Below are positions 1 through 64,000 of a DNA stretch of 64,000 nucleotides, one piece after another. Under the pieces are notes generated by a model. It was given only the letters and a program-made list of their open reading frames with translations. It was not told where the DNA came from and did not search any database. Made by a program: the position numbers and the translations under genes. The stretch's first letter is position 1. Each line of letters starts with the position of its first letter. The stretch comes from Tetracentron sinense (Eukaryota > Streptophyta > Magnoliopsida > Trochodendrales > Trochodendraceae), in assembly GCA_015143295.1 (NCBI GenBank), contig CM026571.1, positions 6,157,501 to 6,221,500 on the forward strand, in the 5' to 3' direction.

Positions 1-1589
1 CGGTCCCTCCCCTCGCACGCAACCGAGTTGGCAGCTTTCCTGACTAAGCATTTCTCGACTTGGACTCGCTGTACACTAGTCCGAGGCATGGACGAGTCGA
101 GTGAGTCGAACAGGGCACCGTAGTACGCGCAGGCCTCGGCGACTCGAGCCACCAGCGGCGCTGTGTTGGCGTTCATCTCCAGCTCCACCAGCGTCACCAC
201 GCGCGGGGCTAAGCCCTTCACGAACCTCAGCAATTCGTCACGAGGATTCTCCGTCGACACGCTTTCGTCGGGCATTTTGTATAGCCGGAACGCGAAATTC
301 ACCACCAAAGTCTCGCCGGCGTCGCAACCGAGCTTTTCCCGATTCAGATCAGATATTCTGCTACTTACAACGTTGAATTTGAGGCCAACCCCGACTTGCT
401 CGGCGCGTTTTCTCAGCTGATTCTCGACGATTCGTAGCGTCTCTTCGTTTCCATTTCCGGGGTCTGTAACGGTGGTGATTTTGATGACGGTGGGTTTGCC
501 GGATTGTTGCTTTGCTAGAGCGTGTATGAGAGTCATGTACTGGCTGCCATGTCCGATATCGAAATCCACGACATGAACGTTGTTGGGTTGGTCTCTTGTA
601 GCTTCAAGGATTGCGAGATTAGCGGCCATATATCCAAGATTGAAACAAGGAGAAACCTCGTAGAGCATTTGGGTCGCGAACATGTGCTCTTTTCCAAATA
701 GCTCCGTCACCGGAGGAGGATTCTCTGTTGGGTTCACGCGCGACCTGAGAGCAGACACCATATGTGCTGTCAATCTCTGTTCCGGATCACCTTGTGCGTC
801 CGAGACCTGTTTTAATCGCAAAAGGGTCGCCATTGCCACGTCTATCTTCCCGTCGGAGATGGCCGTAGCTGCGTCTATCAAAGACTGTTTCGAAGAACTC
901 GAATAAGAGGATGGAGAAAATGAAGATGAGGAAGAAGACGAAAGTGGAGAAGATGAAACGGGGTTTTGATTTGGGGTTATTAGATTCTGCATAGTTTCGT
1001 TCCACTCGCTACCAGTATTAACCGAAGCAGCATCTCCTTCTTCTTCATCATTATCATCAAAGAGCTGTTTTTCCAGCTCCTGTAGCCGATTCCTCATCTT
1101 ATTCTCCGATTCTGGCTCCGATCCCAGGACCACTGCTCTGTTCTTGACAAGATTAGAATACATCAAGCCAGACAAAGTGGGGTTACTTGGAAGATTTCTA
1201 GCGTTGTTGTTGGGGTTGCTCGTTTGAGGTCGAAGCTGTTGTTGAACGGGAAATCCGTACCTTCCAGAAAAAGAACCCATAACTTCCGGCGAAGAGATGG
1301 TAGAGGAGGAATCCACCGGAGAAAGAGTAGATATAGGAGATGTATGGTGATAACTCCTCTGTTTCACGGACCTGGGGAAAATCCCAACCCCTTGTCTTTC
1401 AAATTCCGCCAGTGATCGCTTCGCAACCATGTCAGTTTGCCGAGAACCGATCGGAGAAGATGGGTTGACCAGAAATCCGGCGAGTTGGTTCCGGTACTGG
1501 ATTTGGAGATCATTGAGCGTCGCTGATCCTCCGCCGATTCCAGCGGCGCTGAAGAAATCAGCACCACCGGCGTAAAACCCCGACGACAT
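1..1589 (-). CDS. SCL8: SCARECROW-LIKE 8 type GRAS transcription factor, 3' end cut by the window edge
   Basis: The complement is one uninterrupted frame of about 529 residues from ATG at 1589-1587 to the window edge, with no intron. The N-terminus (MSSGFYAGGADFF) and a serine-rich linker at about 205-230 match the SCL8 branch of the plant GRAS family. The GRAS domain starts near residue 231 (SLIDAATAISDGKIDVA, leucine heptad I). The VHIID motif appears as VHVVDFDIGHGSQY at about 336-349. The second leucine region and the start of the PFYRE region (LLRFVKGLAPRVVTLVELE) follow at about 450-480. The terminal RVER and SAW motifs should lie beyond base 1. GRAS proteins are nuclear transcriptional regulators, and the targets of SCL8 are not well defined. 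The start is chosen because it gives the family N-terminus and no upstream in-frame ATG is needed. A pyrimidine-rich leader lies at 1590-1700. Confidence 0.93.
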   Translation of the reverse strand, partial: MSSGFYAGGADFFSAAGIGGGSATLNDLQIQYRNQLAGFLVNPSSPIGSRQTDMVAKRSLAEFERQGVGIFPRSVKQRSYHHTSPISTLSPVDSSSTISSPEVMGSFSGRYGFPVQQQLRPQTSNPNNNARNLPSNPTLSGLMYSNLVKNRAVVLGSEPESENKMRNRLQELEKQLFDDNDEEEGDAASVNTGSEWNETMQNLITPNQNPVSSSPLSSSSSSSFSPSSYSSSSKQSLIDAATAISDGKIDVAMATLLRLKQVSDAQGDPEQRLTAHMVSALRSRVNPTENPPPVTELFGKEHMFATQMLYEVSPCFNLGYMAANLAILEATRDQPNNVHVVDFDIGHGSQYMTLIHALAKQQSGKPTVIKITTVTDPGNGNEETLRIVENQLRKRAEQVGVGLKFNVVSSRISDLNREKLGCDAGETLVVNFAFRLYKMPDESVSTENPRDELLRFVKGLAPRVVTLVELEMNANTAPLVARVAEACAYYGALFDSLDSSMPRTSVQRVQVEKCLVRKAANSVACEGRD

Positions 1590-2569
1590 TTTCGCCGGAG
1601 TAGGAATCACCAGAAAGAGATTTACCGAAGAGAAGAAATCATTAACAAGAGAGAAAGAGTTTTTTCTTTATTATAAGATCAGAGAGGTGGGGTTTTAAGA
1701 GGCTCTGGTATCCGTTTCCAAACAGCGTTTTATTAGCTTTTTCTGGTTTTGGTTTTGCCGTTTCCGGTTTCTTTCTGCATCACAGCTGCTTTCTCGTAAC
1801 TGTCGATTCCCGGTTGATTCTTGGGGTGTCACCGACACCAGTCGGTTCACTTTTCTTTACGTCTGCTTTCAAGAATTTCAAAACTTCACACCAAAAAACA
1901 CGAAAAAGAAAAAAAAAAAGAATTTCACAACTAGAAAGTTTGTCTCTCTCTCTCTCCATTAAAATATTCAACTCATCGTCGCTTCGGAAGAAAGTTAAAA
2001 TCTTTTCGGTTCTACTAATTTTACTAAAATACCCCTTCTCTCACTAATGAAAACAGATTCAAACTTTCAAAGTATAACGACCTTGTCTAAGGACGCGGAG
2101 TGGACCGTGTACCTGGTACCCCCCACTTGGCCACATCTAGAGCCAAATCGTCTGTGATTTTTTATTTTTTTTTTCTTGGTTGAAATGATATCATGGAACT
2201 CACACACACCCTCTAAACATAGCCAGACTTAAGATAGCGGCTAAGGTGCATGAGGGTAAGTCCTAGCAACCATTACAAAATAATCATATGTGATATTTGG
2301 TATGACCTTTCCTATATTTTTTGAAGCTTCAAAGGCTAAGATTTCTTGACTTGTAAACCAACCGTACAAGAGATCTGGCCATTAAATATCAAGAACTAAG
2401 AAAGGTCACACCAAATAACATAGACGATATGCCATATCTCTTCGGTGGCTAAACGTGGGGATTCCAACCATTGGATCTATTGACAATGTTAGAATGAATG
2501 ACTATGATGGACATGATATTCTTGATAAGATAAAATTAGTTTTTAAATTTTATATTTGTCTCACATTTG
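1590..2569. other. Intergenic region upstream of the GRAS gene
   Basis: It holds the presumed leader and promoter of the minus-strand GRAS gene, then AT-rich sequence with a short (CT)n run at about 1942-1956. I see no coding frame, RNA gene or clear mobile element up to the LTR start at 2570. Confidence 0.5.
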
Positions 2570-3579
2570 TGAAAGGGAAAAATCTCGTACACGCCACACG
2601 TCTATAGCTGCTTAGTTGGTAGAGGAATGTTAGCAAAACGCCACCTGTGAATGAGTCTGAGGGGGCGGGTGTGCACCCTGAAATAAGCTCCGATGATAAA
2701 GTCAGTATAAGGCACAAACACATGAACATATGAACATAATAGTATAAAGATACTTATCGTGAGGTCACTGGGTATATGCACTTGAGGACGAGCTCTGCTG
2801 TTATGCTCTGGAGATTGTAGCTCAGGAGGCACAAATAATATGGCTCAGACAACGTAGCTCTGACAACGTAGTTCGTATAAGGCACAGACAACGTAGCTCT
2901 GACAACGTAGCTCAGATAAGGCACAGACAACGTAGCTCAGATAAGGCACAGACAACGTAGCTCTGACAACGTAGCTCTAGCTCGGATAACATAGCTCGGA
3001 TAACATAGTTCTGACAACGTATACGTTGTGCATCAGACAACGGGTACGTTGTACATCAGACAACGAACAACGAGCTCGGCACTATTCACAACACAACGTG
3101 ACAACGTATTCGACACTATTCACAGCAGACAACGCTACAACGGATTTAGCACTATTCATGGCCTATTTGAGAGAATCCGGTGACCATAATAGATTGTGAG
3201 GCCATAAAGAGCATCAAATAGCCGGATAACACCAAAGGAAGATGAGAAAATCAGGTGAGTGGCCGCCTGCATAGCCCTTCGGGGTAGGGGTGTGAATGAC
3301 TCAAGCTTCTCAGATCTCCTTCTTCCTCTTCTTCTTCTGCCCTTTATTTCCTCTTTTGCCTTCCGCACCATCCTTCTATTCTTTCTGGTGATTCTTGCTT
3401 ATTTATAAGCATTTGAAGTCATCATGACTTGTGTAGTAATGATGAGGTCACCTGTCAGACAACACTCAAGAGAGCCAGCACATAGCCCAAGTGGGCTTAT
3501 GTCGGCTAAATTGTTAGAATTTGTTAGCATGAGAAATTCTTATTTTACCCCTTCTTTTTTACGAATTTTATCCCTTACA
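2570..3579 (-). repeat. LTR (3' LTR in the element's orientation)
   Basis: It is about 1010 bp and nearly identical to 4679-5682. It holds a degenerate array of GACAACGTAGCTC units (about 2850-3110), alternating with ATAAGGCACA spacers. The number of units differs between the two LTRs. Confidence 0.88.
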
Positions 3580-4426
3580 CTTAGCCCCTTCTCGGTGCCT
3601 TGGACTCCGTTCGAGGTGCCGAGAATACTTCATGGGTAAAATTCTCAAAAACGATATCCTACATGTTGCACAAACAAACAAGTAACTTGCTTAGAGCGTG
3701 AAAAGGAACATGAATCTACCTGGTCCGCAGACACTGATTGTGTTCCGCTCTCCGCTCTCTTCCGTTGTAGATGCTTCGTTCTCACTGATACGTTGTGCTT
3801 TCGCATGAAGACTGATGTTGTGAAGGCAGAGCTCGCCGAGGAGTTAAAGCGAATCATTGACAACGAGGCCGAGCTTGCGAACAACAAAGAGGAACTTTCA
3901 TCAACGAGGACGAGCTTGTGCCAGCGAAAACGAGCTTGTATCAGACCCTAGTCAGGTCAGAGCAATTGCTTCTCGTGCATAGTACCTCAGAGCATGTGTC
4001 AGAGAGCACGGGAATGTACATGTATCAAAAATGAAGTCATTAGGTACTTTGAGCACGAGAAGGGGCATGAACCCGTGAAGCTGTATGAACACAAGGATTC
4101 ACTTGATAAACACACGGATGAATTTGCTGTAAAAACCATCATAAATATAGACAAATGCTATCCCACGCGAATGACTCGTAATGGGGCATCATGACACCAT
4201 GCTCAGATGGCATTGCATAAAAATAAGTCAATTGGTCGCTTACCGGGCAATGCATCTGATTGAGTCACAGAGGTCCCGTAATGAGCATCATGCTTAGATA
4301 TGTGTCGAACCGTGTGGTAAGACACCTTGCTCGGATGACATGTCATTAAGAAGCTACAAGTGTCCCATCACCGTATTCAGACATATCAGATAAGACATCA
4401 TTTGACATTGCATTCACGATGTTTTT

Positions 4427-4580
4427 TACTTGATATGGCACTGGTCGTTTCTCTTGATCTTTCACTTGATAATTCACTTCGAAATTCACTTGATATTGAA
4501 AATTCACTAGACCATGCACTGGACAGTTCAATTGATAAATCACTTGAGGATGAGCATGCACTTGATAATTACCTCTTGAT
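4427..4580. repeat. Short degenerate tandem repeat in the LTR-element interior
   Basis: About ten units resembling CACTTGATAATT recur every 12-18 bases. In one frame this reads as repeating Ser-Leu-Asp, but the variable spacing and lack of any domain suggest a simple-sequence expansion, not a protein. Confidence 0.6.
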
Positions 4581-4678
4581 TGTTGTCATGCAGTGAAAGC
4601 CCCATTCAGACGTAGAAGACGCTCGTTATTTGCGATTGTTTAAGCTCCTTTGCCTTTTTCCCACAGACGGCGCTATTT

Positions 4679-5682
4679 TGAAAGGGAAAAAATCTCGTAC
4701 ACGCCACACGTCTATAGCTGCTTAGTTGATAGAGGAATGTTAGCAAAACGCCACCTATGAATGAGTCTGAGGGGGCGGGTGTGCACCCTGAAATAAGCTC
4801 CGATGATAAAGTCAGTATAAGGCACAAGCACATGAACATATGAACATAATAGTATAAAGATACTTATCGTGAGGTCACTGGGTATATGCACTTGAGGACG
4901 AGCTCTGCTGTTATGCTCTGGAGATTGTAGCTCAGGAGGCACAAATAATATGGCTCAGATAACGTAGCTCGTATAAGGCACAAACAACGTAGCTCTGACA
5001 ACGTAGCTCTGATAACGTAGCTCAGATAAGGCACAGACAACGTAGCTCTGACAACGTAGCTCTAGCTCGGATAACATAGCTCTGACAACGTATACGTTGT
5101 GCATCAAACAACGGGTACCTTGTGCATCAGACAACGGGTACGTTGTACATCAGACAACGGACAACGAGCTCGGCACTATTCACAACACAACGTGACAAGG
5201 TATTCGACACTATTCACAGCAGACAACGCTACAACGGATTTAGCACTATTCATAGCCTATTTGAGAGAATCCGGTGACCATAATAGATTGTGAGGCCATA
5301 AAGAGCATCAAATAGCCGGATAACACCAAAGGAAGATGAGAGAATCAGGTGAGTGGCCGCCTGCATAGCCCTTCGGGGTAGGGGTGTGAATGACTCAAGC
5401 TTCTCAGATCTCCTTCTTCCTCTTCTTCTTCTGCCCTTTATTTCCTCTCTTGCCTTCCGCACCATCCTTCTATTCTTTCTGGTGATTCTTGCTTATTTAT
5501 AGGCATTTGAAGTCATCATGACTTGTGTAGTCATGATGAGGTCACCTGTCAGACAACACTCAAGAGAGCCAGCACATAGCCCAACTGGGCTTATGTCGGC
5601 TAAATTGTTAGAATTTATTAGCATGAGAAATTCTTATTTTACCCCTTCTTTTTACTCTTTTTTACGAATTTTATCCCTTACA
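4679..5682 (-). repeat. LTR (5' LTR in the element's orientation)
   Basis: It is about 1004 bp and the partner of 2570-3579. The GACAACGTAGCTC array lies at about 4950-5170 with a slightly different unit count. Any promoter of the element would be in this copy, reading to the left. Confidence 0.88.
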
Positions 5683-5994
5683 ATTTACTTATTAAAAATA
5701 CATTGCAAAGCAAGGCTCCCAAAAGAGTAGTACAAGATATAATATAAGATATAAGAGTAATTTGAATGAAAGACTTGTTCACTTTTTTTCTTCTAAATCT
5801 TCCAATAAATTTTGTAGGAACCAAATGGACAATTGAAAGTAATAAAATTGTTTTACAATTACTTCTCCTAGCTAGACGCGAAGAAGGATCGGAACTATAG
5901 ACCCTTAACCTGGACTATCATTTGAGAGAGTCATGCTAGCCCCTACCCTCACACAGTCTACTATCAGCTAAAAACAAACAACTACTGTTAAAAT

Positions 5995-6169
5995 AAGGGC
6001 ACGGGTAATTCAGTTTGTTCAGGTCTTGTGAGAAATCCCCAAACTATTGAGTTCAACTCCTCCCAGGAATACTTGGTACACGTGATTTGGCTGATGATTG
6101 TGTGCATATGAATGGATTAGTCCTTTGTTCGGGCTAAGACACTCTTCGTTGCCCAAAAAAAAAAAAAAA
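5995..6169 (+). mobile_element. Probable tRNA-derived SINE
   Basis: The sequence ends in a 16-base A run (6154-6169) and carries a good polymerase III B-box-like motif (GAGTTCAACTCC, 6049-6060). A weaker A-box-like stretch lies about 35-45 bases upstream. The length of about 175 bp suits a plant SINE. TGTTA at 5986-5990 and again at 6170-6174 may be part of the target duplication. The A box is poor, so this rests mainly on the tail and the B box. Confidence 0.5.
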
Positions 6170-7204
6170 TGTTATTTTTTTTTGTTGAAAGAAAGAACAA
6201 ATGTTAGTTTTTAATTGAGAGTAGGGCTTAAAAAAAAAAAAAATTGAGAATAGGGCTAGCACACCAAGCTGTCCTGCCCGAGGAAAGGTGATTGTTCCTT
6301 ACTAGTACCTAGGGGTGGAGCCACATGGGGACAGGGGGCTGAAGCCCCCCTGAAATTTTGAGAAGAAAAATATCTATGATACTTATAGCGGCATAGCCTA
6401 GGAAATGGGCGAACGGGGCTGTAAACCCCCTAAACTTTGAGAAAAATATATTCCTTACAAACCGACACAATGCTCAATTAACTTGACCCTCAAAAAGGAA
6501 ATTTGGGGAATACGCCCGAAACCCCAATTGTTAGCCCCCTGCAAACCTCGCTTCTCCCAACCACTCACTGATCATCATGATAAAAAACCGACCCAATTCA
6601 ACAATCATTGCCATTTGATTTGAATACTTATTCAGACCCTTCCCACCAGCAATGCACACTTAGCTTCTACTTAATCCCTAGAAATTATAAACAAAACCAC
6701 ATGCATTAATAAATTTATGAAGGGTAAATTTGTCAATTTGTGGTACAAAACGTGTAGTCTCACCGGGAAAAATATCAAATGTGAGTATAGTGGATTGCGT
6801 GCGGGAATGTAACTAGGGGGGAATTGGTTAGCAACCGAACCATTCAACCACCGACCCATCTCTCTAAATATCACTTACACGTGTTACATGGAGAGAAATG
6901 TCTACTTCTAGGCATGGGACCACACGAACAAGTGACCTAACATTTATATTGTATTATTGAAATAAATAAAAGAACAATAATCCCTCCACAGCGCGAGGAA
7001 GCGACTAATCCCCCTGCTTTTGAACTATGATTAATTTTTCTCAAAAAAAAACAATAACTATGATTAATAAGTTTTAATTTTTGTGGTTATTTATTTTGTT
7101 TTTTTCCCTTTAAAAATAAGTTTCAATGTTTTAATTAGTTTAGTAAATCTTAACCATAGTTAATAATTAAAAAAGAGAATATGACAAAAAAAACAAAAAA
7201 CAGA
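6170..7204. other. Intergenic repeat debris
   Basis: It contains a pair of related segments (about 6303-6365 and 6405-6440) with GGGGCTG-type palindromic motifs next to AAACTTTGAGAA. Similar sequence recurs near 8700-8770 and 9040-9230, so this is a degraded dispersed repeat. At 7144-7165 is one arm of the TTAACCATAGTTAA core found in the palindrome families described below. No coding sequence is seen. Confidence 0.4.
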
Positions 7205-7499
7205 CCGACCTCGGATTGTCTCTAGCGAAGCCAGAAAGGGCTATCGGGCAATCTTAGAATAAGGGAAATGTGGCGTTAAAAATGGGAGAAGTCATTTCAT
7301 TTTCTCCCTATGATTTTGACTTCTCCCTACTTGATATCTCTTCTCCTTTATCTCAACACCTTATCGCCATGTGTCATATAGTGTGAGGAGAAGTTAAAAT
7401 CATGGGGCCCATGATTTTGACTTCTCCACCACTTGTCCCATATTCTATGGTTGCCCGAGATAAGCCCGTTTTGGCTTCGCCAGAGGCAATCCAAGGCCA
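7205..7499. mobile_element. Palindromic MITE, family B
   Basis: The left end (CTCGGATTGTCTCTAGCGAA, then GCCAGAAAGGGCT) is the reverse complement, with few changes, of the right end (TTGGCTTCGCCAGAGGCAAT, then CCAAGG). The interior repeats GACTTCTCC in both orientations. A closely related copy lies at 11663-11953 and a third at 7622-7843. No coding capacity. The superfamily is not clear because I could not fix a target duplication. Confidence 0.7.
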
Positions 7500-7621
7500 A
7501 ACAGACCACATGGTCCTCTTCCAAGCTGTCCACCCAATGAAAATTTTATTTTTTATTTTTATCATTCCTTCTTAAGGCATTGAAATTTTATTGGAGTTGT
7601 CAGCTTGAAAGAAGACCTTGC

Positions 7622-7843
7622 GGCATCGTATTGTCTCTAGCCGATGCCTAGAAAAATGGTTTCGAGCTCCACACGTCATACGACATGTGGCGATAAAAAG
7701 GAGGAGGGATATCAAGTGGGGGAGAAGTCAAAAAAATGGGGAGAAAATAAAATTACTTCTCTCCCTTTTATAACCACATGTCAGATGATGTATGGAAGTC
7801 TGAGACTATTTTTCTGACTTTTGTTAGAGATAATCTGATTGCC
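7622..7843. mobile_element. Palindromic MITE, family B (shorter copy)
   Basis: The ends GGCATCGTATTGTCTCTAGC and (reverse complement of the right end) GGCAATCAGATTATCTCTAA pair, as do the inner arms around ACATGTGGCGATAAAA. It is the same family as 7205-7499 but more diverged and lies 120 bp from it. Confidence 0.6.
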
Positions 7844-8406
7844 ATGAACTCAGGAAATTTTAATCATGTAGTTAAAATTTTATTTTTTTTTATTTTTCTA
7901 AAAACAAAGGATAGCTTAGTGAATAATAAAGGTTAGTGAAACTTAATCCCAGTTAAAAAAGAATTGAAAGAGGAACACGTGGCATGAATGAAAAGGACCC
8001 AAGACGCCTCTCCTCGCGTCAATGACCGAGGATCGCACCGCGGAAGGGATTATTTTCCTGAAAAAACAAAAAGCCTTTTGTTTCCAAAAATCCAAAATAG
8101 CTTCTGAAGCCTGAGGGGTAGTTTTGTATTATCACGTATCAAAAGGGATTGGCGTGGATCGCCTCCCTTGCATGTGATGTTACGAGTTTTTTTTTTTTTT
8201 TTGGTAGGAGATGTTGCGAGTTGATACCTTCGTTTTCACAAGAAAAGTCATCTGGGTTTCAGAAAGAGTAGTTAGAAACTAGGGGCATTATCGTCATTTA
8301 GATAATGTAGTGGGCTAAAAGACGTACACTTTGTGTTCGGTGTATCATGTATGAGGATTGACGCATGCTAGCCTTACTCTCAATCAACAACTACCACCTT
8401 AACAGT

Positions 8407-8634
8407 GTTTTTGGCTGAAAATGATAGGTTTTAGCTGAGTGTGAGACTGTCAGAGAATATAGGACTTACATGGTCATATTTAAACCATACTAAGGCTAAA
8501 TCGAGTTTTGTTCAGTGTTGGTTTTTGGCTGAAAATGATAGGTTTTAGCTGAGTGTGAGACTGCCAGAGAATATAGGACTTACATGGTTATATTTAAACC
8601 ATACTAAGGCTAAATCGAGTTTTGTTCAGGGATG
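8407..8634. repeat. Direct tandem duplication, two 114-bp units
   Basis: The unit beginning GTTTTTGGCTGAAAATGATA occurs at 8407 and 8521 and continues through ATCGAGTTTTGTTCAG in both. I see only two or three differences, so the duplication is recent. No gene is involved. Confidence 0.9.
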
Positions 8635-9945
8635 GATAGGACTGTCAATGGGCCGGGCCGGGCCAGGGACCCAATCCCCATAAGCCCATACGTGTGTAGT
8701 ACAGCATGCATTAGTGGAGCCATATGGGGCCAGGGGCTGAAGCCTCCCCTCAACGTTTGGAAAAAAACTGTAATATTAATAAGGGCATAACGTCGGAGCA
8801 CGAGTGGAGCCGGGAGATGGGGACTTTAGTAGAATATGTCCTTCTCATTGGATCATGACACCCTTTTTAACACTCATCAATTATAGTTAAGATTCACTCA
8901 CTCCTAGGTTTTTTTTTTTAATAACTATTAACCTTAATTTTCGTAAGCTTAACCACATAAGGGACACATGGACAAGCCTTTTTACAAAGTCAAATGCATG
9001 GTGGGCTAATCATTGCTCTTACATTAATTAATTTAAGAAGGCATAAGCATAGGGTAAGGGGCAAAGCCATGGCCAAGGGAAGCAATTATCCCCTAACTTT
9101 AAAAATATATATATTATATAAACTTTACAAACAAATGAGATAACCCGCAAACTTACCCTAAAAAAATCAGGGATTATGCTCCCGAACTCCCCACATCCCA
9201 TTGTTAGCCCCCTCATGAAAATCCTGGCTCAACCCTGACTGCATGCCAACAGTGACTGCATACCAATGGTATATAGTAGTACTGCATACCAATTGTCTTG
9301 TCCGACGCTTGTTTAGGGTTACAAAATTACAAAACTTACGGATGAGCCAACCAGTACCAATCATATTTTTTTTTCAATTTTATGCATGATCCGTGCCAAT
9401 CAAATAGTGACATGTAACCACTTAAAGGGTGTTTTTGTTGAAAATATGTAAAAGTAAAGGGTATGATTTGTCTTCGTGTAATTGACGCTGGTGTACCATG
9501 TAGAAAAATTTTCAGCTAGGCCACTCTAGTGCAAATCAATTGTACAAAATTGTATCCCATCTGTACAAAATTGTGTGTGTGTTGCGTATGGTGTGTTTCT
9601 TCTGTTAATCAAAAAAATACATATTATTCAAGAACATATGGTATATTTTTATTGACATGTATGAGCCAAACGTCATATAGAACTAGTTTTTTTTTTTTTT
9701 TTTTAAATCTTTTTCAAGCTAAAGGATTTGGGCTTCATTTATAAGGAGTTTGTGCTCGGATGGTGAGGAGACAATCAGCGACACTTAAGAGGTGCCACAT
9801 ACGCACAAACGGAAAGCCCCACTTACTCATTAACACACACAGACATACAAGGTGTCTCTCAAGTGTATGCTGGCACTCTGCTCACCAACATAGAGGATCC
9901 CTTTGTCTATGCATTGGGATCATAGATAGGCAAATTGCCAAAGAG
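8635..9945. other. Intergenic region with degraded repeats
   Basis: It contains more copies of the GGGGCTGAAGCC-type repeat (about 8700-8770), an isolated palindrome core (TATAGTTAAGATTCACTCAC, about 8883-8902), a T run at 9690-9703 and no supported gene. Short frames here lack domains or splice context. Confidence 0.4.
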
Positions 9946-10264
9946 ATCGAATAACAGTCAATCCCGATTGATCTCGGAAGAGTTCAACCGCACCCACAAC
10001 TAAATACGTGTCCCTGTATTGCCCTATTAACTGTAGTTAAAATTCACTAATCTTAAAGATTCAACAATCTAACTTTTTTTTTGGAAAAACAGTTTTAAAA
10101 TATTAATACTATGGATTAAAAGTTCATAACCAGAGTTAATATTTCTCATAGAAATCAAGGAGAATTTATTGAATCCTTAGAATTAATGAATCTTAACCAT
10201 AATTAATAAGAATTAATAGAGACCCTTGTTGACGCGGGGGTAGGGTTTGAACTCATTGCGAGAT
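9946..10264. mobile_element. Palindromic MITE, family A
   Basis: The left arm begins GATCGAATAACAGTCAATCC and runs through a GAGTTCAACCGCACCC block to the core TAACTGTAGTTAAAATTCAC. The right arm is its approximate reverse complement, ending near GGGTTTGAACTCATTGCGAG. The outer right arm is partly eroded. Other copies of the family follow at 10725-11088 and 11150-11503. Confidence 0.65.
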
Positions 10265-10724
10265 AGCAACAAAGAATATCTGCCGGTGGATGATACGACG
10301 GGCATTTTCGTTGGCATTTCAAAATCAAAAAGTTCGAAAAAAAATTCACCTTTACCCGTACATAGGTAATACAGTTAGAAAGAGACCACAGTCATGACCG
10401 GCTATAACAGGTGAGATTCGGATGAGTTGTCGTGTTCGCAACCGACTACGTCACGAGGAACTGCGCATTGCTTTTTGCCTTTTTATTTTTCCTGAGCGCC
10501 GTAATGAAGCCCGTCCTGTATGCGTGCACCACTGTGTTTTCATCTGCACCGTTCGATCTGTTTGAAAGATTTTTAGTCAGACACACGTGTCAACTCTTTA
10601 TTCGATAGTGAGCTGGTGCCCGTGTCAGCAATCAGCAGAGTCCAATCACGTTTTGTATAGTTTTAGTTTGGACACAAGATCTTCTCCAGTTGTGCTGGCG
10701 AGAGACAGCAAGTATCCACTCCTG

Positions 10725-11088
10725 GAAATCGAATCACAACCAATTGCGATTGGATTCGGGGAGAGTTCAATTGCACCCGCAAGTCACCATGTGTACCTGT
10801 TAATCCTGATTAACCATAGTTAAGTTTCAATTAACTTTAGGTTTAATAATCTAACTTTGGTTTATAGAAAAAGTATTTAAAAAAATTTTAACTCTAGTTT
10901 AAAATTTGCAACCCTTAGGGTTAGTATTTTTTTAATCTTATTTTCTAAAAAGTAAGGTTAGGTTATTAGACACTAAAGGTTAGTGAATCTTAACCATGGT
11001 TAACTGGGATTTACACGAGCACATGATGACTTGTGGGTGTGATTGAACTCTTTCCGAATCCAATCGCAATTGGCTATGATTCTATATC
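10725..11088. mobile_element. Palindromic MITE, family A (well preserved)
   Basis: The left arm (AATCGAATCACAACCAATTG, then GGGGAGAGTTCAATTGCACC) and the right arm (GTGCGATTGAACTCT-like, then CAATCGCAATTGGCTATGAT) are reverse complements over about 150 bp each. The A/T-rich centre carries the core TTAACCATAGTTAAG and its complement. RNA from this copy would fold into one long hairpin. Confidence 0.75.
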
Positions 11089-11149
11089 CCCACTCCTAGG
11101 TGGCATATTAGCATTTGTACACCGATCAACATGTATGCATGCTAACGAA

Positions 11150-11503
11150 GAGATCGAATCATAGTCAATCACGATTAAACTCAAAGAAAGTTCAATCGTA
11201 CCCATAGACACTTGTCTTTTTAACCATGGTTAAGATTCACTAAACCTTAGGATTCAACAATCTAATTTTGGTTTTTTCTAAATTCATTTTTAAAAATATT
11301 TAATTCTTAGGGTTAAAACTTCTCAATCCAAAGGTTAATTTTTTTTTTTCTTGGAGGTAAAAACGAATGATAGATTATTGAACCCTAAGGGTTAAAGAAT
11401 TTTAACCTTGATTAATAAGGGTTTAAAAGTACACGAGTTGATCTATGAGTGCGATTGAACTATCCCTGAATTCAATCACGATTGGCTGTGATTCGATCTC
11501 GCT
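11150..11503. mobile_element. Palindromic MITE, family A (well preserved)
   Basis: It opens GAGATCGAATCATAGTCAAT and closes GATTGGCTGTGATTCGATCT, the reverse complement. Core elements TTAACCATGGTTAAGATTCA and AGGGTTCAACAATCTAA type blocks occur in both arms. It lies only 60 bp from the previous copy in a local cluster. Confidence 0.75.
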
Positions 11504-11662
11504 AACAAATGCCCTCATTAGCTACAAAAACGTGGCGCATTAGGAGTGGTGCTAGCGATCTCTTCGCCAGCACCATATGGAGAAGATCCCAAGTCCATTT
11601 AGTTTTTGCCACGAGTTGTCGTAGTAGACGTAGGTCCTAGTATCTATCGATCCCCAGCGTCG

Positions 11663-11953
11663 GGCCTCGGATTGTCTCTGGCGATGCTAGAAAGGGCTCT
11701 CGGGGTTCCATACATTGTGCGGCAGCTGGCAGAAAAATGGGGAGAAGTCATTTATTTTCTCCCCATGATTTTTGACTTCTCCCCATTTGATATCTCTCCC
11801 CCTTATTTTCACACACTTATCGCCACATGTCCATTTGTGTGTGGAGAAGTCAAAATCATGGCCCCATAATTTTGACTTCTCCACCACATGTCACCTATTC
11901 TATGGAACCCCGAGATAAGCCCTTTCTGGCTTCGCCAGAGGCAAGCCAAGGCC
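11663..11953. mobile_element. Palindromic MITE, family B
   Basis: The left end GGCCTCGGATTGTCTCTGGC and right end GCCAGAGGCAAGCCAAGGCC are near-perfect inverted repeats, with paired inner blocks CCACATGTC and GACTTCTCC. It is more intact than the copy at 7205-7499 and best defines the family. Confidence 0.75.
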
Positions 11954-12289
11954 TCGGCGGAGAGCTTATTTAGTCTGGCCTCGTCAAATCAAAACTGTCT
12001 GGCGTCACTCAATGTTATTTAATTGCCCTTTTAATTTCAACTCTTATACTGTAAAAAAAAAAAAAAAAAAAATTATAATTTTTAAAAACTAAAGCTACAT
12101 AGTTCACCCCAGGAGCTTATAACACTTACCACAGTTAAGGAGTATTAATAAAGAACACGTGTTAACATGTTAGATGAGAGCCAGACAAATTTGGTCTGCT
12201 GAGGCCTTAAGACCAAATCCTATAGCTCCCTCTTAGTAGGAGAAGTCCTGTAAATTCAGGGATGGGATTTGATAGCTGTTGCCGGATCA

Positions 12290-12490
12290 AAATCATCTTG
12301 CTTAAGGCCTTTGTCACACATGTGGTGATAAAAATGAGAGAAGTCAAAAAGGAGAGAAGTCATTTGGTTTTCCTATGGTTTGGACTTCTCTCCATTTGAT
12401 ATTTTCTTCCCTTTCTATCACCACATGTCACACTCAAAGGAGAGGTCATATCATTTTGGTCTAGCAAGTTCCAGATCAAATCTCATCCCG
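12290..12490. mobile_element. Diverged palindrome related to family B
   Basis: GATCAAAATCATCTTGC and its approximate complement flank the ACATGTGGTGATAAAAATGA / TATCACCACATGT arms and inner GACTTCTC blocks. The inner arms match family B, but the ends do not. Confidence 0.5.
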
Positions 12491-14417
12491 CAAATTCAGA
12501 TTGGAGAAATCTCTTAGCGCTCTCTGTTACCCAAAATTCAAAAAGGAGAGTATAATTGAAGAGAGTAGGACCAACAAAATCCATCTCCATTTGAAGATTT
12601 CTATGCCATTATCACTATCAAACATATTTCAGTACAGAGAAGACCAATGTTACCTGCTTCGTCTTTTTTCATTCGGATCAAACCGGTTAAGGGTAGAATG
12701 AGACAATTCGTTTCTTTTAAGTTGTTATACATAATCATAATGCATTTAAATAAAGACTTGAAATTCTCAACAGTGATAACCGGACTCCTTGGAGTACGGT
12801 TACTCCCTACATATCAACATGTGTCTCTTTTATAACTCCTAGTAGTGAATAAGATTTACTAACACTTGGGGTTTAACCATCTAAATTTGATTTTTAGGGA
12901 AAACAAGTATTAACTCTAAATATTAAAATTGTTAACTAGAATTAAAAGAGCATTAAAAAAGTTTTTGCTTGTAACCCAAGTTCAATGAATTTTTCTATTG
13001 GATTATCCAACTGTTCATAAAAAACCTTTTTTTTTTAATGGTTTTATAAAAATTAAATATATATATATATGCCTAAATAATAAGCAAGTCTCATGTATGA
13101 TGATGGTAAATGATTGCATGTATATATTTTATTTAAATCAACAAACACAAAGATAATTCCTCTAATCAGAGCTATAGGGTACGATTACGAGGTTTAGTAA
13201 TTTTCATGAACGGTACCATAAACCAGTTTGGCACAATAGACCGCGAATCAAGTAACCCTGATTATCACAATAAAATCACTTCATGTAAAACCATAGTTTT
13301 GATAAGAATGAGGTTTTGTCCGTTGGTTGCGGTCCCATCCAAACCGCCTTGTAAGTAACCATTAGAACAGGAACGAATGAAACAAATAGAAGTGTATAGT
13401 GTTATATCTGAATCATATTCAAACACATATCTTACTATTCGAATTCGATTAAGGGCCCATTTAGTTCGGATCATGTAAAGCGATTTAATCATTTAAAATC
13501 GATTTACACACAATCCTTACGAAATAATAATGTTTGATTCAATTGTCGTAATCAATTATTCATCAATCGATTGATGCTAGAAGCGCTGTTTGTTGAATCA
13601 CCTCATGGGGTGATTATTAGAACAATACAATCGATTATTTGAATAAAATAAAATATTTATATCAGCCTTTGATTAATATATTTGAATTTAGATAATATCC
13701 AAATTAGTCGATTATTTCTATAAAAAATAAAATAATGGATAAAAATTTCTAAAATATATAAATTATATTTGAAAATTGATAAACTAATATTTTATTATCT
13801 TTTATATTAAAATAATAATTTTATGATGTCTTAAATTATGTGAAAAAACACATATTAATAAGATTATTTTAGTCTTAATACTTATAACATTATATATATA
13901 ATAAAAATATATTATCTATCGATCGAATATATTATAATATCTGAATTCGTATTTTAAACGGATAAAAAAAAATTACTATTTGAATTCACTCTACCGGACC
14001 TTTTTTGGACTATTTTGGATAATGATAATTATCAAAGCAAACAAATTCGATTCATATCCATGTCGTTGACACCCCTACTTGGTAGAGGCCATCCAAAAGG
14101 CATAGTTTTGAATCTTTTGATACCAAAAGCCCCTTTTTCTAAGGTGTAGCTAATCTAAAAGATTTTCCAACAGCAAAAATTTAAAATCAGACCAAAGGTT
14201 CTTAACCATTTCTTAGAATTATTTTTTTAAAGATACCAGGCATTGATATAGAATATGTTAGCATTGACTAAATGGGTTAAACGAGGGCCAAATGAGGGTC
14301 TTTACTGTTACTTCCTCTTCTTCTCTCTTTCTATTTTTCCTGCATGTTTGCAGGGGTAAATTTGGTTCTTTAGCCCCAAGAAGTGCCATCTTCTGTGATT
14401 AGGCTGAATTTAATCCT
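12491..14417. other. AT-rich intergenic region with transposon remains
   Basis: A family-C-like end (ATAACCGGACTCCTTGGAGT, about 12777-12796) begins the stretch. A (TA)n tract lies at 13058-13070. Sequence ending GTTGACACCCCTA (about 14066-14078) resembles the right terminus of hAT elements, but I could not find its left end. No supported gene. Confidence 0.35.
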
Positions 14418-14420
14418 TTA

Positions 14421-14545
14421 CCTTGTTTGGTTGCCGAGAAAATAGATATAAACAGAGGAAAGAAGAGGGAATTCAAAAAATTCAACTAAGAGCAGTATTA
14501 CAGAATTCATTTCCCCCACCGATTTTCTCATCAACCAAACAGGGG
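14421..14545. mobile_element. PIF/Harbinger-type MITE
   Basis: It is a 125-bp element. The left terminus CCTTGTTTGGTTGCCGAGAA and the complement of the right terminus (CCCCTGTTTGGTTGATGAGA) match, and TTA flanks both sides (14418-14420 and 14546-14548). TTA/TAA duplication and a TTGTTTGG terminus are typical of Tourist/Harbinger MITEs. A relative lies at 41212-41352. Confidence 0.75.
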
Positions 14546-14548
14546 TTA

Positions 14549-17500
14549 AAAATCTAACCACTGCAGGAACAGGTTGGTACACCGTTCACAACAGCAGAGG
14601 ATTTCAGTGTTTAGTAATGATCAAACGGTGGCGGCTGTGCTTCTATTGCAAGGTTAGGACTCACCATTTGATTGACATCTCCCAGCTCAGACTGGAAAAT
14701 CATGAAGATATAAAACATCTATTAAATTTTCACACATTACTGGTTTCTTGTTCCTATTACCTCTTTTTTATTAAAGAAAGAATGAGCTATTTTAATGCAA
14801 ATTTTCCATTCATTAAACATTTCAAAAAAAAAATTTTCATTGCCAAACCAATTCAGTCTAAAATCCTTGCAAGTTAATCAGAGTTCTAACACTTGCTTCT
14901 TCTTCTTTTGGGTTAAGTTAATCAGTACTTGCTCTTCACTCCCTTACACTGGTCTGCAAGTATAATTACAGTGTAATTTTATAAATAGATCTTAAATGCT
15001 CTGTCATGAAAGTTCTCACATCAGACATTTTGCAGCCAGGGGAAAATCCGTCCTTTGGGGAGTTTGCACCGGCAATTCTGTCTTCTGTTCTTGAGGAGGG
15101 TTGGTGTTGTCCTCTTCGCCATCCTTTTTTTTTTTTTTCTATTGATTGGGCTGTTTCCTTTTCCAAGATTGCAAGTTGACAATTTGGGCTGATAATAAGT
15201 ACTGTTGAGGTGAGAGTGAGATCCCAGGCCTTGCAATGGACTTTGTTAGTGGGAGTTTATTGCAGTTCCAAGCTAAGTCTAGTAGGGGACATGATGAGTG
15301 GATATGTTAGCATTATGCAGTAAAATAAAATAACACTAAAAAGTTAACAAGAGAGTCATAGGAGAATATTCATGCTCTATACATAAAAAAATAAATGCAT
15401 AATTAGGCTTCCAACAATGGTGACTTCCAAGCCACTCCGATCCAAAGAGGAATATTTTCCCAACAGTTCGTGAGTTGCAAGCGTACTGATTCAACTATGT
15501 GGAATTGTAATGAGAACAGGATTTGACAATTTATTTCAGATTATGTTGTTTTACTATTTTTTTTCAATAGAAAGTATCTAAATGGAAAATGTAACATTAT
15601 TGCATTCATTTCTCATCTTGTCTATATGTACATGACACAATTTGTCTTTTTTATTATAATTATTATTATCAGTAATATTCAGATTCAGTTGAAGAAAAGG
15701 GGAAACGCACATAAGAAGGATGAGGGGTCAAAGTGAATGAACCCAAGACCTTGACACCAGCTAAGCAAACAAAAAACAAGAAACACAAATGCTAAAGAGA
15801 AATTACAGCGGCGAATACAAGCATGCTACTACATCAAGACCTTTGTGAATAGAATACACTGTAAGAGGAGTTGCCCCACCATGGAGCAGATTTTGGCAGG
15901 GGATGAAGAGGACCCTTTAGAAAACCTCGGAGTTCCTTTCTTTCCACATGACAAAATTTGTAAGATATCCCATTCTATAATCCAATATAATGCTTATTTG
16001 CCGCCACTAGCTCATCTTGCATTCCAAGACCCGGATTCTTAACCATTGAACCCCATCTCAAGGGTTCAAGATGACAGGAAAAAAGAAAGACGAACAACCA
16101 ACCCAAATTCCCAAAATATCAGAAAGTTCCACTGCAGTGTCTTACAGTACGAAAACCACAAAGGAATATCAACCTCATAGTATACTGGTTTTGTACCTTC
16201 CCTTTTCACCCTGGTGAGAAATTCATACATCTAACTCATCAAAGTTCACTAGCTTTCAAGTTAGAGTGCGAACAAAGAATTCTAATTGGACCCAAGGAAA
16301 TTTGGGATAATATGACAAAAATATTTTTCATAACTTTAAATAAGAAAAGCTAATTGGATTACCTCCCGCAGTGGGGTTGCGAGAAGCTGAAGTTCACTTT
16401 TGTCTAGATGGCAAACTTGACAACATACCGACACCACAGCTCTACGAACTAGTGTACGACACAGGGCTCGTAGTCCCGGATACCCATAGATTTCATCAGC
16501 AATTTCATAATCTTTGCATCCTTGGCAATTCCTCACTCCCTCCTCCTCCCAAATTTATCTTGCTGTCTCTTTTAACTGTATCAAGGGCCAATTTCGCAGT
16601 TTTCTTAGTAGCCACACTCAATACACGAGAGATTTTATGTTCATTGCAGCATACCATTTCTTAAATCTGACATTTTTCCTCTACGCAAGATCGGAAAAAC
16701 TGATGTTAATGATTGTAATATAAGTTGAAAACTAAATATAGCGTCAATGGCCACAGCAATTTTTTAACAGTCAAAGTCACATGTTAAGATACGCCTGGAT
16801 ACCCTTCAAGAATTTATAAAAGTTGCAACTCTTAAATTCTCAAGGAGCTCAATTACACGGGGAATTACAAGACAGGAACCTTCAAATTGACCTTTCTGCT
16901 ATCGCTGAAAAGCATATTCACTTTCATAATTTTTAAAGGCTGACCAATTACAAGAAAGGAACCTTGGAATCTGATATCTCGAATCTTAAATCCTACAGCG
17001 TTCATACCGAATTTGCGTCCTTGTGGTAATAAGAGAAATGTGACTATAGGAGAATCAAGGGGCAACTCTACAGATAATGACCCGAGTCAGGCTGTTAATA
17101 GAAGCGAGGCCAAGCCGAGTCACTAGGAGAATAAGTCCCTCCCACATGTCAAGTTGAGTAAATGAACAATTTATTTTCTAGGTCCAGTTAACAGTGTATG
17201 AAGATGTGAACATGCAAGACATTTGGGCGTAAAGGTTGTTCAGGACTGATGCCCCGCCTCGCGATAACCTCTAATAACGTCAATGAATCATACCAATAAA
17301 TTACTCACTGTGGTTTGATGAATTTTGTTTAAATCACAGTGTAAAGAGTCAAATATGGCGAATTGAGGTGTTTATGCTAAGGGTCGAGTGTAACAGCGAA
17401 TTCAACAATTACTTCTGAGGGTAGAGTGTACCAGGTTACCAGCGAATAGGTGTGCCATAAAAAAAGATTTCGAGGATGAGGGGCTTCTAGATAGGCTTCA

Positions 17501-18354
17501 GTTGCGTATTCATCTTCATATATAGTGTTTCTATTATGATATGCTTTGTAGTTTGTAGTTCCTTTTTTTCTTTGATAGGTCTTTTGTTCATATTCTGTGT
17601 GAACCTTTGATCTGTTCTAGATTACTGTACTTTTTGTGTTATATATATATATATATATATATATATTTCCACATGACAAAATTTGTAACATATACCATTC
17701 TATAATCCAACCTTATACTTTCGATTAAACAGAGTTCATATTATTTTTCAACAATCATCAACATCAAAGAGAAGAGAATCACCTTTCTCAGCTTCCAGTC
17801 CTCCTACTGCTTATCCATACAGATCCAATATATATAAAATAATTTTGTTTTTTTTTAAATCAGATTATAATATGGAAACTGAACAAGCCAAAACCCAGTA
17901 CAAAATTTAGAACTAAGCTTGTACCCTTGAATTCTATATGTGCTTCTTTCGCTCTTCCATTTAGAGCTCGGCAGTTGCAGAGAGTGAGAGAGATTGGATT
18001 TTTGGTCCAATAATTTGTTGAGTGGAAGAAATGCTATTTGGAGAGGTGAGCGCAACTACCGAAGGACCATATTTAAATAGATCTGAATCGTAAATTCGTA
18101 ATACAATCAGGAAGATCCTCAAGATATTATACTGAATTCGAAGAACATCAAAGCCAATTTCGGATTTTTCAAGAATTTCGCAATTGGAGGACTAAAGTTC
18201 TTACTGAGACAATCCAAGCAGGTACCTAGAGACAGATAACAAACAGAGTACATAAAAATTTCGGATTTTTGGGTTACCTCATTATCAGATACGAGCTTCG
18301 GACAAAAACCTCCAATGGCGTGATCGTGCAAACAAGCAACGAAAATCCCCGAGG
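14549..18354. other. Gene-poor stretch, possible non-coding transcript on the minus strand
   Basis: I find no frame with a recognisable domain. A block of about 47 bp (TTCCACATGACAAAATTTGT...) occurs at about 15943-15989 and again at 17667-17713, and a (TA)n microsatellite at 17642-17667 ends at the second copy. Minus-strand frames near 16340-16535 and 17950-18060 lie beside plausible splice signals but match no family I know. They could be exons of a non-coding RNA or a decayed gene. Confidence 0.3.
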
Positions 18355-18486
18355 CTAAAACCCTACTGTAGAAGATGAAGATGCAACTCCATTACTGGAC
18401 TCACTTACAATACTGCAACGATTTCTATCAATAATCTGTCTACTGAAAGCGGTATATAAAACCCTAAATTTCAAGAACCTCGCCAT
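18355..18486 (-). CDS. Small open frame of unknown function (43 codons), doubtful
   Basis: The complement from ATG at 18486 reads MARFLKFRVLYTAFSRQ and ends at TAG (18355). The basic, hydrophobic N-terminus is the kind seen in mitochondrial presequences, but there is no further support. A GTAAGT at codons 27-28 could be a splice donor, which would make this a first exon. It diverges from the WRC-like pseudogene about 300 bp away, so the two may have shared a promoter region. Confidence 0.2.
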   Translation of the reverse strand: MARFLKFRVLYTAFSRQIIDRNRCSIVSESSNGVASSSSTVGF

Positions 18487-18784
18487 GAAAACAGAAGAAG
18501 GATCGACCTAAAATTTACTAAAATGCGCCCTAGGTGATTTGAGGACTATATTGTCCTACCGGTCCCATAAGATACTAACGTCACTCTCATTAATGAGCGT
18601 GACAATCATATCACCTGTCCTTGCAAGACACGTATATGTTTAAATCCACGTGTCAATATACTAATATCTAGATAATGAAACCTATACTACGACCATATAA
18701 TTAGCAAGGCCTTTTCGTAGTTATCAGTATTATGGAGGCCAAAATACAAATCGTTGTCAGTTGAAAAACAGATGAAAGAAAGAA

Positions 18785-19215
18785 AACCCTAAGATCTGCG
18801 AGAGAAAAAAGCAGCAAAGCCAGCGATCTACCATCCAAGAACAGGAACCCGTAAACACGAGAATACATCTCAGCTTCTTCCTCGAAAGCTTCAATCATTA
18901 ATTCGATCGTGCGAAACCTCGTTCGCACGTGCGCTGCAAGCTCAACCAGTCCCCATGGAATCTCTTGTGTTTCGCTCTTCCTGAACCCGACCTCTCTTCA
19001 CGAAACGTTACCAGTTTAAATCGTCTTTCACTGTTCTTCTTCTTTAAATTGTTTTCAGATCTAAGGATACCCTTTTCGCTGTTATTGCAAAAGAAACAGA
19101 AAATCTTACTTTTTTCTGCATTTGTGTTTCTGGGTCTACGGTTTCTTAGATTTAGGGTATATTTATTCTAGCTATTTTGGTTTGACAAAACCCTAAATTC
19201 CATTAACCAGTCTTG
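18785..19215 (+). pseudogene. Decayed duplicate of exon 1 and intron 1 of the WRC-domain gene
   Basis: Sequence here aligns with 20500-20900 through the leader, exon 1 and start of intron 1. The CTCAACCAGTCCCCATGG block matches CTCAACAGGTCGCCATGG of the functional gene. TTTTCAGATCTAAGGATACC matches TTTCTCAGATCTACGAATAC. Both run on to an ACCCTAAAT/CCAT block. Near CTCAACC one frame reads CKLNQSPWNLLCFALPEPD, like the CELNRSPWDVMAFAPQSD of the real gene. The ATG is missing, and the first part of the exon lies in a different frame with a stop before the CKLNQSPW block. No WRC exon follows, so only the 5' part survives or was duplicated. Confidence 0.75.
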
Positions 19216-20547
19216 CTTTTCTTATACGATTGAGAAGATATATAGCTGTTGGTTCATTTCTTTCTATACTATTGTGGTTAGCCTTGGTTTCATCTGCGCT
19301 GTGTTTCTAGCAATGAAAGCATGTTGCTATATGCGATACTCTTATACAGAGAAGAGAGAAGAAGATGGCCAGATGAATTACTGTTACTTGGTTTGGTCCT
19401 GAAGCTGCTCCTCAAACATGATGATTACGATAATGATCTTGATAGTGAATGGTTCTGATTTCTGAGTTATACTCCTCTTTCCCTCTCTTGTATTATTCTT
19501 TGAGCTGATGATTTGGAGGTAAAATGCAGTCATGGGAGACATGAAAGGACTTTAGAACCCGAACTGTGTTTAATGGAGTATCTCCTGGAAATGCTATCTG
19601 TCTCTCGTTGCAATTTCACCTCCATGACTGCTATCCCTACTCTCCCTTTCCATACTCGCCCGCCCCGCTTTTCATGGGTATAAAACAAAGGAGTATTTGC
19701 AGGAGAGCATGGCTAGTATTCATGATCTCCAGCCACCCCTCTTCTTTAAAGGTTTTTATCTCGGATTTTACTAATTTGACTGTGAGCCTCACTCCTTCAT
19801 AAGCACAAGAAGAAGAGCTGGGCACTGCATTGTTTCATGCACAGTTCCATCAAAATACAACTTTCTATAAACTTGCCTTTCTGAATTGGAAGGGTTTTGA
19901 AGCCAAGACCTGTCCCCATAATGGGATGCCTTTAACCACCACTCCTTCAATTGATTAAAGAGTTTATATGCTTCACAAAAAAGCCTGCTTAAAAAAAGCA
20001 TAAGCTTTTTCAAATGATGATGCTACCAAATTTACATGTAAGCTTGTTGGGGCATCATATACGTACTGTGTAGACCACCTACACAGGTGGGTGGATCCAC
20101 CTCCATCATCAAGTGCTGCTTAGTGGACCCATTTATTAGAAAGAAGCTAATCAGTTGACTATTTGGGCTAAATCAACAGCCAGATTTGTCCCCCAACTTG
20201 TAGGTCCCATTGTTTGCTAGTATCTGCCCTTCTTGAATCCTGACATAAGCGTGTGTCTTCTCATTATATTAAGGAGAGGAAGGAAGGAGCTTCAGCAATT
20301 TTAAAAAATTAAACCAAAATGTCTTAAATACCCTTAGATTAATCTATTAAATTATCTTCACAATCTATGTGCTCCTGACGTGGATGCATTTCAGCAATTT
20401 ATTGAAAACAGTAGGGTTAATTATGTAAATCAGAAGAAGTCGAAATATATGAAGATGCGAGAAAGCAACAGAAAGTTAAGAAACCCTGATTATCGAGTTG
20501 TGTGAGATCTGCAACAGAAGAAGAGCTTTGGATCTCTGGGCTTCAAC
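19216..20547. other. Region between the WRC pseudogene and the WRC gene
   Basis: No supported gene. The short frames at 19566-19825 lack domains. The last 100 bp or so form the leader of the WRC gene (AGATCTGCAACAGAAGAAGA just upstream of its ATG). Confidence 0.4.
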
Positions 20548-21844
20548 ATGAGGATACGAAAACACGCTAAGATCTCTGCAATCTCCTTCTCCCACGCTCC
20601 AATCGCTCCTTGCCAGCCTCCGAGTCTGCAGACGAACGTTTGCGAGCTCAACAGGTCGCCATGGGATGTGATGGCGTTCGCTCCCCAATCAGATATCTCT
20701 TACCCAGAAGAGTTTCAGGTCAGTGTGATCGTTTATACTCCCTTTTCTGATTATCTTTTCTCAGATCTACGAATACCCTCTTCGTAGTTCTTGCGAGGGA
20801 AGCTCAGAATATACTTTTCTTGGCATTTTATTTCTGGGTTTAGGGTTTCCGGTCGTGGTTGCTGTTAGGGTTTCAGAAACCCTAAATCCCATCAATTTTA
20901 TCGTGTATTTTCATTAAAATAATGGAATACTTTATTGGGTGTTTCTTGTTTTTCTGTATTATCTTTTCTGTTGGGTGTTTGGGTTTGGTTTCAGCTGCGA
21001 TAATGGTTTATGCAGGTGGAAGGAGAGGATAGCGTTACAGCAAACGGGAGTGGAGGAGATTCCGTCGGTGCTGTTGAGAGGTTAGCATACTTAGATTTAG
21101 AACTTCAAAGCGATTTCTTTTGTACAATATTAGGGTTTAAATTTTCATCTGTAAGCCCGCAAAATTATTTCAAATTAAAAGAAATATATGATAGTAGTTT
21201 AGCGAAATCAAGACTATATAATCTTTATGGAATTGCATATTTCTAGTGTTGCTTCGTTGAATATATCTTGGGGAGAAGAACAGAAGGAAGAAGCTGAGGA
21301 TGAGGATAGCCAAAACTTGTTATTGCCATTTGTGGCGTTTAATGATGCAGAGAAGAGAGATAGTGAAATTGGGTTAAAGAAAGAAGAGAGCTTGATAAGC
21401 TGTAACAAGACAGACGGGAAGGGATGGCAATGCAGGAGAGAGGCGAAAGAAGGGCACTCGTTGTGTGAACACCATCTGACCCAGCTTAGGTCTTACCACA
21501 GTTGCAACTACTCTTCTCACCGGAAATCTGACAAAGTCGCCGGAACTACTGCCGGTGCTCGTCGCCGCAGTCGGGGAAAAACTCCAAAGAGTTCGTCGGA
21601 ATACTACTATTACTCAGGGTTCGGACCTTTGTGGGGGAAGAAAAGAAATGGAGAAAGAGGGGAAGTAAAGAAAAGAGAGATTAATGAAAATGATGGTGAT
21701 GCTAAGATTAATCCATCATCTTCATCTCATATTATTCTTGAGCATGATGATGACCTTGATGACGATGATGATAGTGATACTCCTCCTGGGAGGAAGAGAA
21801 TTCGAAAGCCTGTGAAAGCTCGATCTTTGAAATCCCTTATGTGA
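20548..21844 (+). CDS. WRC-domain nuclear protein, 3 exons, 277 aa
   Basis: Exons are 20548-20718, 21016-21080 and 21247-21844, all with GT-AG borders and a continuous frame. Exon 1 encodes MRIRKHAKISAISF and the plant-conserved CELNRSPWD block (about residues 39-47). Exon 3 contains the WRC zinc-finger-like domain with the exact spacing C131-x9-C141-x10-C152-x2-H155 around KGWQCRREAKEGHSLCEHH. A run of acidic residues (DDDLDDDDD) and a basic PPGRKRIRKPVKAR end the protein and look like a nuclear-localisation signal. WRC domains are best known from growth-regulating factors, where they bind DNA. This protein lacks the QLQ domain, so it belongs to the smaller stand-alone WRC group, whose role is poorly known. 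A decayed 5' duplicate lies at 18785-19215. Confidence 0.88.
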
Positions 21845-22270
21845 ATTGAGAGATTGAAATGAGAAAATGCTTTTTTTGGCTGTATGGATTATTATTTTAT
21901 TTTTTGGCACTTTGTTTATCTGGTATTTCTACATTTACGTGGTATTAGAAAGATAAATTATAGTTAAGATTACTAATAAGGATGTTTGGGGGTACTGGGA
22001 CATCTGTGTAGACTCAAACGGTAATATCTTATCTTATAAGGGCACCTACGGGGATGTAACCCGATCACCGTTTATTTTGATAGCTTGGGGTGTAGCCGAT
22101 AATTTCAGAATAGAATAGAAAGCGAAAAGTCACGTCATTCCAACATGAGATTAACTAGGAAGGGAAGCTCTAATTGAAGATATAACCGGAGCCACCCTAA
22201 ATATGCCTTCATATGGGTATTTTTGGAAATTACATAAACTTTTGACAGAAATGACCTTATTTCATATCTA

Positions 22271-22550
22271 TCTTTACTTTTATAAGCGAGAGGCAGGCAT
22301 AGCCAGATTTTTCCTAAATTCCTAAACTTCCCTTATATAAAACAAAATTTTTATTTAATGCTTTACTTTAATTCCCAAACTATCTCTTCTTTAACTATCT
22401 ATTTAAATAATAAAATTATAACCAATTGTAATTGAACTTGGGGAAAGTTCGATCACACTTACAGGTTAGCACGTCTCCTTTTTAACTCCTATTAATTATG
22501 GTTAACTTCTTCCCCTCACTCTCAGGTGCATCACTCGTGCCGCCTGCTGG
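22271..22550 (+). mobile_element. Short non-autonomous Helitron (280 bp)
   Basis: The 5' end TCTTTACTTTTATAAGCGAG is preceded by A, and the 3' end CCGCCTGCTGG is followed by T, as expected for insertion between A and T without duplication. An imperfect hairpin (GGTGCATCACTCGTGCC) lies about 9 bp before the CTGG end. The interior includes a stretch like one half-arm of the family-A palindromes (about 22425-22505). The ends match those of the Helitrons at 27110-27763 and 52760-53825. Confidence 0.8.
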
Positions 22551-23756
22551 TCTATATAATTACTAAACTATCATACAGACATTTTGGTTTGCGGAATCTT
22601 CCAATTGATTACAAAACAGCCCTTTTGTATTAATGAATTATACTGCGTGATATACGGCACGTGCAAACTAAAATTACAAAGGAGTCCAAAATTACAAGGG
22701 GGAGTGGCAATTGCCAATCGCCTTAAATCTGGAGAGTCAAATCATTTTAAAATGTGGAGGCGCTAATAATAGTTTGACTTTTCAGAGAAGCATGGTTGTA
22801 GCGATTGGGGAAGCATTTCCCTTTTCCAAATGTTACAATATAATTTTTTTTTGGATGGCAAAAAAAATGTCATTAAAAAGAAAAAATTAAGAAAATAATG
22901 AAAACAAAACCCCCATTTTTTTCTTCATTTAAATGGACACAGTGAAGAAAGAGAGAAGAGCTTTCAAATTATCTTCTTAGCAGTGACAGTATCTCATCAT
23001 GTTCTAGACAATTGTGGGATGGCTATTAACGGATACTTTTGTGGAGAATAATCTCTCTCTCTCTCTCTCTCTGAACAGGCGGCGACGAACACCTGCAAAT
23101 CTTTCTGTTTCCTTAGATTCATAGCATGGAGCTTTCACTGACTATCTCTATATATTAAAGAAAGACGACGAATAGATGTTTCTCTCTTCTCCAATATCTT
23201 CTAACGCTTCCTTCGGCGAAATCACGCAACAAATTCCATTTCCCCCAGTTTCATTAGCACCCAATGGGAACTCCAGAAGCGATTTTCTATACCTGAGGAA
23301 AAACACGAAGGATTGAAGGGGTCTAGGATTTTAGAAACTCGAAAAAAACCCCTAAACCCAGAAGTCATTTTTGTAGAAGAAAACGTTAGATTATTTGTCT
23401 GTTTCGAAGTCGGTACCCTTAGAAGTAAGATCTCTGAAATGATTTATTCTGAGCTTTCGCAGCTGGTCTACTCTTTTGGGGTAATAAAGTTCTGATTCGA
23501 AAGAGATAATGTCCTGTGGTGACCAGTTGAGATCGCACAAGACTGCCTGTATAGTCGCGCGCTAGTAAGACGAGATGAGATCTTTGCATCTTTACGGATT
23601 ATCATCTGTGGGAAAATCGTAGAGAGAGATCCAGCGGAGCTCGTTCTCCTGTAAGAGTCTGCCCTTGAAAAAAGTCATTATTTTTTTATTATTTTTGTCC
23701 AAAGCTTAAGACTCGTAATCATCTCCGGTTGTAACGGACTCATGGGGGGGGGGGGG
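22551..23756. other. Intergenic region with a leader-like (CT)n stretch
   Basis: A (CT)n run at about 23051-23072 is followed by sequence resembling a plant 5' leader. It includes a 46-codon frame (23176-23316, MFLSSPISSNASFGEITQQI...) with no homology that I recognise, and GT-rich possible donors. It may be a gene start cut off by transposons or a non-coding transcript. A G run lies at 23743-23754. Confidence 0.3.
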
Positions 23757-24046
23757 ATTCCGGTTACGCATTGACGCTGCCACGTGTTCCTTTTGATGTC
23801 CTTTAACTGTGGTTAAGATTCACCTACCCTAGTGTCCACCCACTTATCCTTGGTTTTAAGAAAAAAAATTTTAAAAAAAATTAACCTTGAGAGTTAGTGA
23901 TTTTTAACCGGGGTTAAATTTCTTTTTAAACATTTTTTCTAAAAACCAAGGACATGTAGATCAACCTAGGAGTAGGTGAACCTTAACCACAGTTAAGAGA
24001 TGTCAAAAGGGATATGTGGAAGCGTCGGTGGCATAACCAGACTCTC
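23757..24046. mobile_element. Palindromic MITE, family C
   Basis: The left arm GGTTACGCATTGACGC, then TTAACTGTGGTTAAGATTCA and CCACCCACTTATCCTTGGTT, is mirrored by the right arm AACCAAGGACATGTAGATCA, then CCTTAACCACAGTTAAGA and GCATAACC. The core is shared with family A, but the outer arms differ (no CAATCGTGATTG block). Confidence 0.7.
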
Positions 24047-24157
24047 CCGAGTCTGGTTACAACGGGAGAGAATCACAAGTTAAACTTAATGCTTGACACC
24101 ATTTGGATTTTCAATCCAACGGTCAACGCTCTCTAATTATAACGGGACTCCAAAGTG

Positions 24158-24440
24158 TATAGTTATGCCACTGAGATTGCCATGTGTCCATTTTGACACC
24201 CCTTAACTGTAGTTAAGATTCACTCACCCTTAAGATTCACCCACATATCTTTGGTTTTTGAGAAAATATCTTAATTTTATTAAACCCATGAAAAAATTCT
24301 CTAACTCTTAGTTTTTTTAAAAAAATAATATTTTTTTAAAAAAACTAAGGATAGGTGGGTGAACTCTAAGAGTAGGTGAATCTTAACCACAGTTAAGGTG
24401 TGTCATAAGGAACACATGGCGATCTTAGTGGCATAACGGA
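24158..24440. mobile_element. Palindromic MITE, family C
   Basis: It opens near TTATGCCACTGAGATTGCCA and closes CACATGGCGATCTTAGTGGC, reverse complements. The inner blocks match the copy at 23757-24046, about 110 bp away. Confidence 0.72.
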
Positions 24441-24484
24441 CTTCCGATTAAAACTTGAGAGAATTTCAAGTCTTATTCAGTATA

Positions 24485-24674
24485 CGAAGATCGAATCATA
24501 GCCAATTGGGATTGAAATGAGGGAGACTTCAATTGCACCCACATGTCAACACGTGTCCTTTTAAACCATTATTAACTGTGGTTAAAATTCCCTAATCATT
24601 AGGGTTCAACAATCTAACTTTAGATTTTAGAAAAAATATTTGTTAAAAATTAACCTTAGGTTAGGAAAAAATAA
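24485..24674. mobile_element. Left half of a family-A palindrome, cut by a Mutator-like element
   Basis: It begins GATCGAATCATAGCCAATTG and runs through GTCAACACGTGTCCTTTTAA to the core ACTGTGGTTAAAATTC, then stops where the element at 24675 starts. The right half is not found after that element, so it was lost or never present. Confidence 0.6.
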
Positions 24675-26016
24675 GGGTGGTGTTAGATGCACACCAATAT
24701 TTGATAACTGCACCTCATAAGTAAAAAATATTGATCGCATACCATGAAATTAATAAAATTACTTGTATACACCAAAAAAAAAAACTACTATAAATTTTAT
24801 ATCTAGACACCATTTACAATTGTTAGAGAATTTATGATTGAGATACAGCTCATCAACCAACTCTGTATAGGCTTGGAGATTTGAAATTTTAAATATGTCC
24901 GTTCTATGGCAGCAGCAAAACTAAAACACTGCTCTCTTTCAATAGTCCAAAGACCAAGTTGATTTTTTGTGACAATTAAATAAATAGTGTTTTGTCACCA
25001 GAGGGGTGCCTATAATGTCTCCTATGCATTCATGCAAATGCAACCCACTTGATGCTTGGAAAGGAAATCTCCATAAATCTTATTGTATTTCAAATTTATT
25101 TTAAATGGAAAGAATCAATTCTGTCATCTTCCACCACCTGACCATGAGAAAGTCCAGATTCCTTGAGAAAAGAAAACCTCAATTTCTGGTTAACTAGCTC
25201 GATCTCAACTATTTTCACCATTTCATCACTTCAAAGCTTCAACCAAAGTACTACTCTCCTAGAATTATAAAAGTTTGGTTGCAAGATCATAGGCATTTGA
25301 CTTCTCTTCGGCCACATGGATCATACTGCCTCATCCACAACAAGCTAACTAGGACCAATCATGCGACTCAATGTAACCTTGGCTCAACCCATCTGGTCAA
25401 TCTGTTGAGATATATTAAAATACTCTGTTTGGTAAGAACTCATGTCAAGTCGCATTATATTCAAACCGGTCGAGAAATGCAGAGACGATGTGTTGCTATT
25501 AGATTTGTTTGATTCATATGGTGTCGTAGCTGTTGTCAAAGGGGATTTGCGGATTTGGAAGAAACCCATCAAAAGTTCCGACACATCCGGGACCAAAAGA
25601 TGCAAACTTTTATTGGTAGTGATGAAGAACTAGTCCTTGATTGGTTTCATCTCCGAAAGTGGTACATGGGGTGCAAGAAGAAGCACCCCTGTGGATCAGC
25701 CTGTGAGAGCTTGATCCTTCCTTGAACGAGGAAGCTTATCTGGAGCAACAGCAACAGATGCACGTATCATGCCATTAACTTCAATGGAGCTACACCCAGG
25801 TGCCTTTTGCACATTGCTCTCCTTCATCAATTCTCTCAAGATCATGGCAACATCCTATGCTCTCGAAAATGGAGGAAGAACCGAGAGAGAACGAGGAAGG
25901 AGAACTCCCACCAAAATCAATTGAGATGGGGTGAGTCTATAAAGTTTGGTGAAAACTAAATATATTAATAAAAAAACTTAATGGGGGGTGCGGTCATCAT
26001 TTTTTGGGGTGCGCTT
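24675..26016 (-). mobile_element. Mutator-like element carrying a host gene fragment (Pack-MULE type)
   Basis: The left terminus GGGTGGTGTTAGATGCACAC and the complement of the right terminus GGGTGGTGCTAAGCGCACCC match over about 45 bp. Flanks AAAATAA (24668-24674) and GAAAATAA (26017-26024) are compatible with an eroded 8-9 bp target duplication. The 1.34-kb interior has no transposase. Instead, the minus strand contains a piece of a pentatricopeptide-repeat gene (25696-25854). hAT is the alternative superfamily. The long terminal inverted repeats and captured coding DNA favour Mutator. Confidence 0.65.
25696..25854 (-). pseudogene. Captured fragment of a PPR gene (E-motif region)
   Basis: The complement reads DVAMILRELMKESNVQKAPG followed by CSSIEVNGMIRA. 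This matches the E motif at the end of plant PLS-class PPR proteins (...LRxLMKExGVxKxPGCSSIEVNG...), which act in organelle RNA editing. A stop lies immediately before the fragment and another 30 codons after the motif, so nothing functional is encoded. It lies wholly inside the Mutator-like element. Confidence 0.75.
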
Positions 26017-26137
26017 AGCACCACCCGAAAATAAATCCAACTTATTAATTTTTGTATGATGAACAAAATAGTTATTAGATATGCTTTGAAGGCAGGCAAA
26101 GGGAAGGGGTGCAAATGGATTCGCTCTCTGTATCATA

Positions 26138-26450
26138 TATAAGATCGAACAGAGCCAAGTGCAATTGAACTTTGGAAGAGTTCAATTGCAACCATAGGGC
26201 AACTTTTGTCCTTTTAAACCCCTATTAAATGTGGTGAAGATTCCTTAACCCTTAGGGTTCAACAATCTAACCATAGTTCTTAGAAATTATTTTTTTGAAA
26301 AAATAATACCCTAGGGTTAGAATTTTAAATGTCTGAGACCTCAAAAATATGCCTTTAAGTTATCTCATTATTTTCCAACATATCAACATCTTAGAGGCTT
26401 TAGATCAAAATCTAATTCCTGTTAATCAAGATTTAAGAAGCGTGTGACAA
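26138..26450. mobile_element. Palindromic MITE, family A (eroded right arm)
   Basis: It starts AGATCGAACAGAGCCAAGTG, then GAAGAGTTCAATTGCAACCA and CCTTAGGGTTCAACAATCTA. The right arm is recognisable only as TTCCTGTTAATCAAGATTTA and AGAAGCGTGTGAC. Confidence 0.5.
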
Positions 26451-27066
26451 TAGCCTTAGTTGGGGTCCATTTGCATACCTACAATATCCACGAGGAATAG
26501 GGTGGAGCCAGGAATTTTCCTTGGAGAAGCCTAAATACATATATCCAAAACAAAATTAATAAGCGTTTTCTGTGGAAAATTATCAAATGTGCACAAAATA
26601 TTATGGGCCTTGGAATTTGGGGACGTAGCCACCAAGGTTTTTTTTTTTAGCAATGGATTTCTTGTGGTCATAAAATTCGTTAAGGATGCATTCTGATAAA
26701 GATCTAATACACAAAGCCATAAGGAGCTATTTTATAAATAAAATTAACTATATTTTTTAATTTTATATTAAACATATAAAAAAATTACACAACTTTGAGG
26801 GTCAAACTTCCTACATAAATAACAATCACAACCTAATTTGAAGTGCACTATATGCAAAAATTAAATATATGTTTTTTTTTAATTACACCTATTTCAAAAG
26901 AGTGGAATTTGGCAGCAATGATCTTTATAGCCTAAAGCTATAAAAAAAAAAAAATCAATTAACTGCTAACGTCATAAAAAGTGTTAAATATATACTCTTT
27001 CAAAAATGAAAAGTCAAATTTACTTCTCTTTTTTTAAAGAAAATTTAAAACATTATATCTAGCATC

Positions 27067-27070
<4 letters not shown>

Positions 27071-27109
<39 letters not shown>
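27071..27109. repeat. (AT)n microsatellite
   Basis: About 19 AT units directly abut the 3' terminus of the Helitron at 27110, consistent with Helitrons inserting at AT dinucleotides. Confidence 0.95.
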
Positions 27110-27110
<1 letters not shown>

Positions 27111-27763
27111 TAGCGGGTGACACATGCGATGCACGTGAGAGCGAGGGGAAGGAGTTAACGACACCCGATTGAATTCGCTAGCGGCATGTGCAATGCATGT
27201 GAGAGCGAGGGGAAGGAGTTAACCACAATTAATAGGAATTAAAAGGGGCACGTACCCACGGGTGTGATTGAACTCTCCCCGAGGTCAATCAATTGGCTGT
27301 GATTCTAAATAGATAGATGCCAAGGGGTAGTTTAGGAATTAAAGTAAAACTTTAAATCAAAGGCAATGGTAGTTTGGGAATTAAAGTAAAATATTAAATC
27401 AATGTTTTGTTTTTATATAAGGGTAATTTGGGAATTTCAAAAAATTCATCTACACATGCCTCTCGTATTATAATAGTAAAGAAGGGGAAGGAGTTAACCA
27501 CAGTGAATAGGAATTAAAAGGAGCACGTGTTAACCCACGGTTGTGATTGAACTCTCCTAGAGGTCAATCGTGATTGGCTGTGATTCTAAATAGATAGATG
27601 CCAAGGGGTAGTTTAGGAATTAAAGTAAAACATTAAATCAAATGCAAGGATAGTTTGGGAATTAAAGTAAAACATTAAATCAATGTTTTGTTTTTATATA
27701 AGAATAATTTGCGAATTTTGAAAAAATCATCTACGCATGCCTCTTGCATTATAATAGTAAAGA
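27110..27763 (-). mobile_element. Non-autonomous Helitron with duplicated termini
   Basis: On the minus strand it starts TCTTTACTATTATAATGCAA (27763, preceded by A) and ends ...CACCCGCTAG (27110, followed by T). A hairpin CACGTGC-ATC-GCATGTG lies about 8 bp before the CTAG. A second 5'-type end lies inside at 27482 and a second hairpin-CTAG end at 27178. Two direct copies of a unit of about 270-280 bp fill 27213-27482 and 27483-27763. Each copy includes half of a family-A arm (TGATTGAACTCTCC, GGCTGTGATTCTAAATAG). No helicase is encoded. Confidence 0.8.
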
Positions 27764-28329
27764 TTTTTTTGTTGGATCTTTCATATACGTTAAAGTGACA
27801 TCTTTTTAGATATATGACATTTTTCATATATATGTTAAAGTTTCACTCTATACTTAATATCATTGTTAATCATATTCTGTTGTGCAGGTGCCCTTTTAAA
27901 TCTATATTTATACTTTATTAGTTTATAGTAAAAAGGTTTAAATTGTCCATCAAATAACTTTTTTCTTAATATCTCTCCCATTAACTTCACTTATATCCTC
28001 TCCCATTTTTTACTTTTCTAAAATTTAAAAAAAAAAAACGTGTGTAATAGTGTAGCTCCGGGTATATTCTAATATACCCTTTTCTTAAATTTAATGTTAC
28101 ATGGTAGCAATTGTGTAATTCTTTTGGAAAGGAAAGGAATTTTACCAAGTTACTCAAATAGTTACAAACAACATTTATTTACCCTAAAAATGTCATCCCT
28201 AGTGAAAACTTGGCAACATGCTACAAAAGAACAATAGCTTGTTGATCTCACATCCACTATCCTTCATCTCGGCTATTCAAGGAATTCTCTTCCTGGTTCC
28301 AGCCTGACCTTGAGCATTCAAACCCTGTC

Positions 28330-28850
28330 AATGAAAACCACCAATCCAAGGGTGGATCAAGATAACTGCCCGACGGGGCGGCTCTCACTAGCGGCATAGC
28401 AGCCAGAGCAGGGATCATAGCACGTAGTTCCCAAGGTGAAATCCTTTGCAGTCTCACATAGCTTTATTGGGCCGTTCTGCAAGGTTAGCTGAAGCCGAAG
28501 CCATTCGGGCGAGTGTGCAAGTGCCAGGCACTTTCTCGCTTATGGCCCCAAATGGTGATCGAGTCTTACTCTAAAGAGGTCAATGGTGTTTTAAATGGGA
28601 CTCTGTGCAATACCACTCAGAACTCTACCCTATTCTGGAGGACATCCAGTTTCTAATGCGAGACAGTGGCACAATCATCTTCAAACATGTCAATCTCTCC
28701 GCCAAATCTATGGCTCATGGCCTTGCTCAACAAGTCTTAGTCGTCCCGTATCCTCATGGATTACAGCCCAAGCCCGAACAGGGCCAAGTTCTTCCTCTGT
28801 TCAGCAATGAAGTTAGCCTTTTACCAAAAAATATTTTTGAAGGATTTTAA
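28330..28850 (+). mobile_element. LINE fragment: RNase H domain
   Basis: Broken plus-strand frames read GAALTSGIAARAGIIARSSQ (about 28375-28435), then a part with AEAEAIRASV, then ILEDIQFLMRDSGTIIF and KHVNLSAKSMAHGLAQ (28630-28730). These are the successive landmarks of the plant-LINE type RNase H domain (DGA...G.GIIARDS.G, AEA.A, and the C-terminal H.....N..AH.LA). The frames are interrupted and no reverse transcriptase is nearby, so this is an old truncated copy. Confidence 0.65.
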
Positions 28851-30718
28851 ATAACAAAAATTAGATGTAACATTTTTATAATAAAATTGTACATATCTCA
28901 CACTCCGGGCTACAAAGAATATTATTGAAAAGTTTTACTATGTTAAAAATGAGAGCTTTGCTTTGTTTTTAGAGCCTCGATTCATATTCAAATATAAAAG
29001 AAAAGTAAAAAACCAAATCTTAACCATCTTTAATAAGAGTTAAAAGAGACACGTGTTGATCTGCAGTGCGATTGAACTCACCCCGAGTTCAATCGCGATC
29101 GGCTGTGATTCGATCTCAGACTCAGGTACTGGCTCGAATACACCATGGATGGTTTCCACATTAGAGCCCGCCTTCATGGACAAGCTGGTGGCTCACATTG
29201 CTAAGAACTTCAAAACTCTGCCGAATGTCAAGGTAATCAACTTCATTCATCCCATGCATATCACCTAGAGCAATGCTAGGTCCACTTTCGGCAGAGTTAA
29301 TCCTCTAGTTTAGTTAGTATGGGCTTTCTTAGCCCAAATAGTTTCATTTTTTCTTCGGCTTTGTTCGATCTGAGGGAAAAATACAGTGGGATGTAGATTC
29401 CTCAAAAATCCCATTTTTCCACACAGTTTGGTCAGGATTAGATAGTGATGTTTTGCCTCTATTATCACTAGAGGAAATTACCATGACTGATGACTCTGTT
29501 TATGGTATAGCTGTTAATCTCAAACTACTCTACTCTTAATATATCAATCTCAAACTACTCTTCTTAATACATCAATTCTACTGCAAAACATGATGAACAA
29601 CTAGTAATATATCCGTCGGCTTGACAAAAAAATGATCACTAATTTTAATGTTAACCTTCAATCTCTTGGAGGATTTGATGTTCATATTGAAGTATAAAAG
29701 AAGAGATCAATAGAGGAAAAAGATAAACATGTAGTAAAATAGAATTTTCCCATTATCTCTTGTAGTATGGTTGCAGTCTTGAAATTAAGCTGCAAAGCTG
29801 CTCTATTTTACTTCTTAGACATGAAAATATATGAACATTCCTGGCCTTCTTCCACCTCAATTGGGGTATCCTGATGAGTCGAATTTTTTATTGCACTGCA
29901 TTGGATCCATGAGTCATGACCCAAGATATACCATGCTTTCGTATAGAAGCATGATTTCATTCATCGATGATGTAAGGTAACTAACTACCTACCATCATCG
30001 TCCCCTTGTTATTAAGGGGGAATGGATGGGCTGCCACCTCACCAAAAAAAGCTATCACCCAAGTACATGATGATATTTTACCACGTCTTGGTACCCACAT
30101 TCTATTGCAAAGGCTGCTGAGACTGCTAGTCTGCTACCCTTCTTCCGACCATATCAATATGGATTTTGTTGGTCTCACTTTTTTTTTTTCTGTTTTTTGA
30201 CAAGAAAACTAAGACTTTATGGTGCGGCATATCAGACCTTCTTACACAAAATCTTTGACTTCTTACCCGATAAAAGGGGAGTGAAATAGGAGGAGAGTGG
30301 AGCTAGTGCTCCCCTTATCAATATTGTGTGACAATCCAAAAGAATACATTGGATCACTTGGGACCCATGTTGCATCATGCAGCATCATATTGCCCGACTG
30401 CTAATCTAGGAGTGGTAGATCGTACTTAGTATCTACCAATTCTGGTTGGTAGACCGTACTTAATATCTACCAAATTTGTACTTAGTATCAAGGAAGAGAC
30501 ACCTTTTGGAGTTCCTACGACAAAAGTTGAGACGTTATTATTGAGACACGATACTGATAGAGAATAAAATATTAAGGAAATAAATGTAACTTATAGCTTA
30601 TCTCATCTTACGTTTATACTTTTAATACTCCATTCTCTATCGTATCATATATTAGGTCATAAAAAAAACCTTGTGAGCCGCCTTTAAGTAAGGTTGTCAG
30701 TAGATTCGGCTGGCCTAT
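28851..30718. other. Intergenic region
   Basis: The right half of a family-A palindrome lies at about 29028-29118 (GTGCGATTGAACTCACCCCG, GGCTGTGATTCGATCTCA). A frame just after it (SGTGSNTPWMVSTLEPAFMD) ends at a possible donor (AAGGTAATC), but I recognise no family. The remainder has poly-T and AT-rich sequence without features. Confidence 0.35.
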
Positions 30719-31085
30719 TGTCATGCCCGTTTCTTTAGTCTCACATCAGTCATGTATTTGGTAGTCATGTATTTGGTGTTGCTAGACCATTGATGTGGGA
30801 GTAAGGAATATTAAAAGTGACTAAACATTTTAGTTGGCAAGAGCTCCCTGACACATGGCATCAGAGTCAACCCAAAGACATCAGGGGTTGAGATGGAATA
30901 ATAGCACGTGGGATTCAAAGGATGAATCCTCTTAGCAAGAGCACTAGGAATTTAGGCTTATGAGTCTATCACGTGCTTATGTTTAATTCCATACTAGCCA
31001 TGTTCGGGCATTGTTGGACTATTGGTGTGGAAGTAGGCAGCATCTAAAGTGCCTAATCATTTTGGTTGGAAAGCGCTTAGTGACT
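30719..31085 (+). mobile_element. TRIM-like LTR element fossil
   Basis: Two diverged repeats of about 120-135 bp (30719-30853, starting TGTCATG and ending TGACA, and about 30965-31085) flank an interior of about 110 bp. Directly after the first repeat lies TGGCATCAGAGTC (30856-30868), close to the methionine-tRNA primer site TGGTATCAGAGC. A purine-rich GCTTATGAG precedes the second. Size, primer site and lack of coding place it with TRIMs. The strong difference between the two LTRs makes it much older than the element at 2570-5682. A related solo LTR is at 39406-39525. Confidence 0.7.
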
Positions 31086-31439
31086 TTATGCCTGACTAGG
31101 CCGATTAATAAATGGGTTGGGCCAACCCATTTTTTTATTAGATTGAGTCAGGCTCTTGCTAAACCCACCTAAGAAAATAAAAGGAAAAAAATGCTTGTTA
31201 TAGAATTTTTAAATAAATTAGCATTGTGATCTAGTCAAGTCCGATTAGAAATATACTAAATTAGCCTCGACCTAAGATACTAAATACAAATCCACCCAAC
31301 TATTTAACCAGATCGGGCCAAACTTAAATTTGTTTGTAGTCCCAAGCCAGCCCATTAACATTCCTAGCTTTAAGTAATGGAAAATAGTTAACGTACCCGG
31401 GTTCCCATTTTGTAACGGAATGACCCCAATTTTAAAAAC

Positions 31440-31600
31440 TCACATACTGTGGTTAAGATTCACTCACCCCTAGGGTTAAGCAATCCAACCTTGGTTTTGC
31501 GAAAATAAAAAATATAAAAAATCTTAGTTTTAATTTTGTTAAGTTTAAAGGGGTGTTAAAAGGGATATGAGGACACGGGGTGAGATAGGAAACGGACCCA
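31440..31600. mobile_element. Diverged palindrome fragment with the A/C core
   Basis: CATACTGTGGTTAAGATTCA followed by CCTAGGGTTAAGCAATCCAA and a TTGGTTTT block match the left arms of families A and C. The right arm survives only as GGGGTGTTAAAAGGGATATG. Confidence 0.5.
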
Positions 31601-31639
31601 TGGGTCCGCAAAGCAGTGCTCTTAAGTAATTCATAGTAG

Positions 31640-32153
31640 TAGGGCTGTCAATGGACCGGATCATGATCCGGATCCGATCCGAATCCGATCCGATTAGCCG
31701 GACTTTGGACCTTATATGTGATCCGTCGGATCGAATTCGGATCGGATCGGTGGAATCCGATTATAATCGGATCGGATCTGGATATAGGGTGATCCGATCC
31801 GATTAAAATCCGATCCGATAATAATAATATTTTTTAATTATTTTAAATATATTATTTAGATTTTTTATGTATAAAATATTAATTTTTTAAAAAATTAACA
31901 TTAATTAGTATTAATTAAGGAATTATTAGATTTTTTATTATTAAAATAGATTTTTTTTAAAAAAAATAACCTTACTCGGATCGGATTGGATTGGATTGGA
32001 TTCGGATCGGACGATATATAATCGGATCGGATTCGGATCGGTTACTTCATGATCCGACGGATCTCGGATCGGATTCGAATCAGTCGGATTCTTAATCGGA
32101 TCGGATTCGGATCTAGGCAGATCCGGTCCAAATCCGATCCGTTGACAGCCCTA
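31640..32153. mobile_element. Non-autonomous hAT element (MITE) with perfect 8-bp target duplication
   Basis: TAGGGCTGTCAATGGACCGG at the left pairs with the complement of the right end (TAGGGCTGTCAACGGATCGG). CATAGTAG flanks both sides (31632-31639 and 32154-32161). The interior is built from repeated GGATCGGATT/AATCCGATCC units around an AT-rich centre. Terminal TAGGG and 8-bp duplication are diagnostic of hAT. Confidence 0.9.
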
Positions 32154-32493
32154 CATAGTAGGGATAAGTATTGTTTAGTGACCCTAAGTAAAAAAGATCA
32201 CCTGAAAGGGCATGATTTGAAAAGTTTTACCAAATAGGGTATATATCCCAATATTACCCTTACTAGTAGGGTTTTATATGTATTACTAAGGGATAAATAT
32301 GTCAAAAGCATATCATTTTTGGTCATAAAAATGCAAAGCATGCACTCTTTGGTGAAGTGCCTTTATTAGTATTACTTGTTTCGATATCCAAGAAAAATAA
32401 CCTGCTTTAATGTTTTTGTTTTCGGTGAAATGTTATAATGTAATTATAACACACAATGTTCAAACTTCAAAGGTTTTTGTCATGGTACCTCAT

Positions 32494-32772
32494 TGGAGAG
32501 ATCGGATCACAGCCAATCGTGATTGGACTTGAGGAGAGTTCAATCACATTAATATGTGGTTTCTCTGTTAATTCCTATTAACCGTAGTTAAGATTTACTT
32601 AACCCTTAGGATTCGATATTCTAACCTTAGTTCTTAGAAAAAAATATTTAACTCTGGTTCTTCCTGTGTTTTTATATTTTTTTTCTAAAAACTAATGTTA
32701 GATTATTGAACTCTTAGAGTTGCTGAATCTTAACCACAGTTAATAGGGATTAAGAGGGACACGTGTTGACTT
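32494..32772. mobile_element. Palindromic MITE, family A (right end truncated)
   Basis: The left arm GAGATCGGATCACAGCCAAT and inner blocks AACCGTAGTTAAGATTTAC / TTAACCACAGTTAATAGGG pair. The right arm stops after GACACGTGTTGACTTCGAG, without its CAATCG...GATC end. Confidence 0.65.
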
Positions 32773-32799
32773 CGAGAGATCAATGTTAAATAATTTAGC

Positions 32800-32905
32800 C
32801 TTAAAGTTAAAGTATCTTAACCACAATTAAAGGGACCCTTGTTGCATTATGGGTGCGATTGATCTCTCCCAGTTCAATCGCAATTGGCTGTGATCCCAAC
32901 TCACG
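32800..32905. mobile_element. Right half-arm of a family-A palindrome
   Basis: It reads TATCTTAACCACAATTAAAG, then GTGCGATTGATCTCTCC and CAATCGCAATTGGCTGTGAT, with no left arm. It lies 18 bp from the next copy. Confidence 0.6.
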
Positions 32906-32922
32906 GAGAGATACTTAAATAG

Positions 32923-33246
32923 GAGATTGAATCACAGCCAATCGTGATTGAGTTAAGGGACAGTTCAGGTCCCTTGATATTCAATCATCTAACCTTAGTG
33001 ACCAAAAAAAAATAAAAAATCTAACCTTACTATTTTTGAAAGAGTATTTACAAAATATTTAACTCTGGTTAAGATTTTTAACTCTTAGGGTTAATATTTT
33101 TTTCAAAAAAACTAAGGTTAGATTATTGACCACTAAGGGTTAAAAAATCTTAACCATGGTTAAAAGGGGTTAAAGGGGACACGTGTTGACCTATGGGATC
33201 GATTGAACTCTCCCTGAATTCAATCGTGGACTGTGATTCATTCTCT
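32923..33246. mobile_element. Palindromic MITE, family A, just upstream of the TMEM8-like gene
   Basis: The left arm GAGATTGAATCACAGCCAAT and the right arm ending GGACTGTGATTCATTCTC pair, with central blocks AACCTTAC...AAGGTTAGATTATTG. The right arm contains GACACGTGTTGACC (33179-33192), which combines a CACGTG G-box with a TTGACC W-box-like site about 300 bp before the gene's ATG. Confidence 0.72.
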
Positions 33247-33491
33247 TAAATAGGCGGAGACTCCTGCGACGACCTCTGTTGGTAGAATTCTGTCGAACCC
33301 CCTGCACAGAGTCCTAACACTACGGGGAGAGTTTCGATACATCTGAATTAGGAAAGAGAAACTTCTATAAATCGAGAGAGAGAGAGAGAGACGTGTTTGC
33401 TTCTACCAATAATTATTTTCTTAAAAGCATTCATCTACAAATATACACATATATTCTAAGAACCTCTTTTAATTACTCTGTGAAGAGAATC

Positions 33492-36400
33492 ATGGCGGAG
33501 AATTCAGTTCAGGGTTCTGCCCGGAGTCTGAATCTCTGTCTTTTCGTGTTCTTTTCATGTTTTCTTGGTTTCTGTTCTTCCTACAATGAACAGGGTTCCT
33601 ACAATTCCTTCACAGTTTCAAGCTTCAATTACCCTGAAACCAAGCTCAATCCCTACGACTGGCGTTACATAAGAGGTGATTATGCGAATTCTCTATACCC
33701 CTCTTGAGTATCTTAGTCTATATGCCCGTTGACTTGATCTTTTCTGGATTTGATGATGAATTTCTGGTGTTTTGATTAATGGGTTATTGTCGAAATTTAA
33801 ATTTTTAATTTTTTTTTAATGGAATTGATATAAGTGATTGGATAATGATTGCTGGTTTGAGTATTTGTCTGATATTTATTTTTTAATTTTTGGGATTGAA
33901 GTTTTCTGTATTATGTTAGTAATTCATAGAGAATCATATAGTTTTGTAAAGTCTTTCTGGGCTTATCTTAGAATATAGAATCATATCTTTATTTCCAGAA
34001 GAGTGAAGGAGCAATCTTGCAAAAACAATTCTATTAACTCAGTCGCCGATTCGGTTTTCCTGCTTTGTTGTAGGAACTGGTTGTTTTGATTAAGGGTTAT
34101 GGTCAGTTTGTAACTTTAAGGGTTGTGATCAGTTTGTAACTTTTGAAGGAACTTATTTTATTGATGAAGCTATTGGAAAGAGATGCTAGCTTGTGTATTA
34201 TTATTATTATTATTATTATTTTTTTTTTTTTTTAATGTTGGAATTTCTTGGAAATTGTATTTGCCTGGATAGAGTGATTTGTGGGGTTATTTTAGAATTT
34301 CATCTTGATTTCCAGAATAGAAGGAAAAAGGAGAGAGGAAAACAATGAGATTTTTTTTTAATTTAACAATAATGAGTCACAAAACAGTCTTGAAATAGGA
34401 TTTGGGGACTCAACAACATATTTTAAATGATTGATTCAAATTTTTTATTTAATAATTAGGACGGTAGTGTGAAGTGACTTGCATCGTATACCTTGTTACA
34501 AGAATGTACATGAATATAATGTGTGTAGATACCAGAGCAAGCCAATTTTATGAAAAAGGAATAAAACTAAGAACCTATAGTAAATGTTCAATTTATGCAC
34601 AATATGGAAGAAAATCTAGAGTATTGAAATGTCGCACCACACTAGAATCCATTAAGTATCCGAATGAACATTTGTCAACATGAATACTTTAACCATTTAG
34701 GAGAATCAGTGCAGCATATGTTAAGATTTATGATTTTAAGAAGATGTTTAAAAATTGGTTAGAGTTGGGGTTCTGCTGTTGTTGTACTTTTGGTGTTACA
34801 TTCTTCTCACTGTTTGGTCTAGTTTTTAAAATATCATACAAATATTTCTATTGACTGTGGTCAGTTATGGATTGTTCTATGAATATATTCTCTTAGTTTT
34901 CATGATTTTGATTTTATAACTGCCTTGTATGTTTTCCTGGTTGTAATTTTCACTTAAACATCTTGATCATGAAGTGCCTTGTTCATAGAAAATTGTTTAG
35001 AGTAACAGTTGAGATAGTTAATTTAAGATGTTGTTGGAAACAATATGCTTCTTGCTCCTCTATTTTTCCTCCCTCCCTTTTAGCTATGGTAAATTTCTAC
35101 CCTTTTCAGGAGTGACGACAGATTAGGGTACTTTATTAGATATTTTATTTTGTATTTCCTTTGCTTCAAGTTTTCTTGTCTTATGTTTGTATTTCCTTCT
35201 ACTTTAAATTCATTTCTGAGCTCCTGCCCGAGCTTTGTAACTATATTTTTTCCCTCAATAAGCAATTAAAAAAGGCGTATGTGCCACCTTGGGTTAATTT
35301 ATGCAATATCTTACTGAAAATGTGTATAACTTGTTTCAGTTGATCTTCCACCTTGGTTCTCTTCAATTTCAATGTCATTAAAGTCGGATGTAGACATTGT
35401 GAGTATGCTTACCTATCCTCATAAAGGGAGTAAAATTGTTATGGATACTGTGCATTTGTTTGATACATATGTTCTGAATTAAATTTGTTTTGTTGAATTT
35501 AAGATCTCCCACTTCCTGGTTTTGTTTTCAAAATCCCCATTTTTGTCTTGATATTAAATTTTAAGGCTGTTCTTAGTTCTTACATTTGTCTTACCTTTAA
35601 ATATGGAAGGTACAACCATCGCATAAAATTTTCAAGTTTCTCCATAGTGGATTTATTGTTTCTTTACATTGCTCATTTTTACCTTGTGTGCAGGATATAG
35701 ATAACATCGAAAAGGTTCCTAGAAGTTCGCTGCCAATAATATGCTTTCGAGATGGCAGCCTTCCTCTTCCAGATTTCTCAAACACTTATTTGAAAGGTTT
35801 AGGTAAAGTTCACCTTAAAAACTACTACTCTCTAGGCATACATAATGTGTCATGTTTTGAAAATTTTGTTGCGACACTGTAAGTTATGGATCGAGGAAAT
35901 GTTAAGCATTCACAATTAGTCTTATAAGGGGAATGTTTGATATTTAATTTGAGTATTTACAGTAAATCTATCTAATTTAAAGCTTCAAAAAAACTTAGAA
36001 AATGATCAGAATCTGATTGTCACATTCCTGTTTTTATGTCTACATTTTTTTTAAAACCTCGTGGATGCATCTAGTGAGATAGAATCTGAGTATGTACAGT
36101 AAATCTCTCTCTTTTTCTTAGAACTATGAGGGTTACATCTAGCGAGAATTTTGGCTCACCAATTATCTTTCTTCTTGTTGTTACTCCAATTAATCGATGA
36201 TTGCGAGCAGCTTAGAAAGAAATTTTTTTTGTTGCAGAGTTATATCCTCTCTCAAATGGTTCTGTTGGGGGAATGCAATATCTTCAGAATGCGGAGCAGT
36301 GCCATCCTGTGCAGAAAAATATGACGGTGGCATTTACAAATGAGCAGGTTCTTGTTAATTTTTTGGAGTTTATGATGAGCTCTAAACTGTTTGTAGCTTC

Positions 36401-39400
36401 AGGTTATGATATCAAATCTGCTTGCTCAGTTAAGATCTCAACCAGAGATATTTAGTCAATGCAAATCTAATATAGATGTGATATAAAGTTACCAATAAGA
36501 CTAAGGTTTAGAGAGCAGCTTCGGTTTTCAATGCTATAATCTGGTAACGCTGTAAGCGTGCTGAGTAGCTCATGTATCCTAATATTACATAATCTTTCAT
36601 CTATTATCCCTCAGATCTGTTTGACCAATTATTATTTCGTAATTGGATCTCTCAATGGCCAACGGATGACTGGATACTATCATCGAAGGCTTGTGCAGTT
36701 TGGTGCTTGGGCTATTTAACACCAGTTCTTTCTTTCTTTTTTTCCGCTTCATTATTATCTGGTTAATAACAGTGAGCAAAATCCAACTGAGAAGTTTTTG
36801 TGCAGATCTCTCCAGGAGTCTTATATGTTGGTCTATTCAATGGAATTGGACCTATGAGAACACAATCGAAGATGGTATGAATGCATTCTGCCCTAGTTTT
36901 TTTGTAATATCTTTCCTGGTTTATGCATTTATTCCTTTACTCCATGCAATAAATGAAATAATATTACTCAAAAGTGTGAAAGTCACATCTTCATTCCACA
37001 AAGAATTGCATGTCAAACATATTCTTGGTCTAATAGGAAATTGCCATGATGGGGAACAGTTAATTTCAGTGTTATAACAAAATATTTGGTTGATCAATTC
37101 ATTGTAATGGGAAGAACTGCAAGAAAATTGAAGTATTTTGGGATTTATTCCGCAGAGCTCTCTGCTATTTGATCCAATCCTGTTGTATTGTTTCTTGATG
37201 ATATTTGTTTCCTGCTTAACTGATCCTTAAGCTTAATGGGTTACAGGTTTATATATGAGAAGCTATCTCTAAAAGCCCCACACCTATTAGTACACGTCTT
37301 TATGTTCATTTGTTTGTTTGTCACATCTGACTTTCATGACTTCCAGCCAGAAAAAGATTAATAAACTACCACTTCTTGCAATGCACAGATTAGCCGAGGC
37401 TCATCATACTCCTTCAGTGCCGACCTAAGTGTGGAAGGATGTACCACCACAGCAATGTGGGGCCCGTACTGCAACCAGACAGTTGAACCACTTTCATGCA
37501 CTCAATCAGATTTCGACCAGCATTCGAAAAATCTTTTAGATGCTGAGATGTTCAACCAGATAGCGGGAAATGTGGTTTCTTGCAGAAATTCTGGTGAGGC
37601 TTCATGCCATGGAGATGGTGAACTGAAAGTATACTCTTTGGAGGTAGTGGGGATGGCAGAACAGTTGGTGATTACGGCTACAAATGTCATATTTAACCAA
37701 ACACATGCAAATAACACAGGGGATGCCAATGGAATTGCTTTACTGTGTTATGCTCGAAATGGTGCAATGCCATTGAAGACTTTGCATGATTACTCAGGTG
37801 ACATAAGTAAAGCTCCTCTAGTTATCAAGTCACCAAAGGTCGGCCACTGGTACATCACTATTGAGCCTGTTGATCAGTCAAAAGTTCTTGGAGGGATGCA
37901 GGACAAGAATATAACATCTGATATTTGCTATTCCATGGAGTGGGAATTACTTGAATGTCCTGTGGGAAAGGCTGGACCAAACTGTACATGGGAGAGATAT
38001 ATGCTTCAGGTGCGATTATTGATGAATTTACATTCTCTGCATCTCTCTTTTTTCTTGTAGGTTTTTTACTTTTTTCATCTTTTGCCATATGAATTCCTAT
38101 ATACAGTTGTTTCTTAACAATCTTAGTAACTTTTTATATGAACACGTGATCTACAAAAACTGATCTATCTATCATAATCAGAAGCTCACCTTCAACTTGG
38201 GAATCACTTGGAGGCCTGGGTGAGCCAACTTAGAGGAGTCACTGTGGTGTCTTCGAATTGCCATGAAAATCTATTATGAGTGATGAACCTGTGTAATCTC
38301 TTGGGGATAGAGAAACTAATTACAAGTTTTTAGGAGGAAATATGATGAAAAGATAATTATATAATTTCTGCTAACATGTCAATGTTCATTAATTCTTAAT
38401 GGGTATTTTAAGTGTGTGTCTGAATACAGCTTATTTTACTGAGTAATTTAATGATAAGAATGTTTGTTATCTGCAGGCAGTTCTTAGGAAAAATCCATCT
38501 GTTCCTTTTGAGTCTTATTATTTGCCATTTGGTGAAAATACATCCTTGAAGTCAGCTAGTTTCCTTCTAGAGCCCCTTTTAAGCAACTCCTCAATTGGGG
38601 ACAACTCAGATGTTGCTTGGACTTACTTTCTTCTGGACATACCTCATGGCGCTGCTGGAGGAAATATACACGTCCAACTTATGTCAGATACAAATATGAG
38701 TTATGAAATATATACCCGATTTGGCGGATTACCATCTCTCGAAACCTGGGATTACTATTACGCAAACAGTACAAGCAGTAGCAATGACTCCATGTTTTTC
38801 AAAGTGTATGATTCAAGCAAAGAAAGTGTTAATTTATATATCTTATATGCTAGAGAAGGAACCTGGGGTTTCGGATTGAGGCATCCGGTTCCTACTGGCA
38901 GCCCTTCCGAACATCAGACTACGATGTCTATTTCAGTTGAAAAATGCCCAAAACGGTGCTCCGCTCATGGGACATGCAAGTCTGTTGCGGATGAAAGTGG
39001 ATTAACTATGTACAGGTTATATATTAAGCCCTTCTGTTCTATCGCAGCCTCTTAACCAATTAGTCCTTACTTATTCTTCCTGATGAACCCTTTATGTGCT
39101 AATTTTCCTGATTCTTCTAATTAACCGGTTTCTGAACCCATTATGGGCTAATCTTTCTTGATTCTTCTTATTAACCGGTGTTTCTTTCTCAGCTACTGCT
39201 CCTGTGACCGGAACCATGGAGGCTTTGACTGCAGCATTGAAATCGTATCACGTCAAGGTAAATCTCAAATTTAAATTATGTGTAGGACAGACTTTAAGCT
39301 GGTCCTAATACCTGTTTTTTTATTTATTATATTGTAGTTCTTTTTCCTGGTGTCTTCCAGTGTAGTCAAAATGTGGCCTAGGCAATGCCTAGGCCACCTG

Positions 39401-42384
39401 TTAGTTGTTACACGCGTATGTTTAGTCCCACACCAGCCATGTATTGGGCGTTGCTGGGCCATTGTTGTGGGAGTAGGCAGCATCTAAAGTGACTAGTCAT
39501 TTTGGTTGGCAAGCGCTCCGTGACACACCGCCTCACCTGGCCAGGACCCCAACAACTTAGAACATAATCTAGGCGGGCACTCACTCAATCTTATATAATA
39601 TTATGTAATATAAACAGAAAATAAAATTTTGGTCGCCTAGGCATCGCTTCACTTAGGGATCCCCTTATTGCCTGGGTGCTACCTAGACGCTTTGGCTACA
39701 CTGGTGTCTTCTTCCTTATAGTGCCATATCCCAACTATTTGGGGTTGGCAACATGAATCCTGTTACTCCAATATAGTCTTGAAATTATGGTTTAGGATTT
39801 ATACACTAGGAATTAGCAAATTTACACTAGCTGCTATCCTGACTTAATCCTCAATCTTCATCTGGGCTTGGGACTGGCAATGCAGCGCAGACAACGGTGC
39901 AGGCGGAGTTCAATGATGGTGCGTAAGCTGAAATTTTGAATGGAACCCTTTTCAGAAACTAGAATGTTTAAGCAAGCCGTCCATTGATCTCATAAAGAAA
40001 GGCCTGGCAGTTCCGTTTATTTATTACTTTAAAAGAAAACAGCACTGCGATTTAGATCTGCTTTCCAGTGGGTTTTCTTCTACTTGTCAAGTGATCAAAA
40101 CACGGATTCACATTTGAATCCTAGATATAGCACTCATAATTGTGCTATACATAGTTTTGTTACCTAATACGTGTTGTTGTGAAAACTAATGTAGGGCACA
40201 TATGGCAGTCAATTTCACTTATCGCATCAAATGCAGCAGCCATACTTCCTGCGTTTTGGGCCCTTCGGAACAAGGTAAGGTGCAATGGTCATGAGAACTG
40301 GATATAAGAAAATTTATAACCTCGAGCAGAAAATGTTAAAACTACAATAGATAATAAATTTTTCATAATTGGAATAGAACTATTTCCATTAGCTATTGAA
40401 AATATGTGCAACTTTCCATTTGGTTTTCTGTTGCCGGGAGGACTTATTTTGTTGCTCTGTGCAGGCATTTGCAGAGTGGGTACTTTTCACAGCTAGTGGA
40501 ATTTCTAGTGGATTGTATCATGCATGTGATGTAGGCACCTGGTGTGCTCTCTCTTTTCATGTTCTACAGGTACTTGATTGGTTCATCTAGTTTCTATATG
40601 TTAAGTATTGGGCACTCAAACAGCTATAGGAAGACGAATGGCTCTTAAATGAGGATTACCATTATATAATGAGCTCAAGCTAAGAACTTCTAAGATTTAG
40701 ATGTCAGTGGGATGTAGGACATGAAAAACACCAAGAGCATCAAAATCTTGGAAGGCGTTTGAGGATTAGTGGTGATAATATCCGTATTTAATCTCTGGAA
40801 GACCTCTATAAAGGGGCAACAAACTTTTTTCTTCTTCCAATGAACATGTGTTAGAAGTTTATATAAGTGTCAGAGAACAAACTGTGGCAATATATTCCAT
40901 AAGGGTCCGTTCTTTTGCTGAGACTTACAAAGCTTGACACTTTACAAGCTTGAGACTTTAAGTGCTTGATTTTGCATGTCTCTTTTTTTCTTTTGTAATT
41001 TGCGAGACTTTTAAAAGCCGCAAAATGAGAGATTTCAGGTCTCAAAAAATATGGAGGGACTTGAAGTCTAATGATGATAGAATTTTAATTTATTTAAATC
41101 TTGCACTCAAAAGTCAAAAGATCAAAAAAGACTTGCAAAACCAGGCACTTAAAGTCTCCAAACTTGCAAAGTGCTGAGCTTTGTAAGTCTCAGCAAAAGA
41201 ACAGATCCTAACCCTATTTTTGGTTGCCGAGAAAATAAGTGAAACGAGAGAAAAGAAAAGAAAATTGGACAAAATACAACTAAGAACTGTATTAGTAATC
41301 CAAACTTTTCTTTTCTTTTCCATGTTTACACCTATTTTCTCAACAACCACCCTAAGGAATTTTCAATATAAACCATATAATAGGTTGTAAAATCCATTAC
41401 CTGTACTTACTTTCTGTCCTGGTATATATGCGTTCTGCTCACATTTTATTTATTGCAGTTTAAGCTCTTATTTCAAATTATTAGTTAACAGAGTTAACTG
41501 GGATCTGGTTTCAGTTTATGGACTTTTGGCTTTCTTTCATGGCCGTGGTGAGCACTTTCGTGTACCTAGCTGCTATTGATGAAGTTACGAAAAGGACAAT
41601 TCATACAATTGTATCGATTCTGACAGCCCTCATGGCTATAACTAGCGCAACCAGGTACTGAAACTTATTTATTAGTGTCTTTATCAGTTATAGTGGGTTT
41701 TAACCCCGTTTGAATCTGCAGGTCCGCCAATATCAGTCTTGTCATAGCCATTGGGGCTATAGGTCTTCTTATTGGATGGCTGATAGAGTTCTTTACTACA
41801 TTTAAGTCAAATTCCTGGTCACTAAGACCCTTATTAGATATTCTTCGAAGGTATGTTCCTTTACGCTATCAAAATCACCAAGATAGTTTTAAATTATCTT
41901 TGTCCATTGATTTTGTGCTGCATATGGGTATATTTATCTGGTGCTTCTGTATCTTGTTTCTGTTCTTAGCTGCAGATGGCAAGATATTAAAGCGTGGCCC
42001 CTTAATCTTATAAAGACGTTACTTAAACGTTTCCGCTGGCCTTTTGTAATCTTGGGTTTAGCTGCATTATTTATGGCTGCAGTAAGCTGGAAACTGGAAA
42101 CCGGTGAAAGTTACTGGATTTGGCACAGGTACAATGAGATAATTGGAATGATCTCTCTCTCACTTATTACCTCCCTCTCTCTTCCTCATGTTTTAAGTGT
42201 ACAACGGTTTTGCAGTTTGTGGCACTTCACCATATACACATCTTCCTTCTTCTTCCTCTGCTCAAAAGCAACTATTGTAAAGAGTGACAATCAAGGAAGC
42301 TCAGATACAAACTATCAATTAACACGTCAGGATTCATTCTCAATAGGCGAATCAAGAGAGAGGACAGATGTTCACCAGGTGTGA
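33492..42384 (+). CDS. TMEM8/PGAP6-like multi-pass membrane hydrolase with EGF-like domain, 14 exons, 845 aa
   Basis: Exons: 33492-33675, 35340-35398, 35694-35802, 36238-36347, 36806-36874, 37389-38009, 38477-39015, 39193-39257, 40195-40274, 40465-40569, 41515-41654, 41722-41850, 41970-42128, 42216-42384. All are GT-AG and sum to 2538 nt in frame. Order of parts: signal peptide (about 1-32), a large extracellular region, an EGF-like cysteine cluster (about 541-580, CPKRCSAHGTC...YCSCDRNHGGFDC), and a membrane domain of about seven spans (586-810). The CREST-superfamily active-site pattern is complete: S627-x3-H631, D650, H789-x3-H793. Animal PGAP6/TMEM8A is a GPI-specific phospholipase A2 at the cell surface, so a similar lipid-trimming role is plausible, though unproven in plants. 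Introns 8 and 10 hold MITEs. A (GA)n leader lies at 33378-33391. Confidence 0.88.
39358..39703. mobile_element. hAT MITE inside intron 8, with perfect 8-bp target duplication
   Basis: CAGTGTAGTCAAA at the left pairs with TTTGGCTACACTG at the right. GTGTCTTC flanks both sides (39350-39357 and 39704-39711). Inside the left end is a near-perfect hairpin GTGGCCTAGGCA...TGCCTAGGCCAC (39373-39397). A solo LTR is nested within. Confidence 0.88.
39406..39525 (+). mobile_element. Solo LTR of the TRIM-like family, nested in the hAT MITE
   Basis: It runs TGTTACACGCG...CTCCGTGACA and matches the LTRs at 30719-31085 through GTGGGAGTAGGCAGCATCTA and TTTTGGTTGGCAAGCGCT. Only one LTR is present. CACCTG occurs on both sides (39395-39400 and 39534-39539), so the true insert may be slightly longer (39401-39533). 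Confidence 0.65.
40913..41208. mobile_element. PIF/Harbinger MITE in intron 10
   Basis: The left end GGGTCCGTTCTTTTGCTGAG and the complement of the right end (GGATCTGTTCTTTTGCTGAG) match over more than 60 bp, and TAA flanks both sides (40910-40912, 41209-41211). A relative is in an intron of the CRCK gene (58783-59116). Confidence 0.85.
41212..41352. mobile_element. Second Harbinger-type MITE, directly adjoining the first
   Basis: TTGGTTGCCGAGAAAATA near the left end pairs with ATTTTCTCAACAACCACCC at the right, and TAA lies on both sides (41209-41211, 41353-41355). The first TAA is shared with the neighbouring MITE, so one inserted into the target duplication of the other. It is related to 14421-14545. 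Confidence 0.72.
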
Positions 42385-44782
42385 GCTCCAAGGGGACGTA
42401 AATTTTTGTCGGGAAATATAGCTTTAGAGTACAAGTAAGACACTTGGACCACATCGGCGGCAGGTTGTGGAGTATAAAAGTCATACAGCTCTCTCCCTCT
42501 TTCTCCCCAAACTCTTGTAAATTTCTCAAGTTCTGGCTTTCTGGGAGATGCATATCTAGTATTAATATTTATCTACCTGGAAACAAATCTGAGGGAAATG
42601 GACAGTGCAAGGAAACTAATGGTATTGACAGTTACAAGGGCAATAGAACAGAAAGAAGATACAGAAGTAGAAGTCTATACTCTATAGTGGCCTGGTAAAT
42701 TATCAGGATTATACTTGTACTTTTTTTTAAATTTATAATTACAATTAGTTGGAAATTGGAAATACATAAACTGGTTTACTTTATGTTTACATTAGATTAT
42801 TTGTAGTATGCCCCTTGAATGGCTATGATAAAGCTTGGCAGTACAGTTCATAGTTCGGGTCTTTAAGTTGCTCACGATGTGGCTGTGGCAGTGGCAGCGG
42901 CAGCAGTGGCGCTCATAGTTCACATTAGTTGCCCGCCCATGGTGCACATGCAGAATGGACCCCCTTTGTTACGGGATGATTGTAATATTCTGCATTTTTT
43001 TCTATGTTCAGAAAATAATGAGGCATATGTATGTGAGTACTTGAAATACATTGATTACGTAATGCGAAGGCTACTTTTGGTTGCATTTCTGAACGTTTAC
43101 AGGCTAAGAATGTTTTTCCATCATAAAAACATGCTAAAACTAGGGCTGCACTCAAGCCAAGTTAGCTCATCCACTTGGCTTGGATCATTCAAGCCAATCT
43201 GAAGTTGGCCTTACAGGCTGGAACGAACCAAATCAAGCTTTTTATTTGAGCTCGAACGTTTAAACAAGTCAAGTTGAAGCCAGACCCTATTTGATTCGGT
43301 TGGGCTCGTTTTGACTTGAGCTCGGCTCGAAATATATATATACACTATTTTTTTAGTATTTATATTATTACAAAACAATATTTTTAACTTTTGTACCGTA
43401 GATTATGATAAATATTAATTTACAATAAATAAAATGAAGAGATAATAATAGCAAAGTTTCTGACCCTAACTTTTTACACTTCATACTCAAGGACTACTCC
43501 CAATTTTTTTTTTGTAGTTTCTTGTATTATAATTTAATAATAAAGGCTTTTATTAAAATCATATAAAATTAAACAATAATTCCATGAATCAAGCTTTAGC
43601 CAACCTGAGCTTGGCTTGGCTTGAATAAATTTGAGGTCGAATGGAGCTCAATTTTCAATGAAAATCAAGGTGGCAGCCTTGTAATTATTGAAAAATAAAG
43701 TAACGTTTTTGTAAAATCATTTGTACATCATTATTTTTTTTATAGGTAATCAAAAGCTTCAAGGAAGAGAAAAAAAAAAGACTCAAAGATTTACAAAGAT
43801 TTAACCAACAATATAAACTACAAGAGCTAGACAATATAAATTACAAGAAGCAATAAAGGAAACCCCGACTTAACGAGGGAAGTTTTAGACCTCTCACCCA
43901 ACTACTTGCGTCCCTAATTGAACCCAATCCATCATAAGCTCACAAACCCGGTGAATAACTTACAAAGGAAGCAAAGAAGAAGAATCAAATATACGCCTAT
44001 TTCTCTCTTTCTAGATGGACTAAGCAATAGCCCCTCTCGAAGAATCGTCCAAAAGTGATCCAAAATGGATCGAATAAGCCCAACTGCTAGTAAAACAAGA
44101 AGCCCTGGTCACAAGATTCCCACCATTTCAAGGCCAAAATGGGAGAGATCCATCAAATCGTTTTCGAGCAGAACCTTCCACATATTTAACAGTTCAACCT
44201 TGGTTGAGTGTGCCTATGGCTGGCGCTACTCGCTTGACCCGGGACCAAGCCCCAGGAGGGTGTGATGTAGGAAAACCCACCTGACCACTAACCTTGAACA
44301 AATACTAACCTGGCTAATTGGGGTTGTGGCCTAATGGTATATGGATCACCACCACCCCACCCCCCTTCCCTCCCCAAAATAAAAAACCAAAATAATAATA
44401 ATAATAAATACTCCTCATTTTAGTGTATTATAATGACAATTTTGTAATTATGGAAAAAAAATTATTTTGTAAAATTACCCTTATCTCTCTCTATTATTAC
44501 AACAGTGCCACTGCCAAACTGAAAAGGAGAGTTCCATGAAGCAGAGCTCCCCTCAAAATTAGTCTCCATATTAAAACAATTTTTTGGGGGATTAAGAACA
44601 AGAAAAAGAGCATACCTTACGTCTGATCTTGTGTGTTTGAATTACTTCTTTAACCCAAAAAACAGAATAAGAGAAAGAGCCATACACTTCCCGCCCCTAT
44701 TCTCTGGGAACTTTATAAGGCCAAAAGTTTCACTGAAAACGTTTCTCATGAAACCAAACATAGCCTAAGTTTTCAATGATTT
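42385..44782. other. Region between the TMEM8-like gene and the foldback element
   Basis: The first 300 bp are presumably the 3' UTR. At 43141-43681 a segment opening CTAGGGCTGCACTCAAGCCA and closing ATCAAGGTGGCAGCCTTG, with inverted GAGCTC/CTTGGCTTG blocks, looks like a diverged hAT-type MITE without a clear target duplication. At 43732-44270 a T-run-led segment could be the complement of a retrotransposon 3' end, but no domain is legible. I see no gene. Confidence 0.35.
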
Positions 44783-45948
44783 GGGGTTTTTCCCGGATTG
44801 CCCCTTTAGTATGGGGTTCTTCCCCAAATAATCAGGTTTTGAAAACCCTTCTCTAAATGCCCTTATCATCAATTTTCTATAATTCCGTATTTATGAAAAA
44901 TCTTAAATACCCCTCCACTGATTTTGAAAGAAAAAGAAAAAGAAGGAGAGAGATTTAGGTTCGTGGATGAGAGATCTTTGTTCCTACCCTATTTCCGGCT
45001 AGAGTTCTTCATTCCAAGAAGAAGAAGAAGATACGTACGTGGATGAGATGAATGAAGCTCATCCACTCCCCTCATCTTCCAAATACCCCTCAATTACATC
45101 TATACTGATTTTGAAAGAAGAATAATAATAAAAAAATGAAAAAATTGCAAAACTCTGAGTTTCCCGAAATTTTTTGCACATAGGATTAATACAATGTATC
45201 GACCTCGTGCATTTTATGCATCGACCCCTGCAAAATGCATCGACCGCGTACAAAATGCACTAGGTTGATGCAATGTATCGACCTCGTGCAAAATGCATCG
45301 ACCGCATACAAAATGCATTAAGTTGATACAATGCATCGACCTCGTGCATTTTATGCATCGACCTTGTGCAAAATGCACTATGTTGATGCAATACATCGAC
45401 CTCGTGCATTTTATGCATCGACCCCGTGCAAAATGCATCGACTGTCGTCTTCAAGCTTGGAAACATGACTGTAAGTCATAGAAAATGAAAAACAAAAAAA
45501 ACACATGTAAACACATATATAACATGAAATTTAAGATTTTGAACTATAAATATAATGATTATAAACATTTTTCCATGACTTAATCATACATGGAATGATT
45601 TTTTTGAATTCATTTTTTTTAAAACATAAGAGAAAATGAGGGTTGTTCTTCGGTTAATGACGTTTTTTACGAAAAGAACATGAAAAGAACGCTCTTAGAA
45701 CAAAGATCTCTCGCCGGAAATGGGGTGGGAACGAAGTTCTCTCGTCGGAAATAGGGTGGGAACGAAGAACTCGTCGGAAATGCGATAGGGATACCTAAAG
45801 TCTTTCTTCAAATGATTTGGATAAAATGGGTAAAGTTCGCATGTGCGAATAGATGCACATGTGTGTGGGGGCATTTAGAGAAGAGTTCTTAAAACCTGAT
45901 TATTTGGGGAAGAACCCCATACTAAAGGGGCAATCTGGGAAAAATACC
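44783..45948. mobile_element. Foldback (long terminal inverted repeat) element, 1.17 kb
   Basis: The left arm (GGGGTTTTTCCCGGATTGCC, then TTTAGTATGGGGTTCTTCCC) reappears as the complement of the right arm (GGTATTTTTCCCAGATTGCC, then the same continuation). The arms are at least 85 bp and about 90% identical. Inner blocks around CGGAAATAGGGTGGGAACGA also pair loosely. No transposase. Mutator-like is the likeliest affiliation, but no convincing target duplication was seen. A minisatellite fills its middle. Confidence 0.7.
45186..45445. repeat. Minisatellite, about four units of 58-75 bp
   Basis: Each unit contains TGCAATGTATCGACCTCGTG and one or more GTGCAAAATGCA blocks (palindromic TGCATTTTATGCA variants). 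It forms spurious repetitive frames on both strands (for example repeated CTRSMH) that are not genes. Confidence 0.85.
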
Positions 45949-46866
45949 TTCAACTTTCAAGAGGTGGTCTCTCAATTGAACGGTCCAAATCAATTGTATT
46001 TATAATGAGCAGTGAGGACCACCTGTCCTGCAGAAACATAGTATCTTTTCTCCTCTGTCCAACTCACGCTCGTTGGTTATTCTTCATGTAAACCTTTCCC
46101 AACATTTCTGAGTTTTTAGCAGACAATTTTTTTATAAAAAAAAAATTAAGATTTTTTTTCCTTCCAAAATCCGTCTCTGTTTTCCATCGATCTAAGCAAG
46201 GTAAGCTTCGATCGACCGCTATTTTGTATTTATGATTTCTCTTTTTTATATTCTCTTCATTCCTTTTTAATTTCAGCTCTGTAATATCAAATTTAGGGTT
46301 AAAATCACTTCATTCTATGACTTCCAAGGTCTTGATGGATTTATTTTGATTTTATTTTAATTGAAGAGATCTATGTCAATGATGATATTTGCATCCAGCA
46401 GATCTCAATCTTTATAAAAACATGTGGTTTCTGTGTTATTTCGTGAACTTCTTTGAATTTCGATGATAAGTTTTAGCTGCTTTTTTGTTGTTGTTTTTTT
46501 CACATTTTGAGTTGAATTGGGAAGAAGAATTGATATTATGTCAAAAATTCATCTTTTCCTGAATTGTTTCTGTCGCTTTTACTGTCATCGAATCTACAGC
46601 TCAGTTCAGTGAGAATGTTTGAGAAATATTGCAAATATTGAGAAGCTTAATTTTTGCTTATTATCCTTAAATTTGAATTTAATTTTGCAGTTCAGTTTAA
46701 ATTCCTTGCAAAGATCGAGAAGCTAATTTTTTTTGCATCTTTTTAACCGCAAATTCAGCTTACTCTCAGGCTTGAAAGTACATTTTAAATTTTTATGTGG
46801 CATTTGGGTTGCTAATTTTGATACTCTTGAAGGGTTTCTAATCCTTCGACGGTTGTGTTCTGGTAG

Positions 46867-49800
46867 ATGTCGGATTCAGGAGAAGGAAGGTGAGTTGTAT
46901 TTCAATGAAAATTGTTCTACTTATGATTTGTCTCTTTAACTATAATTGTCAGTTATACAATCTACTTGCATGGTGATTATCCTTTTAGGTCTACTTCTCC
47001 CCCCAACTTGCAGTTGCCCAGTAGAGGTCGGAGGTCAAGATCGTTGTCTAGGTCAAGGGGGAGGAGTCGCTCCAGGTATACCTATCTAATTTTCAGAAGT
47101 TTGGGGTTTACTGTATGATGTAAATCTATTAATTATCTATTTGAGTAACATATCATAATTATATTACCGATGCTATTTTGGTACTTATCTCCTTTAAATT
47201 TTTTTGGTGCGCATAATGACAGCCGGATATTTTTTTTCCTTCATTATATTGGTACAGGAGTCGAGATTCTGGACGTGCGGGTAATCCTGGAAATAACTTG
47301 TATGTCACAGGCTTATCCACTAGGGTTAATAGCAATGATCTTGAGAAATATTTTGGAAATGAAGGAAAGGTACATGCCCTGCTAATTCAATCCTTAGATT
47401 TAATACAACTCTGTCAAGTTGTCAACACATGAGGTTCGCTCTTGTTGAGCTTGATCGTAGATAATATTAAACACTTTTGATACGTTTTTATGTGTTTTGA
47501 CAATGACTAAAATTCAGTCTTTTTTTATTATATAAATCTTTAGATGAAGCCTCCTTTATGTAACTACACTATATGAAACCCATGGTTTGCATCCATGTTT
47601 CAGGAAATGACAGAAATCCTAAAGAGTGCATCTCTTGTGTTGCACATCAACTAGTGTTTAATTACAGTTTGCAAGAAACCTCCTGTGCTACTTGTCTAAC
47701 TTTACATGGCTGCCCTAAAAAAATAGTTGAGTAGGCCTCGACATAGGAGAGTAGATAAAATAAAAATAACATAATCAAAGGAAAAGCATAATAGGAGGGT
47801 CCATATCTCCCTTAGATAGATGAGGGGTGCGTCTGTGTATGTTCACGTTGCTTAAGGATTGGGTTGTCTCTAGACTCTCTACCAGTTAAAAATAAGGATA
47901 GGGCTGTCATCATCAGAATTTATTGTGGGACGGAAAGGGCTAAATTAGAGAATCTATAAGGTAAGGTTAGGATTATAATCATATTTTACTGTAAAAGTAG
48001 ATGACAATGTGATGTAGACTAGCAGAAGAATAGTCAAACTCAAGAAAGATCAGCCAAAATCACAAAAAATTCCTAATTTGTTAATTTCGGCCAGAGGGTT
48101 ATTTTAGTAATTTTTGCATCCAACTTCCAAAGTAAACTCTTTGGGTGATCTTTGGACTATATACTGCCTTTGATCCAAATTTCAGCTTAATCTGAAAAGT
48201 ATAAATTCCTCAGTCACAGGCTGAAGGATCTGGGACATAATTGGAATTTTGAAAAGTTAAAAAATTTCCAGTATTTCAAATTAAGGCTTCAAGATAGTAA
48301 TGAAAAATCAATTGAAGATTCAATAAGGTTGATTGAACCTCAATTATCAAATCCTAATGAAAAGAAAAGGGTTTTGGTCCAATCCTAGGGTTTAATTAAG
48401 GTGTAGGTTAATCTATGGGTTTCTTCATCTAGGGTGATCAGTGATGTAGCTCAGAATAGAGGTGTAGGTTAATCTATGGTTTTCTTTATCTAGGGTGATC
48501 AGTGATGTAGCTCAGAATAGGGGGTCCGTTTTGTATTTTGATGAACAAAATTTGGAAATTCAAGGTTTCTCTTGTAATTAATGATGTAGGGTCCAAAAAT
48601 TACGGAATAAGCCCTTAACTTATCCATTTTAATATTCAAACTCATTCCTCACTTCAAAGTATTGAATCAATCTTAAAGTTCTCAATTTTGATCAAAGACC
48701 AAAATATCCAAAATAACTCAATGTAGGGTTTTCTCCAAATTTGGGGAGAAACTTAATCCCTTGGAATGTCAAACAATCTAATCAAAACAACTCAAATCTC
48801 CTATTTAAAATGTTGTCCGAAATCAACCCTAAGCATTAGGATTTCAAAAATTGATCTATATGAATAATTGTAGATTTCGGTTATAAGAACTTGATTTTCT
48901 TGAAAAATCAGCAATAGAAATAACGAATAATTCAATAAGATCAACTAATAGACTATGATTAACCAAACTAGAATGATAGATATGGAAAAAGCAAAGTAAA
49001 ATTGCCTTGATTGATCGATGGAGTGAAGAACAATGACTATTGTTCTAGGAGAAATCAAAGATCTCTTTGTAAGAATAATAAGAAGTAAACTTCTCTTCTA
49101 ATTTAGCATTAGAAAAGTTGGAGGGAAATACTCTGCAGGAATTTCTTTGATAATATCAAGTTGTTCTCCTCAATGAGTTACATAACTATTTATTGGGAAA
49201 GAAACCCTAAAACCCTAAATAGTAATAACTAGAATAAGTAAACTACTAGTCCTAATAGCAATCTAACTCTAATGGTAATGGAATAAGTCAACATGACTTG
49301 TTTTTATTAACTTTAGCACTCTAATAGGAAAGTAAATCAATTACTAATTGCTGGAAATTTTGGAAATCCTGTAAAAAAATCAAAATTTATCAAAACTCCT
49401 AAGAAGAAGATTTGGCATATCTCCATAACTAATTATCTAGACTAGAATCATGGGAATGTCGTACCACTTAGGAAGTGGTCCCCTTGCTTGTTGTTGGGCT
49501 GGTTAGACTAGGGTGGGTCCATGTGGGCCCCACTTACATTTATTTATTCTTTTCATCCTCCCATGTCTTCGGACTCTTGTAGAATTTGAATGAGGCTTCT
49601 TTTTCTCTTTTTTCTTCTCTCGGGTTTACATGAAGGTTGATTTGGAGGCCAATCCCAATAGATGTGGATTGGTTGGAATGCGGAGCCATTGTATTTAAGG
49701 GTCCGAATTATTTCAAGCCCGATTTTTTAATAATCAAGACCAATTAAAAGATTGGATTTATTTTTTCCTCTTTGCTCATTTTTGCTCTTGCATTATAGGG

Positions 49801-52800
49801 CTTTCTTCAGAACTCAAGTCTTAAGCAAACTAAGAGTTTCAGATCAAGGGATTACCTTAAAGGAAAGGTGCGGCAACCTCCATTCCAAACTTTGAAACAT
49901 TGTTAAATCTCAAAATCTATTCTCCTTCAAATTTTGGCAATCAAGAACTCTTGATGATTTGTAGTGAAATCTCACAATCACAACATTCAATAACTAATTT
50001 CAGCAATTAGCAGCTATCAACCAAAAAAACAAGAGACTCAGTCTCATTAATTTCAAAAAAAAATCCATTCAACTCTAGCTAACAAAATGATACAGCTACT
50101 TCTATATATAGAGAGCCAAAAGATCTTTTAGAATCATATTTTAACTCAAATTTAGAAACAAAATCCTTTAAAAAGACTCTTATTCTCTTAACTAATTTAG
50201 AGAATATTCTACTTCTAAAAACAAAGAGATCATCTACCACAAATAAAAGACTGATAATTAAAATAAATTTCTAAGGACTCATCTAGAATTTACTATTTAT
50301 AGTAATTCCGAAAATTACTATTTTTAGTGAAAATGAAGGACTCTTAACTAGAACCCCTAATTAAAACAAAAACTAATTAATGGGCTGACTTTTGACTCTT
50401 GACTTATGCCTAAAGTAACATGTTCCAAATTAAAAAGAAGAGGATAGCCCATGTTGTATGGCCCTAAGCTATTGGGTCTAGATATTGCCCATAATAAAAT
50501 TTGTAATTTCCTAGGCTTCTTAATACGATTCAGTTCCCCCATCACAATGGCTACATAAGGCAAGTTGAGGGATAAAGTTAGTGGTTGGCATGTGTGGAAT
50601 CCAGGTATTTCATCCAAAACATTTTTCTTCATATGGAATGCATCTTTGAATAAGATTCTTACTTGTGATTACTTAAAGAATAGATGGTGTAGGATGACTA
50701 ATTGCTATTTTTTGTGCCTTCAAGCGGAAGAGACGATGGATCATTTGCTCTTGCACTGCCCTATTATGGGTGTGATCTGGGGTTATTTTCTATCCTGAGT
50801 AAGTGTGGATTGGGTCTTCTATTCTTCATTTCACAACTTCTTATCCTGTTGGGTCCTTGGTAAGTGTGAATCATAGTTCAAAAACTAAAAAAGTCGACAT
50901 GAAAAATAGCCTGATCGATTAACTCAGAAAACTTGAAAAAACTCGACTCGGTCTAACTTGGAATATATATATATATATATATAAATATGATGGGTGTGAT
51001 CTGGGGATATTTTCTATCCGGAGTAGGGGTGAATTAAGTCTTTCCTTCGTCCTTTCACAGCTTCTTATCCTGCTGGGTTTTGGTTAGTGAAAATAACAAG
51101 CTAAAGGCAGTTTGGGCGGTCCTTCCTGGGGCCATCACGTGGGTCATTTGGAAAGAGCGAAACAAAAGAGTTTTCGAGAACTCTCATTCTTCTGTACATC
51201 GCATTTGCACTCGCATACGCTTATTGGTCTTAGAATGGGCAAGAATTCGACAGGAGGAAGCGAATCTGAGAGTCATCCTGGGTTCACAGTATGCCTCCCT
51301 CAATACAAATGGCTTTTATGCTGCGATTTTGATACCTGCTTATTATGTATTCTTTTGTCTCATCCTGGGTTTACAACCTTGTAAACTCTTTCTTTGTAGT
51401 TCTCTTTGTTTTAAATATGGTTGACCTTACCGATCAAAAAAAAAACTGTTGGTTAAAATGTCCAAATTACGACCAATAAAGTTTAATTTTAAACTTGAGT
51501 TGAACCAAAATCTCCACCGATATATGCCAAAAATTTTATATTTTGCGAAAGATTGTAAAACATTCTGCAAAAAAAAGTGTAATAAAACATATTACATCGG
51601 GGGGATATTTCCCATGGGTGAGGAAAAGATTATATTTCGGCAGAAATTTAAAACAATGCCATTGGCTTCTAGTTTGCAAGTCATGTTTCCTTCTTTAGCC
51701 CATAATACAAGTGGCTGACAGTGAAACCAGTCCACTTGGTTGTGTTCACAACCATTATATGACTAAAAAGAATTTAAAGAAAGATCAACTTAGAGTTGCT
51801 TAATATGCTAGCTATACGGCACTACGAAACAGAATAAGGAGATGATAAAACAGGTAAAGTTAGAAGAAACAAAGAGTTAAAACTCAAAAGCAGAGTCAAA
51901 CTATATAAAAGATTCAAATCCAACAACATAGACCCATTTATTACTGGTCCTAGGTTCTGGCTCTTGGCTTGAACAGGGCCGACCCTGATCTGTTAAATAC
52001 ATGGGAGGGTCTAGGTGTGTCAATGGGTACCTGATTTTCCCAATTACCTAAGCTTACTCAACTCTGATTACTAGGGTATGGATCCAAGAATTGAACATGA
52101 TAACGACTAAGACCCGATTAGGCTATGCTATCTGGTACCTGTCGACTATAAAGCTTTGCAAAAGAACTTTAAGATTTCAAGGATTAAGAGTTATTTTTTT
52201 CCTTTGATTTTCTTATTGCTTGTCTATTGTAATTTTCAAGTTTTGGTGCTTTTTTTATTTATTTTATACAGTCGGGTATTTGGTACCCGATATTTTGATG
52301 GGTTGGGAGTAGAATCGTTTGTTTCACATCCAACCCATGGTATGGGGCATGGATACAGCTGGCCCGAACCCGACCCATTGACACTCCTATAAGGGTCTGG
52401 TCCATTCCAAAATAAATGCAACCAGATCCTAACTCAGGCCAGGTTGGTTAATACCAAGTTATTTGATACTATATTATTAGGTTTTGCACTTGTATATAGA
52501 TTAAGAGAACATTTATGCTTCTTAGATGTTTTCCTAAATAAGTTTGAGCCAAGAACAGATTCAAACTATATTAGTGAAGAAATCATGGTCGTTATACTTT
52601 TTACTTTTTGAATTTAAAAAAGATAATGAGTATCTCTCCCTTGGAAGAAGGAAATCTAAGAAGAAAATGCAATTTTTACTTTTTGAATTGAAAAAAGATA
52701 ATAAGTATCTCTCCCTAGGAAGAAGGAAATCTAAGAAGAAAATGCAAGAGTATAATATATCTTTACTAATATAAAGAGGATGCCCCATGTTCAAAATGTT

Positions 52801-55800
52801 GATGGAATCTCTTGTAATTCCAAAATTACCCTTGCTCTTATCTCATCTTCTTCTCTTTCTTATCTTATATAATGAGCCCTTGAAAACATAGATGAAAATT
52901 TGCAAAATTCCCAACTACCTTATCATAATCATTGTATAAGACAAACACTTAATTGAATGTTTGCTTGATTCCCATACTACCTCTCACTCATCTCTCTATT
53001 AGGCTGGAAATACTCTACGGTTATAACCAGACTCCTTGGAGTCAGGTTACGTCATTGAGGTCGCCATGTGTCCCTTTTAACACTCTTTAACTATGGTTAA
53101 GATTCATCCACCCCTAAGGTTCACCCACTTATCATTGGATTTTAGAAAAAAATATGAAAAAAGAGTAAACAAAAATTAAATTTTTTTCTAAAAACCAAGG
53201 ATAGGTGGGTAAACTCTAGGTGTGGATGAATCTTAACCACAGTTAAGAGGTGTCAAAAGAGACATAGCAACCTCAAGGGCGTAACGAGACTCCGACTGTG
53301 GTTAAGATTCACTGACCCCTAGGGTTCACCCACTCATTCTTGGTTTTTAGAAAAAAAATATATTAATTTCTTTTGAACCTTGGTTAAAATTCACTGACTC
53401 CTAGGATTAATTTTTTTTTTTCATATTTTTCTAAAAACCAAGGATAAGTGGGTGAACCCTAGGGGTGGGTGAATCTTAATCGCAGTTAAGTAGTGTTAAA
53501 AGAGACACATGGCGACCTAAGTGGCGTAATTGGACTCCTCAATCTCTTGGCAAAATGCTCCGAAAGAAAAACGTCTCACCAAGGTCCCGCCTGCCCCCTT
53601 TCTTTGCTATACCCAAAATGTCTCTAAAGCTTTTTGGTTCTTAAAATGTCCCAACATCATATTTCAATAAGCAACGTCTTTCACAATTTTTTTATTCCAA
53701 AATGTCCCTCAAGTTTCTATACCCAAAATATTCTTTTTTTTTCCCGAAATGCCCTCCTAGTGTCCCTCTTCCGAGCCTCTCTCCCCTTCCTTTCTCCCAC
53801 GTGCATCGCACGTGCCACCCACCAGTTAATATATGTGTTTTCTTATTTCTTTTGGCATGTTGGTTTCTTATTTTTGGACAGTGTCATGCTTGTTTAAGTA
53901 GGTTTTAAATGGATCCGACATGGACCAATTACAACCCAGCCCAGATCCAACCATTGTCGAGTCTGGATCCCCTTGGACTAGAACCAGCCCATCCCATGAA
54001 TGGGTCTTTTCGTATAGATTAAAAAAACGGCGCAGATCTGATAATTTATGATCTGCTTCACTACATATAATCCAGGCCCATTTATTAAAATGGTCAGATC
54101 TGGTTCAAGCTGTACCCACCTGGACCTGGACATTTATGGTCTTATTTTGAGTATTCTTTGAAGTTTGGTCTCAGAAAACAGTTTTGGTCGCAGGTTCTGG
54201 AATGCCATCTGGTTACGGATCCTCGCACAAAGGAATCTCGTGGATTCGGATTTGTGACAATGGAAACCGTTGAAGATGCAGACCGCTGTATCAAATATCT
54301 AAACCGTTCGGTGCTTGAAGGTCGATTAATCACAGTGGCGAAGGTATTAATTTCTCTCAGATGGATGTTAATAATTACTGTATACCTAGATTGACTAGTG
54401 ACTAGTTTCATATGTAAGTTTTTTTTTCTTCACTCTGCTCAGATTCAGAAATGTGGCCTGATAACTTTTGGCAGCAGCTCTGGTGTGTGTAGCTCCATCA
54501 AATTCACAATCTAAAACAGTTGAACCTTCCCCATCACGACATGAGCTCTGCCATCGGCATCCCCTTCTCATCAATTCAAATTTGACTTTTTTTGCAGAGG
54601 GTTGTATGCCCTATATTCCTTTTCTTGATAAATAGCATCAGCATGGTTGTTTTATTTGTTTTCTAACTAAAATTTGGAAAAAAATCCAGAGAAGTAGTAA
54701 ACATGTCTTGATGCATTGATTTTTCTGTCTTCTTTGAGTCTTCAATATACTGCTTGGTCCAATCATGGTGGATATCTTACTTATTGAAAATCAAGGGAGG
54801 GATCTCTCTGCTTTCAGTACAATTGCCAACATATGCATTATTTTCAAAGATGGCGGGAGTGATCCTTCGAAATGATGACAATAACCTTGAATTTGTTTAG
54901 ATCCTCCCCTTATATGGGTTATTATCATCATTCTAGAGGACATTCACACCCTTTTTCTTTCTGAAATTCGAAGCAATTTCAGTTAAACAGCAATGTGAGG
55001 AGGCTCTGTAATTCGTTTCATTTCAGTAAGTTGGTGCATTGTCTACTGTACGAAAGATAAAGCAGCTGATGCTATTGAATCAACTGCAATAAGGGCTCAG
55101 TTTTGTTATGTAAATAAATAAATAAAAAACATGCTATTTGATGTCATCCTGCATTATGTATATATGCAGGCAAAAAGGAAGCGAGGGAGGACACCAACTC
55201 CAGGCAGATACCATGGTCTAAAAGACAGAAGAGGTACATACGAGCCAAGTAACAAAAAACGGTGTTTTTTTCAAAAATTCGCGAATTTTTGGGTTGCTGA
55301 AGCATTCGGCATTTAAATCGTGTTTTTATTTATTTTTATTTTTAAAAGCCGTTTTTACAAAATTATTCACGTTTTTTTTACGAATTATTCCCGAACTTTC
55401 CGAATTATTCAAAAAAATTACTTTTTTTGTATATATTTTAATCAAATTGTTCCGTATATTTTTATAATTATTAATTTACTTTTTATTTTTTTTCTGAATT
55501 TTTCCCGAATTTTTCTGAACTTGATCCCTGCCGAATTATTCCCGAACCTCGACTTTGTCACTATGCATACGAGAATCACTCATGGCTGTGTGTATATGGA
55601 AAATGTGTTAAGGATGCATATGATCTAGGCTGGGGTCAGACCATGTCTGGCCTAAAGCCTGATGGGGGTAGACTCAAGCCGGGGTTTGGTGTCATGAACC
55701 AAACCACATGGCATGGGCCGATCTGCAGATGCAAGCCTGGGCCAGATATCGCCAATGGCAACATCATTAATTCTGGGTGTATATGAGCTAGTCTGGGTCA

Positions 55801-56535
55801 GACCAAGCCTGGCCTAGTGCCCTATGGAGGTAGACTTGAGACAGGTCTTGGTTTCACGGGCCAAACCACATGGCCTGGGCCAGTTTGTATATGCAAGCCT
55901 TGGCCAGATATGGCAATGTGCCAATGGCAACATCATTAATAAATGGTATTCACTCTTCACTGTTAGAAGTGAAAAAATCAATGTGAAACCATTCAATAGC
56001 ATACCAGAATGATGTTATTTTTGGCATATATAGTCCAGGATTGAATGGCAAAGTTTATACACAAGCTGAAACCTAAAGTCCCTTTGGGTACCCAAAGGGG
56101 ACCCATCCTTGTAATCATATCTGTACATGCGGTCCACGTGCAGATGGAGTAGGTTGCACCACTCCATAGTATACTACCGGGAAATCTCTTGTGCAAAAGC
56201 GCCTATTTGGATGCTTTTAGATACCTGATCTGCTTCACTTTTTTTTTTATCTATAGCATGGTGAGCTGTCCAAGAAAAGAAAAAGGAGAGAGGTCAGATT
56301 GGCTGGTTGCAGTCATCTGATCAAGTTTATTATTGGATATCATATCTACATGTGATGGATTTTATATTTTACAAGCTCACTATATTCTTAAACACTTAAT
56401 TTAAGAGACTTCTAACTTTCTTTTTCTTTTTATTTGGGCCATAAATATAAAGACCGCAGTCGCAGACGGTCTTGTAGCTATTCACCTCGCAGACGGCAGG
56501 AGAGAGATCATTATTCAAGGTATCGGCAAGGATGA
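46867..56535 (+). CDS. SR45a: SR45a-like serine/arginine-rich splicing factor, 6 coding exons, 172 aa
   Basis: Coding exons: 46867-46889, 46989-47075, 47258-47369, 54194-54343, 55170-55233, 56453-56535, in frame throughout. An untranslated first exon probably ends at the donor near 46201 (AGCAAGGTAAGC). The protein has a short N-terminal RS region (SRGRRSRSLSRSRGRSRSRSR, about 19-39), one RRM with RNP2 LYVTGL at 51-56 and RNP1 RGFGFVTM at 90-97, then the plant transformer-2/SR45a signature KRGRTPTPGRYHGL (128-141), and a short C-terminal RS tail (DRSRRRSCSYSPRRR). Such proteins bind exonic enhancers and bring in U1 and U2AF factors. The tail is shorter than in most SR45a proteins. The RRM is split by a 6.8-kb intron full of transposons. 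The last acceptor (AATATAAAG) is weak, so the final exon is the least certain. Confidence 0.83.
48401..48522. repeat. Tandem duplication of 61 bp in SR45a-like intron 3
   Basis: GTGTAGGTTAATCTATGG... starts at 48401 and again at 48462 and runs through GATGTAGCTCAGAATAG in both, with very few differences. Confidence 0.88.
48526..50540. other. Unclassified transposon-like DNA in intron 3
   Basis: AT-rich, non-coding sequence with several short directly repeated phrases such as AATTTCTCAA- and CTAATAG-type blocks. It looks like untranslated or LTR parts of a retroelement, but I could not identify paired ends. No gene. Confidence 0.3.
50545..51445 (+). mobile_element. LINE 3' fragment (zinc-binding reverse-transcriptase region to poly-A)
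   Basis: The frame at about 50565-50798 reads KVSGWHVWNPGISSKTFFF, then IWNASLNKILTCDYLKNR and AEETMDHLLLHCP. This is the zf-RVT motif of plant L1-type elements, with its C..C...H....C ligands. The frame at 51080-51260 (WAVLPGAITWVIWKERNKRV) is the normal C-terminal continuation. The element ends GATC plus ten A (51436-51445). It lacks endonuclease and reverse transcriptase, so it is a typical 5'-truncated copy. The joint between the two parts carries an insertion with a duplicated block (50766-50862 and 50992-51085). Confidence 0.82.
52012..52389. mobile_element. hAT-type MITE in intron 3
   Basis: TAGGTGTGTCAATGGGT at the left pairs with ACCCATTGACACTCCTA at the right. GGAGGGTC (left) and TAAGGGTC (right) are an eroded 8-bp duplication with 6 of 8 matches. 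Confidence 0.75.
52600..52748. repeat. Tandem duplication of 75 bp next to a Helitron end
   Basis: TTACTTTTTGAATT and TATCTCTCCC...GAAGAAAATGCAA recur with a 75-bp period. The second unit ends about 12 bp before the Helitron at 52760. Confidence 0.88.
53022..53293. mobile_element. Palindromic MITE, family C
   Basis: The left arm ATAACCAGACTCCTTGGAGT, then GTCGCCATGTGTCCC and TAACTATGGTTAAGATTCAT, is mirrored by CTTAACCACAGTTAAGAGGT, then GCAACCTCAAGGGCGTAACG. It lies within the Helitron at 52760-53825. Confidence 0.7.
53294..53540. mobile_element. Palindromic MITE, family C, lacking its outer left arm
   Basis: It begins abruptly at CGACTGTGGTTAAGATTCAC and closes with CACATGGCGACCTAAGTGGC. 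It directly follows the previous copy, as if two copies recombined or one inserted into the other's end. Confidence 0.65.
53826..54193. other. End of intron 3 before the RNP1 exon
   Basis: It contains GGATCCGAC- and CAGATCTGGTT-type repeats suggestive of another degraded hAT MITE (about 53905-54130), then the acceptor TTTGGTCGCAG. Confidence 0.35.
55625..55940. repeat. Tandem duplication, two units of about 160 bp, in intron 5 of the SR45a-like gene
   Basis: CTAGGCTGGGGTCAGACC at 55625 and CTAGTCTGGGTCAGACC at 55788 start units that both run through AAACCACATGGC, GGCCAGATAT and GGCAACATCATTAAT. They are about 85% identical, so older than the other tandem duplications here. The unit is a low-complexity CCTGG/GGCC-rich sequence without coding. 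Confidence 0.82.
56257..56292 (+). other. Possible 36-nt poison cassette exon of the SR45a-like gene
   Basis: CTATAG precedes and GTCAGA follows a 36-base purine-rich segment (GAAAAGAAAAAGGAGAGAG) typical of splicing-enhancer DNA. Joined after exon 5 it would read Ala-Trp-stop. SR genes often carry such exons. There is no transcript evidence here. Confidence 0.3.
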
Positions 56536-57967
56536 TCTCCCTCTCCATATGGTAGGAAGACAGGAGTACTAGGAACTGGAAAGTTCCTTGTCAGCTGGCA
56601 GCAGCAGCAACCCTAGAGCGAATTAAGCTGATCCAAGCCAGAGTGTTCCCATCTCCATACTGTGTATTAACTAATACCCAATATTTGATGTGGATTTGGT
56701 TGCAAAGTGTGAAATTAAGTGCTTGTTGTTCTCTTCTGCAATTTATATCTTAATTCAAACCACCTTAACTCTCTTATCAGTAACATGGTACCCTATTCAA
56801 GTGCAGATTTTTTTTTTTTGGTTAAATATTCAAGTGCAGATTGTGTCTTTGTTTTGCAGATTGCAAATGATGGCCCGGAAACAACTCAAGTCCAACTCCA
56901 GCCAATAGAGTTGGCTGGAATCGGTGCCCATTGATCTGGGTTTTCCTGGCCCATGTGAACCCCAAATGTTCAGCCATCTTCTAGGTAATTAGCTCGATTT
57001 AGTGGGCTTAGAAGAACTTTCCTATTTTTGTACTGTGGTATATCACCTTATGGTCACAAGCATAGAGTATTGATACAGAGGGGGCCTGCTTCCAGCTATG
57101 GACTCTTTTCCATGCTTGGGCTAATGTTTGTTAGTTGAGCTATACGCTCTACAGTAATAAAGTAAGCAAAACATAGTGACTATTTGAATAAAACTTCGTG
57201 AGATAAGGAAACAAAAACCTTAGAATTTCCATTAAAAAATTTCTTAGATAAGTATCTTGGTAACATTAGGAATATCTGAGCTTTGGGGAATGCGAATTTT
57301 CAACTGGGCTAGGGGCTGAAATACCGTCTAAATTCACAAGTTTTCTTTCTGGTGCAATGCAACTGGTTTGGGTGTATGTAAATATAAAACCAACTTGGTA
57401 AAACTTGCCATGTAATATGAACTGCTTAGCGACGACTGATGAGGGTAGCTTGTGAAGGTGGGTCGTGCTGATACTCGGATCAGGGGACTTTCGTTTGAAG
57501 CAACTACTGTACATAAGTAGAACAATAGTGATGAGCTTACCCACAGAGAATGAGCTATTATCATTGTCGTGAGTTCGATAATCTGCCAAAGTAGTATATT
57601 AGTTGTAGTGACAGACTGCTCACATTTTTAGTAGAAAAATGGAAATCCTCCATAATTATACAAATACCCAAACTACACACAAATGAAGCATAGCACTTGC
57701 AACCCCCTCCCACTACATTGAAGTTCCCATGTATATCCCCATTTATGAGTATGGCAACCTTTTCGAATCCCCGACCCACCTTGCACTAGATACCGAGAAT
57801 TCTCAGACTCCTTATTGAATCGAGACAATTATAATTGATTTTTTTTCTTTGAAAGAGCACTCCCCGGTTTTCCTCAGCATAGTTTCCAACTTATTTGAAG
57901 CAAATTATTCTTCACTTCACTAATATAAGAATTCTTATATGGATCAGGATCTCATGCAGTGTGCTAC
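56536..57967. other. Convergent 3' flanks of the SR45a-like and CRCK genes
   Basis: A TTTTGCAG acceptor-like site at about 56852-56860 suggests that the 3' UTR of the SR45a-like gene may be spliced. A T run lies at 56810-56819. Minus-strand frames at 57266-57589 have no recognisable domain and fall in the likely 3' flank of the kinase gene. Confidence 0.4.
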
Positions 57968-60881
57968 TTATTCTTCTCTGGTAGAAAGACTCCTCTGCGA
58001 AAGAGAGGAGAGCGAACGCAAATCTGAAGCCAAGAAAGCTCTATAATCCTTACGGATGCTCCAAAGGATTTCAGCACACCTCCTCATGCTCGGTCGGCTC
58101 TGTCTGGTTGGAGCCAAGCATTGTAAGGCTAGCTCAAGAATCTTATCTAGTGCTAATTTAGTTGCAGCAGTCCCGTTAAGCCTTGGGTCCAATGTTAGAA
58201 TCGCCTCTCCCTCAGCGAACTTCTTCATTGCCTATATTTTCACCAATCGGAGTTAGGATAGTTTAGATATTTATAGCAAAGTGAAAACCCTAGTCCTTTT
58301 TTTCTTCTTGTTTTTTTTTTTTTTTCGCAATTCGTAAATTCATAATGACTTTTTATTCGCACAAAAAATGAGTAAAAAGTAGTAGCGATTTGGAGGGAGG
58401 TAGTGGCACAAAGAAAAGGAGAAGGAGAAAGCATACCCATCTTGCAGTTACCCGTTCATCGAGCATCCTTCTGGGTTCAATAGGGCGTCTTCCTGAGACT
58501 AGTTCCACCAGTAATACACCGAACGAGAAAACATCACTCTTCTCAGTCAGTTGATAGGTTCTCAGGTACTCTGGGTCCAAGTAGCCGGCAGTTCCTTTAA
58601 CTTGAGTCGATACATGGGTGGCCCCTGTATCACTGTCAGCCCCAAGTCGAGCAAATCCAAAGTCAGCCACCTTGGCGCGAAGCTTTTCAGTGAGGAGAAT
58701 GTTGGAAGACTTAATGTCTCTGTGGATGATTGGATGATCTGTATAGCAAATGATTCCAGTCATTTGATATTGATCTCTCTAAGGGCCCCCTTTTTTTTTT
58801 TTTTTTGCTGTGACTTATAAAGCTTGACACTCTGCACTTTGTCATGGTAGTTATTAGGAAATTTAAGTCACTTTGCTAAGGTTTTTAATAAAATTAATTC
58901 TTACCATCATGAGGATGATTCTTACCATCATGAGGTTGAGTCTTATCATTTTTATGAGATTTGAAACCATTCATTATGCTTCATTTGAATTCTTACGGGA
59001 ATTGTAATCCAAGAGATGAAAAACACACACGATACATCTAGTTCTCAAAAGAAAATGCAGATTATCAAATGACAAAACTTGCCGGATATTATTAGTCTCA
59101 GCGAAAGAACTGACCCTAACAGATGTTACACCTCCTCACTTGGATGGAAACTAAAAGAAGTTTCAAAACCATACCTGTATACATGTGAAGATAGGTTACT
59201 GCATGAGCCACATCGATCGCTATATCAAGCCGCGCAGCAAGGTCAAGAATGGTCCCATTCATACCTGCATTTGGCCATTTAATCATTTCTTATGCATTCA
59301 CACAAAGAGCTCTAAATCAGCATGACTGCTAAATGAAGGGCAACGAAAGTCAGACAGAAAGAACTCACAATCCAAGTGTTCTCTGAGGGTTCCATTGGTA
59401 ACATGCTCAACAACAACAATTCTTTCATCTTCATGTTCCAAATACCCAAAAAACTTCACCAAATTCAAATGCTCAACCCTTGCCAATGTTTGGATCTCAC
59501 TTTGGAATTCCACAGTCAAATGCGTATCATATGCACTCTGCAAACAAAGTGAAACCACAAACTAGGTCAGACCCCATTTCAGTCAATCTGTTTTGTGCCT
59601 CATTACCATAAGAAAAGGAAAGGAAACTCCAGTATATAATCACCCTCCAACCTTCTTTGCACGTTTAAAAGCGACGAGGGTGCCGTCTTCGAGTATCCCC
59701 TTGTAGACAGTCCCAAACCCGCCTTTTCCGATCTTGAAGGAGGGAGAGAAGTTCCTGGTAGCTTTGTAGATCTCTTCCATGGTGAATTTCAAACTCCCAG
59801 GCTCTGTCATTTGAGGTGAATTGTATGAAGTAGTATAGATTCCTCGATTCGATCGATTTGAATTACGAGAATTACGGCTCCTCTCACTTCCAGCACCTGA
59901 AGTATCCGATGTAACTGGCAGAGGATAAAACAAGCAACAAATTTTGTTCTACCTTAGCTTATCCCTTGCATGAAAAAAAATTAACAACAAAAAATAAGGA
60001 AATTAATTTAATGGAAAGAATCCTGCTTTACTCATATTCTACTGTAGCTTATCTCTTGCATGAAAGTTTTTTTTTTTAGAACAAAGGAAACTAATTTAAT
60101 GGAAAGAGTGCTCATTTTCTGCTTTAACTCACATTCTAGTAGAGATGAAAAAATTACATAAAAAAGAAAACAAATATATGAACTGCAGATCGGTCTCTAC
60201 AGAGTACAGATCATATTAATTGCATAACTGCGTTAATTTCTCTTGTTAATTATCCAGACATGCAGCGAATTGAGAACTGCATAGATCAAATGTACTCCAA
60301 GCCATGGAAGAATGAGCAAGATTAAACAGAAATTTAAAATAAATTAATAAATTGTTTTAATTGACAGTTCTTATCCATTTCTCTTTTATGGCGCCAGAAT
60401 TCCCTTTCTCCTTTTTCAATCATAAAATTAAAGCAAAAATTCTTGAAAACAAACAAAAAAAAATTATAAAAGGAAAAATCGTCAATATTGAGACTTTTAG
60501 ATTGATATCACGAGATCCAAACCGCACAGTCAAATCAAACACAAATTCCAGAAAAGAAAAAAACTCTCTGATCATCTAATATCCACCAAATTTCAGAGAT
60601 TTTGGGTGAAAATTAAGAAAGAAATTACCAGAAGGAGGCTTGAATTCATCAGAATCTCCAATTTTTTTACAAGTTCTCGTCTCTGGAGGAGTGAAACACG
60701 CTCCAAACGCTCCAGCAACCGATCTAGCCGCGATTATCACGGGATTCCGACCGGATCCCGGCCTACGACAGCTAGAAACTTCAGAATATGCAGGGCTCTG
60801 CGAGAATTCGGATCCAAGTGGAGTTTTCCGGCCATCGGAGCTAAATTTGAGACTGTCGTCGAGCGATCCGGTGCTTCTCAT
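57968..60881 (-). CDS. CRCK: Calmodulin-binding receptor-like cytoplasmic kinase (CRCK), 6 exons, 446 aa
   Basis: Exons (transcript order): 60881-60629, 59914-59652, 59537-59369, 59264-59175, 58738-58437, 58231-57968, together 1341 nt in frame. There is no signal peptide or membrane span. The N-terminal 125 residues are Ser/Arg-rich. The kinase domain is complete: glycine loop [11 protein letters not shown] (147-157), Lys168 in VAFKR, Glu186, HRDIKSSN (264-271, Asp266), DFG (284-286), GYLDPEY, and the CRCK-type end [18 protein letters not shown] / [11 protein letters not shown]. CRCKs are plant Ser/Thr kinases of the RLCK class that bind Ca2+/calmodulin and are linked to stress signalling. 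Which CRCK number it corresponds to cannot be told by eye. The donor after exon 2 (AAGGTTGGA) is unusual but keeps the frame. Intron 4 consists largely of a MITE. Confidence 0.9.
58783..59116. mobile_element. PIF/Harbinger MITE filling intron 4 of the CRCK gene
   Basis: TAA flanks both sides (58780-58782 and 59117-59119). The ends resemble those of 40913-41208 (left GACTTATAAAGCTTGACACT, right TAGTCTCAGCGAAAGAACTG). It is more diverged than that copy and has a T run at the left end. It makes up about three quarters of the 436-bp intron. Confidence 0.75.
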
Positions 60882-62300
60882 CGTCGGAGATTTTGTGACG
60901 GTGAAATGGCGGGGAGTTGGCGGCCAAAAACGCCAACTCTTTCGAGGCTTTGATTTATTTATTTATTTTTGGATTGACGACTCCAAAGACTCACTACCGT
61001 AATTCAAAACGTGACAGACAAGTCTACGAGAGGAGAGAAACTTCGAAAACAATTATACGCGTGCTTTTGTCAACTATCTTGACCCGTTGCTATCCGGACT
61101 CCAACGTATGGCTCGGGCTTAATAGGTGGAAATGATCGGGTAATAATATCTTCAACCCGTACCCGTTCTGATCATTAAGGTGCTCACTCGTTATGGTTAA
61201 CGGGTTGAATAACCCATTATGAACCGACCCACTTGTCCATAAACTATACTCGTCCAGAATTTGAGAATATCTATTCTAACGGTCATGGCCCTAATTGAAT
61301 AAGAGGAATGCTAGCCCTATTCTCGAAGACTTTCTTACAATAAGATAAAAAGTGTCCTTTATGGACTGGTCCAATAATGTTTTGCGGAATAGTCCCCTCG
61401 TCTGCCGAAGAGGGGACTATTCCTCCTGACTCTCATGTAGCCGACCCTTCCAACTCCTATTTAACTAGGTTAGGTTTTTTTTAGCCCTTTAATTAAATTT
61501 TTTTTATTTAATTTTAAAAAAAATAATGGTAGATAGATGAACCCTAAGGATGGATGAATCTTAACCACTGTTAAATATGATTAGAAGGGGGACACATGGT
61601 AAGAAAGTGAGAGTCGAGACTGAAGGGGGATCACAGGATCCCCTAAATCTTAACACCATAGAAAGCATCTAATACTATCTAAAAGTTTTAGTCATATCAC
61701 ATCGGTGAATGATGTACACCGGTGAAACTTAATCCACTCGAACCATTAGAACTATTTATAGAGATTTCTCTAAGAAATACTCGAAGCCCGATCCTTATTC
61801 TTCGCTATCCCCACGAAGCTTTAGAATCTCTCTTTGGAATTGATGAAGCATGAGGAAGAAAATAGAGTAATGGTGTAGACTTTCTATCACCCACAACCTT
61901 AAGGTTCAAAACTCTAAAGTAGCAAAACCCAATTTGAAGAACCCTTAGTAGCTCACGAAATTCCTTAGGAGCTCACGGTTGGAGAGGGATGAGAGGGAGA
62001 GTGAAAAAATTCTGGAGAATTATGAATACTCCTCTCCTCCATGTTTTGGTGTTGGATATTTATAAATTAGATTTAATCCAAATCCTACTCCAACTTGATC
62101 TTATCTTTTATGAAATATTTATCAATAGTAACTCTTATTATTAATTAAACAATATCCTAGCTTATCTATAACTACTTTAGTTATAGTAAACCTACTAATT
62201 AAATAGTCCTTATTAAATAAGAATTCCTTAATTAATAGAGATAAGTCAATAATCAACAACTGAATGAATCCTAGTCAAACTAGGAAACCTTAACCACAAA
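60882..62300. other. Upstream region of the CRCK gene and intergenic repeats
   Basis: The promoter and leader of the minus-strand kinase occupy the first few hundred bases. A perfect 14-bp hairpin GGAATAGTCCCCTC...GAGGGGACTATTCC lies at 61386-61423 (10-base loop). A family-C right arm (GGATGAATCTTAACCACTGT, about 61551-61570) follows. The rest is AT-rich and unremarkable. Confidence 0.45.
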
Positions 62301-62847
62301 GGGGGGGGGGGGGGGGGGGTGAGCATCAAGGGGGTGCGAACTTTGAGGAGCTTTAGACTCTGTCAACATCCCATTTTTACACCCCCTTTTAATCCTGATT
62401 AACCAAGTTAACCATGGTTAGCTCTCCCTAATCCTAGGACAACCCTTAGGTCAAGCCCAAACCCTAAAACCTAAAACCTGTAGGCTCAAGGCCCATTAGC
62501 AATCCCTAAGCCTAAAACCCTAGGTTAACCTTAGCTAAACCCTAGGTCTAACCCTAGTCTAAACCCTAGACCTAGCCCTAACCTAATCCCTAGCCGAGGC
62601 CTGAGGCCAAGCCCTCACGGGCTCAAAGCTCATTTGCAAATCCTAAAGCCTTAAAACCTAGAGCCTAGACCTTTGGGGGCCCAAGCAAGGGCCCACCAAC
62701 CCCTAGGGGTCCACTTGGGTAGGGCCAACACCCTTCAATTTGAAAACAGGCGGGAAACCCCCCCCCCCCCCTCCCCCCAAATAGGCAAACCTAGACCCCT
62801 TTTGGCCCAAGTGTGTGAGGGCGTGGCCCAAAACGGTAAGTGTGCAG
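62301..62847. repeat. Poly-G and poly-C tracts around a degenerate AACCCTAG array
   Basis: A 19-base G run (62301-62319) and a C run interrupted once (62758-62778) bracket about 300 bp rich in AACCCTAG/AACCTAAA phrases (62400-62680). These resemble, but are not, the plant telomere repeat CCCTAAA. Units are irregular, so this is not a telomere. Confidence 0.6.
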
Positions 62848-64000
62848 GGTGTCGATAATTAGTTTACCGACATTCTCAATTTTCTTTGTTTTGAGAGTGG
62901 CGGTAAACTAATTACCCCCACCCTGAAAAATTTGCAGAATCACATACAAGAGCCCCCTGCTCCACCTTGGGTCTCTCCCTTTGTGTCCCCCACGCCTGTT
63001 AAAATGCCCAAACTACCCATGGCCTTCCCTTAGCGTATAAAAACACCCCCTTATCAAGCTTTCAGAGGGTCCACAATTTCCATATCCAAAGCTCTATCCA
63101 AACACGTCCAGCTCAAGACCACCCCTTCCAACCTTAACCCTTCATCGCAGGAGATCCGTAGGCAGTTCAGGGACTTACCCCAGGTTCCCCTCAACTCTCC
63201 TCAGCTCTAATCCAGCCACCACCCCGTGAAGCCACTGTTACCACCTGTGAAGGCTGAATAGTGAGGGTAGGATCCTACCCTTCCCATTTCGATTTTTGCA
63301 AACCATGTAAGGTCCCTTGTCCTATTCCAGTGGCCATTATTTTCTTTTATTATTCTTGTTTTGCTTAAGTTCAACCCAAGGACAGTGGTCCCCCTACTCC
63401 ATCGTGGGTATGGGGGACCCTTAAGGGATAATAGCTTAGTCTTGTAGTTTCTCAGAGGCTTGGAAGCTCCCTATAGTTGTTGGAGGTCCCTCAAACCATG
63501 AGGACACCCTTGGCATGGCTCTAGTGCAGCCCCGTATGGGGTAAATCAGTTTTTTGCAGAGTTTCAGTAATAGCGGTAAACTGATTAACGCCATTATAGA
63601 ACCTCACTGTTGTAGGCATTTTAACCCTGGTTAGTTTAACCCCTGGTCAAATCCAAGGGTATGGGTAGGACCCTCTGCCTGTCCCCTACCTCCCATAAAA
63701 ATTTCAGACCCTGATTCATTGTTTAACCATAGTTAAAACCCCTTGGTTTAGAACTGTCAAAAATGGCAGTAATTCTATTACCGCCATTCATGATCCTATG
63801 CTTGCAGTGTTGTTGGGCTTGCTTGAGGCCCATCTCAGACCACCTCAGCCCATGTCAGGGCCCACTCTGAAGCCCAGGACCTTCTGGACTCTTTCTTGAC
63901 CAAACCCTAAGGGTCATTGACCCTGTGTTATCCCTTAACCTGGGTTAAAAACCTTGCAAAACTCTGTGAAAATGCTCTGGATGGCGGTAGATCATCTACC
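62848..64000. repeat. Unclassified repeat with serial GGCGGTA/TACCGCC hairpins, cut by the window end
   Basis: Inverted pairs occur at 62856-62917 (AATTAGTTTACCGACATTCT and GTGGCGGTAAACTAATT), 63545-63588 (AATCAGTTT...GCGGTAAACTGATT), 63764-63790 (AATGGCAGTAAT...ATTACCGCCATT) and 63982-64000 (GGCGGTAGATCATCTACC, cut). A TATA-like GTATAAAAACACC lies at about 63036-63048, so part may be a promoter-bearing terminal region of a retroelement. No coding frame. Confidence 0.5.

Follow-up and report, generated by a model that had tools for sequence, protein, structure and literature searches.

A Mutator-type foldback MITE as the probable source of an arm carried by an abundant Helitron family in Tetracentron sinense

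A stretch of 64,000 nucleotides from Tetracentron sinense (contig CM026571.1, positions 6,157,501 to 6,221,500; hereafter the window, from whose first letter coordinates are counted) contains two kinds of short mobile element, the palindromic elements of family A and the Helitrons of family 1, that have a block of sequence in common, and this raises the question of which kind received the block from the other. A first-pass annotation made from the letters alone had noticed the sharing and had offered both directions. The reading favoured here, to which we give a probability of roughly 85%, is that a Helitron lineage acquired a family-A MITE, by insertion of the MITE or by capture, that one of its arms was kept, and that this arm was then multiplied by Helitron transposition.

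Two family-1 Helitrons lie in the window. The first (22271..22550, plus strand; sequence re-read and aligned with 30 genome loci) is of the form with extra left-border bases, runs from 5' TCTTTACTTTTATAAG... to 3' ...CCGCCTGCTGG|T and is flanked by A and T (A|TC...CTGG|T). The second (27110..27763, minus strand; sequence, BLAST and alignment) has the ends A|TC...CTAG|T and is a tandem of two body units, 27483-27763 and 27208-27482, which are 90% identical and are followed by two 3'-end units; the upstream unit is without the 3' hairpin, and the next 5' end directly abuts it. The hairpin of this copy, CACGTGC-ATC-GCATGTG, is found at 27121-27137. In the consensus sequence, on which the fold was scored in place of that copy, the hairpin has a 7-bp stem and a fold z of -3.8 and stands 11 nt before the 3' end, within the 10-12 nt by which Helitrons were recognized. 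Both copies have the 5' TC and 3' CTRR ends of Helitrons, as does a second family, in which CTAG has diverged in the window copy. Family-1 elements are typically ~265-420 bp long, and the Helitron 3'-end pattern has 1,699 exact matches (reversed-pattern control, 0). The base before the 5' TC was A in 52 of 63 Helitron 5' ends (T in 8, G in 3), and T followed all 56 of the 3' ends scored, some of which had been picked with T already in the search pattern, and all 25 of those in loci picked without it. As scored from these flanking bases, the Helitrons appear to insert between A and T without target duplication.

The block corresponds to the outer ~95 nt of the family-A arm and is positioned just before the Helitron 3' tail. 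BLAST places it at 22411..22505 (plus strand; left flank CTATCTATTTAAATAA, right flank CTTCTTCCCC) in the first Helitron and, on the minus strand of the tandem, at 27219..27307 in the unit adjoining the 3' end and at 27494..27588 in the upstream unit; the first-pass limits of both Helitrons proved exact to the base, and the presence of the arm sequence noticed there was confirmed. Within the window the tandem Helitron matches family-A arms at 29020-29111 (E 5e-13), 32506-32591 (E 7e-11) and 33150-33239 (E 7e-11), and the closest pair of MITE arm and Helitron block among the aligned rows is 94.6% identical, so that a chance likeness is excluded.

Family A itself has the features of an independent non-autonomous Mutator-type foldback MITE. 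Its full elements combine long terminal inverted repeats with a short length (mostly 320-350 bp among the copies in the target-duplication test), from which they are probably non-coding. Beyond the block they have a few terminal bases on the outside, an inner arm (GATTCACTAACCCTTAGGGTTCAACAATCTAACC...) and a centre, and the last two are not present in family-1 Helitrons; the earlier description of a full element as the block joined head to head is therefore right in making the block part of each arm and incomplete in that terminus, inner arm and centre are extra. Mutator elements are expected to produce 9-bp target duplications. The check for these that the first-pass annotation had proposed found duplications of at least eight of nine bases in 10 of 29 copies as against 1.2% of 812 cross-paired controls, and of at least seven in 14 of 29 (control 4.8% of 812), where the 29 count one element twice, as L001 and as the copy at 32498 in the window, and include L006 and L008, seemingly a single locus present on two contigs, and L005, L007, L009 and L016, which have common flanks; six of 30 loci were left out (five were the same elements on the other strand, and L012 is a near-copy of L011). 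At least four of the 19 copies without a duplication of eight or more bases result from a misplaced right edge (L001, L011, L018 and L022).

The window provides examples of each state. The copy at 32923..33245, the bases of which were re-read, is bordered by the 9-bp duplication CTTAAATAG, and a single strand of 32907-33252, which spans it, has a fold z of -7.9; the neighbouring long copy at 32498..32902 is without a clear duplication (6/9). Three further copies, with starts taken from BLAST, are found at 10725..11088 (8/9, TCCACTCCT/CCCACTCCT), 11150..11500 (8/9, GCTAACGAA/GCTAACAAA) and 9943..10254 (7/9, right edge uncertain). BLAST and flank comparison also revealed single arms of MITE type at 24488..24641 (plus strand), which lies outside Helitrons, and 26142..26306 (plus strand; row M_L031_438p), together with a single arm at 29015..29117 (minus strand) that retains the MITE terminus GAGATCGAATCACAG.

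Across the genome the Helitron block has constant borders, and the differing borders in every Helitron by which the first-pass annotation would have given up its proposal were not seen. It is present in 28 of 30 Helitron 3' ends (the first 30 by position on contig C1, all exact matches to one tail pattern), and in 26 of these 28 it stops 42-47 nt before the 3' end. The Helitron-type right junction was counted at 6,190 sites genome-wide (at most one mismatch; reversed-pattern control, 0), doubled tails being scored twice, and the left junction at 2,270 sites (control, 0); among 100 of the latter that were listed, the left border had no extra nucleotides in 55 and seven in 45. When 154 blocks and arms were classed by their right flank into 72 Helitron-type and 82 MITE-type rows, the Helitron left flank was found in 66/72 of the former vs 0/82 of the latter, and the MITE terminus in 67/82 MITE-type vs 1/72 Helitron-type rows; near-copies such as L040 and L051 remain among these rows, duplicate removal having covered only some loci. 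Constancy of the right border is partly a product of this sorting, of which the left flank and the 3'-end sample are independent.

A second Helitron family has the same 3' tail as family 1, is without the full block and carries palindromes of a related type, A2; the existence of such a family favours acquisition of the block by family 1. The window copy (52760..53825, plus strand; 5' TCTTTACTAATATAAAGAGGATGCC, 3' CACGTGCATCGCACGTGCCACCCACCAG|T) ends in CCAG, a diverged form of the CTAG found in its relatives, and contains two A2 palindromes head to tail at approximately 53036..53538 (BLAST and sequence). Two more A2 palindromes were found by BLAST at 23756..24048 and 24162..24437, where a search for adjoining family-1 or family-2 Helitron ends gave no match. 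The 23,340 arm sites counted genome-wide are A and A2 arms together, the interiors of family-2 Helitrons included, and are not a count of MITEs. The inner arm beyond the Helitron junction is common to family-A and A2 palindromes, which makes the MITE state the older one, and the transfer most likely ran from MITE arm to Helitron and not in reverse.

In the sequence of events proposed, the progenitor of a non-autonomous family of Helitrons would have gained a family-A element just upstream of its 3' tail, either by insertion or by pick-up during rolling-circle replication. Everything but ~95 nt at the outside of one arm would then have been lost, leaving a remnant whose 5' side is the outer end of the arm and whose 3' side is the junction GTTAA|CTCC, and Helitron transposition would have carried the chimera to thousands of sites. 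The order of these events is an inference, as are the mode of acquisition (insertion followed by deletion, or capture linked to replication) and the status of the block as a passenger. A gain during rolling-circle transposition itself, by read-through or template switching beside a MITE, is a variant of this explanation that we regard as possible and somewhat short of an even chance: the block adjoins the Helitron 3' tail, and the Helraiser study provides a precedent in read-through past the 3' end and the generation of new 3' ends (PMC4778049), but the left border lies near the MITE terminus, which insertion explains simply, and a family without the block has the same tail, so that the block is internal and not beside a new end.

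The Helitron blocks form a less diverse, clustered set relative to the MITE arms. Mean identity was 88% between Helitron blocks, 78% between MITE arms and 78% between the two; loci L031-L060 were those that best matched one particular Helitron copy, a choice that lowers diversity, and blocks from the 3'-end sample loci only gave a nearly equal figure (87.6% over 32 rows). A tree of 150 rows and 97 columns (four of the 154 rows, shorter than 80 nt, were left out) required three changes of label between Helitron and MITE vs a shuffled mean of 50. It is poorly resolved, with 72 of 137 forks open, and cannot alone polarize the event because five MITE arms fall, with weak support, inside the Helitron cluster. 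A further reading is that selection keeps the block because the 3' region of the Helitron needs it, for example as an auxiliary hairpin (TTAACTGTGGTTAA). Its presence in 28/30 sampled ends, adjoining the terminator hairpin, and its identity of 87.5% vs 84.9% for the 5' part among 22 copies agree with such a role, which we nevertheless consider distinctly unlikely: that gap is small, alignment dependent and too small for a claim of constraint, another Helitron family has this tail and no block, and common descent is enough to explain its presence.

That Helitron DNA gave rise to the palindromes, two 3' regions having fused and become mobile as MITEs, is highly improbable despite the sequence common to both, the five weakly placed MITE arms and the existence of the inverted Helitron structures described below. 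MITE arms extend on both sides of the block into sequence that family-1 Helitrons are without, A2 palindromes have the same inner arm, family A possesses termini and 9-bp target duplications of its own, and the arms vary more among MITEs than the blocks do among Helitrons. Of the two directions offered by the first-pass annotation, capture by Helitrons gains from the MITEs' own 9-bp duplications, their termini and inner arm outside the block, the constant junctions and the lower diversity of the block, and origin from Helitrons loses on borders, target duplications and diversity.

Limited searches for intermediates of the proposed transfer of a MITE arm into a Helitron found no Helitron with both family-A arms; exact patterns, which diverged copies could escape, gave no match for a family-1 Helitron with both flanks and no block, and none for a Helitron with the right MITE arm adjoining the tail. 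An autonomous partner of family A, which should appear as a MULE gene flanked by facing GAGATCGAATCACAGCC pairs and which the first-pass annotation had named as evidence against its proposal, was likewise absent from a limited search of terminus pairs and MULE matches. Of 856 exact terminus matches, the 100 listed came from contig C1 and part of C2; among these no two facing termini stood 1-20 kb apart, the nearest pairs beyond MITE size being 24, 27 and 38 kb apart, and none of the best 150 MULE matches that lie on C1 was within 20 kb of a listed terminus. In a search for the RepHel protein of an autonomous Helitron partner with the same ends, the Helitron_like_N profile gave 151 matches among 150 scored of 298 candidates, and no listed RepHel match on C1 had one of the first 100 listed 3' ends within 20 kb downstream.

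Helitrons are known to capture fragments, and the scale here is unusually large. Maize HelA (PMC3288121) and the HelibatN families of Myotis (PMC4778049) are non-autonomous Helitrons with captured fragments. Family 1 resembles them in its TC...CTRR ends, A/T insertion, 3' hairpin, amplified foreign fragment and multiple 3' termini, but its passenger is a MITE arm and not a gene fragment, its junctions number in the thousands and its typical element measures only ~265-420 bp. Family A is similar to plant Mutator-superfamily MITEs in being short and probably non-coding with terminal inverted repeats and 9-bp duplications, and differs in being palindromic over nearly its whole length. Mutator MITEs are named in PMC12595863, one of 358 bp in apricot among them. 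The DINE-1/HINE elements (Helentrons; PMC4067079) are likewise short, very abundant, non-autonomous rolling-circle elements, which some authors have taken for MITEs; unlike these, family 1 ends as canonical Helitrons do and occupies A/T sites, and the source of its inverted-repeat sequence is a distinct MITE. The case lays out the sequence history of a high-copy chimera of one transposon in another, in which repeat annotation could fuse family-A MITE and family-1 Helitron as one 'family', and it offers a natural test of preferential palindrome uptake by Helitrons. Two same-tail families would each have taken up palindromes of one superfamily (an A arm in one, at least two A2 elements in the other), and it is conceivable, if rather doubtful, that Helitron interiors have drawn on foldback MITEs repeatedly, the palindromes being perhaps trapped beside the ends by stalling or terminating rolling-circle replication, with the chimeras then becoming abundant.

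Some Helitrons were also found in inverted arrangements of their own. Neighbours lie 5' to 5' at L069/L070 and at L088, and one structure with an inverted 5' duplication is common to L075 and L090. A palindromic class of Helitron was considered for the head-to-head pairs at L069/L070 and L088 and rejected; their junctions differ, so that nested insertion is sufficient to explain them.

The interior of Helitron family 1 constantly includes a block homologous to part of one arm of a palindromic Mutator-type MITE, family A. The window lies on contig C21 (6157501-6221500) of a 1.16-Gb assembly of 1,479 contigs, and the first-pass annotation had placed two Helitrons in it, at 22271-22550 and 27110-27763, each containing part of the family-A arm. 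Both positions were borne out exactly, on the + and - strand respectively, when the window bases were re-read, and BLAST likewise upheld the arm: in both elements the approximately 95 bp preceding the 3' tail (hereafter the block) is homologous to the outer arm of family A. The 22271-22550 copy was aligned with 30 loci out of the 40 best-scored genome matches, minus-strand loci being left unturned, and the layout was found to run from TCTTTACTATTATAATGCGAGAGGCATG, preceded by A, through CATCTATCTATTTA, an AAGAATA form that is present in the other loci, and GAATCACAGCC, to TTAACTGTGGTTAA and CTCCTTCCCCTCGCTCTCACGTGCATCGCACGTGCCACCCGCTAG, followed by T. A precedes the 5' end in 52 of 63 cases, T in 8 and G in 3; the 3' end is followed by T in 56/56, some of these loci having been picked with T in the pattern, and in 25/25 loci picked without it. 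The consensus 3' hairpin has a folding z of -3.8.

The exact family-1 3'-end pattern has 1,699 matches genome-wide (reversed control, 0), the first 30 of which by position, on contig C1, formed a sample selected independently of block similarity. The block is present in 28 of these 30 loci; of the block-less loci, L077 retains 5' and tail pieces only and L085 is a member of another Helitron family. The block ends 42-47 nt upstream of the Helitron 3' end in 26 of the 28, and in seven of those 26 (L062, L063, L064, L067, L076, L086 and L089) the block near the end is partial and belongs to a doubled tail, the full block lying one unit further upstream. L078 carries one more tail unit, a short duplication is present in L081, and L069 and L070 represent opposite ends of a single locus.

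The borders of the block were compared in 154 arms, sorted by right flank into a Helitron type (72 rows) and a MITE type (82 rows). This division is matched by the left flank, which was not part of the sorting criterion: the Helitron left flank was found in 66/72 Helitron-type rows versus 0/82 MITE-type rows, and the MITE terminus in 1/72 versus 67/82. Across the genome, 6,190 sites match the Helitron right junction with at most 1 mismatch (doubled tails counted twice), 23,340 match the continuous arm (A and the related palindrome type A2 pooled, interiors of Helitron family 2 included) and 2,270 match the Helitron left junction when 0-8 nt of slack is allowed. Only two left-junction forms were seen among 100 of these 2,270 matches listed: GAATCACAG either immediately follows CTATTTA (55) or is separated from it by 7 nt (45). 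In the 7-nt form the border falls near the expected position of the MITE terminus, its bases having diverged too much for the presence of the terminus to be proven. The two forms are most simply read as a single acquisition, then a single 7-nt change.

Family A is a transposon in its own right. Its copies start with GAGATCGAATCACAGCC and carry the reverse complement at the other end, with some variation. A 9-bp target duplication is a hallmark of Mutator elements, and the check for such duplications suggested by the first-pass annotation, made with a positional tolerance of 3 bases per side, gave a positive result: 8 or 9 of 9 bases match in 10/29 elements and at least 7 in 14/29, versus 1.2% and 4.8%, respectively, when left flanks were cross-paired with other elements' right flanks (n = 812). 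Four duplications are perfect: L002 (TTGTGTATG), L020 (GGCCTAGCA), L030 (AGGTGGATA) and the window copy at 32923-33245 (CTTAAATAG). The right edge was misplaced by the script in at least 4 of the 19 elements below 8/9. The exact 22-nt terminus occurs at 856 sites (control, 0), and no autonomous partner was seen among 100 of these termini listed. A separate repeat of about 500 bp at 31640-32155, rich in GGATCGGAT/ATCCGATCC in either orientation, is by eye unrelated to family A.

On average, Helitron blocks are 88.2% identical to one another and MITE arms 78.1%; the figure for Helitron-MITE pairs is 78.3% (87.6%, 78.1% and 79.3%, respectively, with Helitron rows limited to 32 from the 3'-end loci). 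A tree of 150 rows needs 3 changes by Helitron/MITE labels versus 50 with shuffled labels; based on 97 columns, its resolution is poor, and the Helitron cluster includes five MITE arms. On the direction of transfer the structural evidence is stronger: the MITE runs beyond the Helitron junction position into an inner arm shared with the window's A2 palindromes, and the continuous state is therefore the older and the Helitron junction derived.

The 3' tail of family 1 is also found without the block. L085, a member of Helitron family 2, has this tail, and its last 230 bp have at least 40 matching places, itself included (40 candidates scored). A complete copy of Helitron family 2 at 52760-53825 (+) has the same tail, ends in CCAG and contains two head-to-tail A2 palindromes (~53036-53538). 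The full block was not found in this copy or in seven aligned family-2 copies, which hold only 16-43 nt of it, from the inner end shared by A and A2. Three family-2 copies are readable to the 5' end (TCTCTACTAATATAAAGAGG or close; 1,236, 1,070 and 1,321 bp) and each contains at least two A2-type palindromes. With the A block in family 1 and A2 in family 2, one palindrome superfamily thus occurs in two Helitron families.

The chimera probably arose when a family-A element inserted in, or was taken up by, a Helitron close to its 3' tail; the larger part of the element would then have been lost and the remaining arm amplified via rolling-circle transposition. Exact-pattern searches found neither a Helitron with both family-A arms nor a family-1 Helitron without the block. 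Conservation of the block (87.5%) and of the 5' part (84.9%; 22 of 27 loci, those showing both) is nearly equal, and the default assumption is therefore that the block is a passenger. Foreign fragments inside Helitrons are already well known; in the accessible portions of the open full-text literature, no description was found of a high-copy Helitron whose constant interior is a MITE arm. Read-through and novel 3' ends are documented for the Helraiser Helitron (PMC4778049); in maize, Helitrons with several 3' termini and capture in steps have been described (PMC3288121).

Several rearranged forms were also observed. In doubled family-1 tails (e.g. L032, L041, L062, L076) the second 3' unit consists of a block piece, ~60 nt in L062 and L076 and shorter in L032 and L041, plus the tail, and is preceded by a pseudo-end such as CCACTAGC. 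L075 and L090 show, ~380 bp before the 3' end, a Helitron form in which the 5' half is an inverted duplication (a long hairpin) that abuts the MITE arm directly; since both copies share this structure, the form appears to have been amplified. Helitron pairs fused 5' to 5', with an outward-facing 3' hairpin at each end, occur at L069/L070 and L088, and nested insertion is likely because their junctions are unlike between loci. Head-to-tail arrays are found at L045/L052, L057 and 27110-27763; in the last, a tandem, the two body units show 90% identity across 281 bp, and one unit has lost its 3' hairpin and is directly joined to the next 5' end.
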